A stretch of DNA of 64,000 nt from Peptoclostridium sp. (GTDB lineage: Bacteria > Bacillota > Clostridia > Peptostreptococcales > Peptostreptococcaceae): assembly GCF_009881055.1 (NCBI RefSeq), contig NZ_WXFG01000022.1, forward strand, positions 1 to 64,000, written 5' to 3'. A program made the translations under genes and the position numbers. A model generated the notes under the pieces. The model was not told the origin of the DNA, made no database searches, and saw only the letters and a list, made by a program, of their open reading frames with translations. Positions 1-64,000 of the stretch are shown one piece after another (the first letter of the stretch is position 1; every line of letters starts with the position of its first letter).

Positions 1-47
1 TAATGCTTTATCATTTGTCTGATTTGGTCTTTACTTAAAATTCCCAT
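1..47 (-). CDS. N-terminus of a probable IS256-family transposase (partial)
   Basis: Only 15 codons are visible: MGILSKDQIRQMIKH. The start is ATG at base 47, with AAGGAGG upstream on the minus strand. The opening ILSK-(E/D)-Q-(I/L)-R is typical of the first residues of clostridial mutator-type (IS256) DDE transposases. The catalytic domain is outside the window, so whether the gene is intact cannot be told. It would be transcribed away from argJ, in the same direction as argCJ. Confidence 0.55.
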   Translation of the reverse strand, partial: MGILSKDQIRQMIKH

Positions 48-126
48 AGAAAAAGTGCGTACCTCCTTGAATGATAGTTTGATTATATCAATTCTAAGGA
101 AGATACACACTTTATTTTACACACTC
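1..126 (-). mobile_element. End of an IS256-family-like insertion sequence (truncated by window edge)
   Basis: The minus strand carries a good ribosome binding site (AAGGAGG) followed by an ORF start that runs off the left edge. The outer boundary is proposed near base 126, because the minus strand there reads GAGTGTGTAAAATAAAG, the kind of T/G-rich terminal sequence typical of IS256 (mutator-type) elements. The other end, target duplication and most of the transposase lie outside the window, so family and boundary are inference. Confidence 0.5.
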
Positions 127-153
127 AAATCCTGCCTTAAGGCAGGATTTTTT
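127..153 (+). terminator. Palindromic terminator-like hairpin downstream of argJ
   Basis: The sequence is a perfect palindrome: a 10-bp arm (AAATCCTGCC), TTAA, and the complementary arm. It is followed on the + strand by six T residues. On the minus strand, the direction of argJ, the T-run is much shorter, so argCJ termination here would be weak. It may instead shield the arg genes from the adjacent insertion sequence. Confidence 0.5.
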
Positions 154-192
154 AATGTTATTTTTAATAGAGTTAGTTGCTAGGGTGTTCGA

Positions 193-1407
193 TTAACTTT
201 TATACATCGCGTTAACCTTTACATAATCGTAGCTTAAGTCGCATCCCCAAGCCGTAGCGGAATGATCTCCCGCTTTGAGATCCACTGTTATGTTGACATA
301 CTCTCCTTGGAGTATTTTTTGAGCGTCATCCTCGCTAAAGCCTACCTCCATGCCGTTCTCGGCAATTTTGATCTGGCCTGATTCGTTCTTGAAGTAGATG
401 TCGACTGTGTCAGGATTGAAATCGGCTCCTGAATAGCCAATAGAACACATTATTCTTCCCCAGTTTGTATTGTTGCCGAAGAAGGCCGCCTTTACAAGAT
501 TCGACGAGATTACAGATCTGGCACACAGTCTTGCTGTCTCGAGTGAAGGGGCATTTATAATCTGCGCTTCGAGCAGTTTTGTGGCGCCTTCGCCATCGGA
601 AGCTATCATTTTGGCAAGCTCTGTATTTACATAGTCGAGTGCTTTCTTAAACTCGAAATAATCGTCTGATTCTGAAGTTATCATCTCGTTTCCTGCAAGC
701 CCGTTGGCAAGAACAAATGCGGTATCGTTTGTACTGGTGTCCCCGTCCACTGAAATCATGTTGTAGGAATCGTCAACACTTGACTTGAGAGCCTTTGATA
801 GCATCTGCTTGTTTATGCAAACGTCAGTTGCTATGAAAGAGAGCATTGTGCCCATGTTAGGGTGTATCATGCCCGAGCCCTTGGCCATGGCTCCTATAGT
901 CACCTTTTTTCCACCTATGCTTACGCTTACAGCTATTTCCTTGGGGAAGGAATCTGTAGTCATTATCGACTGGGCTGCATCGCTTCCGCCATCTTCAGAA
1001 AGTGCACTGCAGGCATTTTCGATACCCGTGAGCACTGTATCCATAGGCAGCTGGATGCCTATTATCCCGGTTGAAGCTACTAGCACATTTTTGGCATCTA
1101 TGCCAAGGCATGCGGCTGTCTTTTCGGCCATGGCTATGGCGTTGGCCATGCCCTGCTCACCAGTACACGCATTTGCATTGCCGCTGTTTACTATTATAGC
1201 CTGCGTTGTTTCGTTTTTTATGTTCTCCATGTCAAACAGCACTGGAGCAGCCTTGACCACGTTGGATGTGAATGTGGCGGCAGAAACCGCAGGCACGCTG
1301 CTGTATATTACGCTCATATCCTTTTTGTTCTTTTTAATGCCGCTGGCAATTCCTGAAGCTTTGAATCCGGGCACTGAAGTTACACCTTTGCTTGTCAATA
1401 TATCCAT
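193..1407 (-). CDS. argJ: Bifunctional glutamate N-acetyltransferase/ornithine acetyltransferase ArgJ
   Basis: ArgJ makes N-acetylglutamate and recycles the acetyl group from N-acetylornithine onto glutamate in cytoplasmic ornithine/arginine synthesis. It is 404 residues from the ATG at 1407, which follows AAAGGAG. An in-frame TTG 18 bases upstream overlaps that ribosome binding site and is rejected. The autocleavage region reads MIHPNMGTMLSF with the nucleophilic Thr at about residue 187; Gly precedes it where Ala is usual. Conserved NSGNANACTG and AKGSGMI blocks are present. It lies 20 bases after argC on the minus strand and shares its T-box leader. Whether the enzyme is truly bifunctional cannot be read from sequence, but no separate argA or argE is in the window. 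Confidence 0.95.
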   Translation of the reverse strand: MDILTSKGVTSVPGFKASGIASGIKKNKKDMSVIYSSVPAVSAATFTSNVVKAAPVLFDMENIKNETTQAIIVNSGNANACTGEQGMANAIAMAEKTAACLGIDAKNVLVASTGIIGIQLPMDTVLTGIENACSALSEDGGSDAAQSIMTTDSFPKEIAVSVSIGGKKVTIGAMAKGSGMIHPNMGTMLSFIATDVCINKQMLSKALKSSVDDSYNMISVDGDTSTNDTAFVLANGLAGNEMITSESDDYFEFKKALDYVNTELAKMIASDGEGATKLLEAQIINAPSLETARLCARSVISSNLVKAAFFGNNTNWGRIMCSIGYSGADFNPDTVDIYFKNESGQIKIAENGMEVGFSEDDAQKILQGEYVNITVDLKAGDHSATAWGCDLSYDYVKVNAMYKS

Positions 1408-1427
1408 TGTTTCATCTCCTTTCAAGA

Positions 1428-2465
1428 CTATGGGAATGTAGGGGCGAAATTTATGCCCGTTTTTTCATCAATTCCAAAAATAATATTCATATTCTGGACG
1501 GCCTGGCTGGCTGCGCCCTTCATAAGATTGTCTATAGCTGATACGACAACGATTCTGCCAGTCCTTTTGTCTACGGTAAATCCTATATGGCAGAAGTTCG
1601 AGGATTTGACCCATCTTGTTTCTGGAACGCCGTCTATTACCTTCACAAAAAATTCGTCACTGTAGAAATCATTGTAAAGCTTCACTATGTCTGATTTGTC
1701 ACACTTGTCGTTAAGCTTTGCATAGCAAGTCGAGAGTATTCCCCTGTTCATTGGAACAAGATGCGGAGTGAAGCTCATAATTATATCTTCTCCGCCGAGC
1801 AATGAGAGTTCCTGCTCAATCTCGGGAGTGTGTCTGTGGCTTCCAAGCTTGTAGGCCTTGATAGACTCGTTGACTTCTGTATATATGTTGGCTATGTCGG
1901 CAGACCTTCCGGCTCCTGAGACCCCTGATTTTGAATCCGCAATTATACTATTTGTGTCAATCAGGCGGCCCTTTAGAAGGGGTGCCAATGCAAGTATGAT
2001 TGAAGTCGGATAGCAGCCAGGGTTGGCAATTATCTTGGCATTTTTGATTGACTCTCTATGCAGCTCAGGAAGGCCATACACAGCTTTTTCAAGAAGGTTG
2101 GGGTAGCTGTGCTCAAGCTCGTACCACTCACTGTATGTCTCCTTGCTGCTTATTCTGTAATCGGCGCTTAGATCTATTACCTTTATGCCCCTGTCGTATG
2201 CCGCTTTAACCGCATCCATAGACTTGCCGTGAGGAAGTGAGCAGAACAGGACATCAATATTATCAAGCATTTCATAAGCTGTATTTGTAGAGACGCAAGT
2301 GTAATCCGCCACGCCCTGATAGTTCTTGTATATGCTTGAAAAAGAGGCGTCCTCATAGCTGTTGGTAGACAAGAAGCTTATTTCAACTTCCGGATGGTTT
2401 AAAAGCAGCCATGCAAGCTGCTGCCCCGCATAACCCGTAGAGCCCATAATTCCTGCTTTTATCAT
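1428..2465 (-). CDS. argC: N-acetyl-gamma-glutamyl-phosphate reductase ArgC
   Basis: ArgC reduces N-acetylglutamyl phosphate to the semialdehyde with NADPH, the step after ArgB. It has 345 residues, normal for the family. The nucleotide-binding loop GSTGYAGQQL is at residues 8-17, and the catalytic cysteine is Cys151 in ANPGCYPTS. The family block VYGLPELHR is near residue 130. The start is ATG at 2465, with AAAGGATG just upstream on the minus strand. It is first in the argC-argJ unit, about 127 bases downstream of the terminator arm of an Arg-type T-box leader. Confidence 0.96.
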   Translation of the reverse strand: MIKAGIMGSTGYAGQQLAWLLLNHPEVEISFLSTNSYEDASFSSIYKNYQGVADYTCVSTNTAYEMLDNIDVLFCSLPHGKSMDAVKAAYDRGIKVIDLSADYRISSKETYSEWYELEHSYPNLLEKAVYGLPELHRESIKNAKIIANPGCYPTSIILALAPLLKGRLIDTNSIIADSKSGVSGAGRSADIANIYTEVNESIKAYKLGSHRHTPEIEQELSLLGGEDIIMSFTPHLVPMNRGILSTCYAKLNDKCDKSDIVKLYNDFYSDEFFVKVIDGVPETRWVKSSNFCHIGFTVDKRTGRIVVVSAIDNLMKGAASQAVQNMNIIFGIDEKTGINFAPTFP

Positions 2466-2591
2466 TCAAAACATCCTTTCGATAGTATAATTTTTTTTTA
2501 AAGCTAAAACTATCAGAACAACGTTAAATTTCGCATGTTCTGTGGTATTAAAATACCCTAATTAGGTTTTAGTAAATCAGACTGCGAGTAT

Positions 2592-2850
2592 AAAAAAAGC
2601 CTTCGTCTCTTGTATAAACAAGAAAGAGACGAAGGCTGATTCGCGGTACCACTCTTTTTAAAACGGCAGAAATGCTGCCATTTTATCTCAAAAGCTTTAA
2701 CGGGCTGACCGGATTTTTCTACTCGAATATGCCTGTGCATACCTTTGGAAAAACCTCTTCATGGATACGTTTCGGCAAAGCTATGTGCCGGGCTCCCACC
2801 GCCGCCGGCTCGCTGTACAACAATCACAGTACCTACTCTTCCAATCGCAA
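2592..2850 (-). promoter_or_regulatory. T-box leader (Arg, CGU specifier) controlling argCJ
   Basis: On the minus strand, Stem I begins with GGAAGAGTAGG (loop E AGUA). The distal-loop motif is GGCGGTGGGAGCC. The specifier loop reads GAAACGTA, giving codon CGU (Arg) at bases 2769-2767. The T-box bulge AGAGTGGTACCGCG is at 2656-2641. The intrinsic terminator is a perfect stem AGCCTTCGTCTCTT with its complement and seven T residues ending at 2592. UGGU would pair with the ACCA end of an A73 tRNA. Uncharged tRNA-Arg is expected to stabilise the antiterminator and allow argCJ transcription. Confidence 0.92.
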
Positions 2851-2881
2851 GATTTAAATTATAAAGTTTTATTAGTATTGA

Positions 2882-2910
2882 ATGATAAGGCAATTCGTCG
2901 TATAAGTCAA
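2882..2910 (-). promoter_or_regulatory. Promoter of argC-argJ
   Basis: On the minus strand TTGACT (2910-2905) and TATCAT (2887-2882) are separated by 17 bases. The predicted start point is about 25 bases before T-box Stem I. Confidence 0.75.
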
Positions 2911-3026
2911 TACTAAAAAATAATTTTTATGAATATGCATATTTTGGCTGTCAGTGGGAATAGATATCAATGGGGAGCCTATCTGAGAAATTGTATTCGC
3001 TGACTGAAAAAATAAAAAATTATTTG

Positions 3027-3055
3027 TTGACACGTAATATCATGTAATATATAAT
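3027..3055 (+). promoter_or_regulatory. Promoter of argB-argF-argD
   Basis: A perfect consensus pair: TTGACA (3027-3032) and TATAAT (3050-3055) with a 17-base spacer. It lies about 55 bases before the start of the argB T-box and divergent from the argC promoter. Confidence 0.88.
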
Positions 3056-3116
3056 TGGCTTAAATTAAATGAAATATGCAAGTAAATCAGCGAAAAATTC
3101 AATATCATCAAATTCA

Positions 3117-3364
3117 GTGACGGGGAAAGTAGGTTGTGACAAGGCTCAAAGCGAGCCGGAGAAGGTGGAAGTCCGGCAGTACATCATTTCTGAAACGTAC
3201 CCCTGAGAAGATTCCTTGAAATCATATCGAGAGTATGGGGATTCGGCTGTGGCCGTTATTTTATTACGAGTGAGTCCGGGCTGCAAAGCAGCGGACTAAA
3301 AAGAGTGGTATCACGGAAGGCTTTCGTCTCTTATTTTTATGGTAAGAAGCGCAGGTCTTTTTTT
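3117..3364 (+). promoter_or_regulatory. T-box leader (Arg, CGU specifier) controlling argBFD
   Basis: Stem I starts GGGGAAAGTAGG, and the distal motif is GGAGAAGGTGGAAGTCC. The specifier loop reads GAAACGTA with CGU at 3196-3198, the same as in the argC leader. The T-box bulge is AGAGTGGTATCACG at 3302-3315. Its helix A2 arm is ACG instead of GCG and still pairs with CGU, so the change preserves structure. The terminator (3316-3364) is a long imperfect hairpin with two mismatches and several G-U pairs before a T7 run, clearly weaker than that of the argC leader. Confidence 0.9.
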
Positions 3365-3426
3365 ATTACAGCCAATGCAGCAACAGCAAATAAAAAAACC
3401 AAATTTCAAAAAATTCTGGAGGTGGC

Positions 3427-4308
3427 ATGATGGATTTTTCTGGTGGCAAGGTTAAAGTACTTACCGAGGCGCTGCCATATATCAAGAAGTTTCAAGACAA
3501 AATATTTGTCATAAAATACGGCGGCAGCATAATGAGCAATGAAGAGGCGAAGGACGCATTCATAAAAGATGTGGCGCTGCTTAAACTTGTTGGTATAAAC
3601 ATAGTGCTGGTACATGGAGGCGGTCCTGACATATCAGGCATGCTCAAAAAGCTAAATATACAGACCAAGTTTGTCAAGGGCCTGAGAGTCACAGACCAGC
3701 AGACTGTGGAAGTGGTTGAGATGGTGCTCTCGGGCAAGGTTAACAAGGAGCTGGCTTCAAGGCTCTCAAGCCACGGCATAAAGGCAGTTGGAATAAGCGG
3801 AAGGGACAGCAACATAGTCACAGCCAAAAAGAAATACCTTGAAGACGGAGATGAGCTCATTGACATCGGCTTTGTCGGTGAGGTTACAAGCATTAACAAG
3901 GAGCTCCTCATAGATCTTATCAAGGCGGATTATCTTCCGGTGATATCGCCTGTGGGCTGCGATGAGACAGGTCAGATATACAACGTAAATGCGGACTATG
4001 TCGCAGGAGCTATAAGCTCTGTGCTGCAGGCCGAAAAACTGATACTCCTTACAGATGTAAAGGGGCTCTTCAAGGACATACAGGACGAATCGAGCTTCAT
4101 ATCGGAAATTACAGTGCCGGGGATTGTTGAATATATCAGAAGCGGCGTGATAAAGGGCGGCATGATTCCAAAGATGGAGTGCTGCATGCAAAGCATCGAG
4201 GAGGGCACTAAGAACATACACCTTGTGAACGGGAATGTCGAGCACAGCCTTTTGCTGGAGATATTCACAAAGGCCGGAATAGGAACAATGGTAAAAGGGG
4301 AGGAATAG
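3427..4308 (+). CDS. argB: Acetylglutamate kinase ArgB
   Basis: ArgB phosphorylates N-acetylglutamate with ATP, the second step to ornithine. It has about 293 residues, normal for the amino-acid kinase fold. Visible motifs are KYGGS (residues 30-34, phosphate binding), HGGGPDIS (63-70), NVNAD, LTDVKGLF and GGMIPKM near the C-terminus. Two adjacent ATG codons (3427 and 3430) follow GGAGG at 3418-3422. The second has the better spacing, so the true N-terminus may be one residue shorter. It is first gene after the + strand Arg T-box, and argF follows after 2 bases. Confidence 0.95.
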   Translation: MMDFSGGKVKVLTEALPYIKKFQDKIFVIKYGGSIMSNEEAKDAFIKDVALLKLVGINIVLVHGGGPDISGMLKKLNIQTKFVKGLRVTDQQTVEVVEMVLSGKVNKELASRLSSHGIKAVGISGRDSNIVTAKKKYLEDGDELIDIGFVGEVTSINKELLIDLIKADYLPVISPVGCDETGQIYNVNADYVAGAISSVLQAEKLILLTDVKGLFKDIQDESSFISEITVPGIVEYIRSGVIKGGMIPKMECCMQSIEEGTKNIHLVNGNVEHSLLLEIFTKAGIGTMVKGEE

Positions 4309-4310
4309 GA

Positions 4311-5303
4311 ATGCAGAGTCTAAAAGGAAGAAGCTTTCTAAAACTAAAGGATTTTTCAAGCGAGGAAATAGCATACATGCTCGAGCTTTCAAAAAAGCTA
4401 AAGCAAAAGAAAAAATCGGGTGAAAAGGGCAGCCTGCTATCAGGCAAAAATATAGTGCTTCTCTTTGAAAAAACATCGACAAGAACAAGATGCGCGTTCG
4501 AGGTTGCAGCCTACGACGAGGGCGCAAATGTGACATTCCTGTCCAATTCACAGTTTGGCAAGAAGGAGTCTGTAGAGGATTCGGCAAAAGTGCTGGGAAG
4601 ATTCTATGACGGAATACAGTTCAGAGGCTTTGAACAGGAAACGGTAAAGATGCTTGCTGACTATTCAGGCGTGCCTGTGTGGAACGGACTTACAGACCTT
4701 GCGCACCCCACTCAGACGCTTGCGGATTTCCTGACTATAATGGAGCACGTGGACAAGCCCCTTTCTCAGGTGAAGCTTGTATACGTGGGTGATGCCAGAA
4801 ACAATGTATGCAATTCCCTTATAGTTGGCAGCGCAAAGATGGGCATGAATTTTGTGGCTTTAGCGCCGAAAGAGCTATGGCCTTCGCCGGAGCTGCTTGA
4901 GGAAATGAAGGCAGTATGCGATGAAACCGGTGCAAGCATAAGCGTCACTGACAGCATGGACGACATAGAGGGCGCAGATGCTGTATACACAGATGTTTGG
5001 GTTTCTATGGGAGAAGAGGACATGTTCGCGGAGAGAATAAAGCAGCTCCTTCCATACCAGGTGAACATGGAGATGATGAAAAAGATAGGCTCAGACAGCT
5101 CCATATTCCTCCACTGCCTCCCTTCCTACCACGACCTTAACACGGAAGTTGGAATGGACGTGTTTGAAAAATTCGGCCTTGAGGAGATGGAAGTGACAGA
5201 TGAGGTTTTCAGAGCTCCTATGTCCAAGGTGTTCGACCAGGCCGAGAACAGGCTGCACACGATAAAGGCTGTAATGGTAGCGACGCTTTCGGACCAGGAA
5301 TAA
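4311..5303 (+). CDS. argF: Ornithine carbamoyltransferase ArgF
   Basis: This enzyme joins carbamoyl phosphate and ornithine to make citrulline. It has 330 residues. Carbamoyl-phosphate binding motif STRTR is at residues 56-60, HPTQ at 132-135, and the ornithine-side catalytic HCLP at 268-271. The start is ATG at 4311, two bases after the argB stop, with GGGGAGGAATAGG upstream, so translation is probably coupled. The neighbours and the Arg T-box point to biosynthesis rather than an arginine deiminase pathway. No argG, argH or carAB is visible in the window. Confidence 0.95.
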   Translation: MQSLKGRSFLKLKDFSSEEIAYMLELSKKLKQKKKSGEKGSLLSGKNIVLLFEKTSTRTRCAFEVAAYDEGANVTFLSNSQFGKKESVEDSAKVLGRFYDGIQFRGFEQETVKMLADYSGVPVWNGLTDLAHPTQTLADFLTIMEHVDKPLSQVKLVYVGDARNNVCNSLIVGSAKMGMNFVALAPKELWPSPELLEEMKAVCDETGASISVTDSMDDIEGADAVYTDVWVSMGEEDMFAERIKQLLPYQVNMEMMKKIGSDSSIFLHCLPSYHDLNTEVGMDVFEKFGLEEMEVTDEVFRAPMSKVFDQAENRLHTIKAVMVATLSDQE

Positions 5304-5351
5304 AGGAGCACGGGAATATAAGGTTACTAAGAGATTACGGGGTGATAAATA

Positions 5352-6533
5352 ATGGGGAAGACTAAATTCATGAGCACATACTGCAGGTTCGATTTGACTT
5401 TCGAAACAGGCAAGGGTGCCAAACTATACGATTCAAACGGCAAGGAGTATATAGATTTTGTGTCGGGCGTGGCGGTAAACTGCCTTGGGCACTCGCATCC
5501 TTCATTGGTCGAGGCAATAAAAACTCAGAGCGAAAAGCTGATACACATATCAAACCTCTACTGGAGCCAGAACCAGATGGACCTTGCAAAAAGGCTGTGT
5601 GAGCTGAGCGACCACGACCAGGTTTTCTTTTCAAACAGCGGAGCCGAGGCGGTCGAAACCGCCCTCAAGCTGGCAAAAAAATACGGCAGGATTTCAGGTG
5701 GCGAAGCAAAGCATAAGATTCTCTATATGAGCGATTCATTCCACGGCAGGACCATTGGTGCACTGTCGGTGACCGGAAGCTCTGATAACAAGTATCAGAA
5801 GGACTTCATGCCTCTGATGCCGGGCACGGTCAGCGTGAAATTCAATGATATTGAAGACCTGAGAGCCAAATTCGACAAGGACGTTTGTGCCGTCATAGTC
5901 GAGCCGGTGCAGGGCGAGGGAGGACTTGTTCCTGCTGCGGCAGAGTTCCTGAGCGCGATGAGAAGCTTGTGCGATGAAAATGACGCCGTCCTGATATTCG
6001 ACGAGGTGCAGTGCGGCATGGGAAGGATGGGCACGATATTCGCATACCAAAGCTTCGGCGTGATTCCCGATGTGATATGCATGGCAAAGGGCCTTGGAGG
6101 AGGATTCCCAATAGGCGCCACGCTCGCTGTAAAAAAAGTCGGGGATGCATTCACTTACGGCGACCACGGCTGCACATTCGGCGGCAATCCTCTTGCCTGC
6201 GCTGTTGCGCTTGCAGTTCTTAAGGAACTCTCTGAAGGCAAGGTGGCTGAAGGAGTAAATGAAAAGAGCGCCTATTTATACGGAAAGCTTGAGGAACTGG
6301 CCAAAACGCACGGTGCCATTGTCGAATTAAGGGGCAAAGGACTGCTTGCGGGCATGCAACTTTCCTGCGACACTTCGCAGTTTGTAAACGGAGCAATAGA
6401 TAACGGGCTGTTGCTTGCCAAGGCCGGAGGAAATGTGATAAGGCTCATGCCGCCTCTTAACGTTGAAAACAGGGACATGGATGCTGCAATTGAAATAATC
6501 GGCAAAGTACTCTCAGAGATGGAGAGCGAATAG
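5352..6533 (+). CDS. argD: Acetylornithine aminotransferase ArgD
   Basis: A PLP-dependent class III transaminase that converts N-acetylglutamate semialdehyde to N-acetylornithine. It has 393 residues. The cofactor aspartate lies in FDEVQCGMGRMG (Asp217), and the Schiff-base lysine is Lys246 in CMAKGLGGGFPIG. The start is ATG at 5352 after GGGGTGAT. It is the last gene of argB-argF-argD, 48 bases after argF, and is closed by a strong hairpin terminator. Family members can also act on succinyl-diaminopimelate; the operon supports the arginine role. Confidence 0.95.
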   Translation: MGKTKFMSTYCRFDLTFETGKGAKLYDSNGKEYIDFVSGVAVNCLGHSHPSLVEAIKTQSEKLIHISNLYWSQNQMDLAKRLCELSDHDQVFFSNSGAEAVETALKLAKKYGRISGGEAKHKILYMSDSFHGRTIGALSVTGSSDNKYQKDFMPLMPGTVSVKFNDIEDLRAKFDKDVCAVIVEPVQGEGGLVPAAAEFLSAMRSLCDENDAVLIFDEVQCGMGRMGTIFAYQSFGVIPDVICMAKGLGGGFPIGATLAVKKVGDAFTYGDHGCTFGGNPLACAVALAVLKELSEGKVAEGVNEKSAYLYGKLEELAKTHGAIVELRGKGLLAGMQLSCDTSQFVNGAIDNGLLLAKAGGNVIRLMPPLNVENRDMDAAIEIIGKVLSEMESE

Positions 6534-6545
6534 AAATTGAAAGAG

Positions 6546-6573
6546 AAAACCGCGTGCATAGCATGCGGTTTTT
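6546..6573 (+). terminator. Terminator after argD
   Basis: The hairpin AAACCGCGTGC-ATA-GCATGCGGTTT is followed by a T-run. It closes the argBFD unit. Confidence 0.85.
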
Positions 6574-6594
6574 GCTGTTATTATTGTAAACTTA

Positions 6595-6603
6595 TGCTAT
6601 AAT
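6595..6603 (+). promoter_or_regulatory. Extended -10 promoter for the steA cluster
   Basis: TGCTATAAT (an extended -10 element) lies about 75 bases upstream of the steA start. No convincing -35 hexamer is seen at the usual distance. Confidence 0.5.
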
Positions 6604-6677
6604 TAGTCTTGTTTATAATTTGTTTAAATTATGTTAAGTTGGATTTACATAAAAATAGAAACGAAGGAGTATGCGTT

Positions 6678-7802
6678 ATGAAGATAAAAGCTCCCATCAG
6701 AATTGACAGGAAGACAAAGAACCTGGCAAAAAGAATAAGTCCGGGAGAAATTGCAGTAATAAACCACAGAGACATTGACGAGGTGGCCGCCAATTCACTT
6801 GTGGAAAAGAAAATAAAGGCCGTCGTAAATGCAGACTTGTCTATAAGCGGCAAATACCCGAACAAGGGGCCTGAGATTCTCAGCGAAAAGGGCATAATAC
6901 TGATAGACAACGCCGGCATTCACATATTTGAGGTGCTGAAGGAAGAAGACATAATAGAGATTGATGAAGACGGCAGTATTTACAAGGACAGTGAGCTGAT
7001 AGGCAAGGGCGAGATTCTCAACGAAGACAGGATAAAGGAGTTGCTGGAGATTGCATACGGCAACCTTTCCCAGGAGCTTGAAAACTTCATAGATAACACC
7101 ATAGAGTACGCGAAGAAGGAAAAAGGTTTCATATTAGGGGACATAGGCATGCCCAAAACATCCGTAGACATGCAGGGCAGGCACGCGCTGGTTGTGGTGA
7201 GGGGACAAAACTACAAGGACGACCTGAGCGCCATACTGTCTTATATAGAAGAAGTAAAGCCGGTACTTATAGGCGTGGACGGCGGTGCGGACGCTCTTTT
7301 GGAATTTGGCTACAAGCCGGACATAATAGTGGGCGACATGGACAGCGTAAGCGACAAGAGCCTTCAAACCAGCAAGGAGATAATTGTCCACGCGTATCCT
7401 GACGGCAGGGCACCTGGACTCAAAAGAGTCGAGGACATAGGCCTGAAGCCCATAGTGTTTCCAGCTATTGGAACAAGCGAGGACATAGCCATGCTCTTGG
7501 CATACGAAAATGGTGCGGAGCTGATTGTGGCGCTTGGAACGCATTCTAACATAATAGACTTCCTTGAAAAGGGCAGAAAAGGTATGTCAAGCACATTCCT
7601 GGTGCGAATGAAGATTGGCTCCAAGCTCATAGACGCTAAAGGCGTAAGCATGCTCTACAGGAGCCAGCTCAAGATCAAGTATATATGGGGCCTGATAATT
7701 GCGGCTCTCTTTCCTGTGTTCATTGTGGCATATCTTTCGCCGCCGATACAGCAAGTGCTCAGGATAATGGAGCTGAAAATGAAATTTTTGATGGACCTGT
7801 AA
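6678..7802 (+). CDS. steA: SteA-like protein (thiamine-pyrophosphokinase-related fold, C-terminal membrane anchor)
   Basis: It has 374 residues from ATG 6678, which follows GAAGGAG; a longer TTG-started reading is rejected. Residues 165-325 resemble the nucleotide-binding fold of thiamine pyrophosphokinase, with DGGADALL (201-208) and GDMDSV (219-224). One hydrophobic helix lies at about 335-353, and the short tail would follow the membrane segment. This layout matches the SteA family, which in Corynebacterium pairs with SteB at the division site. The next gene is indeed a SteB/MctB-like protein. Thiamine pyrophosphokinase activity is unlikely given the fused N-terminal domain and anchor. The role in cell envelope or division is inferred from family and context. 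Confidence 0.82.
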   Translation: MKIKAPIRIDRKTKNLAKRISPGEIAVINHRDIDEVAANSLVEKKIKAVVNADLSISGKYPNKGPEILSEKGIILIDNAGIHIFEVLKEEDIIEIDEDGSIYKDSELIGKGEILNEDRIKELLEIAYGNLSQELENFIDNTIEYAKKEKGFILGDIGMPKTSVDMQGRHALVVVRGQNYKDDLSAILSYIEEVKPVLIGVDGGADALLEFGYKPDIIVGDMDSVSDKSLQTSKEIIVHAYPDGRAPGLKRVEDIGLKPIVFPAIGTSEDIAMLLAYENGAELIVALGTHSNIIDFLEKGRKGMSSTFLVRMKIGSKLIDAKGVSMLYRSQLKIKYIWGLIIAALFPVFIVAYLSPPIQQVLRIMELKMKFLMDL

Positions 7803-7829
7803 ATGAGGAATTGAAAAGGGGAGAAAACA

Positions 7830-8696
7830 ATGCTGATAAATATGAAATACTATATAACTACAATTGGGGCTATTTTCATAGCTCTTGGCATAGGAATACT
7901 CATAGGTTTCAATCTCGATGGGGATATTATGATAAGCGAGCAGCAGCTTGAAATGGTGAATAAACTCGAGGAGAAGATTTCAGAGGTAAAGGCACAAAAC
8001 GAGACGCTTAGCGGAACAATATCAGGCATGGAAAAACAGAGGGCAGATATTGAAAAATATATTGAATACAGCAGCGAACATGTCATAAAGGACAGGCTTG
8101 CAGGCAAAAATATTGCAATCATACAGACTACAGAGGACTATTTCTATCCAAATACAGGTGCATTTTTGCAGAAGGCGGGAGGCGGCGTGCCTTTTGAGCT
8201 GCTGCTAAAGGACAGCCTTATTAAGGATCTGGATGTACAGGCCTTTAATCAGGAATTCGGCACCTCGTTTGCTACAAGCGCAGACATTGTAAATCATCTT
8301 TGCAAGACGATTTTTGAAGAAAAGAACATGGTATTTGCAAATACGCTTGCACAAAAGGGCTATGTCCAGATAAATGCGGGCAGCATGAATCTGAAAAATA
8401 TTGACGCGGTAGTGATAGAATCGGGCGGAACCAGGGAAGACAAGGAAAAGATGCAGCTCTTCGACGGGAATGTAATAGAATACCTCAAGGGCAAGAATGT
8501 CAGGGTTGTGGGCGTTGAAAGAACTGATGTGGAGTTTTCGCATGTGCCTTTCTTCAAAGCTGCAAAAATATCGAGCGTTGACAATGTAAATAATATACTG
8601 GGAGAAATTTCTCTTGTGATGGCGCTGGACGGCAAGAGCGGCCATTTCGGAGAGAAGGAAACGGCGGAGGCAATACTTCCGCAAGAGTTAAACTAG
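7830..8696 (+). CDS. steB: SteB/MctB-like membrane-anchored coiled-coil protein (DUF3186 type)
   Basis: It has 288 residues. The N-terminus is a single membrane helix (about residues 8-27, TTIGAIFIALGIGILIGF). A short coiled coil (about 37-70) and a soluble domain follow. This layout and the pairing with steA match the family called copper transporter MctB in mycobacteria and SteB in corynebacteria. A single anchor and an outside coiled coil fit a structural partner of SteA better than a pore. The start is ATG 7830 after GGGGAG, 27 bases past steA. Confidence 0.75.
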   Translation: MLINMKYYITTIGAIFIALGIGILIGFNLDGDIMISEQQLEMVNKLEEKISEVKAQNETLSGTISGMEKQRADIEKYIEYSSEHVIKDRLAGKNIAIIQTTEDYFYPNTGAFLQKAGGGVPFELLLKDSLIKDLDVQAFNQEFGTSFATSADIVNHLCKTIFEEKNMVFANTLAQKGYVQINAGSMNLKNIDAVVIESGGTREDKEKMQLFDGNVIEYLKGKNVRVVGVERTDVEFSHVPFFKAAKISSVDNVNNILGEISLVMALDGKSGHFGEKETAEAILPQELN

Positions 8697-8709
8697 GCGA
8701 GGTGAAAAG

Positions 8710-9381
8710 ATGCGAATAAGCGTATTGATTCCTGCGTACAACGAGCAGGACAGAATAGGTGCAACACTAGAGGGGATTATTGGCCTCAATTCCATAGACG
8801 AGATTGTGGTAGTAGACGACGGTTCTGCAGACCGCACGTATGAGATAGCTTCCTCGTATGAAGGCGTTAGTTCATACAGGCTTGAACAGAACAGGGGCAA
8901 GGGTTATGCAGTTAACTTCGGCCTCTCAAAGATAAAGGGTGCGGATATAATAGTATTTCTAGATGCTGATGTAGGCTCGACATCAAGCGAGGTGCAAAAG
9001 CTTATTGAACCCATATTAAACGGAGAGTGCGACGTCACTATAGCGGCGTTTCCTCCGGCTGCAAAAAAAGGCGGCTTCGGCATGGTAAAGAGACTGGCAA
9101 GGGCTGGCGTGAAACTATTCACAGGCGCCGAACTGAGCGCAACGCTTTCGGGACAAAGAGCGTTCAAGAAAGAAGTACTCGAGATATTCGACACGATACC
9201 TTCAGGCTACGGGGTTGAGGTTGGAATGACAATAGACATTCTAAGGAAAGGCTTCAAAGTCAAGGAAGTGCCCGTGTACATGACGCACAACGAAACCGGA
9301 AGGGATATAAGCGGCTTCAAGCACAGGGGCAGGCAGTTCTACCATATTTCGGTTATTCTGTTGAAGAAGCTTTTCAATTAG
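8710..9381 (+). CDS. Family 2 glycosyltransferase
   Basis: It has 223 residues with a GT-A fold. The opening is VLIPAYNEQDR. The nucleotide-binding aspartates lie in VVVDDGSADRT (Asp36, Asp37), and the metal-binding pair is FLDAD (Asp85, Asp87). There is no transmembrane tail, so it resembles short polyprenyl-phosphate sugar transferases or nucleotide-sugar synthase-like members. The next gene is a MraY/WecA-like membrane transferase, so the product is probably a lipid-linked sugar used at the envelope. The actual sugar is unknown. The start ATG 8710 follows GGCGAGGTG, 13 bases after the previous stop. Confidence 0.8.
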   Translation: MRISVLIPAYNEQDRIGATLEGIIGLNSIDEIVVVDDGSADRTYEIASSYEGVSSYRLEQNRGKGYAVNFGLSKIKGADIIVFLDADVGSTSSEVQKLIEPILNGECDVTIAAFPPAAKKGGFGMVKRLARAGVKLFTGAELSATLSGQRAFKKEVLEIFDTIPSGYGVEVGMTIDILRKGFKVKEVPVYMTHNETGRDISGFKHRGRQFYHISVILLKKLFN

Positions 9382-9392
9382 AATGAGGAGGA

Positions 9393-10196
9393 ATGGATTT
9401 GACAATCATTTCGTTTATACTTGGATTCATATCGACTAAATTATTCATGGGATTCTTTAAGGGGATGCTGGTGCAGTCAGGCATAGTAAGGCAAAACTAT
9501 ATGGGCACCATGATTCCCGTGGGGATGGGCCTTGTATTTCTGCCCTACATCATAGTAAACGCATGCATAGCCACGTATTTCTTTGATGAAAAGCTTGTGC
9601 CCTACTATGTGCTTGGCGTTATAGCTATGAGCCTTGCAGGCGTGGTGGATGACCTTGTGGGCGATAGGAGCTCAAGCGGATTCAAGGGGCATTTCAAGGC
9701 GCTCTTCAAGGGCACGCTCACAACAGGGGCGTTCAAGGCACTCTTTGGCGGAGCTGTGGCATTTTTGATATCGCTCTCATTCACAAAGGACATAGGCGAA
9801 ATAATACTCAACACACTCCTTATAGCGCTGGCGACTAATTTTTTCAATCTGCTGGACCTAAGGCCGGGAAGGGCGCTTAAGGTCTATTCGGCATGCTGCA
9901 TTCCCGTGCTGATATTATCCTCAGAGATTTCAAGGCTTTTGCTGGGAGGGATGCTCGCTTCGGCGCTGGCTTATTTCTGGGATGACATAAAGGCCAGGAC
10001 AATGATGGGTGATTCGGGCTCGAATGTACTGGGGGCGTCAATAGGCATAATTGCTGCATATGAGTTTGGGATGTGGACGAAGACAGCCCTCCTTATAGCA
10101 CTTATACTTGTTCACGCAGTTTCGGAAAAATATTCAATAACAAAGATAATCGAAAACAACAGACTGCTCAACTATATTGACAGGCTCGGGAGGTAA
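9393..10196 (+). CDS. MraY/WecA-like polyprenyl-phosphate sugar-1-phosphate transferase homologue
   Basis: A polytopic membrane protein of 267 residues, shorter than typical MraY or WecA (about 320-360). It keeps three family signatures: an Asp-Asp pair in GVVDDLVGD (86-87), NLLDLRPGRALK (152-163), and GDSGSNVLG (206-214). These are the metal- and prenyl-phosphate-binding loops. Family members transfer a sugar-1-phosphate from UDP-sugar to undecaprenyl phosphate. Context (the GT2 gene before, SteA/SteB upstream) suggests an undescribed lipid-linked glycan step. The start is ATG 9393 after GAGGAGG. Confidence 0.72.
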   Translation: MDLTIISFILGFISTKLFMGFFKGMLVQSGIVRQNYMGTMIPVGMGLVFLPYIIVNACIATYFFDEKLVPYYVLGVIAMSLAGVVDDLVGDRSSSGFKGHFKALFKGTLTTGAFKALFGGAVAFLISLSFTKDIGEIILNTLLIALATNFFNLLDLRPGRALKVYSACCIPVLILSSEISRLLLGGMLASALAYFWDDIKARTMMGDSGSNVLGASIGIIAAYEFGMWTKTALLIALILVHAVSEKYSITKIIENNRLLNYIDRLGR

Positions 10197-10200
10197 TCAT

Positions 10201-11280
10201 ATGGACATGCTCAGCAAGAAGCTGGCAGTAGTTAAATCTGTAATAGGCGAATCAGATGAAATGCAGGAGCTGGCAGTACTAGTAGGAGATAAGGACGAGA
10301 AGGCCATATCATATATTCCCCTTACAGGAAGGGCAAAGCCGGGGCAAAGCGTGCTGCTTAACACGACAGCTGTGGAGCTGAGCCTAGGCACAGGGGGCTT
10401 TCACTTTGTGATAGCTAATCTGGATGAACCTGAATCGAGCATGACTCCGGGCGGGCACATAATGAAGCTAAGATATACGCCATATCAGATAAAATGCATG
10501 GCTGTTGAGGAGCAGGACAGCAAGTACCACGAGCAGATGCAGCTTTTCGAGTCCCTAGAGAAGCTGCCTGTTGTCGTTGGAACTCTTCACAGTCAGCTTG
10601 TGCCGTTTGCATGCACGGCCAAAAGCCTGATGCCTGCTAAAAGTATAACTTATATAATGACAGACGGGGCGGCGCTTCCAATGTACCTTAGCAAAAATGT
10701 AAAGGAACTAAAAAGCAAGGGTCTAATAGATCACACCATAACATGCGGCAACTCCTTCGGGGGCGACTATGAGTGTGTCAATGTATACAGTGCCATGATA
10801 TTTGCAAAACAGGTGTTGATGTCTGACATGATTTTCATATGCATGGGCCCAGGGATTGTGGGCACGGGCACAAAATACGGCTTTACAGGGATTGAGCAAG
10901 CATATATACTTGACGCGGCCGGCAGGCTGGGAGGCACTCCCATAGCTGTTCCTAGAGTCAGCTTTGCCGATAAGAGACAAAGGCACACAGGCATATCGCA
11001 CCATACTGTGACAGTGCTTCGAGATGCGGTATGCAGCAGAGTGGTTGTTCCTGTAAATGTGCAGGATGGCGAAAAGTTGGCTGTCTTGGAAAAGCAGCTT
11101 ATGGAAAGTGGTCTGTTGGAGCTGCATGAAATCTATATGGTAAAATCAGACTCCACAAAAGCTTCAATGGATGAATTCGGAATGAAAGTTAAGAGCATGG
11201 GCAGGGGTTATGACGAGGACGAGGAGTTTTTCAAATCATCTTCGGGCGCAGCCAGCTACATAGCGGAGGTACTCCTATAA
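10201..11280 (+). CDS. DUF3866 family protein
   Basis: It has 359 residues from ATG 10201, which follows GGGAGG at 10188-10193; a longer start inside the previous gene is rejected. The protein is soluble, with no signal peptide or membrane helix. A Gly-rich stretch (MGPGIVGTGTKYGFTG) resembles a nucleotide- or phosphate-binding loop, and RVSFADKRQRHTGISHHT looks like a conserved active-site block. I recognise it as DUF3866, whose function is not established. It overlaps the NUDIX gene by one base (TAATG), so the two are translationally coupled. Confidence 0.7.
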   Translation: MDMLSKKLAVVKSVIGESDEMQELAVLVGDKDEKAISYIPLTGRAKPGQSVLLNTTAVELSLGTGGFHFVIANLDEPESSMTPGGHIMKLRYTPYQIKCMAVEEQDSKYHEQMQLFESLEKLPVVVGTLHSQLVPFACTAKSLMPAKSITYIMTDGAALPMYLSKNVKELKSKGLIDHTITCGNSFGGDYECVNVYSAMIFAKQVLMSDMIFICMGPGIVGTGTKYGFTGIEQAYILDAAGRLGGTPIAVPRVSFADKRQRHTGISHHTVTVLRDAVCSRVVVPVNVQDGEKLAVLEKQLMESGLLELHEIYMVKSDSTKASMDEFGMKVKSMGRGYDEDEEFFKSSSGAASYIAEVLL

Positions 11281-11873
11281 TGGTTATAAAAGAAGAGACT
11301 ATGAACAGCGAGATTATATACAACGGAAAAATAGTTAACCTGAGGATAGACACTGTGGAGCTGCCACAGCAAAAATATTCCAAACGCGAGATTGTTGAAC
11401 ATCCCGGGGGTGTTGCCGTAATAGCCATAACAGATGAGGGCAAGGTGATAATGGTAAGGCAGTATAGAAAAGCTGTAGAGGATGCAGTCCTTGAGATACC
11501 TGCCGGAAAGCTTGATCCGGGCGAAGATCCGAGAGAATGCGCTGCAAGAGAGCTCAAGGAGGAAACAGGGTACGAGGCTGATACGCTCGAGCATCTTGTG
11601 GACTTTTATTCATCTCCCGGCTTCACTAATGAAAGAATACACATATATCTGGCAAAAGGTCTAAGAGATGGTCTGGCACAACCAGATGAAAATGAGTATA
11701 TTGATATAGAACTCTACGATATGCAGACACTTTTGGACATGGCATCGAAAAACATGATAAAGGATGCCAAAAGCCTGGTGGCCTTGTTGTATGCAAGCAG
11801 TTACAATAGATATCATTGCCAAAAGTGTATTGTTAGGAGATGTATGAATGGAAAAAATTTTGTCGGATTATAA
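11280..11873 (+). CDS. nudF: NUDIX hydrolase, ADP-ribose pyrophosphatase type
   Basis: It has 197 residues. A complete NUDIX box starts at GKLDPGEDP and ends in RELKEETGY, with the REU-x-EE core intact. The family hydrolyses ADP-ribose to AMP and ribose 5-phosphate with Mg2+. The C-terminal 20 residues overlap the start of the xerD-like gene by 26 bases and contain an odd Cys/Arg-rich tail (CQKCIVRRCMNGK) not usual in the family. That tail may be a by-product of the overlap. Substrate is inferred from the family. Confidence 0.85.
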   Translation: MVIKEETMNSEIIYNGKIVNLRIDTVELPQQKYSKREIVEHPGGVAVIAITDEGKVIMVRQYRKAVEDAVLEIPAGKLDPGEDPRECAARELKEETGYEADTLEHLVDFYSSPGFTNERIHIYLAKGLRDGLAQPDENEYIDIELYDMQTLLDMASKNMIKDAKSLVALLYASSYNRYHCQKCIVRRCMNGKNFVGL

Positions 11874-12729
11874 AGAATATATACAGAATGAAAAAGGGCT
11901 TTCAAGGAGCACTGTATTTTCATATGAGAATGACTTGAAGAAATACTTTGAATACCTGGAATCGTGCAATATTGATATAATGGATGTCAATGAAAGTGAT
12001 TTGGAAGGCTTTGTGGCGCACATAAAGACGCTTGCTATTTCGCAGGCCACAGTCTCCAGAATCGTATCGTCCGTAAAATCGATACACGAGTATATGTATG
12101 AAGCTAGACTCTCAGGCAGAAACCCTGCAAAAAAAATCAAAAAACCGAAAATAGAAAGAGAACAGACGGCGGATATATTAGTGGAAGAAGAGATTGTCAG
12201 GATGCTTTCAATACCTGATATCGATGGCTGTATGGGAATGAGGGACAAGGCTATACTCGAGATAATATATGGAACGGGCATGAAGGTGTCAGAAATAGTA
12301 TCTCTAAATGTAGACGATGTAGATGTACAAATGGAGTATATAAACTGCGATGGAACAAGGAGCAAAAGAGTCGTCCCGCTTGGACGTTCTGCGCTTGACT
12401 GTGTGAATTCCTATATAGAAATAGCCAGACCATCGCTTATAAAGCCGTGCTCCGGAAGCGCTTTATTTCTGAACCTAAAGGGCGACAGGCTTACAAGACA
12501 AGGACTTTGGAAGATCATAAAGGGATATGCAAGGGAAGCAGGAATACAAAAGAATGTCACCCCGTCGGTGCTGCGCAATTCCTTTGCAGTTCATATGCTC
12601 AGCAACGGTGCAGACATAAGGATTGTAAGCCAGCTGCTTGGAAATTCCAACATTTCATGCCTGCAGCCCTATGTGCAGTCCAGAAAGAATGCCAGGATGG
12701 AGCTCAAAAGCAAGCATCCCAGAGGATAA
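11848..12729 (+). CDS. xerD: XerD-like tyrosine recombinase homologue with lost catalytic residues
   Basis: It has 293 residues, full length for XerD, with the SAM-like core-binding domain (1-100) and the C-terminal catalytic domain. It ends in the XerD-typical HPRG. Compared with E. coli XerD, the first catalytic Arg is Lys146 (GTGMKVSEI for GLRVSEL). The beta-hairpin Lys of GKGNKER is absent (DGTRSKR). The first His of HxLR is Ser240 (PSVLRNSF). The second His is Asn266 (LGNSNIS for LGHS). Arg243 and Tyr275 remain. The ORF is intact, so it is kept as a protein but is probably unable to recombine DNA. It overlaps the NUDIX gene. A functional Xer recombinase should exist elsewhere. Confidence 0.85.
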   Translation: MEKILSDYKEYIQNEKGLSRSTVFSYENDLKKYFEYLESCNIDIMDVNESDLEGFVAHIKTLAISQATVSRIVSSVKSIHEYMYEARLSGRNPAKKIKKPKIEREQTADILVEEEIVRMLSIPDIDGCMGMRDKAILEIIYGTGMKVSEIVSLNVDDVDVQMEYINCDGTRSKRVVPLGRSALDCVNSYIEIARPSLIKPCSGSALFLNLKGDRLTRQGLWKIIKGYAREAGIQKNVTPSVLRNSFAVHMLSNGADIRIVSQLLGNSNISCLQPYVQSRKNARMELKSKHPRG

Positions 12730-12737
12730 ATCTATTG

Positions 12738-12767
12738 TTGTAAGCTAGCTTTTATAAATAGTATAAT
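12738..12767 (+). promoter_or_regulatory. Promoter upstream of mltG
   Basis: TTGTAA (12738-12743) and TATAAT (12762-12767) are 18 bases apart, 27 bases before the mltG start. Confidence 0.55.
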
Positions 12768-12793
12768 ATACTAAAAAAACAAGAGGTCAGCCC

Positions 12794-13804
12794 ATGAAAA
12801 AGATACTTGTTATTTTGGCTTTAGCAGCAGCATCAGGCGTTGTCATAGCCGCCTTGGCGTTCAACGCATTGACAGGCCCGTATGACAAAGGCAGCAAGGA
12901 ATACGAGATTGTAGACATTCCACAGGGAGCCTACATTGGAAAAGCTGCCGGCATACTCCATGAAAACAAACTCATAAGGAGCGAGTTGCTATTCAGGGTA
13001 GTGGCAAAGCTCGAAGGCGATCCGGGAATAAAAGCAGGAAGATACAAGATATTCAGGTCCTACTCCAACAGCGAAATACTCAGCATGCTCGAGGAAGGCA
13101 AGGTATACAACGACAATATTGCCGTCACAATACCCGAAGGCTTTGAAAGCTACAAGATAGCCGAGCGCCTTGAAAAGCTGGGCCTGGCAAATGAGGCCAG
13201 GTTTATGGAGCTTGTTGGAAAGCCGGAGGCGTTCGAATCAAAAGTCGATTTCATAAAGAGAGAAGGCTTGAGCAGCCTTGAGGGATATCTTTTCCCAGAC
13301 ACATATTTTTTCAAAAAAGGCACATCTGAGGAAGAAATCATTGAGACCATGCTCAAGAGGTTCGAGCAGGTATACGGCCAAAGCTACCAAAAAAGGCAGC
13401 TTGAGCTGGGTAAATCCCTCAATGAGGTGATAAGCATGGCTTCCATAGTCGAGAGGGAGGCCAAAATGGACTCGGAGCGGGATATGGTTTCTGCTGTGTT
13501 TTACAACAGACTTAAAATCGGGCAGAGACTCCAGTCGTGCGCTACCGTGCAGTATATCCTCAAGGAGAGAAAACAGAAGCTGTCGGATGCGGATTTGCTG
13601 ATAGAATCGCCCTACAACACGTACAAGTACGCCGGGCTTCCGCCTGGACCTATCGCATCACCAGGCAAGAAATCAATCGAGGCCGCCTTGTATCCGGCGA
13701 ACGTGGATTACTTGTATTTCGTTGCAAAAAAGGACGGAAGTCATACTTTTTCGCGGACATACGATGAGCATTTGAAAGCAAAAGCAAAAAACTTTGCGGA
13801 ATAG
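12794..13804 (+). CDS. mltG: Endolytic murein transglycosylase MltG
   Basis: MltG cleaves nascent glycan strands at the membrane and sets their length. It has 336 residues: an N-terminal anchor at about 3-24, a LysM-like region, then the catalytic YceG domain. The catalytic Glu is Glu220 in ASIVEREAK, corresponding to Glu218 in E. coli. The family block SPYNTYKYAGLPPGPIASPG is present. The start ATG 12794 follows AGAGGTCAG. It heads a unit with trmR and trhP, the same order as yrrL-yrrM-yrrN/O in Bacillus. Confidence 0.93.
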   Translation: MKKILVILALAAASGVVIAALAFNALTGPYDKGSKEYEIVDIPQGAYIGKAAGILHENKLIRSELLFRVVAKLEGDPGIKAGRYKIFRSYSNSEILSMLEEGKVYNDNIAVTIPEGFESYKIAERLEKLGLANEARFMELVGKPEAFESKVDFIKREGLSSLEGYLFPDTYFFKKGTSEEEIIETMLKRFEQVYGQSYQKRQLELGKSLNEVISMASIVEREAKMDSERDMVSAVFYNRLKIGQRLQSCATVQYILKERKQKLSDADLLIESPYNTYKYAGLPPGPIASPGKKSIEAALYPANVDYLYFVAKKDGSHTFSRTYDEHLKAKAKNFAE

Positions 13805-13847
13805 GTGGGTGAGAATCCATCTATTTCTTTATGGAAGGATGGTACAT

Positions 13848-14510
13848 TTGAGCAATATTGTAAACGAATCAGTCGAAAGCTATGTGAGGGAATCACTTAA
13901 AAGGAGTGAAGGCCTCATGCTCGACATGGAAGCCTATGCGCAGGAGCACAGCGTACCCATAGTTCAAAAGGAAGTGGCACAGCTAATAAATGTGCTGCTG
14001 AAGCTGCAAAAGCCCAAGAACATTCTGGAGGTGGGGACAGCCATAGGCTATTCGGCCATACTCATGGCAAAAGCGTCTGGGGAGAGTTGCACTATCACGA
14101 CGGTAGAGCGCAATCCAATAATGGCCGAGCAGGCCAGGGCGAATATAGAAAAGGCGGGGCTTCAGGGCAGCATAAGGGTGATTGAGGACGATGCGATTGA
14201 GGCACTTAAATTGATAGACGGCGAATACGACCTGATATTCATGGATGCTGCCAAGGGCCAGTATATGCAGTTTTACGACATGGTGATAGACAAGCTCAAA
14301 GTGGGCGGGCTCCTTATATCTGACAACATACTCTACAAGGGCATGGTGGCTTCGGACGAATTTGCTGTCAGAAGGAAAAAGACGATAATAAAGAGAATGC
14401 GCAGCTATATTGACTACATATGCAGCGCGGATTATATTGAAACTAGCGTCATTCCAATAGGAGACGGAGTTGCGCTCAGCTACAAGCTAAGCAATCGAAA
14501 TGGAAAATAG
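13848..14510 (+). CDS. trmR: tRNA 5-hydroxyuridine methyltransferase TrmR (O-methyltransferase family 3)
   Basis: A SAM-dependent catechol-type O-methyltransferase. SAM-binding ILEVGTAIGYSA and metal-site MDAAK are visible. Bacillus TrmR methylates 5-hydroxyuridine at wobble position 34 to 5-methoxyuridine. The adjacent U32 gene supplies the hydroxylation, which supports this assignment. The start is taken as TTG 13848, eight bases after GGAAGGA. An in-frame ATG at 13839 sits inside that ribosome binding site, and a longer reading overlaps mltG. About 220 residues. Confidence 0.82.
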   Translation: MSNIVNESVESYVRESLKRSEGLMLDMEAYAQEHSVPIVQKEVAQLINVLLKLQKPKNILEVGTAIGYSAILMAKASGESCTITTVERNPIMAEQARANIEKAGLQGSIRVIEDDAIEALKLIDGEYDLIFMDAAKGQYMQFYDMVIDKLKVGGLLISDNILYKGMVASDEFAVRRKKTIIKRMRSYIDYICSADYIETSVIPIGDGVALSYKLSNRNGK

Positions 14511-14524
14511 AAGAGGTGGAAATA

Positions 14525-15766
14525 ATGGATAGAGAACAAATAGAAATACTGGCTCCAGCGGGAGATCTTGAAAAGCTCAAGCTGGCGATAATATATGGAG
14601 CGGATGCCGTATATCTTGGCGGAGATAGATTCGGGCTCCGAGCTGCGGCAAAGAATTTTTCGATAAAACAGATAAAGGAAGGGGTAGAATTTGCACACAG
14701 CAGAGGCAAGAAGCTTTATGTGACTGTAAATATGATACCCCACAACGAGGATTTTGATGGCCTTGAGGATTATCTCAGGGACCTGCAGCAGGCCGGCGTT
14801 GACGCCCTTATAGCTTCTGATCCGGGCGTAATAATGAAGATTAAGGAAGCTGTTCCGGGGATGGAAATACACCTTAGTACGCAGGCCAACAATACAAACT
14901 ACATGAGCGCACGCTTCTGGCATGCCCAGGGAATAAAGAGGGTAGTTGTAGCAAGGGAGCTTTCTGTGGGTGAAATCGGCGAAATCAGAGCCAACATTCC
15001 ACCAGATATGGAGATAGAAGCATTTGTGCATGGAGCAATGTGCATATCGTATTCCGGCAGATGTCTCATCAGCAACTACATGACTGGCAAAGACGCCAAC
15101 AAGGGCGAGTGCAAACACCCATGCAGGTGGAAGTACGCACTGATGGAAGAGACCAGGCCCGGCGAATACTATCCAATATATGAGGACGAAAGAGGGACAT
15201 TCTTTTTCAATTCCAAGGACCTTTGCCTGATTGAGCACATACCGGAGCTTGTAGAGGCGGGAATAAAGAGCTTTAAGATAGAGGGCAGGATGAAGTCTGC
15301 TTACTACGTGGCCACTATAGTAAGAGCCTACAGGATGGCCATAGATGAATACATCAAAGACCCTAAGGGCTGGCAGTTCAAGAGCGAATGGCTTGAGGAA
15401 CTTGAAAAGGTGAGCCACAGGGGCTTTACAAAGGGTTTCTACTTCAACAAGCCGGGACATGAAGAACACCACTACGGCTCAAGCTCATACGTTAGAAACT
15501 ACGACTTCATAGGTCTGGTGCAAAGCCGTGACGATGAAAATGGCGAGCTTGTTGTCCAGCAGAGGAACAGATTTTTTTCAGGGGATGAAGTGGAAATAAT
15601 AGGGCCTGGCGGCGCACTGTTCTATGCCAAGATAGCCGGCATGCGTGATGAAGCCGGAAGCGATATAGAGGTAGCGCCAAGACCAAAGGAGATAATAAGA
15701 GTCAAGCTTGACATAGGACTCGAAGGCATAGGGGAAAATTTCATACTCAGGAAAAAAGCCGAATAG
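14525..15766 (+). CDS. trhP: U32-family tRNA hydroxylation protein (TrhP-like)
   Basis: It has 413 residues from ATG 14525 after AGAGGTGG; the in-frame GTG at 14516 lies in the ribosome binding site. The U32 signature EAFVHGAMCISYSGRC gives Cys173 and Cys180, and Cys196 and Cys200 follow in GECKHPC. These four form the Fe-S site of the family. Once called collagenase-like peptidases, TrhP proteins hydroxylate wobble U34 of tRNA using prephenate. Bacillus has two such genes side by side (yrrN, yrrO); here there is a single one of the longer type. It sits directly after trmR, which acts next in the same modification. Confidence 0.83.
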   Translation: MDREQIEILAPAGDLEKLKLAIIYGADAVYLGGDRFGLRAAAKNFSIKQIKEGVEFAHSRGKKLYVTVNMIPHNEDFDGLEDYLRDLQQAGVDALIASDPGVIMKIKEAVPGMEIHLSTQANNTNYMSARFWHAQGIKRVVVARELSVGEIGEIRANIPPDMEIEAFVHGAMCISYSGRCLISNYMTGKDANKGECKHPCRWKYALMEETRPGEYYPIYEDERGTFFFNSKDLCLIEHIPELVEAGIKSFKIEGRMKSAYYVATIVRAYRMAIDEYIKDPKGWQFKSEWLEELEKVSHRGFTKGFYFNKPGHEEHHYGSSSYVRNYDFIGLVQSRDDENGELVVQQRNRFFSGDEVEIIGPGGALFYAKIAGMRDEAGSDIEVAPRPKEIIRVKLDIGLEGIGENFILRKKAE

Positions 15767-15807
15767 AAAAAAGATAGATACACAGTCAGTATACAAGGGG
15801 AGAATAG

Positions 15808-16506
15808 ATGAGCGCGAAATCAGAAGTATTAGATAGATTTGAAAAAGCCATAGGGTATGAATTCAGTGACAAGAGGCTTCTGGCTGAAGCCCTGGTGCAC
15901 AGCTCGTATGCAAATGAAAACAGGCATAAAGGAAGGGTCTGCAATGAAAGGCTGGAATTTCTGGGCGACTCCGTGCTGGGCATAGTTGTAAGCGACTATC
16001 TTTTCAAAAATACAGAGCTTCCCGAAGGCGAGCTTACAAAAAAAAGGGCTGCAATAGTCTGCGAAAAATCTCTCAGCGATGCGGGCAATAAAATAGGACT
16101 TGGAGGATACCTTTTTCTAGGCAAAGGCGAGGAGGCCACAGGAGGAAGGGAAAGAGCGTCCATACTTGCAGACGCCTTTGAAGCAGTCATCGGAGCAATA
16201 TATCTTGACAGCGGAATATACGAGGCCTCTATTTTCATAATAAGGCTTCTGGAGGAGACTATAAAAGGGTCCATAGAAGGCAGGATATTCAGAGATCACA
16301 AGACTGAGCTGCAGGAGATACTCCAGGGGATAGGAAGCGGAGAAAAGATAAAATATGAGCTTGTGAGCGAATCAGGACCTGACCATAACAAGAAATTCGT
16401 GATGGAAGTCAAGTTTGGAGACAGGAGCCTGGGCGCGGGAGAGGGAAAGACCAAGAAGGAAGCAGAGCAGGAGGCAGCAAAAGTAGCTATAGAGAGGTTT
16501 GTGTAA
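15808..16506 (+). CDS. rnc: Ribonuclease III
   Basis: RNase III cuts double-stranded RNA in rRNA and mRNA processing. It has 232 residues. The signature NERLEFLGDSVLGI has catalytic Glu50 and Asp54. A second acidic pair lies in ADAFEAVIGAIYLD. A dsRNA-binding domain (about 160-232) follows. The start ATG 15808 follows AGGGGAG. It overlaps the radical SAM gene by one base (TAATG) and precedes smc, the usual Bacillota order rnc-...-smc-ftsY. Confidence 0.95.
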   Translation: MSAKSEVLDRFEKAIGYEFSDKRLLAEALVHSSYANENRHKGRVCNERLEFLGDSVLGIVVSDYLFKNTELPEGELTKKRAAIVCEKSLSDAGNKIGLGGYLFLGKGEEATGGRERASILADAFEAVIGAIYLDSGIYEASIFIIRLLEETIKGSIEGRIFRDHKTELQEILQGIGSGEKIKYELVSESGPDHNKKFVMEVKFGDRSLGAGEGKTKKEAEQEAAKVAIERFV

Positions 16507-17573
16507 TGAAAAGAAAGATAATACCCATATTTGTGCCGCACATTGGCTGCCCGCATGATTGCATATTCTGCAATCAAAAGAAGATAACAGGCGCGGGGAC
16601 TGACGTTACTGCTGAGTCGGCAGAAGAGATAATTAAGGAGCATCTGAGCACAATAGATGCGAAAAACAGCATAGTGGAGATAGCATTCTTTGGAGGAAGT
16701 TTCACTGCCATAGAGGAGAGTTTCCAAAGGAGTCTGCTTGCGGTGGCCAGCAGATACAAGAAGGCAGGAATAGTTAGCGACATAAGGCTTTCAACAAGGC
16801 CTGATGCCATAGACGGAGAAAGGCTTGCTCTGCTCAGGGAATATGGCGTTACAATAATAGAACTCGGCGTACAATCGCTGGATGGCGAGGTTTTAAGCAA
16901 GAGCCTCAGAGGCCATACCAGCGAGGACGTGTTTGCAGCGGCAGCCCTCATAAAGGAATGGGGCTTTACGCTCGGACTCCAGCTTATGGTAGGCCTTCCC
17001 GGTGACACTCCTCAAAAATGCATAGATACGGCAAGGAAGTTCATAAAGATGGAGCCGCAGCTTGCCAGGATTTACCCCACACTGGTGGTAAGGGATACGG
17101 CGCTCGAGCGGCTTCATGCCCAAGGAGAATACAGGGCGCTTGAAATCGAGGAGACGATTGAAATCTGCAAAAAACTGCTTGTGCTGCTGACCGGAGCAGG
17201 TGTGAATGTAATAAGGATAGGACTCCAGCCTACGGAGGAGATATCCATGGGCAATCAGGTGGTTGCAGGGCCGCTGCACCCATCGCTGAGAGAGCGGGTT
17301 GAAAGCAGGATATACAGAGACTACATCGAGTCAGCCTTACCTTCAAAAGGGCAGGCTGAGACCATAAGGGTATTTGGTTCAAAGAAAAACATGTCAAAGC
17401 TTGTGGGCAATAAAAGGGAAAATATCACCTACCTTAAGAGCATCAGCGCGGCAAGCGTAGAGATGAAGGAGGCAAAAATGGCTGACGACGCCATAGCCAT
17501 AGAAATAGACGGCGAAAAAAGGATTGTTGACATTTCAACGGTATACCTGGAGCTTGAAAGGATATACTTTTAG
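16506..17573 (+). CDS. Radical SAM protein, Elp3-like
   Basis: It has 355 residues. The 4Fe-4S/SAM motif CPHDCIFC places cysteines at 15, 19 and 22. FGGSFTAIE and STRPDAI match the Elp3/oxygen-independent coproporphyrinogen oxidase-like branch. The acetyltransferase (HAT) domain of true Elp3 is missing, so wobble-uridine carboxymethylation should not be assumed. It is translationally coupled to rnc and 12 bases before smc, a position conserved in clostridia. The substrate is unknown. Confidence 0.8.
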   Translation: MKRKIIPIFVPHIGCPHDCIFCNQKKITGAGTDVTAESAEEIIKEHLSTIDAKNSIVEIAFFGGSFTAIEESFQRSLLAVASRYKKAGIVSDIRLSTRPDAIDGERLALLREYGVTIIELGVQSLDGEVLSKSLRGHTSEDVFAAAALIKEWGFTLGLQLMVGLPGDTPQKCIDTARKFIKMEPQLARIYPTLVVRDTALERLHAQGEYRALEIEETIEICKKLLVLLTGAGVNVIRIGLQPTEEISMGNQVVAGPLHPSLRERVESRIYRDYIESALPSKGQAETIRVFGSKKNMSKLVGNKRENITYLKSISAASVEMKEAKMADDAIAIEIDGEKRIVDISTVYLELERIYF

Positions 17574-17584
17574 GGGGCGTAAAG

Positions 17585-20500
17585 ATGTATCTGAAAAAGA
17601 TAGAGCTTAAGGGCTTCAAATCATTCCCGAACAAGACAGAGATACTCTTCAACAGCGGTATAACGTCCATAGTGGGTCCCAACGGGAGCGGAAAGAGCAA
17701 TATTTCAGATGCAGTCAGATGGGTGCTTGGCGAACAGAGCATAAAGAGTCTTCGAGGAGAAAAGTCGGAGGATGTCATATTTTCAGGGACAGACTCGAAA
17801 AATCCCATGTCGTTTGCAGAGGTGTCCATATCGATAGACAACTGCGAGCGCATAATTGACATCGACTACGCTGAAATAACGATAAAGCGAAGGGTCTACA
17901 GGTCCGGCGAGAGCGAATACTCCATAAATTCCCAACAGTGCAGACTTAGGGATATAAAGGAGATGCTCCTGAACACAGGGATAGGCAAGGAAGGCTATTC
18001 CATAATTGAACAGGGCAAGATAGACGAGATACTCTCGGGGAATCAGACCGCAAGGCGCAGGCTCTTTGATGAGGCCACGGGAATCTCAAAGTATAGGTAC
18101 AAAAAGGAAGAGGCCCAAAGGAAGCTTGAGAAAACAAGAGAGAATCTCGAGAGAATAAACGACATTTACTATGAAATAGAAAAGCACATAAGGCCGCTTG
18201 AAGTGCAAAGAAATAAGGCGCTCAGGTATATTCAGGTTGAAAGCGAGCTGAGGACTCTTGAGGTGAGCAGCTTTGCCATGCAGATAAGAAAGCTGAGCGA
18301 GGAGCTCCTGACTGTTGACGGGCTGCTAAAGGCCGCCGAGAATGAAAGCCTGCGCATTGAAAAAGCAAAAGAGCTCGAGTACGAAGCTTACGGCCATCTC
18401 AAGAGCAAGCATGCGTCTGCATGTAAAAGACTCGACATTCTGAGCCAAAACATGTACACGCTGAAGGAGTCAATTGAAAAGACGGCCTCTCAAATAAGAA
18501 TATATGCCGAAAAAAAATCAAGCCTCCATAGCCTTGTGCGGAAAAACGAAAGTGAGCTTTTTACGCTAAAGGCATCTGCTGATGAGCTGGTAAACGAACA
18601 AAAGCTGGCACAGGAAAGGCTTGCAGAATTCAAAAGCGAGCTGGCTCTGCTGATATCAAACAGAAACAGAATAATGGATGAGAGCCGGCTGAATTCCTCG
18701 GACATTACAAGCAGTGAGCAGGAGATAGAAGAGCTCAAAAACAGAGCAATTGAACTGCTTGAGAAAAAGAATGCGTGCGCCGTCAGAATTTCAAGCGAGC
18801 TGGCTGCGATGGATGCGGCCCTGAGGCGCAGTGATGAACTCGAGAAGGAAAGAGCCGAGCTTTGCTCCTTGAACGAAACCAGGAGGTTGGAAACGGCCGC
18901 GCTGGAAAAGAGGCTCGAGTCGCTTAGGGACGAAAGCGAGGAAGGGAAGGCCCGCATTGAAGAAATAAGAAGTTCCATAGAAAACGTCGCCCAGAGCTTG
19001 TCAGAGCTTTCCGAGAGGATAAGGGGCCTGCAGCTGGAGATCAAGGACAAAAATTCAAGGCTGGCTGTATATGAATCGATGGAGCGCCAGCTCGAAGGCT
19101 ACAACAAAGGCGTTAAGGAAGTCCTTACAAGCGGGATAGAAGGCATTGAGGATGTGGTGGCAAACGTCATAGATGTGGAGCGGGAGCATGAAACGGCCGT
19201 TGAAATAGCGCTTGGAGCGGCGCTCCAAAACATAATTACAGCTGATGAGGAGTCGGCAAAGCGCGCCATACAATATCTCAAGCAAAGCGGTCACGGCAGA
19301 GCTACATTCCTGCCGCTGAACGTGTATGCAAAAAAATCGAGCCAAGTTCTAAAAATCGGACACGGGCTCAGGGGTTTTGTGGGAATTGCTAGCACTCTTG
19401 TCGGCTGCAGCGACAAATACAGGCCTGTTATTGAAAGCCTCCTTGGGAGGACAATAGTAGTGCGCGACATGGATTGCGCCATAGCCGCAAACAGAGAAAC
19501 TGGCTACCAGAACAGGATAGTTACGCTTGACGGACAGATTTTCAATCCAGGAGGATCTATAAGCGGAGGCTCCGTAAAAAAAGTTCAAAACAGCATACTC
19601 TCCAGGGGCAGGATTATTGATGAATTAAAGCGTGAGCTCAGCCATCTTCAGGACGAAATTCTCAAGGCGCAGGAGAATGAAATAAGACTCAGAGAAAACA
19701 ATGCAAGCATGGAGTCGGACTTGAATATAGCCTTAAGCGGCCTGTCTGACATAGACAAGGAGCTCTTGAGGATGAATGCGCAAATTGAGGGCGCTGTGAC
19801 CACTATTGAGGAATCCAGCGGAAAGGCTCAAAGGCTCATTGCTGAGAATGAAAGAATTAACAGCGAAATAGAGCTCCACAGAGAAAGAGCCCAGCAGACT
19901 GAGAAGGAGACAGCGGAAATAGAGCTCTCAATCGCAGGCATACAGGAGCGCCTCAGAACCGAGACGGCGGCAATCAGGGAAAAAAGCTCTGCAAGAGAGG
20001 CCAGCGAAAGGGAGCTAAGCCAGATGGGAGCCAAGATTGCAGGCCTTGAGGCGTATGCGGCATCCGGAGAAAGCGAATGTGCAAGGCTTTGCAGCGAGTT
20101 AGATTCGAAATGCTCGAGGTTAAAGGAGCTGGAATCAGAAAATTCAAGTCTGTTGCTGCAGATTGGCGAACTTACCGAGATAAGTGTCAAATCGGAAGGC
20201 GAGCTAGCATACTTGGAGACAGAACTAAGGCAGGTGGATCTTCAAATAAGCGAGCTTTCAGGCGAAAAAATGAAGCTTGAAAAGAGCATGGAGGAGAAGC
20301 TTGAGGCCATAAGAAATTTCGAGGAAGCGTACGCATCATCCAGAGAGGAGCTCATAAAGGCGCAGACGAAAAGGGCAGGAGTGCAAAGCAAGCATGAGGG
20401 AATATGCGACTCGCTCTATGAAAGCTACGGGCTTACATACGAGGACGCCAGCAGGGAAAGCTCCGGAAGCGACGCTCCGGACAATGCCCGAATAAGGCAG

Positions 20501-21148
20501 CTGCGAAGCGAGCTTCGGGAAATTGGAAGTGTGAACCTGGAGTCGATAGGGGAATATGACAGCGAAAAGGAAAGGTATGAGCTCTACAAGAGTCAAAAAA
20601 GTGACTTGGAAAGTGCAATATGCGAGCTTGAGGGCCTTATAGAAAGCATAGAAAGCAGCATGACAAGTGAGTTTACGGCTAATTTCGAAATTATAAATTC
20701 AAAGTTCAAGACTGTGTTTGCTGAGCTTTTCGGAGGCGGTGGAGCGCAGCTCAGGCTCGAGAGTCCGGAAGCTGTGCTAGAAAGCGACATAGAAATTGAT
20801 GTAATGCCGCCGGGCAAGAAGTTAAGAAGCATTACGCTCATGTCGGGCGGAGAAAAGGCCCTTACAGCAATAGCTGTGCTGTTTGCAATACTGCTCACTA
20901 AGCCGACGCCGTTTTGCATACTCGATGAGATAGAAGCGGCACTTGACGATTCAAACATCGCGAGATTCGGCGCTTTTCTAAAGACGCTCTCGGGAAGCAC
21001 TCAGTTCGTGGCAATAACACATAGAATGGGCACCATGGAGGTTTCTGACTACATATACGGTGTGACCATGGAGGAGAGCGGAGTATCCAAGCTGCTGACG
21101 CTTAAGCTTGAGGATGCCGAAAGATTTGCAGACGAAAAAACTGGTTAG
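17585..21148 (+). CDS. smc: Chromosome segregation ATPase SMC
   Basis: SMC is the core of bacterial condensin and works with ScpA and ScpB, both encoded later in this window (53.7-54.9 kb). It has 1187 residues. The Walker A motif is GPNGSGKSN at 31-39, followed by a long coiled coil. The hinge lies roughly between 500 and 670, with its Gly-rich turn at NPGGSISGGS. The returning coiled coil leads to the ABC signature LMSGGEKAL and Walker B CILDEIEAALDD near the C-terminus. The start ATG 17585 follows GGGGGCG. FtsY follows after 10 bases. Confidence 0.97.
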   Translation: MYLKKIELKGFKSFPNKTEILFNSGITSIVGPNGSGKSNISDAVRWVLGEQSIKSLRGEKSEDVIFSGTDSKNPMSFAEVSISIDNCERIIDIDYAEITIKRRVYRSGESEYSINSQQCRLRDIKEMLLNTGIGKEGYSIIEQGKIDEILSGNQTARRRLFDEATGISKYRYKKEEAQRKLEKTRENLERINDIYYEIEKHIRPLEVQRNKALRYIQVESELRTLEVSSFAMQIRKLSEELLTVDGLLKAAENESLRIEKAKELEYEAYGHLKSKHASACKRLDILSQNMYTLKESIEKTASQIRIYAEKKSSLHSLVRKNESELFTLKASADELVNEQKLAQERLAEFKSELALLISNRNRIMDESRLNSSDITSSEQEIEELKNRAIELLEKKNACAVRISSELAAMDAALRRSDELEKERAELCSLNETRRLETAALEKRLESLRDESEEGKARIEEIRSSIENVAQSLSELSERIRGLQLEIKDKNSRLAVYESMERQLEGYNKGVKEVLTSGIEGIEDVVANVIDVEREHETAVEIALGAALQNIITADEESAKRAIQYLKQSGHGRATFLPLNVYAKKSSQVLKIGHGLRGFVGIASTLVGCSDKYRPVIESLLGRTIVVRDMDCAIAANRETGYQNRIVTLDGQIFNPGGSISGGSVKKVQNSILSRGRIIDELKRELSHLQDEILKAQENEIRLRENNASMESDLNIALSGLSDIDKELLRMNAQIEGAVTTIEESSGKAQRLIAENERINSEIELHRERAQQTEKETAEIELSIAGIQERLRTETAAIREKSSAREASERELSQMGAKIAGLEAYAASGESECARLCSELDSKCSRLKELESENSSLLLQIGELTEISVKSEGELAYLETELRQVDLQISELSGEKMKLEKSMEEKLEAIRNFEEAYASSREELIKAQTKRAGVQSKHEGICDSLYESYGLTYEDASRESSGSDAPDNARIRQLRSELREIGSVNLESIGEYDSEKERYELYKSQKSDLESAICELEGLIESIESSMTSEFTANFEIINSKFKTVFAELFGGGGAQLRLESPEAVLESDIEIDVMPPGKKLRSITLMSGGEKALTAIAVLFAILLTKPTPFCILDEIEAALDDSNIARFGAFLKTLSGSTQFVAITHRMGTMEVSDYIYGVTMEESGVSKLLTLKLEDAERFADEKTG

Positions 21149-21158
21149 GAGGGATAGA

Positions 21159-22388
21159 ATGTTCAAAAAACTGTTCAATAAGATAACTGGAAAGAGCGAA
21201 GAAAAGCTTCAGGAGGAAGTGGAAACAGAAGAGGTTCAGGAAGAAGCGCAGGGTGATAATGCAGAAGAAAGCCTTCAGGAAAGTGAGCCCGTCGAGCCTG
21301 AAACTGTAACTCTCGAAGCTGAAAGTGCAATAGAATACGAAGCTGTCCATGAAGAAAAGCCTGAACCGGATGAGGCTGAAGCAGCAGAAGAACTAGAGGC
21401 ATACGAAACAATCGAGCCTGTGTCGTCTGAAGTGGAGCCTGCTCTTGAGGAAATCGAGGAAGCCGAAGAAGCACCGCAAAAGGGTTTCAATCTTTTTTCA
21501 AGGCTCAAGGAAGGCCTTGAAAAGACGAAAAAGGGCATTACGGAAAAAATCGATGTCATACTCAAGTCCTACAAGGGCGTTGACGAGGAGCTTTTCGAGG
21601 AAATCGAAGAGGTGCTAATAACATCGGACATGGGCTTTGATACTACACTAAAGATAATCGACTCGCTTAGAGCCAAGGTCAAGGAGAAGAAAATAATCGA
21701 GGCCGAAGGTGTAAGAGAGGCTCTAAAGGAAGTCATAGTCGAACTGCTTGAGGGAGAAAGCGCGCTTGTAGAATCAACTCCTGCTATAATTATGGTGGTA
21801 GGTGTCAACGGCGTTGGAAAGACTACAACAATAGGCAAGTTGGCAAACAGATTCAAGAAAGAGGGCAAGAGCGTCATGCTCGCAGCCGGAGACACCTTCA
21901 GGGCTGCTGCGATAGACCAGCTTGAGGTATGGTCGGACAGGGTCGGTGTAGAGCTCATAAGGCACAGCGAAGGCTCAGATCCTGGAGCAGTCATATTCGA
22001 TGCCATACAGGCGGCAAAGTCAAGAAAAGCTGACGTGCTAATATGCGATACGGCCGGAAGACTCCACAACAAGAAAAACCTGATGAATGAGCTTGGAAAG
22101 ATATTCAAGATTGTAGACAGGGAGTATCCCGATGCAAACAGAGAAGTTCTGCTGGTTCTTGATGCGACAACCGGTCAGAACGCCATACAGCAGGCCAAAA
22201 CCTTCAGTGAGGTTGCAAACCTGACTGGAATAGTTCTGACTAAGCTTGACGGAACAGCAAAAGGCGGAGTAATACTTGCTGTGAAATCAGAAATAGATGT
22301 TCCAGTTAAGCTAATAGGCGTTGGTGAAAGACTTGAGGATTTGCAGGATTTCGATGCCAAGAGCTTTGTTGAGGCCTTGTTTGAATAA
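21159..22388 (+). CDS. ftsY: Signal recognition particle receptor FtsY
   Basis: The SRP receptor GTPase that docks SRP-ribosome complexes at the membrane. It has 409 residues from ATG 21159 after TAGGAGGG; an upstream reading overlaps smc. A very acidic A domain of about 100 residues (Glu-rich) precedes the NG domain. G1 GVNGVGKTT is at about 215-223, then DTAGRL and TKLDGTAKGG. The partner ffh lies 450 bases downstream. Confidence 0.96.
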   Translation: MFKKLFNKITGKSEEKLQEEVETEEVQEEAQGDNAEESLQESEPVEPETVTLEAESAIEYEAVHEEKPEPDEAEAAEELEAYETIEPVSSEVEPALEEIEEAEEAPQKGFNLFSRLKEGLEKTKKGITEKIDVILKSYKGVDEELFEEIEEVLITSDMGFDTTLKIIDSLRAKVKEKKIIEAEGVREALKEVIVELLEGESALVESTPAIIMVVGVNGVGKTTTIGKLANRFKKEGKSVMLAAGDTFRAAAIDQLEVWSDRVGVELIRHSEGSDPGAVIFDAIQAAKSRKADVLICDTAGRLHNKKNLMNELGKIFKIVDREYPDANREVLLVLDATTGQNAIQQAKTFSEVANLTGIVLTKLDGTAKGGVILAVKSEIDVPVKLIGVGERLEDLQDFDAKSFVEALFE

Positions 22389-22393
22389 AAAGG

Positions 22394-22422
22394 TTGACAA
22401 GAGAGGACATCTAATATAAAAT
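22394..22422 (+). promoter_or_regulatory. Promoter of ylxM-ffh
   Basis: TTGACA (22394-22399) and TAAAAT (22417-22422) with a 17-base spacer, immediately after the ftsY stop. It would allow ylxM-ffh to be expressed apart from smc-ftsY. Confidence 0.8.
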
Positions 22423-22474
22423 ACTTCTGTAAAGGCATTAAACTTTACACCGCTGTTTCAAGGGAAGTGAAAAT

Positions 22475-22840
22475 ATGGACCTGGACAAAGTAGTGGAAAT
22501 TTCAGTCCTGTATGATTTCTACGGCGGGCTTCTCACTGACAAGCAAAGGGATGTAGTCAATCTTTACTACAACGAGGATTATTCACTAAGCGAGATAAGT
22601 GAGAATCTCCAGATATCTAGACAGGCGGTATATGATACTTTAAAGAGGGCAGTAAAGATACTCAAGGAGTATGAATGCAAGCTAAAGCTTCTAGAGAAGC
22701 TCTATGCCCGCAATGACCTTGTCGAAGAGATAAACGAAGGCCTTGCGCAGCTGGGTGAGATGACAGAAAACACAGGCTGCAGCGAGATGGCCGATTTGAT
22801 ACAAAGACTAAAAGATTGCTGCAGGGAGTTGTTGAAATGA
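22475..22840 (+). CDS. ylxM: YlxM/p13-type helix-turn-helix protein (UPF0122)
   Basis: It has 121 residues. A sigma-70 region 4-like helix-turn-helix is visible (YNEDYSLSEISENLQISRQA), followed by a helical tail. The family is genetically linked to ffh and in streptococci stimulates SRP GTPase activity. The gene overlaps the ffh start by four bases (ATGA), so the two proteins are made together. The start ATG 22475 follows AAGGGAAGTG. Confidence 0.9.
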   Translation: MDLDKVVEISVLYDFYGGLLTDKQRDVVNLYYNEDYSLSEISENLQISRQAVYDTLKRAVKILKEYECKLKLLEKLYARNDLVEEINEGLAQLGEMTENTGCSEMADLIQRLKDCCRELLK

Positions 22841-24180
22841 TTTTTGAAGGCTTAGCAGAAAAACTCCAAAACACGCTTGGCAAGCTTAAAGGCAAGGGCA
22901 AGCTTAACGAAAAAGACGTCAATGACGCCATGAGAGAAGTAAAGCTTGCGCTGCTTGAAGCGGATGTCAACTTCAAAGTGGTTAAGCAGTTTATTGAAAA
23001 AGTCAAGGAAAGAGCCATAGGCCAGGAGGTCATGGAGAGCCTGACGCCTGGACAGCATGTAATTAAAATTGTAAATGAAGAGCTTACAAATCTCATGGGT
23101 AACGTCCAGAGCAAGATCAATTTTTCCTCAAAGCCGCCTACTGTAATAATGCTTGTCGGACTTCAGGGAGCCGGTAAGACGACTACTGCCGGAAAGCTCG
23201 GAGGATACTTAAAGAAACAAGGCAAAAAACCTCTGCTGGTCGCATGCGACATATACAGACCGGCTGCAATAAAGCAGCTTAAGGTGGTAGGAGAGCAGCT
23301 GGGCATTCCGGTGTTCGAGCTGGGAGACCAGAAGAGTCCTGTTGACATAGCCAGAGAAGGACTTGAGAAATCAAGAAAAGACGGCAACGATGTTCTGATA
23401 ATAGATACTGCGGGAAGACTTCACATAGACACCGAGCTTATGGACGAGCTTGTAAATATAAAGCAGTCTATAAGGCCGCATGAGATACTGCTTGTGATAG
23501 ACTCCATGACAGGACAGGATGCGGTAAACGTAGCCGAGAGCTTTAACGGTGCCCTGGGTATCGACGGCGTAATTCTCACAAAGCTTGACGGAGACACTAG
23601 AGGCGGCGCGGCACTTTCTGTAAAAGCAGTAACACAAAAGCCAATAAAGTTTGCCGGAGTCGGCGAAAAGCTCGATGAGCTGGAGCCGTTCTATCCTGAC
23701 AGGATTGCATCAAGGATACTCGGAATGGGTGACATTCTGGGGCTCATTGAAAAGGCGCAGGCCAACATCGATGAGAAGAAGGCCAAGGAGCTTGAGCAGA
23801 GGATAAGAAAGCAGCAGTTCACATTCGAGGATTTCCTGGAGCAGCTCGAGCAGGTCAAAAAGCTCGGTCCGCTCAACAAGATACTCGAAATGATGCCGGG
23901 CATGGGGCAGATGAAGCAGCTCAAGGACATCGACTTTGATGACAGGGAGATTGTCAAGGTGCAGGCTATCATACAGTCGATGACCAGGCAGGAGCGAAAC
24001 GATCCGGATATCCTGAATGCAAGCAGGAAAAAAAGGATAGCCAGGGGAAGCGGCACAAGCGTGCAGGAAGTAAACAGACTGCTCAAGCAGTTCGAGCAGA
24101 CAAAGAAGATGATGAAGAAGTTTGCAGGCATGGAAAAGAGCTTTAAAAAGGGAGGCAATGCAAAGTTTCCTTTCTTTTAG
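22837..24180 (+). CDS. ffh: Signal recognition particle protein Ffh
   Basis: The GTPase of SRP binds signal peptides and 4.5S/6S RNA. It has 447 residues from ATG 22837, which lies in the ylxM stop (ATGA), with GCAGGGAG upstream. The N domain is followed by G1 GLQGAGKTTTAGKL (about residue 105 on), DTAGRL and TKLDGDTRGG. The Met-rich M domain includes EMMPGMGQMKQL and RKKRIARGSGTSVQEVN for RNA and signal-sequence binding. No SRP RNA gene was recognised in the window. Confidence 0.97.
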   Translation: MIFEGLAEKLQNTLGKLKGKGKLNEKDVNDAMREVKLALLEADVNFKVVKQFIEKVKERAIGQEVMESLTPGQHVIKIVNEELTNLMGNVQSKINFSSKPPTVIMLVGLQGAGKTTTAGKLGGYLKKQGKKPLLVACDIYRPAAIKQLKVVGEQLGIPVFELGDQKSPVDIAREGLEKSRKDGNDVLIIDTAGRLHIDTELMDELVNIKQSIRPHEILLVIDSMTGQDAVNVAESFNGALGIDGVILTKLDGDTRGGAALSVKAVTQKPIKFAGVGEKLDELEPFYPDRIASRILGMGDILGLIEKAQANIDEKKAKELEQRIRKQQFTFEDFLEQLEQVKKLGPLNKILEMMPGMGQMKQLKDIDFDDREIVKVQAIIQSMTRQERNDPDILNASRKKRIARGSGTSVQEVNRLLKQFEQTKKMMKKFAGMEKSFKKGGNAKFPFF

Positions 24181-24225
24181 CATAAAAAATAATCTATATG
24201 AAAAATTTGAGGAGGTTCAATAAAT

Positions 24226-24498
24226 ATGGCAGTAAAGATAAGACTTAAAAGAATGGGTGCACACAAAAAACCTTTTTACAGAATAGTAGTTGCAGATTCT
24301 CGTTCTCCAAGGGACGGAAAATTCATAGAGGAAATAGGCTTCTACAATCCGGTTTCAGAAGCTAAAGAAGTGAGAATAAACGATGAGAAAGCTGTTAAGT
24401 GGCTTAAAGATGGCGCTCAGCCAACTGAAACAGTAAAAGATCTTTTCAAGAAGAATGGCATACTTGAGAAGTTCGAAGCTGCAAAAAAAGGAGAATAA
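24226..24498 (+). CDS. rpsP: 30S ribosomal protein bS16
   Basis: It has 90 residues. The N-terminus matches the bS16 pattern ([20 protein letters not shown]) and [14 protein letters not shown] follows. This is a small-subunit assembly protein. The start ATG 24226 follows GAGGAGG. It sits between ffh and khpA as in other Bacillota. Confidence 0.97.
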
Positions 24499-24521
24499 CC
24501 ACTTACTAGGAGGTGGGACTT

Positions 24522-24752
24522 ATGGGTGAATTAGTTAAGATAATTGCAAAATCTCTAGTAGACAATCCATCTGAGGTTTCAGTAAATGAGATTGAAGGTG
24601 AGCATTCCCTTGTAATTGAATTGAAAGTTGCCCCTGACGACATGGGCAAGGTGATAGGCAAGCAGGGCAGAATAGCTAAAGCCATAAGAACACTAGTAAA
24701 AGCGGCAGCCACGAAAGAGAACAAAAAAGTAATAGTTGAAATAGTACAATAA
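24522..24752 (+). CDS. khpA: KH-domain RNA-binding protein KhpA
   Basis: It has 76 residues from ATG 24522 after AGGAGGTGGG; the upstream GTG lies in the ribosome binding site. It is a single KH domain with the loop GKVIGKQGR. The family (KhpA, YlqC) binds RNA, usually with KhpB, and influences cell elongation in some Bacillota. It follows rpsP and is followed by a terminator hairpin before rimM. Confidence 0.92.
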   Translation: MGELVKIIAKSLVDNPSEVSVNEIEGEHSLVIELKVAPDDMGKVIGKQGRIAKAIRTLVKAAATKENKKVIVEIVQ

Positions 24753-24756
24753 TAAT

Positions 24757-24785
24757 AAAAAGGATTAGATTACTAATCCTTTTTT
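24757..24785 (+). terminator. Hairpin terminator between khpA and rimM
   Basis: The stem AAAAGGATTAG with loop ATTA and its complement leads into a T-run. The rimM ribosome binding site starts six bases later, so it probably tunes, rather than ends, transcription into rimM-trmD. Confidence 0.8.
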
Positions 24786-24805
24786 GTGATTGGAGGCTGA
24801 TTTTC

Positions 24806-25309
24806 ATAGAAGTTAACGTCAAAATTGGCCAGATTGTCAATACGCAGGGTCTAAAGGGCGAAATGAGAATATATCCGCTAACCGACTATCCAGAAAGATT
24901 TGAGGAAGTAGGCTGGGTATTCTTAGGCGATGACTTTGACAAGAAGATCAAGATACAAAAGGTCAGATACAAGAAAAACATCGTGATACTAAAGCTTGAG
25001 GGCATAGACAGCATAGAGCAGGTTGAGCTACTCAGAAACAGGTATTTGTATATTCCAAGGGAAAGCAGAGAACTGCCTGAAGATACATACTACATCGACG
25101 ATCTCATAGGGCTCAAGGTTTACCTGGTCGATGGCGATTATGTGGGCGTTATGGAGGATGTTTTCAGCACAGCTGGGGCTAATGACGTGTATGTCATAAG
25201 GTCTCAGGAGGGCAGGGAAATAATGATTCCTGCTGTGGGTGAGTTTGTAAAGGAAATAGATATTCACGGCGGAAGGATTACGATCGACCCTATTGAGGGG
25301 ATGATATAA
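24806..25309 (+). CDS. rimM: Ribosome maturation factor RimM (non-AUG start)
   Basis: RimM assists 30S head assembly and binds uS19. The first in-frame ATG is 24863, but the family-defining N-terminal block (VKIGQIVNTQGLKGEMR) is encoded upstream of it in the same frame. The strong ribosome binding site GGAGG at 24792-24796 is followed nine bases later by ATA (24806). ATT at 24800 is the only other near-cognate choice and is too close. No ATG, GTG or TTG is available in frame. Starting at ATA gives 167 residues, the usual length. It overlaps trmD by one base (TAATG). Confidence 0.8.
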   Translation: MEVNVKIGQIVNTQGLKGEMRIYPLTDYPERFEEVGWVFLGDDFDKKIKIQKVRYKKNIVILKLEGIDSIEQVELLRNRYLYIPRESRELPEDTYYIDDLIGLKVYLVDGDYVGVMEDVFSTAGANDVYVIRSQEGREIMIPAVGEFVKEIDIHGGRITIDPIEGMI

Positions 25310-25995
25310 TGAATTTCCACTTCCTTACGATTTTCCCTGAAATGATAGAAAACTACGCAAATGAGAGCATAATTAAAAGAGCCTCAGAAAGCGGAGCCAT
25401 AAGCGTAAAGACATGGAACATAAGGGACTATTCAAAAAACAAGCACAAGAAGGTGGACGACTACCCTTACGGCGGTGGAAGCGGAATGGTGATGACGGCT
25501 CAGCCGATATACGACGCCTACATGGACATGCTCAAAAGTGAAGGAATGGAAAAGGAAAAGCCTCATGTGATATACATGTCGCCGAAGGGTAGGGTGTTCA
25601 GCCAGGAGATAGCCATAGAGCTTGCAAATCACTCCGACATAGTGTTCCTGTGCGGGCACTATGAAGGTGTGGACCAGAGGATAATAGACCTTATCGTGGA
25701 CGATGAGATATCGATAGGCGACTACGTGCTCACGGGCGGCGAGCTGCCTGCACTGGTTGTAATGGACGCCGTTTCGCGCATGATTCCCGGCGTGCTTGGC
25801 GGCGAAGATTCGCATATTGACGAATCTTTCATGGAGGGAATGCTTGAATACCCGCACTACACAAGGCCTGCAGAGTTCATGGGGCACAGCGTGCCGCAGG
25901 TACTCCTCTCTGGCGACCACAAGAAGATAGAACAGTGGAGAAAAGAGCAGGCACAGGCAATAACCAGAAAAAGAAGACCGGATCTTATCAAATAA
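25309..25995 (+). CDS. trmD: tRNA (guanine-N1)-methyltransferase TrmD
   Basis: TrmD makes m1G37 in tRNAs with CNN codons, preventing frameshifts. It has 228 residues. The knot-fold signatures DDYPYGGGSGMVM, SPKGRVF, LCGHYEGVDQR and GDYVLTGGELPALV are all present. It overlaps the rimM stop (TAATG). Confidence 0.97.
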   Translation: MNFHFLTIFPEMIENYANESIIKRASESGAISVKTWNIRDYSKNKHKKVDDYPYGGGSGMVMTAQPIYDAYMDMLKSEGMEKEKPHVIYMSPKGRVFSQEIAIELANHSDIVFLCGHYEGVDQRIIDLIVDDEISIGDYVLTGGELPALVVMDAVSRMIPGVLGGEDSHIDESFMEGMLEYPHYTRPAEFMGHSVPQVLLSGDHKKIEQWRKEQAQAITRKRRPDLIK

Positions 25996-25999
25996 AAAC

Positions 26000-26028
26000 T
26001 TGATTAGAATACGGATTTGTAGTACAAT
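26000..26028 (+). promoter_or_regulatory. Promoter of rplS
   Basis: TTGATT (26000-26005) and TACAAT (26023-26028), 17-base spacer, just after trmD. Confidence 0.65.
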
Positions 26029-26035
26029 TTATATG

Positions 26036-26107
26036 CTGAATACGCGCGTTCCTCTGTTTCGCAACAAAGAATTGAAATAAGAACGTAGCAGAATAGGAGG
26101 AAGTATA
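26036..26107 (+). promoter_or_regulatory. rplS 5' leader with possible L19-type structure
   Basis: About 70 bases lie between the predicted start point and rplS. CGTTC (26047-26051) can pair with GAACG (26081-26085), enclosing a smaller TGTT/AACA hairpin. Autoregulatory L19 leaders are known in Bacillota; membership here is inferred from position only. Confidence 0.35.
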
Positions 26108-26452
26108 ATGGATATAATAAGAAGCATTGAACAAGCGCAGCTTAAAAGCGATCTGCCATCATTCGGAGCAGGAGACACAGTAAAGGTGCACATTAAGGTA
26201 ACAGAGGGCAAAAGAGAGAGAATCCAGATTTTCGAAGGCGTTGTAATAAAAAGACAAGGCGGCGGAAACAGAGAGACTTTCACAGTTAGAAAAATATCTT
26301 TCGGAGTAGGCGTTGAGAAGATATTCCCTGTTCACTCACCTGTAATCGAGAAAATCGAAGTTACAAGAAAAGGTAAAGTCAGAAGAGCGAAGATCTACTA
26401 TCTACGTGAAAGAACTGGTAAGGCAGCAAAAGTTAAAGAAGCCAAGAAGTAA
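26108..26452 (+). CDS. rplS: 50S ribosomal protein bL19
   Basis: It has 114 residues. The N-terminal MDIIRSIEQ and the core [20 protein letters not shown] and [13 protein letters not shown] match bL19, a protein at the subunit interface. The start ATG 26108 follows TAGGAGG. A terminator follows. Confidence 0.97.
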
Positions 26453-26456
26453 AGCT

Positions 26457-26482
26457 AAGGGACTGGTATTTCAGTCCCTTTT
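26457..26482 (+). terminator. Hairpin after rplS
   Basis: AAGGGACTG and CAGTCCCTT pair around a short loop, followed by only a short T-run. Partial read-through into rbgA is likely. Confidence 0.65.
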
Positions 26483-26524
26483 AAAATCCCCAAAATATGA
26501 CGATTTAAACAGGATGTGTTTCAT

Positions 26525-27397
26525 ATGGAAAATATCAACTGGTTCCCCGGCCACATGAAAAAAACCAGGGATCTTTTGCGCGACAACCTAAAGCTTATTG
26601 ACGTGGTAATAGAAATACTAGACAGCAGAATTCCAATAAGCAGCAAGAACCCTGAGATAGATAAGATAATTGACGGCAAGGCCAAGGTGGTAGTGCTCAA
26701 CAAGCTTGACCTCTCGGATCCTGCCAAGACTGACCAGTGGAAAAAACACTTTAAGGACAACGGCATAAGGGCCATATTTTTGGACTCCATAAAGGGAGTA
26801 GGCATAGAAGCGCTCATATCAGAGTGCCGCCTGGCCGCCAGCGAGAAGATGAGTCATCTTGCAAGCAGGGGCCGAAACGAACGCGCCATAAGGGTCATGA
26901 TAGTGGGCATACCTAATGTAGGCAAGTCATCCCTGATAAACAAGCTGTCAGGCAAAAAAAGCGCCAAGGTAGGCAATAGGCCGGGCGTGACAAGAGGAAA
27001 GCAGTGGGTGAAGCTAAAGGGCGACCTTGAGATGCTCGATACTCCGGGCATACTCTGGCCGAAATTCGAGGACCAGAGCGTTGCTCTCAATCTGGCTTTC
27101 ACAGGAGCCATAAAGGACGAAATTCTTGACTCGGAGACCGTAGCCCTTAGGCTTATAGAAAAGCTCTCTCTAATCGAGCCTGAGAAGCTTAAAACAAGAT
27201 TCGCGCTCGAGGAGCTCGGCGAAACTCCGCTTGAGACAATGGATGCCATTGGCAGAAAAAGAGGCTGCATAATATCAAAAAGTGAAATAGACTACGAAAG
27301 GGTTGCGGGAATAATACTCCACGAATTCAGAAGCGCAAAAATCGGGAGAATTACGCTAGAAACGCCAGACGACCTGCAGACAATAGAGAAGGATTAA
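26525..27397 (+). CDS. rbgA: Ribosome biogenesis GTPase RbgA (YlqF)
   Basis: A circularly permuted GTPase needed for late 50S assembly. It has 290 residues from ATG 26525, which follows AGGATG. The permuted order is visible: G4 NKLD first, then G1 GIPNVGKSS and G3 DTPGILWP. The N-terminal INWFPGHM is the family signature. Confidence 0.95.
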   Translation: MENINWFPGHMKKTRDLLRDNLKLIDVVIEILDSRIPISSKNPEIDKIIDGKAKVVVLNKLDLSDPAKTDQWKKHFKDNGIRAIFLDSIKGVGIEALISECRLAASEKMSHLASRGRNERAIRVMIVGIPNVGKSSLINKLSGKKSAKVGNRPGVTRGKQWVKLKGDLEMLDTPGILWPKFEDQSVALNLAFTGAIKDEILDSETVALRLIEKLSLIEPEKLKTRFALEELGETPLETMDAIGRKRGCIISKSEIDYERVAGIILHEFRSAKIGRITLETPDDLQTIEKD

Positions 27398-27495
27398 TCT
27401 TTCTCATTTTTTTGCGTGTGATATCATTACATTAATATATGAGAATGCCGATATACTATTCAGGCGCATTCGTTACTAGGGGAGAGGAAGAATAC

Positions 27496-28266
27496 ATGTT
27501 TTCAAGGATGAATCTTAAGTCAATAGAAGAACAGCTCAAGGGAGTTGGCAAAGATGAAATAATTGAGGCCATAGAGCTTCTAAGGCAGGATGAAAGAAAG
27601 ACAGTACAAAAGCTGGCAGACAAGTACGAAAAGCAGCTCAGGAGGGCGCAGGCGGAAATTGAGAGAGTAGAGAAGCTAAAGCGCTATGAAAAAGAGCTCA
27701 TAGGCAAAGGCTACGCCCTTGTGGCGGGCATCGACGAAGCCGGCAGAGGACCCCTTGCAGGGCCGGTGGTTGCCGCAGCTGTGATACTCCCCGAGGATGC
27801 ATTCATAGAGGGAATAAACGACTCCAAAAAGCTGAGCCCTCAAAAGCGCGACCTGCTGTTTGATGAGATAAAAGCTAAAGCCATTTCATGGGGCGTGGGG
27901 ATAGTAGACAGCGACGAGATTGACAGAATAAACATACTTAACGCCACTATAAGGGCCATGAGGCAGGCCATAGTGGCTTTGGACAAAAAGCCGGACTATC
28001 TTCTTATTGATGCGCTCGAGCTGAACGCAATAGGAATACCACAAAAGGGCATAATCAAGGGTGATGCAAATTCGATTTCAATAGCGGCCGCAAGCATAAT
28101 AGCCAAGGTTACCAGGGACAGGATGATGCTCGAATACGATAAAGAGTTTCCGGGGTTCGGTTTTAGCGAGCATAAGGGGTACGGCACGCGGGAGCACTAC
28201 GAAGCTATAAGCAACCAGGGAATATGCAGCATACACAGGAAGACTTTCCTTAAATCAATAATCTAA
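27496..28266 (+). CDS. rnhB: Ribonuclease HII
   Basis: RNase HII removes ribonucleotides from RNA-DNA hybrids. It has 256 residues from ATG 27496 after GGGGAGAGG, matching the Bacillus length; an upstream in-frame ATG at 27439 lacks a ribosome binding site. The catalytic block AGIDEAGRGPLAGPV has Asp80 and Glu81. An N-terminal helical extension of about 70 residues is typical for Bacillota. The ylqF-rnhB order is conserved. Confidence 0.93.
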   Translation: MFSRMNLKSIEEQLKGVGKDEIIEAIELLRQDERKTVQKLADKYEKQLRRAQAEIERVEKLKRYEKELIGKGYALVAGIDEAGRGPLAGPVVAAAVILPEDAFIEGINDSKKLSPQKRDLLFDEIKAKAISWGVGIVDSDEIDRINILNATIRAMRQAIVALDKKPDYLLIDALELNAIGIPQKGIIKGDANSISIAAASIIAKVTRDRMMLEYDKEFPGFGFSEHKGYGTREHYEAISNQGICSIHRKTFLKSII

Positions 28267-28279
28267 AAGCGGTGATATC

Positions 28280-29644
28280 ATGAAAATACAGTCGCAGTCT
28301 CTAAAATCCATAGAAAGCAGGCTGGAAAAGGGTGCTCGCAGGGACGAACTTGGCATATCAAAAGGAATGGAGATAAGAGCAACAGTCGTTGATTCCTCGC
28401 TAAGCAAGGTAAGAATAATGCTTGAAAATGGCAGGCAGCTAAGCGCAAAGACCAGCGTCCCCTTTGAAAATTTTATAAATGAAAAGCTCGTTTTCAAGGT
28501 GCTTGCTGATGAAGGTGGCCTGGTAATAAGGCCTAAGCTCCAGGATGCGAATATTAGGCATGAGCTGGACATGAAGGTAAGCAAGTTAATAGCCTCACTT
28601 GGCCTGCAGGACAATCAGGAGAGTAGGGAAATCGTTCGTGACATGATGAAGCTTGAGATACCTGTAACAAAAAATAACTTTCAGGCTATAAGCGAGAATA
28701 TAAAATCGCTTGAAATACTAAAAATGCTTGACAAAGATGAAGTCGCAGCTCTAAAGTCAACTGTTGCAAAAGCTGAAAGCATGGAGCTGCGGGAACTTGG
28801 CAAGCTTGTAATCGCAGAAAGCAAGGGAGAAAACCTTAAAGGACTCCTTGATATACTCAAGGCCGCCTCTGCCGGAAGAGACGAATTGCTTTTCATGTTC
28901 AAAAACGGCATTAAGCTTAACGTGCAGAATACAATCAACATGAGCGGAATAAATGACGGAAGCGTAAATATAGCAACTGTTTTGGAGCAGCTAGGTGAAG
29001 GTCTGCAAAACATGGCAGTATCAAATGAAACGCCGCAGATTAAAATTAAAAATGAACTCGTAAGAATAATGGAAAATATTGTGGTGGATTTTTCAAAAGA
29101 AGAAACACCGCAGATTTCAAACAAAAGAGGGCTAGATAGCCTGACCGGCAAGCTCGAGGAGCTTATAAAGGCGGACATCAATAAAGCAGAAGGGGCAGGC
29201 GAACTGGAGTCTGCCTTTGGCAAGCTCCAGCTTCTTAGCGAGCTTGGCAAGGCAGAAGGTTACTTTCAGCTCCCGCTAAGGGGGCAAAATGAAAACCACG
29301 TGGCACAGCTGCTTGTTAAAAGGGAGAGGAAACGAGAACAGGGCGAGAGTGAGAGGTACTCAGCCTTGATTGCTATAGGTACAAGCAATTTGGGCAATGT
29401 TGCCTGCAAGGTGGGTTATTCTGCCAGCTGCGGCTATGATGTTGAATTCAGCCTTGAGGACGAACGGACAGTCAGGCTTTTCAAGGCCAGCGCCCGGGCG
29501 ATAGACAAGAGTCTTTCGGAGCTCGGTGGAATGCCTGTACGGACAAGTTTCAGGCTGGCTGAGGATAGAGACGATAGATCCGAGCTTATAGGGAATAGCA
29601 GGGATACGATTCAAGAAATGCCAAATTTTGATATGTGGGTGTGA
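28280..29644 (+). CDS. FliK-like hook-length-type protein (YlqG position)
   Basis: It has 454 residues and no signal peptide. The N-terminal two thirds are charged and helical with low conservation. The last about 130 residues resemble the C-terminal domain of flagellar hook-length protein FliK: LGNVACKVGYS, VEFSLEDERTVRLFKAS and a final helix. In flagella that domain binds FlhB-C to switch export specificity. The next gene is a lone FlhB-C-like domain, so the two probably bind each other. It occupies the same place as Bacillus ylqG. No flagellar gene is nearby. The function is unknown. The start ATG 28280 follows GCGGTGAT. Confidence 0.65.
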   Translation: MKIQSQSLKSIESRLEKGARRDELGISKGMEIRATVVDSSLSKVRIMLENGRQLSAKTSVPFENFINEKLVFKVLADEGGLVIRPKLQDANIRHELDMKVSKLIASLGLQDNQESREIVRDMMKLEIPVTKNNFQAISENIKSLEILKMLDKDEVAALKSTVAKAESMELRELGKLVIAESKGENLKGLLDILKAASAGRDELLFMFKNGIKLNVQNTINMSGINDGSVNIATVLEQLGEGLQNMAVSNETPQIKIKNELVRIMENIVVDFSKEETPQISNKRGLDSLTGKLEELIKADINKAEGAGELESAFGKLQLLSELGKAEGYFQLPLRGQNENHVAQLLVKRERKREQGESERYSALIAIGTSNLGNVACKVGYSASCGYDVEFSLEDERTVRLFKASARAIDKSLSELGGMPVRTSFRLAEDRDDRSELIGNSRDTIQEMPNFDMWV

Positions 29645-29648
29645 TTAT

Positions 29649-29930
29649 ATGAAGCCTAGAAAGGGTATAAAAATTGCAGCGGCACTCAAGTATGACATGA
29701 AAAATGACGGTGCGCCTATGCTCCTGGCAAAGGGCAAGGGGCTAGTGGCCCAGAAAATACTTGAGCGGGCCAGCGAAGGCGGCATTGATGTACATGAAGA
29801 TGCCAGCGTAGCTGGCAGCCTTATGCAGCTTGATATTGGCAGCGAAATACCAGAATGCCTTTACGAAGCTGTTGCAAGAATACTTGCTCATATTATAGAC
29901 ATTGACAATAAAGAGGCGGGCAGGAAATGA
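29649..29930 (+). CDS. FlhB C-terminal domain homologue (YlqH/EscU-type)
   Basis: It has 93 residues. It aligns with the cytoplasmic C-terminal part of FlhB after its NPTH cleavage site: AAALKYDMKNDGAPMLLAKG, then a helix, then GSEIPECLYEAVARILAHI. The NPTH motif itself is missing; the protein begins about where cleaved FlhB would begin. It therefore resembles a pre-cleaved export-switch fragment (as FlhX/YlqH). There is no export channel gene nearby. The start ATG 29649 is 5 bases after the FliK-like gene and its ribosome binding site is weak, so translation is probably coupled. It overlaps yraN by four bases. Confidence 0.8.
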   Translation: MKPRKGIKIAAALKYDMKNDGAPMLLAKGKGLVAQKILERASEGGIDVHEDASVAGSLMQLDIGSEIPECLYEAVARILAHIIDIDNKEAGRK

Positions 29931-30277
29931 ACAATGTACAATTGGGCGCCAAGGGAGAAGAGGTTGCATTGCAGTTTCTCCTGAAAAGAGGTTACAGGAT
30001 ACTCGAAAAAAATTTCAGGCTGCGCATGGGTGAAATAGATATAATTGCCTCGAAAGGCGGCTGCATAATTTTCGCAGAGGTCAAATCCAGAAGAAGTCTT
30101 TCCTTCGGCTACCCATGCGAGGCTGTTGATTTAAGAAAGCAAAGAAAGATTCTGATGGTAGCCAAGAGCTACATTCACATGAAGAGGCTCTACGATGCAG
30201 ATTGCAGATTCGACATAATAGAAGTGTACATAAATGAAAAAAAGGTGAACCACATAGAGGGAGCCTTTTGCGAATGA
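29927..30277 (+). CDS. yraN: YraN family endonuclease-like protein (UPF0102)
   Basis: It has 116 residues. The fold is that of restriction-endonuclease-like proteins: GEIDIIASKG and IIFAEVKSRRS give the Asp-(x)n-Glu-x-Lys core. Its role is not settled; it is often near dprA and comM, as here. It overlaps the previous gene (ATGA). Confidence 0.88.
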   Translation: MNNVQLGAKGEEVALQFLLKRGYRILEKNFRLRMGEIDIIASKGGCIIFAEVKSRRSLSFGYPCEAVDLRKQRKILMVAKSYIHMKRLYDADCRFDIIEVYINEKKVNHIEGAFCE

Positions 30278-30300
30278 TAACATAACTGGGGGAGATTTCC

Positions 30301-31827
30301 TTGTTTAGCAAGATTCTGAGTGCTGGAATAAGCGGCATCGACGCCTTCATAGTTGACGTAGAAATAGATGTGGGCAAAGGTTTGCCCACTTTTAACGTCA
30401 TAGGACTTCCAGATGCTGCCATAAGGGAGGCGAAGGAGCGAATAAAGTCGGCTATACAAAACAGCGGTTACAAATTTCCAAACAAAAAAATACTTGTGAA
30501 CCTCTCGCCGGCAGACATCAGAAAGGAAGGAAGCCATTTTGATCTGCCAATGGCGGTAGCCATGCTAAGCAGCTGCATTGAGCTCTCAGAGAAAAAGCTC
30601 AGCGATTGCGTAATAGTGGGCGAGCTCTCACTTGACGGGAGAATTAAAAAAATAAAGGGTGCGCTTTCGATTGCCATAATGGCCAGAGAAGCGGGCTTCA
30701 AAAGCGTAATTGTGCCGCACGACAATAGAAACGAGGCTGCATCAGTAGAGGGAATTGACGTTTTTGCCTATGAAAATCTGAGCCAGGTGATAAAGGCGCT
30801 TGAAGACGGCGAAGACATGAAGCCACATTCTGTCAGCGCTCAGGCATCAGGCCTGGATGAGAGCAGATTTGACTTTAGCGATGTAAGGGGCAACTATTTT
30901 GCAAAGCGCGGCTTTGAAATAGCAGCTGCAGGCAACCACAACATCATGATGATAGGCCCTCCTGGCTCAGGCAAGACAATGATGGCAAAGAGGCTCACCT
31001 CGATACTCCCCGGACCTACACACGAGGAGTCCATGGAGATAAGCAAGATATACAGCTGCTGCGGTATGCTGGGAGGAGAAGGGCTCATGCTCGCTCGTCC
31101 GTTTCGCTCGCCACATCATACTGCGACAAAGGTCTCCTTAATAGGAGGAGGAAAAGACGCAAAGCCGGGTGAAGTGGTCTTGGCCCACAGGGGCGTCCTG
31201 TTCCTGGACGAGCTTCCGGAGTTCGACAAGAAAGCTCTCGAGTGTCTGAGGGAACCAATCGAGGACGGGATTGTCAGCATAACCCGTCTCAAAAACTCAG
31301 CATGCTATCCGGCCAGCTTCCTTTTCGCTTCGAGCATGAATCCCTGCCAGTGCGGCTACTTTAGACATCCGAGTATCGAGTGTACATGCACTCCAGGGGA
31401 TGTCAGAAGGTATCTGGGCAGAGTGTCCGGACCAATACTCGACAGGGTCGATATTTTTATAGAAATGGTGCCGGTTGACTTTGAGAGCATAAGCACAAGG
31501 ACTTGCGAGGAGAGCTCCAGGAGCATAAAGGAGAGGATATACAGAGCCCGCAAAGTTCAAGGCCAGCGGTACAAGACGGAGAACTTCTCCTGTAACAGCC
31601 AGATGAGCACCTCGGACACAGAAAAGCACTGCAGTCTTGAAGGCGAGGCCAAGGATTTCATGAGGATGCTGTTTGAAAAGTATAACCTTACAACCAGGTC
31701 GTACTACAGGATGCTCAAGGTGGCAAGGACAATTGCAGACATGGAGGAAAGTGAACATGTTGAAATAAAACACCTTTCTGAAGCTTTTTCTTTCAGAAAG
31801 GCTTATTACTCGTATTGGAGGGCGTAG
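30301..31827 (+). CDS. comM: YifB/ComM AAA+ ATPase
   Basis: It has 508 residues with an N-terminal Lon-like protease-fold domain and a Mg-chelatase-type AAA+ domain. Walker A is GPPGSGKTMMAKR, Walker B LFLDELPEF, and there is a C-terminal helical domain. ComM is a helicase that helps branch migration during natural transformation in Gram-negatives; its role in Clostridia is less clear. The start is TTG 30301 after GGGGGAG. It is coupled to dprA. Confidence 0.9.
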   Translation: MFSKILSAGISGIDAFIVDVEIDVGKGLPTFNVIGLPDAAIREAKERIKSAIQNSGYKFPNKKILVNLSPADIRKEGSHFDLPMAVAMLSSCIELSEKKLSDCVIVGELSLDGRIKKIKGALSIAIMAREAGFKSVIVPHDNRNEAASVEGIDVFAYENLSQVIKALEDGEDMKPHSVSAQASGLDESRFDFSDVRGNYFAKRGFEIAAAGNHNIMMIGPPGSGKTMMAKRLTSILPGPTHEESMEISKIYSCCGMLGGEGLMLARPFRSPHHTATKVSLIGGGKDAKPGEVVLAHRGVLFLDELPEFDKKALECLREPIEDGIVSITRLKNSACYPASFLFASSMNPCQCGYFRHPSIECTCTPGDVRRYLGRVSGPILDRVDIFIEMVPVDFESISTRTCEESSRSIKERIYRARKVQGQRYKTENFSCNSQMSTSDTEKHCSLEGEAKDFMRMLFEKYNLTTRSYYRMLKVARTIADMEESEHVEIKHLSEAFSFRKAYYSYWRA

Positions 31828-31829
31828 CT

Positions 31830-32927
31830 ATGAAGAGAAGGGATGCATATTTGCTTTTGTGGTGCACAAGCGGCATAGGCTACAAGACGCTGAGAAGCAT
31901 CGAGACTTATCTGGGTGACATAGGAAGGCTCTGGAACTTGGATCCGGGCGAAATAAACTCTATGCAGTTTGTCGGCAAGAAGGCAAGGAGAGCACTTATA
32001 GATGGAATAAAAGATGGAGCCGTAAATAGAATTAAAGAAAGGCTTGAAAAAGAAAATATATCATACATGACAATAGAGTGCGAGGGTTATCCGTCAAAAC
32101 TAAGGCAGATATTCGACCCTCCATATGTGCTTTTTTACAGAGGAAACCGGGCGCTGCTGGAGAATTTCTCAATAGCCATAGTCGGCTCACGGAAACCTTC
32201 AGCATATGGCATGCTCTGTTCAAAAAAATTTTCTGGAGAGCTATCAAGATTGGGCGTTACTGTAGTGAGCGGCATGGCGACAGGAATAGACTGCTGTTCG
32301 CATTACGGCGCATACAACCAAAAAGGCAAGACTGTGGCTGTGTTGGGTTCTTCACTTGACAATCCGTATCCGCCCGAGAATGCAGGGCTCATGAACAAGA
32401 TAGTGGAAAGCGGCGGAGTCGCGGTGTCAGAATATCCACCAGGAACAAGGACACTTCCTGGATTTTTTCCTATGCGAAATAGAATAATAAGCGGCATGTC
32501 GGACGGGGTGCTTATAGTGGAGGCAGCCCAAAAAAGCGGCTCGTTAATAACAATGGACTATGCTCTTGATCAAGGGAGAAATGTCTATTCTGTGCCGGGC
32601 AACATAAATTCGTTGATGAGCGAGGGGACAAACAGGATCATAAAAAGCGGAGCAAAGCTGGTTACGTGCGTAGAGGACATACTGGAGGACTATGGGCTTG
32701 GCACGAAAAAGGCCGGGCTTGAGATGGCGGCTGCAGCCGCAGCGGCAGACTTTTCAGAGAGCGAAGCCGCAGTTATCGGCGCGCTAAGGCAGAATGGAAT
32801 TATGCATATTGATTCGATATGCGATGCCACATCCATTCCTCTGAGCGAAATCATTGGGGTGTTGAATATTTTGCAGATAAAGGGTATAGTATTAGAGTTA
32901 GGAGCAAACACATATGCTATAGCATAA
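31830..32927 (+). CDS. dprA: DNA processing protein DprA
   Basis: DprA loads RecA onto single-stranded DNA taken up in transformation. It has 365 residues from ATG 31830, two bases after comM, with GGAGGGCG upstream. An N-terminal helix-hairpin-helix region is followed by the Rossmann-fold core (VGSRKPSAYG, VSGMATGID, EAAQKSGSLIT). A C-terminal winged-helix domain is also visible. An Ala-rich linker (AAAAAAA) joins the last two domains. Confidence 0.94.
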   Translation: MKRRDAYLLLWCTSGIGYKTLRSIETYLGDIGRLWNLDPGEINSMQFVGKKARRALIDGIKDGAVNRIKERLEKENISYMTIECEGYPSKLRQIFDPPYVLFYRGNRALLENFSIAIVGSRKPSAYGMLCSKKFSGELSRLGVTVVSGMATGIDCCSHYGAYNQKGKTVAVLGSSLDNPYPPENAGLMNKIVESGGVAVSEYPPGTRTLPGFFPMRNRIISGMSDGVLIVEAAQKSGSLITMDYALDQGRNVYSVPGNINSLMSEGTNRIIKSGAKLVTCVEDILEDYGLGTKKAGLEMAAAAAAADFSESEAAVIGALRQNGIMHIDSICDATSIPLSEIIGVLNILQIKGIVLELGANTYAIA

Positions 32928-32989
32928 AAAGCGCTGCGGCGTAAGTGTTTGAATATGCATTCAAGGACATTTCGGAGGTGTAAGTCTTA

Positions 32990-35053
32990 ATGGCAAAAAA
33001 TCTAGTCATAGTTGAATCACCTGCCAAAGCTAAAACAATAGGAAAATTTCTCGGAAGCAATTATAAAGTGAAGGCCTCCGTAGGACATGTCAGAGATTTG
33101 CCTAAAAGTAAGCTTGGAGTTGACATAGAAAACGAATTCGAGCCCCAGTATATAACAATAAGAGGCAAGGGGCCTACTATAAATGAAATAAAGAAGGAAG
33201 CTAAAAAATCTGAAAAGATTTTTCTTGCAACCGACCCTGACAGGGAGGGCGAGGCTATATCATGGCATCTTGCGAACATACTCAAACTCGACGAAAAAGA
33301 GGCGTGCAGGATAGAATTCAATGAGATAACAAAGGACGCCATAAAAAAGGCTATTAAGGCTCCACGGCAGATTGACACCGACCTTGTGGATGCACAGCAG
33401 GCCAGAAGAGTGCTCGACCGTCTCGTGGGTTATCAGATAAGTCCTCTTCTCTGGGAGAAGGTTAGAAAAGGTCTCAGCGCCGGAAGGGTCCAGTCTGCAG
33501 TCACAAAGATAATATGTGACAGGGAGAAGGAAATAGAAGCATTCGAGCCAAAAGAGTACTGGACGCTCGATATAACTGCCGCAAAGGAAGACGGAAGCAG
33601 TATAGAGTTCAAGTTTCATGGAGACAAGGACAACAAGATAGAAATAAGCAGCGGGCAGGAGGCTGATGCAATAATAGCTGCAATAGCCGACGGAGAGTTG
33701 AATGTGTCACAGGTTGAAAAAAAGGACAGGAAGAGGAAGGCTATGCCGGCCTTCACAACAAGCTCCCTTCAGCAAGAGGCATCAAGCAGACTCAATTTCT
33801 CGACAAAAAAGACCATGATGGTGGCCCAGCAGCTCTATGAGGGCATAGACGTCAAGGGCGAGGGCAATGTCGGTTTGGTGACATATATAAGGACTGACTC
33901 GACGAGGATATCAGACGAGGCGGTCGATAAGGCAAAGGAGTATATAATAGCGGAGCTTGGTGATAAATACTTCAAAGGATTTGAAAAGAGCAAGAGCAAG
34001 GCCAAGAAGGTTCAGGACGCACACGAGGCCATAAGACCGACGTATATTGACAAGACTCCAGATTCAATAAAGGATTCTCTAAGCTCTGACCAGTACAAGT
34101 TGTACAAGCTTATCTGGGAGAGGTATACAGCATCGCTCATGAAGGATTGTGTTTACGACAGCATGAGCATACTTGCGGAAGCGGGCGGATATAGCTTCAA
34201 GGCTACAGGCTCCAAGCTAAAGTTCGATGGATTTCTCAAGGTGTACAGCTTTGCAAAGCAAGAGGATACCATACTCCCTGATGTCAGCGTGGGCGAGAAG
34301 CTGAATATCGTAGAAACGCTTCCAAAGCAGCACTTTACTCAGCCGCCGCCTCGCTATTCTGAGGCGTCTCTGGTAAAGACTCTTGAAGAGCTGGGAATAG
34401 GAAGGCCGAGTACGTATGCTCCTACAATATCTACAATACTGGCAAGAGGATATGTAGAAAAGCAAGGCGGCGCGCTTAAGCCTTCTGAGCTCGGGGTTTT
34501 AATAAACGAAATTATGGAGAAAAATTTCGACTATATAGTTGATGTCAAGTTTACTGCAGACATGGAAAGTAAACTCGACCTTATAGAAGAAGGCAAGCTT
34601 AAGTGGAAAAGCCTTATTACGGAATTTTACGGGCCGCTCAAGGTTTCGATAGAAAAGGCTGAGCAGACAATAGAGAAGATATCAATGGATGAGGAAACAG
34701 ATGAAATCTGCGACAAGTGCGGAGCAAACATGCTGATTAAGTACGGCAGATTCGGAAGATTCCTGGCATGCAAAAATTACCCTGAATGCAAGAGCACAAA
34801 GCCACTCCTGAACAAGACTGGCATTGCGTGTCCAAAATGCAATGAAGGCGATCTTGTCGAGAGAAGGAGCAAGAGAGGGAGATTTTTCTACGGCTGTTCC
34901 AGATATCCGGAATGCGATTTTGTATCCTGGGACAAACCGACCGGTGAAAAATGTCCGGAATGCGGGGAATTCCTTGTGGAAAAATACACAAAAAAAGAAA
35001 CAAAAATCAAGTGCTCAAACAAGGAATGCGGTTATGTAAAACTTGACAAGTAA
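32990..35053 (+). CDS. topA: DNA topoisomerase I
   Basis: It relaxes negative supercoils. It has 687 residues. The TOPRIM domain has VIVESPAKAKTI (Glu9) and TDPDREGE (Asp82, Asp84), and the catalytic tyrosine is Tyr299 in VTYIRTDSTR. The C-terminus has three zinc-finger modules: CDKCG...C, CPKCN...C and CPECG...C. The start ATG 32990 follows CGGAGGTG. It closes the dprA-topA-codY order typical of Bacillota. Confidence 0.97.
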   Translation: MAKNLVIVESPAKAKTIGKFLGSNYKVKASVGHVRDLPKSKLGVDIENEFEPQYITIRGKGPTINEIKKEAKKSEKIFLATDPDREGEAISWHLANILKLDEKEACRIEFNEITKDAIKKAIKAPRQIDTDLVDAQQARRVLDRLVGYQISPLLWEKVRKGLSAGRVQSAVTKIICDREKEIEAFEPKEYWTLDITAAKEDGSSIEFKFHGDKDNKIEISSGQEADAIIAAIADGELNVSQVEKKDRKRKAMPAFTTSSLQQEASSRLNFSTKKTMMVAQQLYEGIDVKGEGNVGLVTYIRTDSTRISDEAVDKAKEYIIAELGDKYFKGFEKSKSKAKKVQDAHEAIRPTYIDKTPDSIKDSLSSDQYKLYKLIWERYTASLMKDCVYDSMSILAEAGGYSFKATGSKLKFDGFLKVYSFAKQEDTILPDVSVGEKLNIVETLPKQHFTQPPPRYSEASLVKTLEELGIGRPSTYAPTISTILARGYVEKQGGALKPSELGVLINEIMEKNFDYIVDVKFTADMESKLDLIEEGKLKWKSLITEFYGPLKVSIEKAEQTIEKISMDEETDEICDKCGANMLIKYGRFGRFLACKNYPECKSTKPLLNKTGIACPKCNEGDLVERRSKRGRFFYGCSRYPECDFVSWDKPTGEKCPECGEFLVEKYTKKETKIKCSNKECGYVKLDK

Positions 35054-35225
35054 AGCTGCCTATTGATATAAATGTCGCATTGTGGTAATATTTTAAATGT
35101 TTTTCAAATAAAACAGGCGATCAGCCGGCTCTATTTTGAAAAATGTGTGAAGAATAGTTTGAAAAATTGATAAATTATTAGTGGAATTATAGTAAAATAT
35201 AAATATATATAAGAGGAGGGAGTAT

Positions 35226-36008
35226 ATGGCTAGCGACATTTTGGTCAAAACTAGAAAGCTAAATGAGATACTTCAAAAATCGGGCACAAATCCCGTTTCG
35301 TTTAGGGAGCTATGCAAGATACTGAGCGAGGTTCTGAATTCCAATGTATACCTGCTAAATGAAACAGGGAAAGTTCTGGGAATGGATCTGACTCATGTGA
35401 TGGATAGTTCAGCCGTGTTGGACGAAGAGACCGGCGAGGAAAAGTTCCATGCTGATGATGTGGAAAATCTGATGAAAATCAACCAGACTATATACAATGT
35501 TACAAAAGAAAAACTTATAGAAATTTTCAGGAACGAGCCGGAAAGCTCATACAACAAACTGGCGACAATAGTCCCGGTCGTGGGAAGCGGCAAAAGGCTG
35601 GGAACCCTTATACTCTCGAGATACGAGCAGGAGTTCAATGACGAGGACCTTGTGCTTGCGGAGTACAGCGCAACTATTGTGGGGCTTGAGATACTCAGGG
35701 CAAAAAGCGAGGAGCTTGAGGATGAGATGCGCAAGAAGGCTGTAGTTCAAATGGCCATAGGGACCCTTTCATATTCCGAGCTTGAAGCGGTGGAGCACAT
35801 ATTCGACGAACTCGATGGCATGGAGGGACTGCTTGTGGCCAGCAAAATTGCTGACAGAGTGGGAATAACCAGATCGGTAATAGTCAACGCCCTAAGAAAG
35901 TTTGAAAGTGCAGGAGTGATTGAATCAAGATCACTTGGAATGAAAGGCACCCACATAAAAATACTAAATGACAAACTCTTGGACGAGCTTAAGAAGCTAA
36001 AAGGGTAA
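35226..36008 (+). CDS. codY: Global regulator CodY
   Basis: A GTP- and branched-chain-amino-acid-sensing repressor of nutrient-limitation genes. It has 260 residues: a GAF ligand domain (1-150), a linker helix, and a winged helix-turn-helix near the C-terminus ([20 protein letters not shown]) with the near-invariant GMKGTHIK. The start ATG 35226 follows GAGGAGGG. The 172-base upstream gap contains a direct repeat TTTGAAAAAT (35135 and 35158), but no clear promoter pair or consensus CodY box. It ends with its own terminator. Confidence 0.97.
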
Positions 36009-36030
36009 GATAAGACAGTAGGATTCGTAA

Positions 36031-36060
36031 AAAGTAGGGGCTTCCCTACTTTTGTTTTTT
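36031..36060 (+). terminator. Terminator after codY
   Basis: AAAGTAGGG, loop GCTT, CCCTACTTT and a T-rich run. The rarA ribosome binding site begins right after it. Confidence 0.85.
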
Positions 36061-36076
36061 GCTAGGAGGGGACAGC

Positions 36077-37366
36077 TTGAAACCACTTGCGGAGAGAATG
36101 AGGCCCAAAAGCCTGGATGATGTTATAGGACAAAGGCATATTCTGGGTGAAGGAAAGATACTTAGAAAGCTTATATTGTCCAAAAATATAATGAATATGA
36201 TATTTTACGGACCCCCCGGAACAGGCAAGACTACTCTTGCAAATGTCATAGCAGGCTATACGCACAAGCGGTTCTACAAGATAAATGCTACCGTAGCCTC
36301 CGTGGGCGACATAAAAGACATAATAAGTGATTCGAAAGGCCTACTAAATACAGCCGGAACACTTCTTTATATTGACGAGATACAGAATTTCAACAAAAAG
36401 CAGCAGCAGGTGCTGCTTGAATTCATTGAAACGGGAGAAATCAGCCTGATAGCCAGCACAACTGAAAATCCGCACCACTGCGTCTACAAGGCGATACTCA
36501 GCAGATCAAACGTTTTTGAGTTTAAGCCTCTTGGAAACGAAGATATAGCCATGGGCATGAAAAGGGCCATAAAGCTGCTTGAAGAGAATGATTTCGAAGG
36601 CTACAGCATAGAATACGACAATGACGCATTGTATGCCATAGCCGATTTTAGCGACGGGGATATGCGCAAGGCACTCAATCTTCTTGAAATTGCCGTATAT
36701 TCGCTCGAGGCCGGGGTGAACATGAACCTGCAGCTCGACAAGGCGGCTGTCATGGAATGCCTGAGCAAGAAGATGGTGTATTCTGACAGCTCGGGAGATT
36801 ACCATTACGATCTGCTGAGCGCATTCCAAAAATCGATACGCGGCAGTGATGTGAATGCAACGCTGCACTACATGGCAAAGCTTATAAAGACAGGGGACCT
36901 GCAGTCGATTACACGAAGACTGCTTGTGATAGCCGCTGAGGACATAGGCCTTGCATATCCGAATGCTATAACAATAGTTAAGTCATGCACGGATTCTGCA
37001 GCCCAGCTTGGATTCCCCGAAGCCAGGATCCCACTTGCCCAGGCCGCCATACTTTTGGCCACACTGCCCAAGTCAAATTCGGCAATTACAGCTATCGATG
37101 CCGCGCTGCGCGATATTGAAATTAAAAATACAGGCCAGATACCAATGCACATAAGATGCAACCATTACCAGGGAGCGGAAAGTCTGGGGAGGGGAGTTGG
37201 GTACAAATACCCGCATGACTATGAAAACGGCTATGTGCAGCAGCAGTATCTTCCGGAGGAGATCGCAGGTTCGGTTTACTATGTCCCGGGTGAAAACAAG
37301 TTTGAAAGAAGTCTTAGAGAACAGCAGGAGAGAATCAGGAAGCAGTCAAAATCCGCAAAAGAATAA
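36077..37366 (+). CDS. rarA: Replication-associated recombination protein RarA (MgsA)
   Basis: A AAA+ ATPase of the clamp-loader type acting at stalled replication forks. It has 429 residues. Walker A is GPPGTGKTTLAN, Walker B LLYIDEIQNF, sensor STTENPHH, and a C-terminal tetramerisation domain carries RCNHYQGAESLGRG. The start is taken as TTG 36077 after GGAGGGGA, because the only upstream in-frame start lies in the codY terminator T-run. No separate promoter was found between codY and rarA. Confidence 0.93.
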   Translation: MKPLAERMRPKSLDDVIGQRHILGEGKILRKLILSKNIMNMIFYGPPGTGKTTLANVIAGYTHKRFYKINATVASVGDIKDIISDSKGLLNTAGTLLYIDEIQNFNKKQQQVLLEFIETGEISLIASTTENPHHCVYKAILSRSNVFEFKPLGNEDIAMGMKRAIKLLEENDFEGYSIEYDNDALYAIADFSDGDMRKALNLLEIAVYSLEAGVNMNLQLDKAAVMECLSKKMVYSDSSGDYHYDLLSAFQKSIRGSDVNATLHYMAKLIKTGDLQSITRRLLVIAAEDIGLAYPNAITIVKSCTDSAAQLGFPEARIPLAQAAILLATLPKSNSAITAIDAALRDIEIKNTGQIPMHIRCNHYQGAESLGRGVGYKYPHDYENGYVQQQYLPEEIAGSVYYVPGENKFERSLREQQERIRKQSKSAKE

Positions 37367-37489
37367 TGATTATGTATAAAAACAATTTTTTGAATAAATT
37401 CATCAAATCTGTTAAAATCATAAAGTTGTATGTCACTGCATGCAATGTGTTTAAAACTATGACAATATGGTAACAATAAGTTATATAAA

Positions 37490-37503
37490 TGGTAACGCTT
37501 TCA
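37490..37503 (+). promoter_or_regulatory. Candidate cre (CcpA-binding) site upstream of pyc
   Basis: TGGTAACGCTTTCA matches 12 of 14 positions of the cre consensus TGWAANCGNTNWCA. It sits 14 bases upstream of the -35 box, about 56 bases before the predicted start point. GGTAAC also recurs at 37469 and 37505. Function is inference. Confidence 0.45.
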
Positions 37504-37517
37504 CGGTAACTAATCTA

Positions 37518-37546
37518 TTGAAAAATGAGGTCTGTTGTGATATCAT
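37518..37546 (+). promoter_or_regulatory. Promoter of pyc
   Basis: TTGAAA (37518-37523) and TATCAT (37541-37546) with a 17-base spacer. Confidence 0.7.
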
Positions 37547-37644
37547 TCTATTAATTTAAGCAGACTGAAATATAAAAAAAATAAATAAAAAAACATACGC
37601 TTAAATGCGAACAAATGCATATTTTGAGTTGGGAGTTGATGAGT

Positions 37645-40600
37645 GTGGTAAGAGAATTCAAAAAGGTGCTCGTGGCAAACCGTGGCGAGATTGCCATAAG
37701 GGTGTTCAGAGCATGTACAGAGCTAGGCATCAGGACTGTTGGAATCTATTCGAAAGAGGACAAATACAGCCTGCACAGAACAAAAGCAGACGAATCTTAT
37801 CTGATTGGCGAAGGAAAAGGCCCGATAGAGGCATACCTTGACATGGATGAGATAATCCATATTGCAAAGAAAAAAGGAGTAGACGCAATACATCCAGGCT
37901 ATGGATTTTTGGCTGAGAACTCTGAATTCGTTAGAAAATGTGAAAAAAATGGTATTGCCTTCATAGGTCCAAGCGCTGAAACAATGGAAAGCATGGGAGA
38001 CAAGATAAGCTCTAAAAAAATGGCCATGGAGGTAGGCGTGCCTACAATACCTGGCGTTGACCACGCCCTTGCAAGCAAGGAGGAGGCAAAGCAGGTTGCC
38101 GAAATGATAGGCTATCCTGTGATACTCAAGGCTTCAAACGGCGGAGGCGGCCGTGGCATGAGAATCATAGAGAAGGAAGAGGACCTCGAAATAGGCTTTG
38201 AAAGCGCTGTGAGCGAATCGCAAAAGGCTTTCGGAAGCTCAGCAGTGTTCGTGGAGAAATACCTTAGGAATCCAAAGCACATCGAGGTGCAGGTGCTAGG
38301 AGACAAGCACGGCAATATTGTTCACCTTTTTGAAAGGGACTGCTCAGTGCAAAGAAGGCACCAGAAGATAGTCGAGTATGCACCGGCCTTCTCTCTGCCT
38401 GATGATCTAAGGCTAAGCATATGCAACGACGCAGTAAAGCTTGCAAAGCACGTAAAGTATGCGAATGCAGGTACTCTTGAATTCCTTGTGGACAGCACAG
38501 GAAGCTACTACTTCATAGAGATGAACCCAAGAATACAGGTTGAGCATACTGTGACAGAGATGATAACAGGTATAGACCTTGTACAGAGCCAGCTTCTGGT
38601 AGCGCAGGGCTACGAGCTTGGAGGCTCTGAAATAAACATAAAGTCGCAGGACGACATCAAGATAAACGGCTACTCTATACAGTGCAGGATTACGACAGAG
38701 GATCCAAAGAACAACTTCATGCCTGATACGGGCAAAATAGACGTGTACAGAACAGGTTCGGGCTTTGGCATAAGGCTTGACGGCGGCAATGGATTTTCCG
38801 GCGCCGACATAACTCCTTTCTATGACAGCCTTCTTGTGAAGACTATTTCGTGGGACAGGACTTTCGAGGGTGCAGTAAGAAAAGCTGTGCGTTCTATAAA
38901 GGAGCTGCGTGTAAGGGGAGTTAAGACCAACGTGGGCTTCCTTGTAAACGTACTCAGCCATGAGAAGTTCAAGGCGGGTCAGTGCGATACGAACTTCCTT
39001 GACAAGACAAGAGAGCTGTTTGACATAGAAGAGAGTAAGGACAGAGCCACAAAGATATTGAACTTCATAGGCAATGTCGTTGTAAACGAAAGAAAAGGCG
39101 CAAAGCTGGAACTTGAAAACATTTCTGTTCCAGGCACTGAAGACATAGAGATTAAAAAAGGCTCAAAGGACATGCTGGATGAGCTTGGAGCCAAGGGCTA
39201 CTCTGAGTGGGTCAAGGCTCAAAAGAGACTTCTCATTACGGACACTACAATGAGGGATGCGCACCAGTCGCTTGTGGCCACAAGATTCAGAACCAGAGAC
39301 TTTGTAAAGATATCAGATGCAACAAGCAAATACATGAACGACCTTTTCTCGCTTGAAATGTGGGGCGGAGCTACTTTCGACGTTGCATACAGGTTCCTCA
39401 AGGAGTCTCCATGGGAAAGGCTTGAGATTCTTAGAAATAAGATACCTAACGTAATGTTCCAGATGCTCCTTAGAGCGTCGAATGCGGTAGGCTACAGAAA
39501 CTACCCTGACAACGTTATAAAGCAGTTCATAGAGGAGTCGGCCGCTTCAGGCATAGACGTCTTCAGGATATTCGACAGCCTTAACTGGGTTGAAAACATG
39601 AAGCTTCCAATCCAGGAAGCCCTTAAGACTGGGAAACTTGTAGAGGGATCTATATGCTATACAGGCAACATACTCGACGAGAGCAGACTCAAGTACAACC
39701 TCGACTACTATGTGAAAATGGCCAAGGAGCTTGAAGCTCAGGGCGTACACATGATAGCAATAAAGGACATGGCGGGACTTCTCAAGCCTTACGCAGCATA
39801 CAAGCTTGTCAAAACGCTCAAGGAAGAGGTTTCGCTGCCTATACACCTGCATACACACGATTCATGCGGCAATGGCGTTTCAACTCTTATGATGGCAGCC
39901 GAGGCGGGTGTAGACGTAGTCGACTGTGCGCTTGAAGCCATGTCGGGACTTACAAGCCAGCCGTCTATGAACAGCCTTATAGAGGCGCTCAAGGATACTC
40001 CAAGGGATACGGAGCTTAACCTTGACAACATAGTAAAAGTTGACGACTACTACAAGGAGCTCAGAAAGACCTACCTAAGCTTCGAGAGCGACCTTAAGAC
40101 TACTTCTGCCGAGATATACAAGTATGAGATACCTGGCGGACAGTACTCCAACCTCAAGCCGCAGGTGGAGAGCCTCGGACTTGGCGAGAGATTCCACGAG
40201 GTCAAGGAAAAATACAAGATGGCCAACGAGCTGCTTGGCGACATCGTAAAGGTTACTCCGACATCGAAAGTGGTGGGAGACCTGGCGATATTCATGGAAA
40301 AGAATGATCTGGACAATGAAAACATATACGAGCTTGGAAAGAACCTTTCGTTCCCTGACTCTGTAGTGGACTACTTCAAGGGAATGATAGGACAGCCTGA
40401 GGGCGGTTTCCCTAAAGAGCTTCAGGAGATAGTCCTAAAGGGAGACCAGCCTATATCATGCAGGCCTGGAGAACTTCTGCCTGACGAGGACTTCGAAGGC
40501 ATAAAAGCAGAGCTTGAGAAGAAGTTTGGCGTTAAGCAGACTATGAAGGATGTAGTGAGCTACTGTCTGTATCCTAAGGTTTATGAGGATTTCCTCGAGC

Positions 40601-41079
40601 ACAACCTCAACCAGTACACAGACGTGTCAAACCTTGAGAGCCACGTATTCTTCTACGGCCTCAGAAAGGACGAGGAGTGCGAAGTCGAGATAGAGGAAGG
40701 AAAGACTCTGTCAATTAGGCTAGTGGATATTGGAGAAACTAAGAAAAACGGCCAAAGGACAGTTACCTTCGAGCTTAACGGCATAAGAAGAGAAGTAGAC
40801 ATACAGGATAACAATGCCCAGTCTGCTGAAGACCATATCTTAAGGGCCGACATGAACGACCCGTTCCAGGTCGGCGCGAGCATACCTGGCAAGGTAATAA
40901 AAATACTTGTCAAGGAAGGCGACGCAGTAGTTGAGAACCAGCCGCTTATAGTCATAGAAGCCATGAAAATGGAGACTACAATTGTGTCTAAGTGCAACGG
41001 TCTAATAGACAAGGTATATGTAAACCAGAACAACATGGTTTCAGACAAACAGCTTCTTATATCGCTTAAAGAAGAATAG
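37645..41079 (+). CDS. pyc: Pyruvate carboxylase
   Basis: It makes oxaloacetate from pyruvate and bicarbonate, feeding aspartate and the aconitase-side reactions. The single chain has about 1144 residues. Biotin carboxylase (1-450) carries VANRGEIAIRVFRAC and the Gly-rich ATP loop (SNGGGGRGM). The carboxyltransferase domain (about 525-1000) begins LLITDTTMRDAHQSL. The C-terminal biotin domain has EAMKMET (biotinyl Lys about 1108). The start is ambiguous: GTG 37645 has ideal spacing (9 bases) from GGGAG, while the in-frame ATG 37639 is only three bases away. Confidence 0.95.
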   Translation: MVREFKKVLVANRGEIAIRVFRACTELGIRTVGIYSKEDKYSLHRTKADESYLIGEGKGPIEAYLDMDEIIHIAKKKGVDAIHPGYGFLAENSEFVRKCEKNGIAFIGPSAETMESMGDKISSKKMAMEVGVPTIPGVDHALASKEEAKQVAEMIGYPVILKASNGGGGRGMRIIEKEEDLEIGFESAVSESQKAFGSSAVFVEKYLRNPKHIEVQVLGDKHGNIVHLFERDCSVQRRHQKIVEYAPAFSLPDDLRLSICNDAVKLAKHVKYANAGTLEFLVDSTGSYYFIEMNPRIQVEHTVTEMITGIDLVQSQLLVAQGYELGGSEINIKSQDDIKINGYSIQCRITTEDPKNNFMPDTGKIDVYRTGSGFGIRLDGGNGFSGADITPFYDSLLVKTISWDRTFEGAVRKAVRSIKELRVRGVKTNVGFLVNVLSHEKFKAGQCDTNFLDKTRELFDIEESKDRATKILNFIGNVVVNERKGAKLELENISVPGTEDIEIKKGSKDMLDELGAKGYSEWVKAQKRLLITDTTMRDAHQSLVATRFRTRDFVKISDATSKYMNDLFSLEMWGGATFDVAYRFLKESPWERLEILRNKIPNVMFQMLLRASNAVGYRNYPDNVIKQFIEESAASGIDVFRIFDSLNWVENMKLPIQEALKTGKLVEGSICYTGNILDESRLKYNLDYYVKMAKELEAQGVHMIAIKDMAGLLKPYAAYKLVKTLKEEVSLPIHLHTHDSCGNGVSTLMMAAEAGVDVVDCALEAMSGLTSQPSMNSLIEALKDTPRDTELNLDNIVKVDDYYKELRKTYLSFESDLKTTSAEIYKYEIPGGQYSNLKPQVESLGLGERFHEVKEKYKMANELLGDIVKVTPTSKVVGDLAIFMEKNDLDNENIYELGKNLSFPDSVVDYFKGMIGQPEGGFPKELQEIVLKGDQPISCRPGELLPDEDFEGIKAELEKKFGVKQTMKDVVSYCLYPKVYEDFLEHNLNQYTDVSNLESHVFFYGLRKDEECEVEIEEGKTLSIRLVDIGETKKNGQRTVTFELNGIRREVDIQDNNAQSAEDHILRADMNDPFQVGASIPGKVIKILVKEGDAVVENQPLIVIEAMKMETTIVSKCNGLIDKVYVNQNNMVSDKQLLISLKEE

Positions 41080-41089
41080 ATCAAACAAC

Positions 41090-41123
41090 AAGGATAGCCT
41101 GAATTTTGGGCTATCTTTTTTTT
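41090..41123 (+). terminator. Terminator after pyc
   Basis: AGGATAGCC and GGCTATCT pair around an AT-rich loop, followed by a long T-run. Confidence 0.9.
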
Positions 41124-41133
41124 CGTGATAATA

Positions 41134-41162
41134 TTGACAACATTGTCCTAGGGATGTATACT
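41134..41162 (+). promoter_or_regulatory. Promoter of iscR-iscS-iscU
   Basis: TTGACA (41134-41139) and TATACT (41157-41162), 17-base spacer. Confidence 0.85.
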
Positions 41163-41174
41163 GAAAATGTAGTC

Positions 41175-41199
41175 AATCCCGATAGGTTTACTAGGGATT
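41175..41199 (+). promoter_or_regulatory. Operator-like inverted repeat, probable IscR site
   Basis: AATCCC-GATAG-GTTTA-CTA-GGGATT is an imperfect inverted repeat about 5-30 bases downstream of the predicted start point of the isc operon. Rrf2-family operators commonly have this form (a TAGG/CTA core with flanking arms), and the first gene encodes an Rrf2 protein. Autorepression is inferred. Confidence 0.6.
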
Positions 41200-41234
41200 A
41201 AAGATATGAAATATCCCACAGACGGGGTGATATA

Positions 41235-41684
41235 ATGATACTTTCGACAAAGGGCAGATACGGACTTAAGGCAATGTTTGTCCTGGCTCTAAACGAAGGC
41301 AAAGGGCCCATACCGCTAAAGCAGGTGGCCAAGGAACAGCACATATCCGAGCAGTATCTGGAGCAGTTAATGAGCACTCTGAAAAAGGCGAAGCTAGTAA
41401 AGAGCGTAAGGGGTGCCCAGGGCGGATATCTTCTCTACAGGGATGCACAGACCATAAGCGTAGGAGACGTCATAAGGGTACTTGAAGGCCCGATGGTTCC
41501 ATCAGAATGCGTGGCTGATGAGGATTCGAGCTGCGACAATGCGGACTTCTGCGTCACAAAGGAAGTTTGGGAGAAGATGAAATCAAGCATAAATTCCGTA
41601 ATGGACGGAATCACATTAAAGGACATGGTCAACGACCACCACAAAAAAATGGAAGCAGGCAGCAGGCTAAAACTCAAGGAATAG
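41235..41684 (+). CDS. iscR: Rrf2-family Fe-S regulator IscR
   Basis: It has 149 residues. The winged helix-turn-helix spans about 1-80. Three cysteines (Cys92, Cys100, Cys106) are set for Fe-S cluster binding, and Glu43 in YLEQL corresponds to the E. coli IscR residue that tunes site choice. It is the first gene of iscR-iscS-iscU. It should sense cluster supply and repress the operon through the inverted repeat at 41175. CymR-type cysteine regulators lack these three cysteines, which argues for IscR. The start ATG 41235 follows GGGGTGAT. Confidence 0.9.
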   Translation: MILSTKGRYGLKAMFVLALNEGKGPIPLKQVAKEQHISEQYLEQLMSTLKKAKLVKSVRGAQGGYLLYRDAQTISVGDVIRVLEGPMVPSECVADEDSSCDNADFCVTKEVWEKMKSSINSVMDGITLKDMVNDHHKKMEAGSRLKLKE

Positions 41685-41696
41685 GAGATGGATGTT

Positions 41697-42893
41697 ATGG
41701 AAAAGAAACGAATTTACATGGACTATGCAGCTACAACTCCGATAAAAAAGGAAGTAGTAGACGCGATGATGCCGTATCTTACAGAGCATTTTGGTAATCC
41801 ATCTAGCGTACATGGATTTGGAAGGGATGTCAAAAAGGCAATAGACGAATCAAGAATGACTATTGCCAAAGCCATAAATGCGGCTCCGGAAGATATATTC
41901 TTTACAGGGGGCGGCTCAGAATCAGACAACATGGCAATAAAGGGAATAGCTTTCGCATACAAGGACAAAGGCAATCATATCATAACCTCCAAAATAGAGC
42001 ACCATGCAGTGCTCCATACGTGCGAATACCTTGAAAAGCATCATGGCTTCGAGGTTACATACCTTGATGTCGATAAGGACGGAATAATAAGCCTAGATGA
42101 GCTCAGTGCTGCAATAAGCGACAAAACAATACTGATAACAATAATGCAGGCAAACAACGAAATAGGCACGGTTCAGCCTGTTAAAGAGATAGCGGAGCTT
42201 GCCAGGGAAAAGGGAGTATTCTTCCATACTGATGCTGTTCAGGCTCTTGGCAATATAGAAATAGACGTCAAAGACATGGGTGTCGACCTGATGTCGTTTA
42301 CAGCCCATAAGATATATGGTCCAAAGGGAATAGGAGCTCTCTATATGAGAAAAGGGATTAAGCTTCATCCGCTGATTCATGGAGGCTCGCAGGAGAGGAA
42401 AAAAAGGGCCGGCACAGAAAATGTGGCAGGAATCGTAGCATTTGCCAAGGCTGTAGAGCTGGCAACAAAGGATATAGAAGGCCATGCCAGCAGACAGATG
42501 CAGCTTAGAGACCACCTAATAGACAGCGTGCTCAGCAGAATTCCGCACACAAGACTTAACGGTCACAGACAAAAGAGGCTTCCTGGAAACGCCAATTTTT
42601 GCTTTGAGTTTATTGAAGGAGAATCAATACTTCTTAGCCTTGACCTTTTAGGAGTTGCAGCTTCAAGCGGTTCTGCATGCACATCCGGTTCGCTTGACCC
42701 GTCGCACGTGCTAATGGCGCTAGGACTGCCTCACGAGATAGCACACGGCTCTTTGAGGCTTACTATAGGCGACATGACGACTAAGGAAGATATTGATTTT
42801 GTGGTGGACAATCTTGAGAGGATTGTTATAAGGCTAAGGGAACTTTCGCCGCTGTATGATAAATTTGTTAGGGAGGAAAGCCAACATGTATAA
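41697..42893 (+). CDS. iscS: Cysteine desulfurase IscS
   Basis: A PLP enzyme that removes sulfur from cysteine for Fe-S clusters and tRNA thiolation. It has 398 residues from ATG 41697. The ATG at 41688 is rejected because GGAG abuts it. The cofactor Lys205 lies in FTAHKIYGPKG and the persulfide Cys328 in SSGSACTSGSLDPSHV. It follows iscR, overlaps iscU by eight bases, and lies 0.5 kb before mnmA, which uses its sulfur. Confidence 0.95.
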   Translation: MEKKRIYMDYAATTPIKKEVVDAMMPYLTEHFGNPSSVHGFGRDVKKAIDESRMTIAKAINAAPEDIFFTGGGSESDNMAIKGIAFAYKDKGNHIITSKIEHHAVLHTCEYLEKHHGFEVTYLDVDKDGIISLDELSAAISDKTILITIMQANNEIGTVQPVKEIAELAREKGVFFHTDAVQALGNIEIDVKDMGVDLMSFTAHKIYGPKGIGALYMRKGIKLHPLIHGGSQERKKRAGTENVAGIVAFAKAVELATKDIEGHASRQMQLRDHLIDSVLSRIPHTRLNGHRQKRLPGNANFCFEFIEGESILLSLDLLGVAASSGSACTSGSLDPSHVLMALGLPHEIAHGSLRLTIGDMTTKEDIDFVVDNLERIVIRLRELSPLYDKFVREESQHV

Positions 42894-43323
42894 TGAAAAA
42901 GTAATCGAATATTTTGTTCATCCAAGAAATGCAGGAGTTTTAATAGACGCTGACGGAATAGGTGAAGCGGGAAGCCCGGCGTGCGGAGATGAAATGAAGG
43001 TATATTTAAAAATAGAAAATGATGTAATAGTAGATGTCAAGTTCCAAACATACGGCTGCGCCTCTGCTATTGCAAGTTCAAGCATGGCTACTGAAATGAT
43101 AAAGGGCAAGACTATACAAGAGGCTCTTGCCGTTACAAACAAGGATGTAATAAATGCACTTGGAGGCCTGCCAGCTCCTAAGATTCACTGTTCTGTACTA
43201 GCCGAGCAGACAATAAAAAGAGCTATACTTGATTATGCAAAAAAGCACAACATAACAATTGAAGGTATTGACAGCAAGATACTTGAGGATGACGCACACG
43301 ACCACGGACATGACGAAGAATAG
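42886..43323 (+). CDS. iscU: Fe-S cluster scaffold IscU (NifU N-terminal type)
   Basis: It has 145 residues from ATG 42886 after GGGAGGAAAG. Three cluster ligands are present: Cys33 in GSPACGDEM, Cys58 in YGCASAI and Cys102 in HCSVLAEQ. An acidic, His-containing tail (DDAHDHGHDEE) follows, a feature of clostridial IscU. There is no hscAB, iscA or fdx in the cluster, so this is the minimal three-gene form. Confidence 0.94.
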   Translation: MYNEKVIEYFVHPRNAGVLIDADGIGEAGSPACGDEMKVYLKIENDVIVDVKFQTYGCASAIASSSMATEMIKGKTIQEALAVTNKDVINALGGLPAPKIHCSVLAEQTIKRAILDYAKKHNITIEGIDSKILEDDAHDHGHDEE

Positions 43324-43332
43324 ACTAATACC

Positions 43333-43360
43333 AAAAAGACCTGTAAAGCAGGTCTTTTTT
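43333..43360 (+). terminator. Terminator after iscU
   Basis: AAAAGACCTG, loop TAAAG, CAGGTCTTTT and T-run. Confidence 0.92.
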
Positions 43361-43361
43361 C

Positions 43362-43390
43362 TTGATAAAGCCACATTGATGATGTAGTAT
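43362..43390 (+). promoter_or_regulatory. Promoter of mnmA
   Basis: TTGATA (43362-43367) and TAGTAT (43385-43390) with a 17-base spacer. Confidence 0.6.
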
Positions 43391-43430
43391 TAATTATTAT
43401 GTAAATATGAAATTGAAGACAGGTGGGAAT

Positions 43431-44507
43431 ATGAACAATAAAGTTATGATAGGTATGAGTGGGGGAGTCGACAGCTCAGTCGCTGCTTATCTGCTCAAGG
43501 AGCAAGGCTATGAGGTGATAGGCGTATTCATGAAGCTCTGGGAGGGCCAGCACGAGACTGAAAGAGCCTGCTGCTCGCTTTCTGCGGCTGAGGATGCCAG
43601 AAGAGTGGCAGACAGGATAGGCATACCCTTTTACGTTATAAACATGAAAAAGCCTTTTATGGAGAAGGTGGTAGATTACTTTGTGGACGAATACCTCCTG
43701 GGCAGAACGCCGAATCCGTGCATAGCATGCAACAAGCACATAAAATTTGATGAATTTCTTAAAAAAGCAATAATGCTTGGCTGTGACCATGTGGCCACAG
43801 GCCATTATGCGAAGGTGGAGTACAGCAGCGAGCACGGCAGGTTCTTACTGAAAAAATCGGCTACGGACGAGAAGGACCAGACATACGCCCTCTACAATAT
43901 GACACAGGAGCAGCTCAGCAGGACTGTGCTCCCGCTTGGAACCTACAACAAGGGTCAAATCAGAGAGATAGCAGCAAATATAGGTCTTGTAACGGCCAAC
44001 AAACCGGACAGCCAGGAGATATGCTTTGTGGAGGACAACGACTACGCGTCCTTTGTAAAAAGCAGATCAAATAAGAAAATACAGCCGGGCAATTTCGTTG
44101 ACAGACAGGGGAATGTGCTTGGAAGGCATGAAGGCATAATCAAATATACCATAGGCCAGAGAAAGGGCCTCGGAATAGCACTTGGTTGGCCGGCATACGT
44201 TGTGGATATTGATTCTGAGACTAATTCGGTGGTGCTGGGCACAAACGAAGAGGTGTTCAAAAAAGGGCTTGTGGCAGATGACGTCAACTTAATAGCTTAT
44301 GATAGGATAGAAGACGGCATGAAGGTGGAGGCCAAGGTAAGATATAATGCCAGACCGAAACCGGCTACTGTCTACAATGTTGACGGAGGCAGAATAAAAC
44401 TTGTGTTTGATGACAGGGAAAGAGCAATAACTCCTGGACAGTCTGTTGTCATGTACCAAGGCGATATAGTGGTGGGCGGAGGCATAATAGAAAGCTCTAT
44501 TGTGTAA
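43431..44507 (+). CDS. mnmA: tRNA 2-thiouridylase MnmA
   Basis: It thiolates U34 of tRNA Lys, Glu and Gln. It has 358 residues from ATG 43431 after AGGTGGG; a longer reading lacks a ribosome binding site. The PP-loop is [10 protein letters not shown], and the catalytic cysteines are Cys97 (NPCIAC) and Cys198 (SQEICF). Sulfur should come from IscS just upstream. It has its own promoter. Confidence 0.95.
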
Positions 44508-44522
44508 TTAGGGACTATCATA

Positions 44523-44551
44523 TTGACACATCAAGACTCGTTGTATTAATA
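44523..44551 (+). promoter_or_regulatory. Promoter of alaS
   Basis: TTGACA (44523-44528) followed 17 bases later by TTAATA (44546-44551). Confidence 0.6.
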
Positions 44552-44592
44552 TTTATAGTAATAGCTTGCCGCTGTTTAAATGCTTAATAAAC

Positions 44593-44647
44593 GGGATAAA
44601 CATATAATCCCTGGCCAGATTTTAACTGTGGCGAGGGATTTATTTTT
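44593..44647 (+). promoter_or_regulatory. Attenuator-like leader of alaS
   Basis: A terminator-like hairpin pairs AATCCCT-GCCA (44606-44616) with TGGC-AGGGATT (44628-44640) and is followed by TATTTTTA. An upstream GGGAT (44593-44597) can instead pair with ATCCC (44607-44611), destroying the terminator. There is no T-box bulge, and the leader is only about 120 bases. The effector is unknown. Confidence 0.45.
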
Positions 44648-44674
44648 AGATGATGAACTTTAAGGAGGCAGTGT

Positions 44675-47314
44675 ATGAAAAAGTTAGGGCTCAACGAATT
44701 GAGAAGGATGTTTTTGGAATTTTTTGAATCTAAAGATCACTACGCGCGCGGCAGCTTTCCTCTAGTACCTGAAAACGACGAGAGTCTGCTTCTCATAAAT
44801 GCAGGAATGGCCCCTATGAAGGCGTATTTTATGGGAAAGGAAACACCTCCCAACAAGAGAATGGCAACTTGCCAAAAATGTATTAGGACGGGCGATATCG
44901 AAAACGTAGGGATTACTGCGAGACACGCAACTTTCTTTGAAATGCTAGGCAACTTCTCCTTCGGGGACTATTTCAAGAGGGAGTCCATAAAGTGGGGATG
45001 GGAGTTCGTAACTGAGCACCTTGAGATACCTCAGGACAAGCTCTGGGTCACAGTATACGAAGAGGACGATGAAGCCTACGACATATGGAACAAGGAAGTA
45101 GGAGTGCCTGAAGACAAGATAGTAAGACTTGGCAAGGCGGACAACTTCTGGGAGATAGGCACCGGCCCTTGCGGACCGTGCTCCGAGATATATTTCGACA
45201 GAGGAGAAAAATACGGCTGCGGCAGCCCTGACTGCAAGCCTGGCTGCGACTGTGACAGATACCTTGAGTTCTGGAACCACGTTTTCACTCAGTTCGACAA
45301 GGATGAAAACGGCGTATATAATCCGCTGCCAAATCCAAACATAGACACAGGCATGGGCCTTGAAAGAATAGCCTGCATAATGCAGGATGTCGACACCATA
45401 TTCGAAGTCGACACAATAGACCATATACTTAAGGGCGTATGTGAGATTTCAGGTGCTAGCTACGGCAAGGAAAGAAATACAGACATATCAGTAAGAATCA
45501 TAACAGACCATATAAGGGCTGTGACGTTTATGATAGGAGACGGCGTGCTCCCTTCAAACGAAGGCAGGGGCTACGTGCTAAGAAGGTTGCTGAGAAGAGC
45601 CGCAAGACACGGCAGACTGCTTGGAATCAAGGGGGCGTTCCTGTGCGAGCTCATGGACAAGGTGGTTGAAGTCAGCAGCGACGCATATCCCGAGCTTAAG
45701 GAAAAGCAGGAGTATATTAGAAAGGTCCTTAATGTGGAAGAGGACAGATTTGAAGAGACTATTGACCAGGGTATGGATATACTAAAGGGTTATATGGAAG
45801 CTTTAAAGGGAGCAGGCAAAAATGTAATCCCGGGAGAGGACGCATTCAGGCTGTATGACACTTATGGATTCCCAATAGACCTTACTAAAGAGATAGCCGG
45901 AGAAGAGGGCTTTACTGTGGATGAAGCCGGTTTTGAGAAGGAAATGGAAGACCAGAGGGAGAGAGCCAGAAGCGCAAGAGGCGAGATGGAGGGCGCAGGC
46001 TGGAAGGAAGACGTCTTTGCAGCGATTGACAATTCGGTAAAAAGCGAATTCCTAGGCTATGAAACTCTTGAAACCCAGGCAAAGGTGCTTGCCATAGTAA
46101 CTGACAGAGGCGTTGCAGAAAGCCTGGGCGAAGGAGAAAAAGGCATAGTAATACTCGACAGGACGCCTTTCTACGCGGAAAGTGGCGGCCAGGCAGGCGA
46201 CCAGGGACTTATAGAGGGCGATAATCTCATTGTTGAGGTTATAGACACGCAAAAGGGCCTTAACGACAGAATACACCATGAGGTAGTTGTAAGGAAAGGC
46301 GAGTTGAGCATAGGGCAAGAGGTAAAGCTTTCTGTTGTTGAAGAGATAAGGATGGCTACAGCTAGAAACCATACGGCGACACACATGCTGCAGGCGGCGC
46401 TTAGAAAGGTTCTTGGAGAGCATGTAGAGCAGTCTGGATCTCAGGTGAATCATGAGAAACTGAGGTTTGACTTTACGCATTTTGAGCCTATATCGAAGGA
46501 GCAGCTGCTCGAAGTTGAAAATATAGTCAACATAAACATACTAAAGTCGCACGGCATTGAGGTTAAAACCACAACTCTCGATGAAGCCAAGCAAAGCGGA
46601 GCAACCGCGCTTTTTGGCGAGAAATATGGTGACATAGTCAGAATGGTTAAAATGGGAGACTACTCTACTGAGCTTTGCGGAGGAACTCACCTTGAAAATA
46701 CTGCACAGGTTGGCCTCTTTAAGATAATATCAGAAAGCGGCATAGCGGCAGGCGTTAGAAGGATAGAGGCTGTAACAGGAATGGCAGTATACAACATGCT
46801 AAACCACAAGCAGCAGGTCATAGACAGCGCGTGCTCAGCACTAAAGACTAAGGAAGATAACATAGTGCACAGAGCCGAGGGCGTGATGCAGCACGTAAGG
46901 GAACTTGAAAAGGAAGTTGAAGAGCTCAAAGCCAAGCTGTTCTCAAGCTCACTTGATGACATACTGGGCAAGAAGGCTTCAATCGACGGAGTTGACTATA
47001 TCGTTGAAAGAATGGACGGTCAGGAAATGGATTCTCTTAGGGCCAATGCTGACAAAATAAGAGACAGGATGGTTTCAGGCGTAGTAGTACTTGCAGGAGC
47101 CGAAGGCGAGAAGGTGAATTTTGTGGCTACGGTTACAAAGGACCTTGTAGCAAAAGGACTCAATGCCGGAAATATAGTCAAGGAAGCCGCCAAGATAACA
47201 GGCGGAGGCGGAGGCGGAAAGCCTAATATGGCCCAAGCCGGAGGAAAGGACGCATCAAAGCTAGAAGAGGCCCTTTCTGCAATTCCTGGTATAATTAAGA
47301 CTCAGATAAAATAA
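44675..47314 (+). CDS. alaS: Alanyl-tRNA synthetase
   Basis: It charges tRNA-Ala. It has 879 residues: the class II catalytic core with FFEMLGNFSFGDYFKRE and GTGPCGPCSE, then the editing domain with zinc-ligand HTATH and the CGGTH block. A C-Ala domain ends in a Gly-rich GGGGGGKP. The start ATG 44675 follows AAGGAGG. Its leader is unusual (see 44593-44647). The following alaS-ireB-...-ruvX order is conserved in Bacillota. Confidence 0.97.
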   Translation: MKKLGLNELRRMFLEFFESKDHYARGSFPLVPENDESLLLINAGMAPMKAYFMGKETPPNKRMATCQKCIRTGDIENVGITARHATFFEMLGNFSFGDYFKRESIKWGWEFVTEHLEIPQDKLWVTVYEEDDEAYDIWNKEVGVPEDKIVRLGKADNFWEIGTGPCGPCSEIYFDRGEKYGCGSPDCKPGCDCDRYLEFWNHVFTQFDKDENGVYNPLPNPNIDTGMGLERIACIMQDVDTIFEVDTIDHILKGVCEISGASYGKERNTDISVRIITDHIRAVTFMIGDGVLPSNEGRGYVLRRLLRRAARHGRLLGIKGAFLCELMDKVVEVSSDAYPELKEKQEYIRKVLNVEEDRFEETIDQGMDILKGYMEALKGAGKNVIPGEDAFRLYDTYGFPIDLTKEIAGEEGFTVDEAGFEKEMEDQRERARSARGEMEGAGWKEDVFAAIDNSVKSEFLGYETLETQAKVLAIVTDRGVAESLGEGEKGIVILDRTPFYAESGGQAGDQGLIEGDNLIVEVIDTQKGLNDRIHHEVVVRKGELSIGQEVKLSVVEEIRMATARNHTATHMLQAALRKVLGEHVEQSGSQVNHEKLRFDFTHFEPISKEQLLEVENIVNINILKSHGIEVKTTTLDEAKQSGATALFGEKYGDIVRMVKMGDYSTELCGGTHLENTAQVGLFKIISESGIAAGVRRIEAVTGMAVYNMLNHKQQVIDSACSALKTKEDNIVHRAEGVMQHVRELEKEVEELKAKLFSSSLDDILGKKASIDGVDYIVERMDGQEMDSLRANADKIRDRMVSGVVVLAGAEGEKVNFVATVTKDLVAKGLNAGNIVKEAAKITGGGGGGKPNMAQAGGKDASKLEEALSAIPGIIKTQIK

Positions 47315-47327
47315 ATATAATAAACTC

Positions 47328-47356
47328 CAAGGGGCAGGTCAACCTGCCCCTTGTTA
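47328..47356 (+). terminator. Hairpin after alaS
   Basis: CAAGGGGCAGGT, loop CAA, and CCTGCCCCTTG, GC-rich, followed only by TT. A strong hairpin with a poor T-run. Confidence 0.65.
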
Positions 47357-47401
47357 AGTGGAATAATGATGATACAACTGTAAAAAAACGAGGCATAAAT
47401 G

Positions 47402-47410
47402 TGATATAAT
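47402..47410 (+). promoter_or_regulatory. Extended -10 promoter of ireB
   Basis: TGATATAAT (extended -10), about 32 bases before the ireB start. No good -35 is seen. Confidence 0.55.
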
Positions 47411-47441
47411 AGTTAATGAAATAACTAAAGGGGTGATATTA

Positions 47442-47699
47442 GTGAACTTTAACAATGAAAACACAATGAAGTTTGAAGCTGTAAGAGACGAAAACATGAC
47501 TCCAAGGGTGGTACTTGAGACGGTTTACGAGGCTCTCAAGGAGAAAGGCTATAATCCCATTAATCAGATGGTGGGCTACTTGCTTTCTGGAGACCCGACC
47601 TATATAACAAGCCACAAAAACGCCAGAAGCATAATAAGAAAAGTCGAAAGAGACGAGCTGCTGGAAGAAATCCTAACTGAATATCTTAAAGGAAAGTAG
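47442..47699 (+). CDS. ireB: IreB family regulatory protein (UPF0297)
   Basis: It has 85 residues from GTG 47442 after AAAGGGG. The conserved core is [20 protein letters not shown] followed by YITSHKNAR. In Enterococcus, IreB is a target of the Ser/Thr kinase IreK and limits cephalosporin resistance. No kinase is encoded in this window. It is commonly followed directly by ruvX; here a 2.2-kb membrane-protein gene is placed between. Confidence 0.9.
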
Positions 47700-47710
47700 G
47701 CGGTATCCAG

Positions 47711-49864
47711 GTGAAAAAAACAATTTTTGCGACTTTCATGTGCATTGCCCTGCTGCTTAGTCTGGCGTCGGGCAATTCTGCGTATGCGGCCCCAAAGGGC
47801 AAGGTGGTAGTAATAGTTGCAAATAGAATGGGAATGCAGGAGCTGCTTGAAATTAAAGCTCTAAAGAGAGAGCTTGAAAATCGTGGTTATGCAGGCCTTA
47901 TGAATATCAGAGGCTCCAAGGGGTCGAGTGATATAAGATCATATGCATCCATAGGCTGGGGCACCAGAGCATATTTAAACGTTGAAGACGTTGATATCAG
48001 GACAAAGGACCCGCTAGAGCAGGACGTTTTTGAAAGAAGGACTGCAGCAGAGGCGGCGCATATAAACAACGTTAATATCAACGCTCTGCAGACAACAAAT
48101 CTCGACGGTGAATATAACGTATTTCCAGGACTGCTTGGAGAGGAGCTAAAAAACAACGGACTTTCCATTTCTGTTGTGGGCAATGCTGATACTGATGTTG
48201 CAAAGGTCAGGTATGCAGCTCTTATAGCAATGGACAAGGACGGTAACGTACCCTCGGGCGAGATAGAGGACGTAAGCAAGGTGGATTCCAGAATGCCTTT
48301 TGGGATAGCCACTGATTACGACAAGCTTAAAAAGTATACTCAGCAGTATTATGAGAATTCTGATGTGACGATAGTGGAACTAGGTGACACATACAGGCTT
48401 GACGACTACAAAATCTACCTAAATGACAAAGCCTACGGAATAATGAAGGACAGCATATACAAAAATGCCAACGATTATATTGAATATGTCCTTGGTAGCC
48501 TGACCTCTGAGGATGACAGGGTATATGTGGTTTCGCCGTATACAAGACTTGCGGACTACAAGAATTACCAGAGGCTCGCGCCGATTTTTATATTTGAAGG
48601 TGACAAAGCTGGTGTTGCATATTCAGATACCACAAGACGCGATGGCATCATAGGCAACATCGACGTTGCCGCGGATATACTTGATTATTATGGCATAAGC
48701 TCTGAACTGGCTTCGGGCAAGCCGATAGAGGCCAAGGACAAGTCAGATGCGCTTGCTTATCTTGAAAAGGAATATGCAAAGATTGCCGCTACGTACCAGT
48801 TGAGGATTCCCGTACTCTATACGTATGCAGTTTTTGAAATGCTGCTATGGATAATAGTGTTTACATGTATAATGAAAAAGGACAGGGTTAAGAACAAGTA
48901 TTTCAACCTGCTATCTAGGACGCTGCAGTTCACAGGAGTTGTTCCGTTTGTGATGCTCATAGAGCCTGCCTTTGGAATTGTATCCAAGTTAGGCACAGTG
49001 GCATTCATACTTGCAGTATCTTCCGGCATATACTACATGATGCACAGGATGATAAAGACTGATCTGGACAGGCTCATATTCCTAAGCGTGCTAAACGGTC
49101 TGGGAATACTTAGCGATGCAGTGCTTGGCCAAGAGATGATAAAGCGCTCCCTGCTTGGATATGATTCGATGATAGGTGCAAGATTCTATGGCATAGGAAA
49201 CGAATACATGGGTATACTGATAGGGGCCGCTCTTCTCGCTGTTTCAGGCCTTTTGCAAAAAGGGAAAATCACAAGGAGCGTAACAGCAGGCGTTCTCGTT
49301 ACAACCATGATAATACTTGGTTTCCCCAAAATCGGAGCCAATGTGGGCGGTCTTATAACGGCGGCCACATGCTTTCTACTTTTCGTGCTCAAGTCGTATA
49401 ATATAAAGATAGATTTCAAGAGGATAATACTGATAGGCTGTTTCGTTGTTGGCGCTGTGGTTTCAATGGCGCTGCTGGACATATATGTTCTTGGCAGCAA
49501 GTCCCACCTTGCTGGAGCAATACAAAGCATAGGAGAGGGCGGACCGCAAGTAATACTCCAGATAATACAAAGAAAGCTTGAGATGAATTACAGATTGATT
49601 GGCGCATCGATATGGAGCAAGGTATTCATAATTGCGCTTCTGATTGTAGGGATACTTTTCTACAGGCCGTTTGGAATACTAAAGACAATATGCGGTGAGA
49701 ATCCGTGGCTTGCAAAAGGCTGGATTTCAATTATCGTAGGAAGTTTCGTTGGTTTTGCTGTAAACGACTCTGGTGTGGTTGCAGCTGCAACCAGCATATC
49801 GTTTGTAATAATTTCAGCGCTAGTGCTTTGCATGAATAAAATAGTATCTGAAAAAGTCAGTTAG
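47711..49864 (+). CDS. Secreted-domain polytopic membrane protein, alkaline-phosphatase-like ectodomain (unrecognised)
   Basis: It has 717 residues. A clear signal peptide (about 1-27, ending SAYAAP) leads into an extracytoplasmic domain (about 28-370). That domain starts VVVIVANRMG and includes IVELGDTYRLDDY and YVVSPYTRL, reminiscent of the alkaline phosphatase superfamily. The usual metal/nucleophile motifs are not obvious. About nine membrane helices follow (from about 378), with a conserved-looking loop RFYGIGNEYMGILIGA. I do not know its function. The start GTG/ATG region at 47711 follows ATCCAGGTG. It lies 11 bases after ireB and 15 bases before ruvX, so it is in that operon. Confidence 0.7.
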   Translation: MKKTIFATFMCIALLLSLASGNSAYAAPKGKVVVIVANRMGMQELLEIKALKRELENRGYAGLMNIRGSKGSSDIRSYASIGWGTRAYLNVEDVDIRTKDPLEQDVFERRTAAEAAHINNVNINALQTTNLDGEYNVFPGLLGEELKNNGLSISVVGNADTDVAKVRYAALIAMDKDGNVPSGEIEDVSKVDSRMPFGIATDYDKLKKYTQQYYENSDVTIVELGDTYRLDDYKIYLNDKAYGIMKDSIYKNANDYIEYVLGSLTSEDDRVYVVSPYTRLADYKNYQRLAPIFIFEGDKAGVAYSDTTRRDGIIGNIDVAADILDYYGISSELASGKPIEAKDKSDALAYLEKEYAKIAATYQLRIPVLYTYAVFEMLLWIIVFTCIMKKDRVKNKYFNLLSRTLQFTGVVPFVMLIEPAFGIVSKLGTVAFILAVSSGIYYMMHRMIKTDLDRLIFLSVLNGLGILSDAVLGQEMIKRSLLGYDSMIGARFYGIGNEYMGILIGAALLAVSGLLQKGKITRSVTAGVLVTTMIILGFPKIGANVGGLITAATCFLLFVLKSYNIKIDFKRIILIGCFVVGAVVSMALLDIYVLGSKSHLAGAIQSIGEGGPQVILQIIQRKLEMNYRLIGASIWSKVFIIALLIVGILFYRPFGILKTICGENPWLAKGWISIIVGSFVGFAVNDSGVVAAATSISFVIISALVLCMNKIVSEKVS

Positions 49865-49879
49865 CCAGTTGGAGGTAAA

Positions 49880-50302
49880 ATGCATAAAAAAATGGGATTA
49901 GACGTAGGCGACAAGACAATAGGAGTTGCTCTAAGCGATATTATGGGGATTACTGCGCAGCCTCTTAAAACAATAAGAAGAAAAGGTTACGAAAAGGACT
50001 TTGAGGAGCTAATGCAGATAATAGAATCAAACTCTGTGGATGAGATAATATCTGGACTCCCAAAGAACATGAATGGAACTCTAGGACCTCAGGGAGAAAA
50101 GGTAATTAAATTCATAGAAAAGCTACAGAAGGCTATAGATATAAAAGTGGAGTACTGGGATGAAAGGCTAACTACGGTTGCAGCCCAAAAAGCCCTTATA
50201 GAGGCCGACATGAGCAGGGAAAAGAGAAAAAAGGTAGTTGACATGGTGGCTGCAGCTCTCATACTGCAGGGATACCTAGATATGAAGAATATGAAAAAAT
50301 AA
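49880..50302 (+). CDS. ruvX: Holliday junction resolvase-like RuvX (YqgF)
   Basis: It has 140 residues with an RNase H-like fold. The first catalytic Asp lies in [15 protein letters not shown], later residues in YWDERLTT and [13 protein letters not shown]. The family has been linked to pre-16S rRNA 5'-end processing. The start ATG 49880 follows TTGGAGG. It is part of the ireB unit. Confidence 0.93.
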
Positions 50303-50314
50303 GGAGCGATAACA

Positions 50315-50566
50315 ATGGAAGAAAACAAGATAACTCTGCTTGACGAAGAGGGCAATGAAATGGAGTTTGAAATAATAATGACTCTTGATGTTGAGGGCGT
50401 GGAATATGCAATACTTGCTCAGGAAGGCGATGAAGAATCGGCTGTTGTACTAAGAATGGATTATGACGAGGACGGCGAGCTGCTGCTTGTGCCAATAGAG
50501 GATGACGAGGAGTACGAAAACGTAGTTAGCGCGTATGAAGTGCTTGCAGAAGAGGAAGAGCTTTAG
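50315..50566 (+). CDS. DUF1292 protein (YrzB-like)
   Basis: It has 83 residues and is very acidic. The patterns LLDEEGNEMEFEIIMTLDV and YAILAQEGDEES fit DUF1292 (Bacillus YrzB). Function unknown. It regularly follows ruvX, as here (12 bases). Confidence 0.88.
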   Translation: MEENKITLLDEEGNEMEFEIIMTLDVEGVEYAILAQEGDEESAVVLRMDYDEDGELLLVPIEDDEEYENVVSAYEVLAEEEEL

Positions 50567-50580
50567 GCCATAACATATCG

Positions 50581-50616
50581 AAGGGACAGACATCTTAATG
50601 GTGCCTGTCCCTTTTA
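50581..50616 (+). terminator. Terminator after the ireB unit
   Basis: AAGGGACAG pairs with CTGTCCCTT around a 15-base loop, followed by a short T-run. Confidence 0.8.
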
Positions 50617-50656
50617 ACTGCAGGGCTGCTTTTAGTCATAAAAGAAGAAAAAGCTG

Positions 50657-50685
50657 TTGACAGTTGTCTTTTATTGCCATATAAT
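50657..50685 (+). promoter_or_regulatory. Promoter of fur
   Basis: Perfect TTGACA (50657-50662) and TATAAT (50680-50685), 17-base spacer. Confidence 0.88.
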
Positions 50686-50733
50686 AACTCTTAAATGATA
50701 TTGTTTTTTAAATGAAAATAAAGGTGATCATAC

Positions 50734-51180
50734 ATGGACACAAGCTTCGATATAATAAAGGAAAGGCTAAAGGACAAGGGCCTCAAGTTCACTCCCCAGA
50801 GAAGAAACGTCATAGACACTGTCGTGGAGTCTTCCGGTAGACATTTGAATATAGAGGAAATATACAACATAGTAAAGAAAAAATGTCCAGAAATCGGCCT
50901 GGCAACCGTATATAGGACTATACAGCTGCTGGATGATATAAATGTACTGTCAAAGCTCGACTTGAATGATGGCTGCATAAGGTATGAGCTCTCGATTAAC
51001 GACGATGACGATCACAGCCACCATCATCTGATATGCAGAGAATGCGGCGAGGTCATAGAGGTCAAGGAAGACCTGCTTGAGATGCTTGAAAATATCATAG
51101 AGAAAAACTATAATTTCAAGATATATGACCACGATCTTAGGGTGTTTGGCATATGTTCAAAGTGTAGAAAGTCTGAATAG
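50734..51180 (+). CDS. fur: Fur-family metalloregulator
   Basis: It has 148 residues. The N-terminal winged helix has GLKFTPQRRNVID and GLATVYRTIQLL. The metal site includes His94 and His96-98 (HSHHH), and two structural CxxC pairs (Cys101/104, Cys141/144) bind zinc. The His-rich loop favours Fur over PerR, but Zur cannot be excluded. It is monocistronic with its own promoter and terminator. Confidence 0.88.
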   Translation: MDTSFDIIKERLKDKGLKFTPQRRNVIDTVVESSGRHLNIEEIYNIVKKKCPEIGLATVYRTIQLLDDINVLSKLDLNDGCIRYELSINDDDDHSHHHLICRECGEVIEVKEDLLEMLENIIEKNYNFKIYDHDLRVFGICSKCRKSE

Positions 51181-51194
51181 GTGACATTGTTTAT

Positions 51195-51220
51195 AAAGAC
51201 CTGGGAAGCAGGTCTTTTTT
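51195..51220 (+). terminator. Terminator after fur
   Basis: AAAGACCTG, loop GGAAG, CAGGTCTTT and T-run. Confidence 0.92.
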
Positions 51221-51223
51221 ATT

Positions 51224-51252
51224 TTGAACCAACTGCGGTTTTATGCTAAAAT
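51224..51252 (+). promoter_or_regulatory. Promoter of rnjA
   Basis: TTGAAC (51224-51229) and TAAAAT (51247-51252) with a 17-base spacer. Confidence 0.65.
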
Positions 51253-51352
51253 TATTATGTGAAGAGTTATAGATGACCGGCTATTATCTATGGCTTGCTG
51301 AATTAACAGTGCGGAATAAAATCGGACAAATACGAAAACAGGAGGAAATGAT

Positions 51353-53017
51353 TTGAAAAAAAATACACCAAAAATAAAGGTTATACCCTTGGGCGGCCTT
51401 AATGAAATAGGCAAGAACATGACCGCAATAGAGTATAAGGATGAAATAATATTAATTGACTGCGGGCTTAGCTTTCCGGAGGAAGAAATGCTGGGAATCG
51501 ACATAGTAATACCAGACATTTCATATCTTATAAAGCACAAGGACAAGGTCAAGGGCATTTTTCTGACTCACGGACACGAAGACCATATAGGGGCGCTGCC
51601 TTATTTTCTCAAAAAAATAAATGTGCCTATTTATGGTACAAAGCTTACGCTTGGCCTTGTGGAGTTCAAGCTGAAAGAGCACAAGCTTGGCAATGTCAAG
51701 CTTCAGGTTGTCAAGCCGGGACAAATTCTTAAAAAGTCCAACTTCGAGGTTGAATTCATACGGGTAAACCACAGCATAGCCGATGCATGTGCTATAGCAG
51801 TGCATACTGAGGTTGGGACAATATTCCACACGGGCGACTTCAAGATTGACCATACTCCGATAGACGGAGACCTCATGGATTTTGGAAGAATAGCCGAAAT
51901 TGGAAGCAAGGGCGTACTGCTTATGCTGGCAGAGAGCACAAACGTCGAAAGGCCAGGAGCTACCATGTCTGAAAAGACTGTTGGCGCCACGCTTGACGAA
52001 ATATTCAGCGGAGCCAAAAGCAGGATTATAGTGGCGACTTTTGCTTCCAACGTGCACAGGTTGCAGCAGGTTATAAATTCTGCGGACAAATACCACAGGA
52101 AGGTCGTAGTTTCGGGAAGATCCATGGTCAATGTAGTAGGCGTCGCAAGCGAACTTGGGTACCTTAATGTACCTGAAGGGCTTATGATAGACATAAATGA
52201 CATGGGAAATTATAATGACAGTGAGCTTGTACTTATAACAACAGGATCGCAGGGTGAACCTATGTCGGCGCTTTCGAGGATGGCGGCATCTGAGCACAAG
52301 AAGCTTGATGTGCAGCCGGGAGACCTGGTTATTATATCTGCAAATCCAATACCGGGCAATGAAAAACTGGTATCAAGGGTCATAAACCAGTTGTTTGAAA
52401 GAGGAGCAGAGGTTATATACGAGGCTCTTGCGGACATACACGTTTCAGGACACGCATGCCAGGAGGAGCTGAAGCTGATGCACAGGCTCGTCAGGCCTAA
52501 ATTCTTCATGCCTGTCCACGGTGAATACAGGCACCTAAAGCAGCACGGTGAGCTTGCTGTAGAGCTTGGAATGCCAAGGGAGAACATACTCATAGGAAGC
52601 AACGGTTCTATCCTTGAAATAGACAGCAAGGGAGCCAAATTCACTGGCAGCGTGCCGTCGGGCAACATACTCATAGACGGCCTTGGCATAGGTGATGTAG
52701 GAAACATAGTGCTAAGGGATAGAAGGCATCTTTCTGAGGACGGGCTGATGGTTGTTGTAGTCACAATATCCAAGGAAAACGGCGAGGTGGTAGCCGGACC
52801 AGACATAATATCCAGGGGCTTTGTGTATGTGAGGGAATCAGAGGACCTCATGCACAACGCAAGGCTCATAGTTAAAAAGGCTCTTGAGAACTGTTCGGGA
52901 AGACAGATAAAGGAATGGTCATATATGAAGAATTCAATCAAGGATGACCTAAAGAACTACCTTTACCAAAAGACAAAGAGGAACCCTATGATACTTCCGA
53001 TAATAATGGAAGTCTAG
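51353..53017 (+). CDS. rnjA: Ribonuclease J
   Basis: A 5'-3' exonuclease and endonuclease of mRNA decay and rRNA maturation. It has 554 residues. The metallo-beta-lactamase motif is LTHGHEDHIGALP. The beta-CASP region carries ASNVHRLQQ and GRSMVN, and HVSGHACQEELK is the later histidine block. The start is TTG 51353 after GGAGG. Only one RNase J gene is visible here. Confidence 0.95.
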   Translation: MKKNTPKIKVIPLGGLNEIGKNMTAIEYKDEIILIDCGLSFPEEEMLGIDIVIPDISYLIKHKDKVKGIFLTHGHEDHIGALPYFLKKINVPIYGTKLTLGLVEFKLKEHKLGNVKLQVVKPGQILKKSNFEVEFIRVNHSIADACAIAVHTEVGTIFHTGDFKIDHTPIDGDLMDFGRIAEIGSKGVLLMLAESTNVERPGATMSEKTVGATLDEIFSGAKSRIIVATFASNVHRLQQVINSADKYHRKVVVSGRSMVNVVGVASELGYLNVPEGLMIDINDMGNYNDSELVLITTGSQGEPMSALSRMAASEHKKLDVQPGDLVIISANPIPGNEKLVSRVINQLFERGAEVIYEALADIHVSGHACQEELKLMHRLVRPKFFMPVHGEYRHLKQHGELAVELGMPRENILIGSNGSILEIDSKGAKFTGSVPSGNILIDGLGIGDVGNIVLRDRRHLSEDGLMVVVVTISKENGEVVAGPDIISRGFVYVRESEDLMHNARLIVKKALENCSGRQIKEWSYMKNSIKDDLKNYLYQKTKRNPMILPIIMEV

Positions 53018-53040
53018 CAGTTTATTTCTCATGACATATA

Positions 53041-53072
53041 TGGCCGCTGCAGAATTCGCGGCGGCCTTTTTC
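53041..53072 (+). terminator. Terminator after rnjA
   Basis: GGCCGCTGC and GCGGCGGCC pair around AGAATTC, then a T-run. Confidence 0.92.
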
Positions 53073-53093
53073 AATTAAGGAGGATAGCTTAGA

Positions 53094-53690
53094 TTGATAC
53101 TTAATATCTTAAAGCAGTTTCCGGCAATACTTATTGCAATATCAGTCCACGAGTATGGACATGCACTTGTGGCTTATGCAATGGGGGATGACACGGCTAA
53201 GCGTGCAAACAGGATGACGCTCGATCCCTTAAAGCACATTGACATGGTGGGAATGATAGTTCTCCTTTTGGCCCATTTTGGATGGGCAAAGCCGGTGCCG
53301 ATTGATGAGAGGAATTTTAGGAACAAAAGACTCGGCCTTTTTGCCGTGTCTCTTGCTGGCCCGGCATTCAACCTGATATGCGCTCTTGTATTCCTCATAC
53401 TATACAAGCTGGAAGCAGCATTTATTGGAATGTATGCACTAGATGTAATGCTTGCGTATGTATTCAAGTTCAACATACTGTTTGCTGCGTTCAACATGCT
53501 GCCTATTCCGCCGCTTGACGGCTCAAAGATGCTGCTTTCTGTGCTGCCAGGCAGCGTGAGCAGATTCTACTGGCAGTATGAAAGTTACGGTACAGTAATA
53601 CTAATAGCGCTCATATTCACTAACAAGATAGGACTCTTCATATATCCTATTGTGGATGTTTTCGAAAGGATGCTGCTTAGCATAGCATAG
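53094..53690 (+). CDS. M50-family site-2-type membrane protease
   Basis: It has 198 residues with several membrane helices. The zinc motif is HEYGHAL near residue 19, and the second metal motif FNMLPIPPLDGSK lies near 145. It is a short relative of site-2 proteases without a PDZ domain (YwhC/rseP-like). It precedes scpA by 13 bases, the usual Bacillota order. The start is TTG 53094 after AAGGAGG. Substrate unknown. Confidence 0.9.
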   Translation: MILNILKQFPAILIAISVHEYGHALVAYAMGDDTAKRANRMTLDPLKHIDMVGMIVLLLAHFGWAKPVPIDERNFRNKRLGLFAVSLAGPAFNLICALVFLILYKLEAAFIGMYALDVMLAYVFKFNILFAAFNMLPIPPLDGSKMLLSVLPGSVSRFYWQYESYGTVILIALIFTNKIGLFIYPIVDVFERMLLSIA

Positions 53691-53703
53691 GAGTTGATTT
53701 GAT

Positions 53704-54423
53704 TTGGGATGCAGCTTTCAGATTGAGGTTTACGAAGGACCGCTCGAGTTTTTATACGAACTCATAAAAAAGCACAAGATTGACATTTGCGATGTTCCCA
53801 TATATGAAATCACGAGCCAGTTCAATGAATATGTAAAGGAGCTCAAGAGTTTCGACATTGAGCTTGCGAGTGATTTTATAGTGATGGCAGCTGAGCTTCT
53901 TGAAATAAAGTCCAGATATCTTCTCTATCTTAGGCAGGAAGAGGATGAAGCAGAGGATCCTAGAAAAGACCTTGTCGAAAGGCTCCTCATATACAATAAG
54001 TTCAAGCAGGCAGGAGAACATCTTAAGGAGAAAGCTGTCGGTCTGGGAGAGAGATTCTGCAGGAAGCAGGAAGAAGTGCTGCTTGACGAGGAGTTTCAAA
54101 TAGAAGACATGAGCATTGAAAGTCTAATGGCAGCCATGGCTCAAATTCCCCAGCGAACCCAGGTGGAGGAGCCGGACTTGATGCAAAGGACCTACAGGAA
54201 GAAAAGTTTCACAATGGAGGAAAAGACAAAGCTGATACTCCAGAAGATAAATGAAAGCGAGGATGTGGCTTTTGAAGACATCATCTTCACAGGTACCTCC
54301 GAGGAAAAGATAGTAGCATTTCTCTCGGCGCTCGAGCTTGTAAAGAAAAAGTTTATAAAGTTGTGCCAGGCGGGTTTTGCGATGCCAATAACGATACAAA
54401 GGCGGGTGGCCTATGAAATATAG
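53704..54423 (+). CDS. scpA: Segregation and condensation protein ScpA
   Basis: The kleisin subunit that bridges SMC heads. It has 239 residues. The N-terminal block FQIEVYEGPLEFLYELIKK and ELLEIKSRYLL are typical, with a winged helix at the C-terminus. The start is taken as TTG 53704, ten bases after GGAG. It overlaps scpB by eleven bases; smc itself lies 32 kb upstream. Confidence 0.95.
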   Translation: MGCSFQIEVYEGPLEFLYELIKKHKIDICDVPIYEITSQFNEYVKELKSFDIELASDFIVMAAELLEIKSRYLLYLRQEEDEAEDPRKDLVERLLIYNKFKQAGEHLKEKAVGLGERFCRKQEEVLLDEEFQIEDMSIESLMAAMAQIPQRTQVEEPDLMQRTYRKKSFTMEEKTKLILQKINESEDVAFEDIIFTGTSEEKIVAFLSALELVKKKFIKLCQAGFAMPITIQRRVAYEI

Positions 54424-54940
54424 TGAAATACAAAGCAGCATAGAATCGCTTCTTTTTGTCTACTCGGACCCGCTGGATGAAAAAGAAATAGCAGCGGCTC
54501 TCGATGCAAGGGAAGACGAGGTTGCAAGGGAGCTAAAGAGCCTTATGATTCACTATGAGGAATCAGGCAGCGGCATCAGGCTCATAAAGCTCAATGGAAA
54601 ATATCAGCTTGTAAGCAACCCTATGAATGCAGGCTGCATAAGAAAGCTCTTTATGCCTTCAAGAAGAAAGTCACTTACTCAGGCCGCGCTTGAAACTCTG
54701 GCCATAATCGCCTACAAGCAGCCGGTTACAAAAATAGAGATCGAAGACATAAGAGGGGTAAAGTGCGACAAGCCGCTCAAGACGCTTGCGGAATATTCAC
54801 TCATTGAAGAGGCCGGAAGGCTAAAAAAAATCGGGAATCCGATACAGTACAGGACGACCGAAGAATTTCTGAGAGTGTTCGGCTTGGAATCCTTGAAGGA
54901 GCTTCCGCAGCTGGATTCCTTCAAAGAGCAAAGCGATTAA
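54413..54940 (+). CDS. scpB: Segregation and condensation protein ScpB
   Basis: A winged-helix dimer that binds ScpA. It has 175 residues. IESLLFVYSDPL opens the protein, and LTQAALETLAIIAYKQPVTK is the family hallmark. It overlaps scpA, so the two are translationally coupled. Confidence 0.95.
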   Translation: MKYSEIQSSIESLLFVYSDPLDEKEIAAALDAREDEVARELKSLMIHYEESGSGIRLIKLNGKYQLVSNPMNAGCIRKLFMPSRRKSLTQAALETLAIIAYKQPVTKIEIEDIRGVKCDKPLKTLAEYSLIEEAGRLKKIGNPIQYRTTEEFLRVFGLESLKELPQLDSFKEQSD

Positions 54941-54969
54941 TTCATTAAAAAGATAGGAACTGATACTCA

Positions 54970-54995
54970 AAACCTGAATAATTCAGGTTTTTTTT
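54970..54995 (+). terminator. Terminator after scpB
   Basis: AAACCTGAA, loop TAA, TTCAGGTTT and a long T-run. Confidence 0.93.
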
Positions 54996-55019
54996 GCAGT
55001 TATGGCCATCAAGCAGTAT

Positions 55020-55047
55020 TTGAATAATCGGCTATGTAGTATATAAT
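55020..55047 (+). promoter_or_regulatory. Promoter of rluB
   Basis: TTGAAT (55020-55025) and TATAAT (55042-55047), 16-base spacer. Confidence 0.7.
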
Positions 55048-55101
55048 AAAGCTATAGACTGATGAAAGTGAATTTTAATGCAAAAGTATAAGGAGCTGCT
55101 T

Positions 55102-55821
55102 ATGAGGCTGAACAAATATATTTCACTCTGCGGAATTGCATCAAGGCGAAAGGCCGATGAGCTTGTGTTGCAGGGCAGGGTTAAAATCAATGGCATTAAA
55201 GTCGAAGAGGTAGGGGTTCAGGTTGAGCCAGGAATTGACACTGTCGAGATAGATGGAAATTCAATAGTTCCGGAAGGTGAAAAAGTATACATAATGCTCA
55301 ACAAACCGGTAGGGTATGTCTCGACAGCAAAGGATCAATTTGGAAGAAAGACTGTGCTGGATCTTGTCGACACGGATAAAAGGGTTTATCCCGTGGGACG
55401 CCTTGATTATGACACGTCGGGGCTTATTATTCTCACAAACGACGGAGATTTTTCATATGCCATGACACATCCCAAGCACGAGATTAAGAAGGTGTATATA
55501 GCTAAAATAAAGGGAAAACCAAGCCTGGCACAGATAGCGCTGTTTGAACGAGGTCTTAACATAGAAGGCTATAAAACAGCTCCGGCCCGTTTGGAGCTGC
55601 TTAAATACGAGCCCGGTCCCGATGAAAGTGTTGTAAGGATAACGATACACGAAGGCAAGAACAGACAAGTGAGAAAAATGTGTGACGCCATAGGACATGG
55701 AGTCATCTCTCTCACTAGGGTCCAGATAGGACCACTAAAGCTTGGCGAACTTGAAAAGGGCAAGTCAAGGAGGCTTAAAGCCGATGAAGTCAAAATCCTG
55801 CTTGAGGCTGTATCGATTTAG
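55102..55821 (+). CDS. rluB: Ribosomal large-subunit pseudouridine synthase B family
   Basis: It has 239 residues from ATG 55102 after TAAGGAG; a longer reading from 55078 lacks a ribosome binding site. An N-terminal S4 domain (MRLNKYISLCGIASRRKAD) is followed by the RsuA/RluB catalytic domain. The catalytic Asp lies in VGRLDYDTSGLIILTNDG. RluB modifies 23S rRNA U2605; target assignment is by family. It usually follows scpAB. Confidence 0.93.
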   Translation: MRLNKYISLCGIASRRKADELVLQGRVKINGIKVEEVGVQVEPGIDTVEIDGNSIVPEGEKVYIMLNKPVGYVSTAKDQFGRKTVLDLVDTDKRVYPVGRLDYDTSGLIILTNDGDFSYAMTHPKHEIKKVYIAKIKGKPSLAQIALFERGLNIEGYKTAPARLELLKYEPGPDESVVRITIHEGKNRQVRKMCDAIGHGVISLTRVQIGPLKLGELEKGKSRRLKADEVKILLEAVSI

Positions 55822-55871
55822 AAATGGCACATCAATATAGTCAAAGATTATAATGAGACGGAGGAGATAGT

Positions 55872-56336
55872 ATGCTTGAGCTTACAAGGATAAAGCCCCA
55901 GGACATCCAGCGGCTGGAGGATATGCTTAAGGAGAAGGGTATTGGCAAATGCAGCCATGAAAACTGCATGGTAATATATGATGGCTCGGAAATAACAGGT
56001 GTCGCAAGTTTTGCAAGACATGGCAGCATCGCCATTTTGGAAAACATAGCAATATTAGGTGGAGACCCTGGAGACAGGTTAAAGGACGGATTGTTAAGGG
56101 CGCTCCTTAACATGGCTGATCTGCAGGGCGTCAGGATCTTCATAGTTGAAAAAGGTACTGACTCTGCATTCTATGAGAAAATGGGATTCAAAGGTATATC
56201 GCAGAGGGAATTCGTATTGCCGGATGAACTCAAAGGTCTAATCGGTGAGGATAATAAGCACATTTATACTCTGCTCCCGGATTTTTTTGAGCAGGGCTGC
56301 AAAAGTTGCAGCAGCTGCAGCGGCTGCAATAAATAG
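55872..56336 (+). CDS. GNAT-like protein with C-terminal Cys4 tail
   Basis: It has 154 residues. The central part resembles a GNAT acetyltransferase: a beta-strand ENIAILGGDPGD, then helix LKDGLLRALL in the acetyl-CoA loop position, and FYEKMGFKGIS near the end of the fold. The tail carries Cys143, Cys146, Cys149 and Cys152 in CKSCSSCSGC. These could bind a metal or Fe-S cluster, which is not standard for GNAT enzymes. The start ATG 55872 follows GGAGGAG. It sits between rluB and surE. Substrate unknown. Confidence 0.7.
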   Translation: MLELTRIKPQDIQRLEDMLKEKGIGKCSHENCMVIYDGSEITGVASFARHGSIAILENIAILGGDPGDRLKDGLLRALLNMADLQGVRIFIVEKGTDSAFYEKMGFKGISQREFVLPDELKGLIGEDNKHIYTLLPDFFEQGCKSCSSCSGCNK

Positions 56337-56350
56337 ACGGAAGTGATTAT

Positions 56351-57124
56351 ATGAACATACTTGTAACTAACGATGACGGCATATATTCAAAGGGCATATA
56401 CGAGCTTTGCAACGCCATAAAGGATATTGCAAAAGTATACGTAGTGGCTCCCGATGCAGAAAAAAGTGCGGTGGGCCATGCCATAACCATGCACAATCCG
56501 CTCAAGATAAAGAAGATTAATTTCCACGGCATCGATTCGATAGAGGCATATGCTGTCAGCGGTACGCCGGCTGACTGTGTGAAGCTGGGCATAGAGGCGA
56601 TACTAAGGGATGTAGATATCGACCTTGTGCTCAGCGGAATAAACAACGGTTCGAATCTGGGCTCGGATGTCATATACTCGGGCACCGTATCTGCGGCGCT
56701 CGAAGCGTACATGCTCGAGAAGGCTTCAATAGCTATATCATACGATGCTAATGGAGATTCATCACACGAGTACAAGATAGCGGCTGATTACATTGCAGAG
56801 TTCATTACGGGTAACTACATTGAAAGCAGCGAGCTTAAAAGCTCGGTGCTCAATATAAATTTTCCGAATCTCCACATGCGCAATCCGCTGGGATATAAGA
56901 CAACAAGACTTGGCATTCGAAGATATGAGAACTCTTTCGAGGAAAGAAAGGATCCCAGAGGCAATACTTACTACTGGATGGGCGGCAGTATAAAGAAAAT
57001 GCACCAGGAACCCGACAGTGATATTAGCGCTGTGGAAGAAGGGTATATATCTATAACGCCGCTTCAGTTTGACCTTACCAACTATGAAAAACTAAAAGGG
57101 ATTTCAAAAGCTATAACCAAATAA
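56351..57124 (+). CDS. surE: 5'/3'-nucleotidase SurE
   Basis: It has 257 residues. The metal-binding start ILVTNDDGIYSKGI and SGTPADCVKLG and LVLSGINNGSNLG blocks are typical of SurE, a nucleoside monophosphatase. The start ATG 56351 follows GGAAGTG. It lies 14 bases after the GNAT-like gene. Confidence 0.94.
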   Translation: MNILVTNDDGIYSKGIYELCNAIKDIAKVYVVAPDAEKSAVGHAITMHNPLKIKKINFHGIDSIEAYAVSGTPADCVKLGIEAILRDVDIDLVLSGINNGSNLGSDVIYSGTVSAALEAYMLEKASIAISYDANGDSSHEYKIAADYIAEFITGNYIESSELKSSVLNINFPNLHMRNPLGYKTTRLGIRRYENSFEERKDPRGNTYYWMGGSIKKMHQEPDSDISAVEEGYISITPLQFDLTNYEKLKGISKAITK

Positions 57125-57145
57125 ATTCAAAAGAGGTATCAGAGT

Positions 57146-58012
57146 ATGAATGAAGATAATAAAGATCTCATAAGGATGATTAAGCAGAATTTCACAAAAC
57201 TAAGCAAGGGGCAAAAGCTGATTGCACAGTTCATAATGGATAACTATGACAAGGCTGCATTCATGACTGCGTCCAAGCTTGGCGATAAGGTCGGTGTAAG
57301 CGAGTCTACTGTAGTTAGATTTGCAGGCGCACTGGGATTTGACGGCTATCCGAAGCTGCAAAAGTCCCTGCAGGAACTTATAAAGACAAAGCTGACAACC
57401 GTGCAAAGAGTAGAGATGTCGCAGGACTACTCCAGCGACTTTGAAGTGCTTAACAAGATACTCAAATCCGATATAGACAATATAAGAAACACCCTTGAGG
57501 ATATCAATCCCAAGGCATTTGAAGACGTTATAGACAAGATAGCGTCCGCCAAGAAGATATATATTGTCGGACTTAGAACATCAAGTGCGATTGCCGACTA
57601 CCTGGGCTTTTATCTGAACCTCATACTGGACAATGTTGTGATTGTTAACTACGGCATAAGCGACGTTTTCGAACAGATTATAAAAGTAAGTGAAGAAGAC
57701 CTAGTGATAGGAATAAGCTTCCCAAGATATTCTAAAAAGACTTATGAAATACTTGAATTTGCCAAGAAGCAGGGGGCAACTATTGTCTCCCTTACTGACA
57801 GCCATATATCACCTATAGCCACGCTTTCAGACAATACGCTGCTGGCCAAGAGCAACATGGCATCCTTTGTTGACTCGCTAGTGGCACCTTTGAGCCTTAT
57901 AAATGCGCTGATAGTGGCACTCGGTATGAGGGAGAAAGACAAGATAAAGGGATACTTCGACAAGCTTGAGCACGTGTGGAAGGACTTCAACATATATGAG
58001 GAGCAGGCGTAG
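57146..58012 (+). CDS. RpiR/MurR-family transcriptional regulator
   Basis: It has 288 residues. The N-terminal helix-turn-helix (about 1-75) contains KLGDKVGVSESTVVRFAGAL, and a SIS sugar-isomerase domain (about 115-250) contains IYIVGLRTSSAIADYL and IGISFPRYSK. Such regulators sense phosphosugars. No sugar-catabolic gene is adjacent, so the target is unknown. It is the last gene of the rluB unit and is followed by a terminator. Confidence 0.9.
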   Translation: MNEDNKDLIRMIKQNFTKLSKGQKLIAQFIMDNYDKAAFMTASKLGDKVGVSESTVVRFAGALGFDGYPKLQKSLQELIKTKLTTVQRVEMSQDYSSDFEVLNKILKSDIDNIRNTLEDINPKAFEDVIDKIASAKKIYIVGLRTSSAIADYLGFYLNLILDNVVIVNYGISDVFEQIIKVSEEDLVIGISFPRYSKKTYEILEFAKKQGATIVSLTDSHISPIATLSDNTLLAKSNMASFVDSLVAPLSLINALIVALGMREKDKIKGYFDKLEHVWKDFNIYEEQA

Positions 58013-58047
58013 GAATTGCTTTAAAATATAAATGTTTAAAAAATGAT

Positions 58048-58078
58048 AAAAACCGGGGCTCCCCGGTTTTTTGTTTTT
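58048..58078 (+). terminator. Terminator after the RpiR gene (shared with cobB)
   Basis: AAACCGGGG and CCCCGGTTT followed by a T-run on +, and preceded by an A-run. It could act in both directions between the convergent genes. Confidence 0.9.
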
Positions 58079-58098
58079 TTCATGCTGTCATTTATCGA

Positions 58099-58851
58099 CT
58101 ATTTATAGTCGCATTGAGCGAAAACGGCTCCATGGAGTACACTTCCTATAGAATCGTGGATAACAAGGTCGGCACGGCTATCATACTGCGTGGAGGATTT
58201 ATTGATTAATACAAGAGAGGAGCCCCTGAAATAGCGAAGCAATCCCGCAGCAGGATATACAACTAGTGATGTGCCGCCAACTATAAGGGTGTCGGCAGAA
58301 GCTATCGCAGCAACGGCGTTTTCTACTACACTATCGTCAAGCGCTTCCTCATACAGCACAACGTCAGGCTTTATGAGACCGCCGCACACGCTGCATCTTG
58401 GAACGGTAGAAGAGCTGGATACTATGTATTCCAGGTCGTAGAAGGCCTTGCAGGATGTGCAGTAGTTCCTGAGAACCGAGCCGTGTAGCTCGATGACATT
58501 TTTTGAGCCTGCCATCTGATGAAGGCCGTCGATATTTTGGGTGACGACAGCCTTGAGTTTCCCATTGGCCTCCAATTGAGCCAGAGCGCAATGAGCCCGG
58601 TTAGGTCTGGCTTGAGGGTAGAGTATCTTTTCTCTGTAGAATTCATAAAACTCGAGTGTATGCGCATCGAAAAAGCTGCGGCTTAGCATAGTCTCGGGAG
58701 GATAGGCGCTCCCTGAAGCGGTTCGGTATAAGCCGTTTTCGGAACGAAAGTCGGGAATGTTACTTTCGGTTGAAACACCGGCTCCGCCGAAAAAAACTAT
58801 TTTATGACTTGACTTGATAATGTCGGAAAGATGGTTGATAGATTCGTTCAT
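58099..58851 (-). CDS. cobB: NAD-dependent protein deacylase (sirtuin, CobB type)
   Basis: It has 250 residues. The NAD-binding GGAGVSTESNIPDFRS is at 22-37 and TQNIDGLHQMAG follows. The catalytic His123 is in LHGS. The zinc cysteines are Cys131, Cys134, Cys153 and Cys156. The start is ATG 58851 with AGGAGG upstream on the minus strand. It is monocistronic and convergent with the RpiR gene. Confidence 0.94.
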   Translation of the reverse strand: MNESINHLSDIIKSSHKIVFFGGAGVSTESNIPDFRSENGLYRTASGSAYPPETMLSRSFFDAHTLEFYEFYREKILYPQARPNRAHCALAQLEANGKLKAVVTQNIDGLHQMAGSKNVIELHGSVLRNYCTSCKAFYDLEYIVSSSSTVPRCSVCGGLIKPDVVLYEEALDDSVVENAVAAIASADTLIVGGTSLVVYPAAGLLRYFRGSSLVLINKSSTQYDSRADLVIHDSIGSVLHGAVFAQCDYK

Positions 58852-58886
58852 AAGAAATACCTCCTATACACATGATTACAATAAGT

Positions 58887-58901
58887 AATGATAATTTCAT
58901 T
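58887..58901. promoter_or_regulatory. Inverted repeat AATGA-N5-TCATT near the cobB promoter
   Basis: A perfect five-base arm repeat that overlaps the -10 region of the proposed cobB promoter. It contains TGATAAT, half of a Fur-box. A regulator is not identified. Confidence 0.35.
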
Positions 58902-58926
58902 CTAAGTCATTGGTGAAGAAATGCAA
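58899..58926 (-). promoter_or_regulatory. Candidate promoter of cobB
   Basis: On the minus strand TTGCAT (58926-58921) and TAGAAT (58904-58899) are 16 bases apart. Confidence 0.45.
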
Positions 58927-59092
58927 GACATAATAAATATCTAAATTAATATTATCGTAAATGATATATGAAATACCATAAAATACATTCAAAAAAATAC
59001 AAATTTGATATTCCTTTATCTGTTTTAATTAAACCCTCCATGGGTAATCATATAAGGAGCTAATTACACTAACTTATTGGGAGGTTTCAATT

Positions 59093-59251
59093 ATGAAAAA
59101 ATATGTATGCTTGGCTTGTGGCTATGTTTATGATCCTGAAGTGGGAGATCCGGACAGCGGAGTAGCTCCTGGAACAGCTTTTGAAGATATTCCGGAGGAT
59201 TGGGTATGCCCACTTTGCGGAGTAGGCAAGGACATGTTCAAAGAAGAATAA
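59093..59251 (+). CDS. rub: Rubredoxin
   Basis: It has 52 residues. Two iron-binding pairs are seen: Cys6/Cys9 in VCLACGY and Cys39/Cys42 in VCPLCG, typical spacing for a single-iron rubredoxin. The start ATG 59093 follows TTGGGAGG. The next gene is desulfoferrodoxin, so this rubredoxin probably donates electrons to superoxide reduction. Confidence 0.97.
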
Positions 59252-59271
59252 ATATATCGGGGGTAATCATA

Positions 59272-59649
59272 GTGAACAAACTTAGAGAGCTTTACAAATG
59301 CAGCAAATGTGGCAATGTAGTTGAAGTTGTTGCGGCTGCCGGACCGCCTTTAGTATGCTGCGGAGAAAACATGCAGCTTCTTGAGGCCGGCACTGTTGAT
59401 GCGAGTCTTGAAAAGCACGTGCCTGTAGTTGAAGAAACAGAAGGCGGAGTGATTGTAAAGGTTGGCAGCGTGCCTCACCCTATGGAAGAAAAGCACTACA
59501 TAATGTTTGTGGAAGTGCTTACAGAGGGCCAGGTGCTAAGAGCCGAACTTAAGCCTGGACAGGAACCGTCAGCAATGTTCAAGGTTGACAAGAAAGATAT
59601 AATCGAAGTCAGAGAGTACTGCAATCTCCACGGACTTTGGAAGGCATAA
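59272..59649 (+). CDS. dfx: Desulfoferrodoxin (superoxide reductase, two-iron-centre type)
   Basis: It has 125 residues from GTG 59272 after GGGGG. The N-terminal rubredoxin-like centre has Cys10, Cys13, Cys29 and Cys30. The superoxide reductase centre has His49, His69, His75, Cys117 and His120 with the Glu47-Lys48 pair (EKH). It reduces superoxide to peroxide without making oxygen. Its place directly after rubredoxin marks a strict-anaerobe oxygen defence unit. Confidence 0.96.
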   Translation: MNKLRELYKCSKCGNVVEVVAAAGPPLVCCGENMQLLEAGTVDASLEKHVPVVEETEGGVIVKVGSVPHPMEEKHYIMFVEVLTEGQVLRAELKPGQEPSAMFKVDKKDIIEVREYCNLHGLWKA

Positions 59650-59655
59650 ATAACG

Positions 59656-59683
59656 GCCGCCCTTTTTAAAAGGCGGCTTTTTT
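59656..59683 (+). terminator. Terminator after dfx
   Basis: GCCGCC and GGCGGC pair around an AT-rich loop, followed by a T-run. Confidence 0.88.
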
Positions 59684-59696
59684 GCTGCCTGCAAGA

Positions 59697-59987
59697 CTAT
59701 CTGTATGTCTCGACTATGTCTATGATCTTTGCTATTATCCTGCCAATAAGCGGCAGGTCAACCCAGCCTTTAAGTATGTATACGGCCACAGCGGCTATAA
59801 CGGTGAAACCTACGGCCAAGCCGAATCCCCTTGCCATGCCAGCTATGAAATTGACATAAATAAGCCGTTTTGTGCTGCTCATGATGTCTACATATTCTCT
59901 TAGCCTGCTCTTGTCTATCAGCACAGCCAGCTCGCTAACTGCTGCTTCAAGCTTCTCCTCTGAGGTTGCTCTTTTATTCTCGTCCAA
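59697..59987 (-). CDS. Small membrane protein, DUF5665 type
   Basis: It has 96 residues. An N-terminal charged helix is followed by a hydrophobic segment (about 58-75, FGLAVGFTVIAAVAVYIL) and a second amphipathic stretch. The pattern STKRLIYVNFIAGMARGFG fits DUF5665. Function unknown. It is monocistronic on the minus strand and convergent with dfx. The start is TTG 59987 after TGGAGGAG. Confidence 0.72.
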   Translation of the reverse strand: MDENKRATSEEKLEAAVSELAVLIDKSRLREYVDIMSSTKRLIYVNFIAGMARGFGLAVGFTVIAAVAVYILKGWVDLPLIGRIIAKIIDIVETYR

Positions 59988-60110
59988 TCAAACTCCTCCA
60001 TAAATGCATCGTTAGGCTTTATATACCACAATAGCGATTAAATTTAACTGCAATATTAATTCCAGACAGACTAATAAGATAAAATTTATTTAAAAAAATC
60101 ATTTTAGGTG

Positions 60111-60139
60111 TTGACATGATTTTGCCGTATATATATAAT
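60111..60139 (+). promoter_or_regulatory. Promoter of asnA
   Basis: Perfect TTGACA (60111-60116) and TATAAT (60134-60139), 17-base spacer. Confidence 0.88.
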
Positions 60140-60169
60140 TAATATCAACATAACATAATATCATTAAAG

Positions 60170-60457
60170 ACTGCGATGGGAAGAGTAGATATAAAACCTC
60201 ATTCAAAGAGAGCCGATTATGGTGGGATTTCGGCATTGAGTTTATGTTGAAGAACATCCCTGAGTCTCTAACCGAAATGACTAGTTTGTCAAAGTAGACT
60301 TAGACGGGGTCAGACCGTTAACATCTGAGCAGTATCGAGTTTAACTCCGTACATGCAGCGAGCGAACTGAATCGTAAGATTTAGTTACTTAGGGTGGCAC
60401 CGCGAAATCACAGCCTTTCGTCCCTTATTTTGGGATGAAAGGCTTTTTGTTTTTTGT
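60170..60457 (+). promoter_or_regulatory. T-box leader (Asn, AAC specifier) controlling asnA
   Basis: Stem I has GGGAAGAGTAGAT (loop E) and the distal loop GGTGGGATT. The specifier loop reads GAAGAACA with AAC (Asn) at 60253-60255. The T-box bulge AGGGTGGCACCGCG is at 60391-60404. Its UGGC fits tRNA-Asn with G73. The terminator AGCCTTTCGTCCC with GGGATGAAAGGCT and T-run lies at 60412-60457. Confidence 0.93.
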
Positions 60458-60502
60458 AAATTTTCAGATTCGTACGTGATATGACATAGGGAGGAATTTA
60501 GA

Positions 60503-61513
60503 ATGGAAAACACTATAATACCAAAGGACTATTCTCCACAGCTTACACTTAGAGAGACTGAGGTGGCAATAAAAAGAATAAAGGACTATTTTGAAAGAAT
60601 GCTGGCACAGGAACTAAACCTGACAAGAGTTTCAGCTCCGCTGTTCGTCAAACCTGAATCAGGACTAAACGACAACCTAAACGGAGTGGAAAAGGCGGTT
60701 TCATTCGAAATGCACGCTGATCCGGGTTCTAGGATAGAGATAGTTCACTCACTAGCAAAATGGAAAAGAATGGCTCTTTACAGGTACGATTTTCATGTTG
60801 AAGAGGGACTTTATACAGACATGAATGCCATTAGAACACACGAAGAGCTTGACAACCTGCACTCGATATATGTCGACCAGTGGGACTGGGAAAAGATAAT
60901 AGCAAGAAGCGACAGAACCAAGGACAAGCTAAAAGATATAGTAGAAGGCATATACAGCGTGTTCAAGAAAACCGAGGAATACCTCTACAAGCTTTATCCT
61001 CAGTTTGGCAAGATACTTCCGGAGGAGATATTCTTCATAACTACACAGGAGCTTGAGGACAGATATCCTGGGTTTACTCCTAAGGAAAGAGAGGATGCCA
61101 TAACTAGAGAAAAAGGTGCAGTATTCCTTATGGAGATAGGCCACAAGCTCGCTTCGGGCATGAAACACGATGGAAGATCGCCAGACTATGATGACTGGAC
61201 ACTAAACGGCGACATACTATTCTTCTATCCTCTGCTCGACAGAACCATAGAGCTCTCATCAATGGGAATAAGGGTTGACGAGGAAGCCCTTGAAAAACAG
61301 CTTACTATTGAAGGCTGCGAGGACAGAAGAGAGCTTGACTATCACAAGCTGCTCCTTGAAGGAAAGCTTCCATGCACCGTAGGAGGAGGTATAGGCCAGT
61401 CAAGAATGTGCATGTTCTTCATGAGAAGAGCGCACATAGGCGAGGTTCAGGCATCTGTTTGGCCTGAATATATGAGAGAGGCGCTTAAGGATTCTAACAT
61501 ATTCCTCCTATAA
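60503..61513 (+). CDS. asnA: Aspartate-ammonia ligase AsnA
   Basis: It makes asparagine from aspartate, ammonia and ATP. It has 336 residues. The core resembles class II aminoacyl-tRNA synthetases: [38 protein letters not shown] (shown in part), YVDQWDWEK and [12 protein letters not shown]. The start ATG 60503 follows AGGGAGG. It is controlled by the Asn T-box and is probably monocistronic. Confidence 0.96.
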
Positions 61514-61551
61514 AATAAAATTTTTTTTCAAAAAAAAGATACTATATGCAA

Positions 61552-61580
61552 TTGACTCAAAAACATCAAATTTGTATAAT
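61552..61580 (+). promoter_or_regulatory. Promoter of the aconitase gene
   Basis: TTGACT (61552-61557) and TATAAT (61575-61580), 17-base spacer. Confidence 0.85.
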
Positions 61581-61589
61581 TGTATACAA
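61580..61589. promoter_or_regulatory. Palindromic operator candidate at the aconitase promoter
   Basis: TTGTATACAA is a perfect 10-base palindrome just downstream of the -10 box. An overlapping TTGTATAA lies at 61572. FadR-type GntR regulators bind such TNGTATACNA-like sites, and a GntR gene follows the aconitase gene. Confidence 0.5.
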
Positions 61590-61595
61590 AAGAGC

Positions 61596-61620
61596 GATAA
61601 AAAACATTTTGTTTTTTATC
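61596..61620 (+). promoter_or_regulatory. Leader hairpin of the aconitase mRNA
   Basis: A perfect 11-base inverted repeat GATAAAAAACA with loop TTT and its complement, in the 5' untranslated region. No T-run follows, so it is not a simple terminator. Confidence 0.45.
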
Positions 61621-61649
61621 CGTACTAATAATATAGACGAGGTGAAGAT

Positions 61650-63575
61650 ATGGGATTAAGTTTAGCGTATAAGGTACTAAAAGATCACCTTATAGAAGGA
61701 GAACTAAAGCAAGGACAGGAAATATGCATCAAAGTTGACCAGACGCTTACTCAGGATTCAACAGGAACAATGGTTTATCTTCAACTTGAAGCCATGGGAG
61801 TGGAAGGCGTAAAGACAGATCTTTCTGTAGCCTATATTGACCACAACACTCTTCAGCAGGGCTTTGAAAATGCTGATGACCACGAGTTTATAAAGACGGT
61901 TGCTGCAAAATACGGAATAGTTTACTCTAAGCCTGGCAACGGCATATGCCACCAGCTTCAGCTTGAAAACTTCGGCAAGCCTGGAGCAACGCTTCTAGGC
62001 TCAGACAGCCATACTCCTACAGGAGGCGGCCTTGGCATGATTTCCATAGGAGCCGGTGGACTGGACGTTGCGGTTGCTATGGCCACAGGCAAATATTTCA
62101 TGAAGGTGCCAAAGGTTATAAATGTCAAGCTTTCTGGAAAACTAAGCCCATGGGTTTCTGCAAAAGACATAATACTCCACGTGCTAAGAGAGCTTAGCGT
62201 TAAGGGCGGAGTAGGTAAGATAGTTGAATATACAGGAGAAGGTGTAAGCTCACTTTCAGTTACTGACAGAGCTACAATAACTAACATGGGTGCCGAGCTT
62301 GGAGCCACAACTTCAATATTCCCAAGCGACTTAAATACACTTGAATATCTTAAGCTTCAGGGCAGAGAGGGCGACTGGAAAGAGATGAGCGCCGACGTGG
62401 ATGCCACATATGACGAAGTGCTTGAGATAGACCTTTCTACACTTGAGCCTCTTGTAGCGCAGCCGCACAGCCCTGACAACGTAAGGCCTGTAAAAGAGAT
62501 AATAAACCTCAAGGTTGACCAGATTTCAATAGGAAGCTGCACTAACTCTTCTTATTCAGACCTTATGAAGGTTGCAGGAATACTAAAAGGCAAGAAGGTG
62601 CATCCTGATGTAAGCCTTTCAATCGCACCGGGCTCAAGCGCAATACTAAAGACTCTTGCTGAAAACGGAGCTCTTGCTGACATGATAGCTGCCGGAGCAA
62701 GGATACTAGAGTGCGCATGCGGACCTTGCATAGGAATGGGCCAGGCGCCAAAGACTGATGCAATTTCACTTAGAACGTTCAACAGAAACTTCTTCGGAAG
62801 AAGCGGCACTGAAAGCGCACAGGTATATCTTGTAAGCCCTGAGGTCGCAGCCGTATCTGCACTCAAGGGATACCTCGAAGATCCAAGGATACTAGACATC
62901 GAGCTCGACATAAATATGCCTGAAAAATTCGAAAGAAACGACAGCCTGTTTGTATATCCTCCTGCAGACAGAAAGAGTGTTGAAGTAGTGATGGGGCCAA
63001 ACATAAAGCCTTTCCCTATAAACAAGGCTCTTGGTGACAAGCTTGAAGGAAAGGTTGTTCTCAAGGTTGAAGACAACATAACAACAGACCACATAATGCC
63101 TTCAAATGCAAGCCTGCTTCCATACAGATCAAACATACCGCATCTTGCAAACTTCTCTTTCAGCACAGTTGACAAAGAGTTTCCTCAAAGATGTAAAGAT
63201 AACGGCGGAGGTTTCATAATAGGCGGAGACAACTATGGACAGGGTTCAAGCAGGGAGCATGCTGCACTGGCGCCGCTGTATCTTGGAATAAAAGCTGTAA
63301 TCACCAAGTCGTTTGCAAGAATACACAAAGCCAACCTTATAAACAGTGGAATCATCCCGCTTGAGTTTGCAGATGCTTCAGATTACGACAAGGTAGGCTT
63401 TATGGATGATGTTGAAATTGAAAACATACTAGACATGCTGCCATCAGGCAAAGTAACGCTCAAGGATAAAACAACAGGTGAAAGCATCGAGCTTAAGTTC
63501 GAAGGTTCTGAAAGGGATATCGAGATACTAAGAAGAGGCGGATACTTGAACTACGCAAAATCTAACCTTATATAA
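61650..63575 (+). CDS. acnA: Aconitate hydratase
   Basis: It interconverts citrate and isocitrate with a 4Fe-4S cluster. It has 641 residues, the shorter bacterial type. Cluster ligands are Cys in SIGSCTNSSYSD and the pair in CACGPCIGMGQ. The swivel domain carries GGDNYGQGSSREHAALAP. The promoter overlaps a palindrome and a GntR gene follows after 41 bases. In an anaerobe this likely supports glutamate synthesis from oxaloacetate made by Pyc. The start ATG 61650 follows GAGGTGA. Confidence 0.95.
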   Translation: MGLSLAYKVLKDHLIEGELKQGQEICIKVDQTLTQDSTGTMVYLQLEAMGVEGVKTDLSVAYIDHNTLQQGFENADDHEFIKTVAAKYGIVYSKPGNGICHQLQLENFGKPGATLLGSDSHTPTGGGLGMISIGAGGLDVAVAMATGKYFMKVPKVINVKLSGKLSPWVSAKDIILHVLRELSVKGGVGKIVEYTGEGVSSLSVTDRATITNMGAELGATTSIFPSDLNTLEYLKLQGREGDWKEMSADVDATYDEVLEIDLSTLEPLVAQPHSPDNVRPVKEIINLKVDQISIGSCTNSSYSDLMKVAGILKGKKVHPDVSLSIAPGSSAILKTLAENGALADMIAAGARILECACGPCIGMGQAPKTDAISLRTFNRNFFGRSGTESAQVYLVSPEVAAVSALKGYLEDPRILDIELDINMPEKFERNDSLFVYPPADRKSVEVVMGPNIKPFPINKALGDKLEGKVVLKVEDNITTDHIMPSNASLLPYRSNIPHLANFSFSTVDKEFPQRCKDNGGGFIIGGDNYGQGSSREHAALAPLYLGIKAVITKSFARIHKANLINSGIIPLEFADASDYDKVGFMDDVEIENILDMLPSGKVTLKDKTTGESIELKFEGSERDIEILRRGGYLNYAKSNLI

Positions 63576-63616
63576 CTTCACAGCAAATACAAATAGTCAT
63601 GGAAGGGAAGAGTGCT

Positions 63617-64000
63617 ATGGTATCTAATATATTTTCAAAGGAAAAAAACAAATCTTCTCTAAGCTCAAAGATATTCAACGTCTTGAGAGACAACATCCTT
63701 GAAGGCAAATACGTGCATGACGAAAAGCTTATTGAGGTAAAGCTGGCCCAGGAACTCGGTGTCAGCAGGACTCCTGTGCGAGAAGCCTTAAAGCAGCTCG
63801 AATTGGAAGGACTTGTTGAGAATATACCCAATAAAGGCGTAGTAGTTAAGGGCATCTCAAAGCAGGATATCAGCGACATATACACAATAAGGCTGGCAAT
63901 CGAAGGGATAGCTGTTGAGTGGGCTATGGAGAGAATGTCTGAAGAGGATGTAGAAAAGCTAAAGGAGATATACGAGCTCATGGAATTCTATACTCTCAAA
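63617..64000 (+). CDS. GntR-family regulator (FadR subfamily), 3' end outside window
   Basis: The first 128 codons are visible. The N-terminal winged helix has the GntR signature LAQELGVSRTPVREALKQLE followed by GLVENIPNKGVVV. The start of an FCD ligand domain follows (DIYTIRLAIEGIAVEWAMER). The start ATG 63617 follows GGAAGGGAAG, 41 bases after the aconitase stop. It is the likely regulator of the palindrome at 61580. Ligand unknown; related proteins bind citrate-like or other carboxylic acids. Confidence 0.88.
   Translation, partial: MVSNIFSKEKNKSSLSSKIFNVLRDNILEGKYVHDEKLIEVKLAQELGVSRTPVREALKQLELEGLVENIPNKGVVVKGISKQDISDIYTIRLAIEGIAVEWAMERMSEEDVEKLKEIYELMEFYTLK

Follow-up and report, generated by a model that had tools for sequence, protein, structure and literature searches.

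A divergent MraY-type transferase gene accompanies steA in two phyla and suggests a link between SteA and lipid-linked glycan synthesis

Among the genomic partners of SteA in the clostridial phylum, the most constant is a divergent MraY-type transferase, here called GT4, which is also a common partner in Actinomycetota. The gene was analysed in a 64,000-nucleotide stretch of contig NZ_WXFG01000022.1 of Peptoclostridium sp. (the window), where it lies in the steA cluster beside a gene for a family-2 glycosyltransferase (GT2). From sequence comparisons, we slightly favour the view that the steA operon encodes, in GT4 and GT2, enzymes that build an undecaprenyl-phosphate-linked sugar chain, and that SteA takes part in or senses this synthesis. 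Work on SteA in mycobacteria and corynebacteria has dealt with its part in cell separation, and some of its functions are independent of SteB. Its unexplained nucleotide pocket is intact wherever GT4 was found, which gives a concrete place to seek the ligand and reaction of SteA.

The cluster comprises seven plus-strand genes at 6678-12729, separated by gaps of at most 27 bases (Table 1); all seven genes that the sequence-only reading had placed here on one strand were identified by family profiles. SteA was assigned to NF040608 (519 bits, cut-off 150, residues 3-371) and fell below the thiamine pyrophosphokinase model TIGR01378 (44.3 bits, cut-off 76.4), with the match confined to residues 173-234. 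The open reading frames 5′ of steA were read as argB, argF and argD from the ORF list alone, and the gene for MltG, next in the window, also comes after XerD or DUF3866 in a number of relatives.

Table 1. Genes of the steA cluster and the following gene in the window
Feature	Coordinates	Strand	Length and basis
steA, cytoplasmic protein of TPK fold, membrane segment at the C terminus	6678..7802	+	374 aa; NF040608, PF12555, PF04263, pocket conservation
steB (MctB family)	7830..8696	+	288 aa; PF11382 111.7 bits (cut-off 25.6)
GT2, family-2 glycosyltransferase	8710..9381	+	223 aa; PF00535 101.3
GT4-like, short MraY/WecA/DPAGT1-superfamily membrane transferase	9393..10196	+	267 aa; PF00953 34.6 (cut-off 27)
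DUF3866 protein	10201..11280	+	359 aa; PF12982 443.6 bits
NUDIX hydrolase, NudE/AdpP-like	11280..11873	+	PF00293 77.7
XerD homologue, catalytic residues altered	11848..12729	+	TIGR02225 270 bits (cut-off 329.6); PF00589 126
MltG (YceG) lytic transglycosylase, next gene after XerD	12794..13804	+	PF02618 311 bits, TIGR00247 269 bits

GT4 scored above the cut-off of PF00953 (Glycos_transf_4) and has the MraY fold, and the DD, NLxDxxPGRA and GDSGS motifs originally read from the sequence are all present. In the PF00953 superfamily the Asp residues of the DD pair and of GD.GS are catalytic; these positions are kept in 244/244, 244/244 and 243/243 GT4 sequences. GT4 fell far below the MraY equivalog TIGR00445 (23.5 bits, cut-off 192); a canonical MraY (342.7 bits) and a separate WecA-like gene are found elsewhere in the source genome. 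With the polyprenyl-phosphate sugar-1-phosphate transferases MraY, WecA/TagO and DPAGT1, GT4 shares the fold, the DD pair, the first Asp of NxxNxxD and GD.GS, but it differs from them in its small size, its tie to steA, and the sequence NxxNLxDxRPGR in place of the NxxNxxDGxDG of MraY. P158, present in 244/244 sequences, occupies the position of the second MraY Asp, and since this Asp is missing, the substrate of GT4, and even its activity, are in doubt. Open reading frames of 360-850 aa in which GT4 seemed to be fused came mostly from GC-rich genomes (L112, L113, L117, L119, L176 and others) and were judged by eye to be spurious upstream frame extensions.

Among 199 genomes of the home phylum, SteA was found in 132, GT4 in 131, both in 130 and neither in 66, and GT4 lay downstream of SteA, on the same strand and within 2.5 kb, in all 128 genomes with both genes on one contig. 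In a sample of 198 Actinomycetota genomes the corresponding numbers were 90 with SteA, 84 with GT4 and 81 with both, and GT4 was downstream on the same strand in 75/75; two large genomes of this phylum (G308 and G329) have no SteA match but do contain a divergent GT4-like gene. The sequence-only reading had called the cluster conserved across phyla and had made its functional link depend on whether the transferases and DUF3866 adjoin steA beyond this species. The cluster was found in both samples, and GT4 adjoins steA in 130/132 home and 81/90 Actinomycetota SteA genomes, an outcome that favours the link. In the home phylum GT4 tracks SteA more faithfully than SteB, GT2 or DUF3866 do; the tight pairing in the cluster is that of SteA with GT4. 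Because the GT4 gene lies 3′ of SteA on the same strand in most SteA genomes of two phyla, SteA likely works with the predicted makers of a lipid-linked sugar for the cell wall.

Four acidic residues of SteA (D201, D220, D222 and D269) lie at a thiamine-pyrophosphokinase-like pocket and are kept in 259/259 SteA loci with GT4. Broken sets were seen only in the two solved SteA structures and in four loci, all among the five that truly lack GT4; the fifth of these, L161, has all four acids. Compared with the window's SteA, the pockets of the solved proteins are altered: DGGAD/GDMDS is replaced by GTGAD/GDPDQ in MtSteA and by DGAAD/GNPTG in CgSteA. Two of the four acids are changed in CgSteA, which nonetheless binds GDP/UDP and, according to the published account, is stabilised by them. 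The correlation between pocket and GT4 may reflect a single evolutionary event.

SteAB of Corynebacterium glutamicum and mycobacteria (cgp_1603-1604, Rv1697-Rv1698) resemble the window's proteins in belonging to common families, in being encoded by adjacent genes, and in having a membrane-anchored SteA and a coiled-coil SteB. GT2, GT4 and DUF3866 were sought in five SteAB loci of the Mycobacteriales kind (L158-L162) and none was found. The likely reading is that mycobacterial SteAB is a reduced form of the system.

In the proposed mechanism, GT4 would use a nucleotide sugar to load a sugar 1-phosphate onto undecaprenyl phosphate, GT2 would add the next sugar with release of UDP or GDP, a MurJ-type flippase would flip the product outward, and the product would finally form part of a secondary wall polymer or of the linkage unit of one. 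SteA, which is a dimer anchored in the membrane and has a nucleotide pocket, might catalyse a phosphate-transfer step or read the nucleotide set free by GT2; in loci that have SteB, this protein might relay the state across the membrane to septal wall remodelling. In Mycobacteriales-type genomes the transferases would have been lost and the SteA pocket would have decayed, leaving SteAB as a switch on wall hydrolysis. WecA and WbbL, which make the arabinogalactan linkage unit of mycobacteria, offer a parallel, in that an MraY-superfamily transferase is followed by a family-2 glycosyltransferase, as proposed for GT4 and GT2. A MurJ flippase gene was added at 13/68 Actinomycetota loci; it counts against the scheme that this gene was seen beside the cluster in no other group (0/131 home loci and 0/80 named loci). 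The original suggestion of a lipid-linked glycan is favoured by the MraY/DPAGT1 fold, the GT2-GT4 fusions described below and the MurJ neighbours; the reaction, the product and the contact between the proteins stand as predictions. Only tentatively do we extend it, again from sequence, to a broader statement: that outside Mycobacteriales SteA could be an active enzyme of TPK fold in an essential, so far unrecognised pathway to an undecaprenyl-linked glycan, that the committed step of this pathway could be carried out by transferases with an LDxRPGR site that form a new PNPT subfamily, and that the SteAB cell-separation switch of mycobacteria and corynebacteria could be the remnant after loss of the transferases and decay of the SteA site into a nucleotide sensor.

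The two transferases could instead act separately, GT2 on a phosphate acceptor in the manner of GpgS or dolichol-phosphate mannose synthase and GT4 on another substrate. GT2 carries the SGQR and HR..Q signature, and its nearest solved relatives are indeed GpgS and dolichol-phosphate mannose synthase, with a score below the GpgS model NF010496 (71.6 bits, cut-off 262). It can also be lost while GT4 remains: GT2 is absent from 31/68 Actinomycetota loci, 25 of them with at least 8 kb downstream (including the five loci lacking GT4), and from 4 home loci with complete pieces, so a GT2 step is not universal. We nevertheless regard separate action as unlikely, because both genes are present at 67/68 named loci and at 77/79 home loci with room, and because they are fused in two Actinomycetota genomes, both domains lying in one frame only in L282 and L295.

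Septal control by SteAB and RipA is published for corynebacteria and mycobacteria, and the same mechanism might operate here, in which case SteB would hold an NlpC/P60 hydrolase with a coiled coil and the transferases would be incidental. SteA and SteB are both family members; profile A4 (SteB) finds the solved MtSteB and CgSteB chains, and by analogy with these relatives SteB would have an N-terminal membrane segment and a coiled coil. Chaining upon knockdown of the matching C. difficile genes (PMC12548448) also agrees with this mechanism. It appears quite unlikely, since no coiled-coil NlpC/P60 protein comparable to that of the C. glutamicum and mycobacterial systems was seen in the source genome: SH3 domains are present in both of its NlpC/P60 proteins, and for these two, the hydrolases covered, Pfam gives no coiled-coil domain. 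Moreover, SteB would not fit in 20/131 home loci, all of which still have SteA and GT4 and an intact pocket, contrary to the constancy first assumed for SteB, and mycobacterial SteA acts without SteB according to PMC12338722. L222 was left out of this count because the 959 bases between its SteA and GT2 would fit a SteB missed by the profile. Among Actinomycetota loci with room, SteB and GT4 are equally frequent (53/58 each). SteA and SteB stretches lie in overlapping frames in L175; SteA-SteB fusions have been published for Nocardioidaceae (PMC12977500), and the same paper argues against copper transport by MctB.

A third explanation is that steA, GT2 and GT4 share no process and are merely kept in an old, well-expressed locus running from recN to xerD. 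RecN, PyrG, a PepT-like peptidase, DUF3866, NUDIX and XerD surround steA in L164, and genes matching these neighbours in size occur in L165-L168. Tree distance correlations of SteA, SteB, GT2, GT4, DUF3866 and XerD (0.61-0.88, 63 loci) are high for several of these genes and do not set SteA-GT4 (0.854) apart from SteA-GT2 (0.88), SteA-DUF3866 (0.868) or SteA-XerD (0.793). This explanation is very unlikely given the coincident presence and absence of SteA and GT4, the GT2-GT4 fusions, and the proximity of GT4 to steA in all 128 home genomes with both on one contig, whereas 31 of the 79 home pieces with room carry DUF3866 and 22 carry NUDIX. DUF3866, which had been assumed constant, was on 57/131 home pieces overall, some of them short.

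SteAB next to spo0A in Clostridia is already published, in a paper whose main text does not contain the word 'glycosyltransferase' (PMC12977500); the sporulation function proposed there agrees with L003, where spo0A lies 5′ of steA, separated from it by a gene for CCA tRNA nucleotidyltransferase, and where NUDIX and xerD are separated by a SpoIIM-like gene that scores below its cut-off. Such a function is nevertheless highly improbable, because the window's steA follows arg-like genes with spo0A on another contig, because many genomes of the Actinomycetota sample have the cluster, and because C. difficile cannot grow vegetatively without the matching genes (PMC12548448). These genes, CDR20291_1053-1057, resemble the window's cluster in order, annotation and protein sizes, and were matched on these features rather than by sequence comparison; C. 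difficile entries were absent from the best 120 matches of a protein search. The main text of PMC12548448 assigns the cluster no pathway and does not name SteA, and CRISPRi in C. difficile is polar. Knockdown morphologies in its tables are alike for this cluster and the PS-II polymer, and a shared pathway can be taken as a lead only, since the authors state that morphology cannot assign pathways. If lipid-linked glycan synthesis by the steA operon is correct, a pathway would be assigned to an essential C. difficile gene cluster. A SteA-GT2-GT4 link was not found in the openly licensed literature at the level of abstracts; clostridial SteAB and the essential C. difficile cluster are in print.

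Among the remaining genes, the DUF3866 model (pLDDT 90.3) gave weak fold matches that did not place its fold, and the NUDIX protein scored under the cut-offs of named NCBIfam models. The XerD homologue matches the tyrosine recombinase family PF00589, with a score below the XerD cut-off and with K, S, R, N and Y in the catalytic columns that hold R, H, R, H and Y in XerD.

The sequence-only reading described seven same-strand genes with small gaps or overlaps in the window, and these were recovered by ORF analysis and family scans with gaps of at most 27 bases and two short overlaps. ORFs upstream of steA were read as argB, argF and argD. The genome (2.04 Mb, 33 contigs) carries spo0A on a different contig from steA, and in a search of genome contigs the closest named match to its SteA (77% identity) was that of Peptoclostridium litorale (Bacillota, Clostridia, Peptostreptococcales).

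Genes of the steA cluster and the gene that follows it in the window
Gene	Position	Strand	Evidence
SteA	6678-7802	+	ORF + family scan
SteB	7830-8696	+	ORF + family scan
GT2	8710-9381	+	ORF + family scan
GT4-like	9393-10196	+	ORF + family scan
DUF3866	10201-11280	+	ORF + family scan
NUDIX	11280-11873	+	ORF + family scan
XerD homologue	11848-12729	+	ORF + family scan
MltG	directly after XerD homologue		ORF + family scan

Scanning named genomes for SteA yielded 80 loci, most of them from Bacillota judging by the titles. Among the 68 with at least 8 kb downstream, GT4 was found in 68, GT2 in 67, SteB in 66, DUF3866 in 58, NUDIX in 38 and XerD in 40; the four named loci missing GT4 all had at most 1,837 bases downstream. 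In the home-phylum sample (Bacillota, n = 199), SteA was above cut-off in 132 genomes and GT4 matched strongly in 131, with both in 130 and neither in 66 (Fisher p = 3e-49, relatedness ignored). Genomes G103 and G137 had SteA without GT4 on contigs ending less than 1 kb on, and in G127 GT2 and GT4 lie where a contig begins. SteA and GT4 shared a contig in 128 of the 130 genomes, GT4 lying downstream on the same strand at less than 2.5 kb in 128/128. One home-phylum genome (G090) has two SteA genes (C73 and C153), each with its own GT4 downstream, and the SteA match contains one internal stop codon in G006 and G193.

One SteA locus each was fetched from 131 of the 132 SteA-positive home-phylum genomes. 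The fetched pieces contained GT4 in 127, GT2 in 125, SteB in 110, DUF3866 in 57 and NUDIX in 41, and the four missing GT4 had at most 1,215 bases downstream. A SteB match was missing in 21 of the 131; in 20 of these GT2 begins no more than 52 bases past the SteA end, so SteB is absent between the two, while the other (L222) has 959 bases there and SteB may have been missed. SteB, and in four home loci GT2, can be lost with GT4 retained. In home loci L138, L139, L156 and L241 SteA-GT4 is kept, GT2 is missing and the SteB match is short, at about 210-240 aa.

The Actinomycetota label of a second, 198-genome sample rests on G199 being the genome of locus L079, publicly titled as Slackia heliotrinireducens, a member of Actinomycetota. 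SteA was above cut-off in 90 genomes and GT4 matched strongly in 84, with both in 81. In all 75 one-contig pairs GT4 lay downstream of SteA and on its strand, at up to 2.5 kb in 46, at 2.5-5 kb in 3 and at a greater distance in 26. Loci were fetched for 68 of the 90, and the 58 with at least 8 kb of room contained GT4 (53), SteB (53), GT2 (33), DUF3866 (31), NUDIX (40) and XerD (42). Exceptions were the large genomes G308 and G329 (loci L327 and L326), which had no SteA match in the scan of the sample and in which a GT-B-like gene comes after a divergent GT4-like gene, and G379, where GT4 follows a ~750-aa protein on a 3.7-kb piece without SteA. This ~750-aa protein, which looks exported, lies downstream of SteA in 19/68 Actinomycetota loci (for example L169:9271-11502, L170, L171, L272, L273, L284 and L288), and the three tested (L169, L284, L288) had no Pfam match.

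The five roomy loci without GT4 (L158-L162), labeled Mycobacteriales-type from gene order, have a RecN-sized gene just upstream (4/5), SteA, SteB (4/5), a PyrG-sized gene, NUDIX (3/5) and XerD, RecN and PyrG being identified in L158 and judged by size elsewhere. This matches the Mycobacterium tuberculosis order given in the sequence-only reading. In L164-L168 the order is RecN-sized gene, SteA, SteB, GT2, GT4, ~540-aa gene, ~370-aa gene, DUF3866, NUDIX and XerD; in L164 the upstream gene is RecN, and the ~540-aa and ~370-aa genes encode PyrG and a peptidase resembling PepT. Clostridial and actinobacterial loci therefore have one common gene order, and on the simplest reading the Mycobacteriales-type locus would have lost GT2, GT4 and DUF3866.

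The SteA pocket has been likened to the nucleotide site of thiamine pyrophosphokinase (PMC12977500). In or near it lie D201, D220, D222 and D269. Every one of the 259 loci with GT4, representing 247 distinct SteA sequences, has D at all four positions, as do 14 loci cut by contig ends and GT4-less L161; the acids are broken in L158, L159, L160 and L162, four of the five loci truly without GT4, and one locus is truncated at the pocket. Judging from TPK structures, these residues are the presumed metal ligands of the fold, D269 more tentatively so. Among 31 loci without a SteB match, two or three of which simply end before SteB, the acids are retained in 29, the remaining two being L159 and truncated L323. 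The intact pocket thus tracks the transferases rather than SteB, though the pattern may stem from one evolutionary event within a single clade. At the pocket positions the solved chains read GTGAD/GDPDQ (9HMY, M. tuberculosis SteA) and DGAAD/GNPTG (9HMZ, C. glutamicum SteA). Despite its altered residues, the C. glutamicum protein responds to GDP and UDP, either of which stabilises it (PMC12977500).

On these gene data we have fair confidence that SteA, GT4 and usually GT2 form one functional unit. The GT4 fold and conserved residues, the GT2 fusions and the MurJ neighbors lead us to infer that it makes an undecaprenyl-linked glycan. SteA would be either a pathway enzyme or a sensor of the pathway's nucleotide product, and its intact acids speak more for catalysis or for binding of a metal-nucleotide complex. 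The arm tying the SteA-transferase unit to wall remodeling would be SteB, and the product could be a secondary wall polymer's linkage unit or one of its repeats.

In corynebacteria and mycobacteria SteAB governs cell separation (PMC6705760, PMC12977500); in Clostridia it is described as adjoining spo0A, with a guessed sporulation role (PMC12977500). Mycobacterial SteA (TapA) works without SteB, in a report whose text leaves open whether it is an enzyme (PMC12338722). Clostridioides difficile CDR20291_1053-1057 encode a pyrophosphokinase (373 aa), an exported protein (291), GT2 (230), a glycosyl transferase (274) and DUF3866 (355), and are essential by Tn-seq; CRISPRi against four of them gave strong viability defects, chaining and short swollen cells (PMC12548448). 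They match the window cluster by order, annotation and size rather than by sequence, and the main text of that report places them in no pathway and does not name SteA. Our literature search found no paper connecting SteA with these transferases.

The XerD homologue in the window carries K, S, R, N, Y where the catalytic set is usually R, H, R, H, Y. The set is also altered in 22/103 relatives (L273 by truncation only), 17 of which belong to the loci nearest the window (L002-L017, L020), so that recombinase activity may have been lost in this branch. In the window NUDIX and xerD overlap, with no SpoIIM-like gene between them. In Alkalithermobacter a SpoIIM-like gene (L003:15183-15800), scoring 43.9 bits against a cut-off of 100.2, separates NUDIX from xerD, and a gene of similar size occupies the same place in many home loci.
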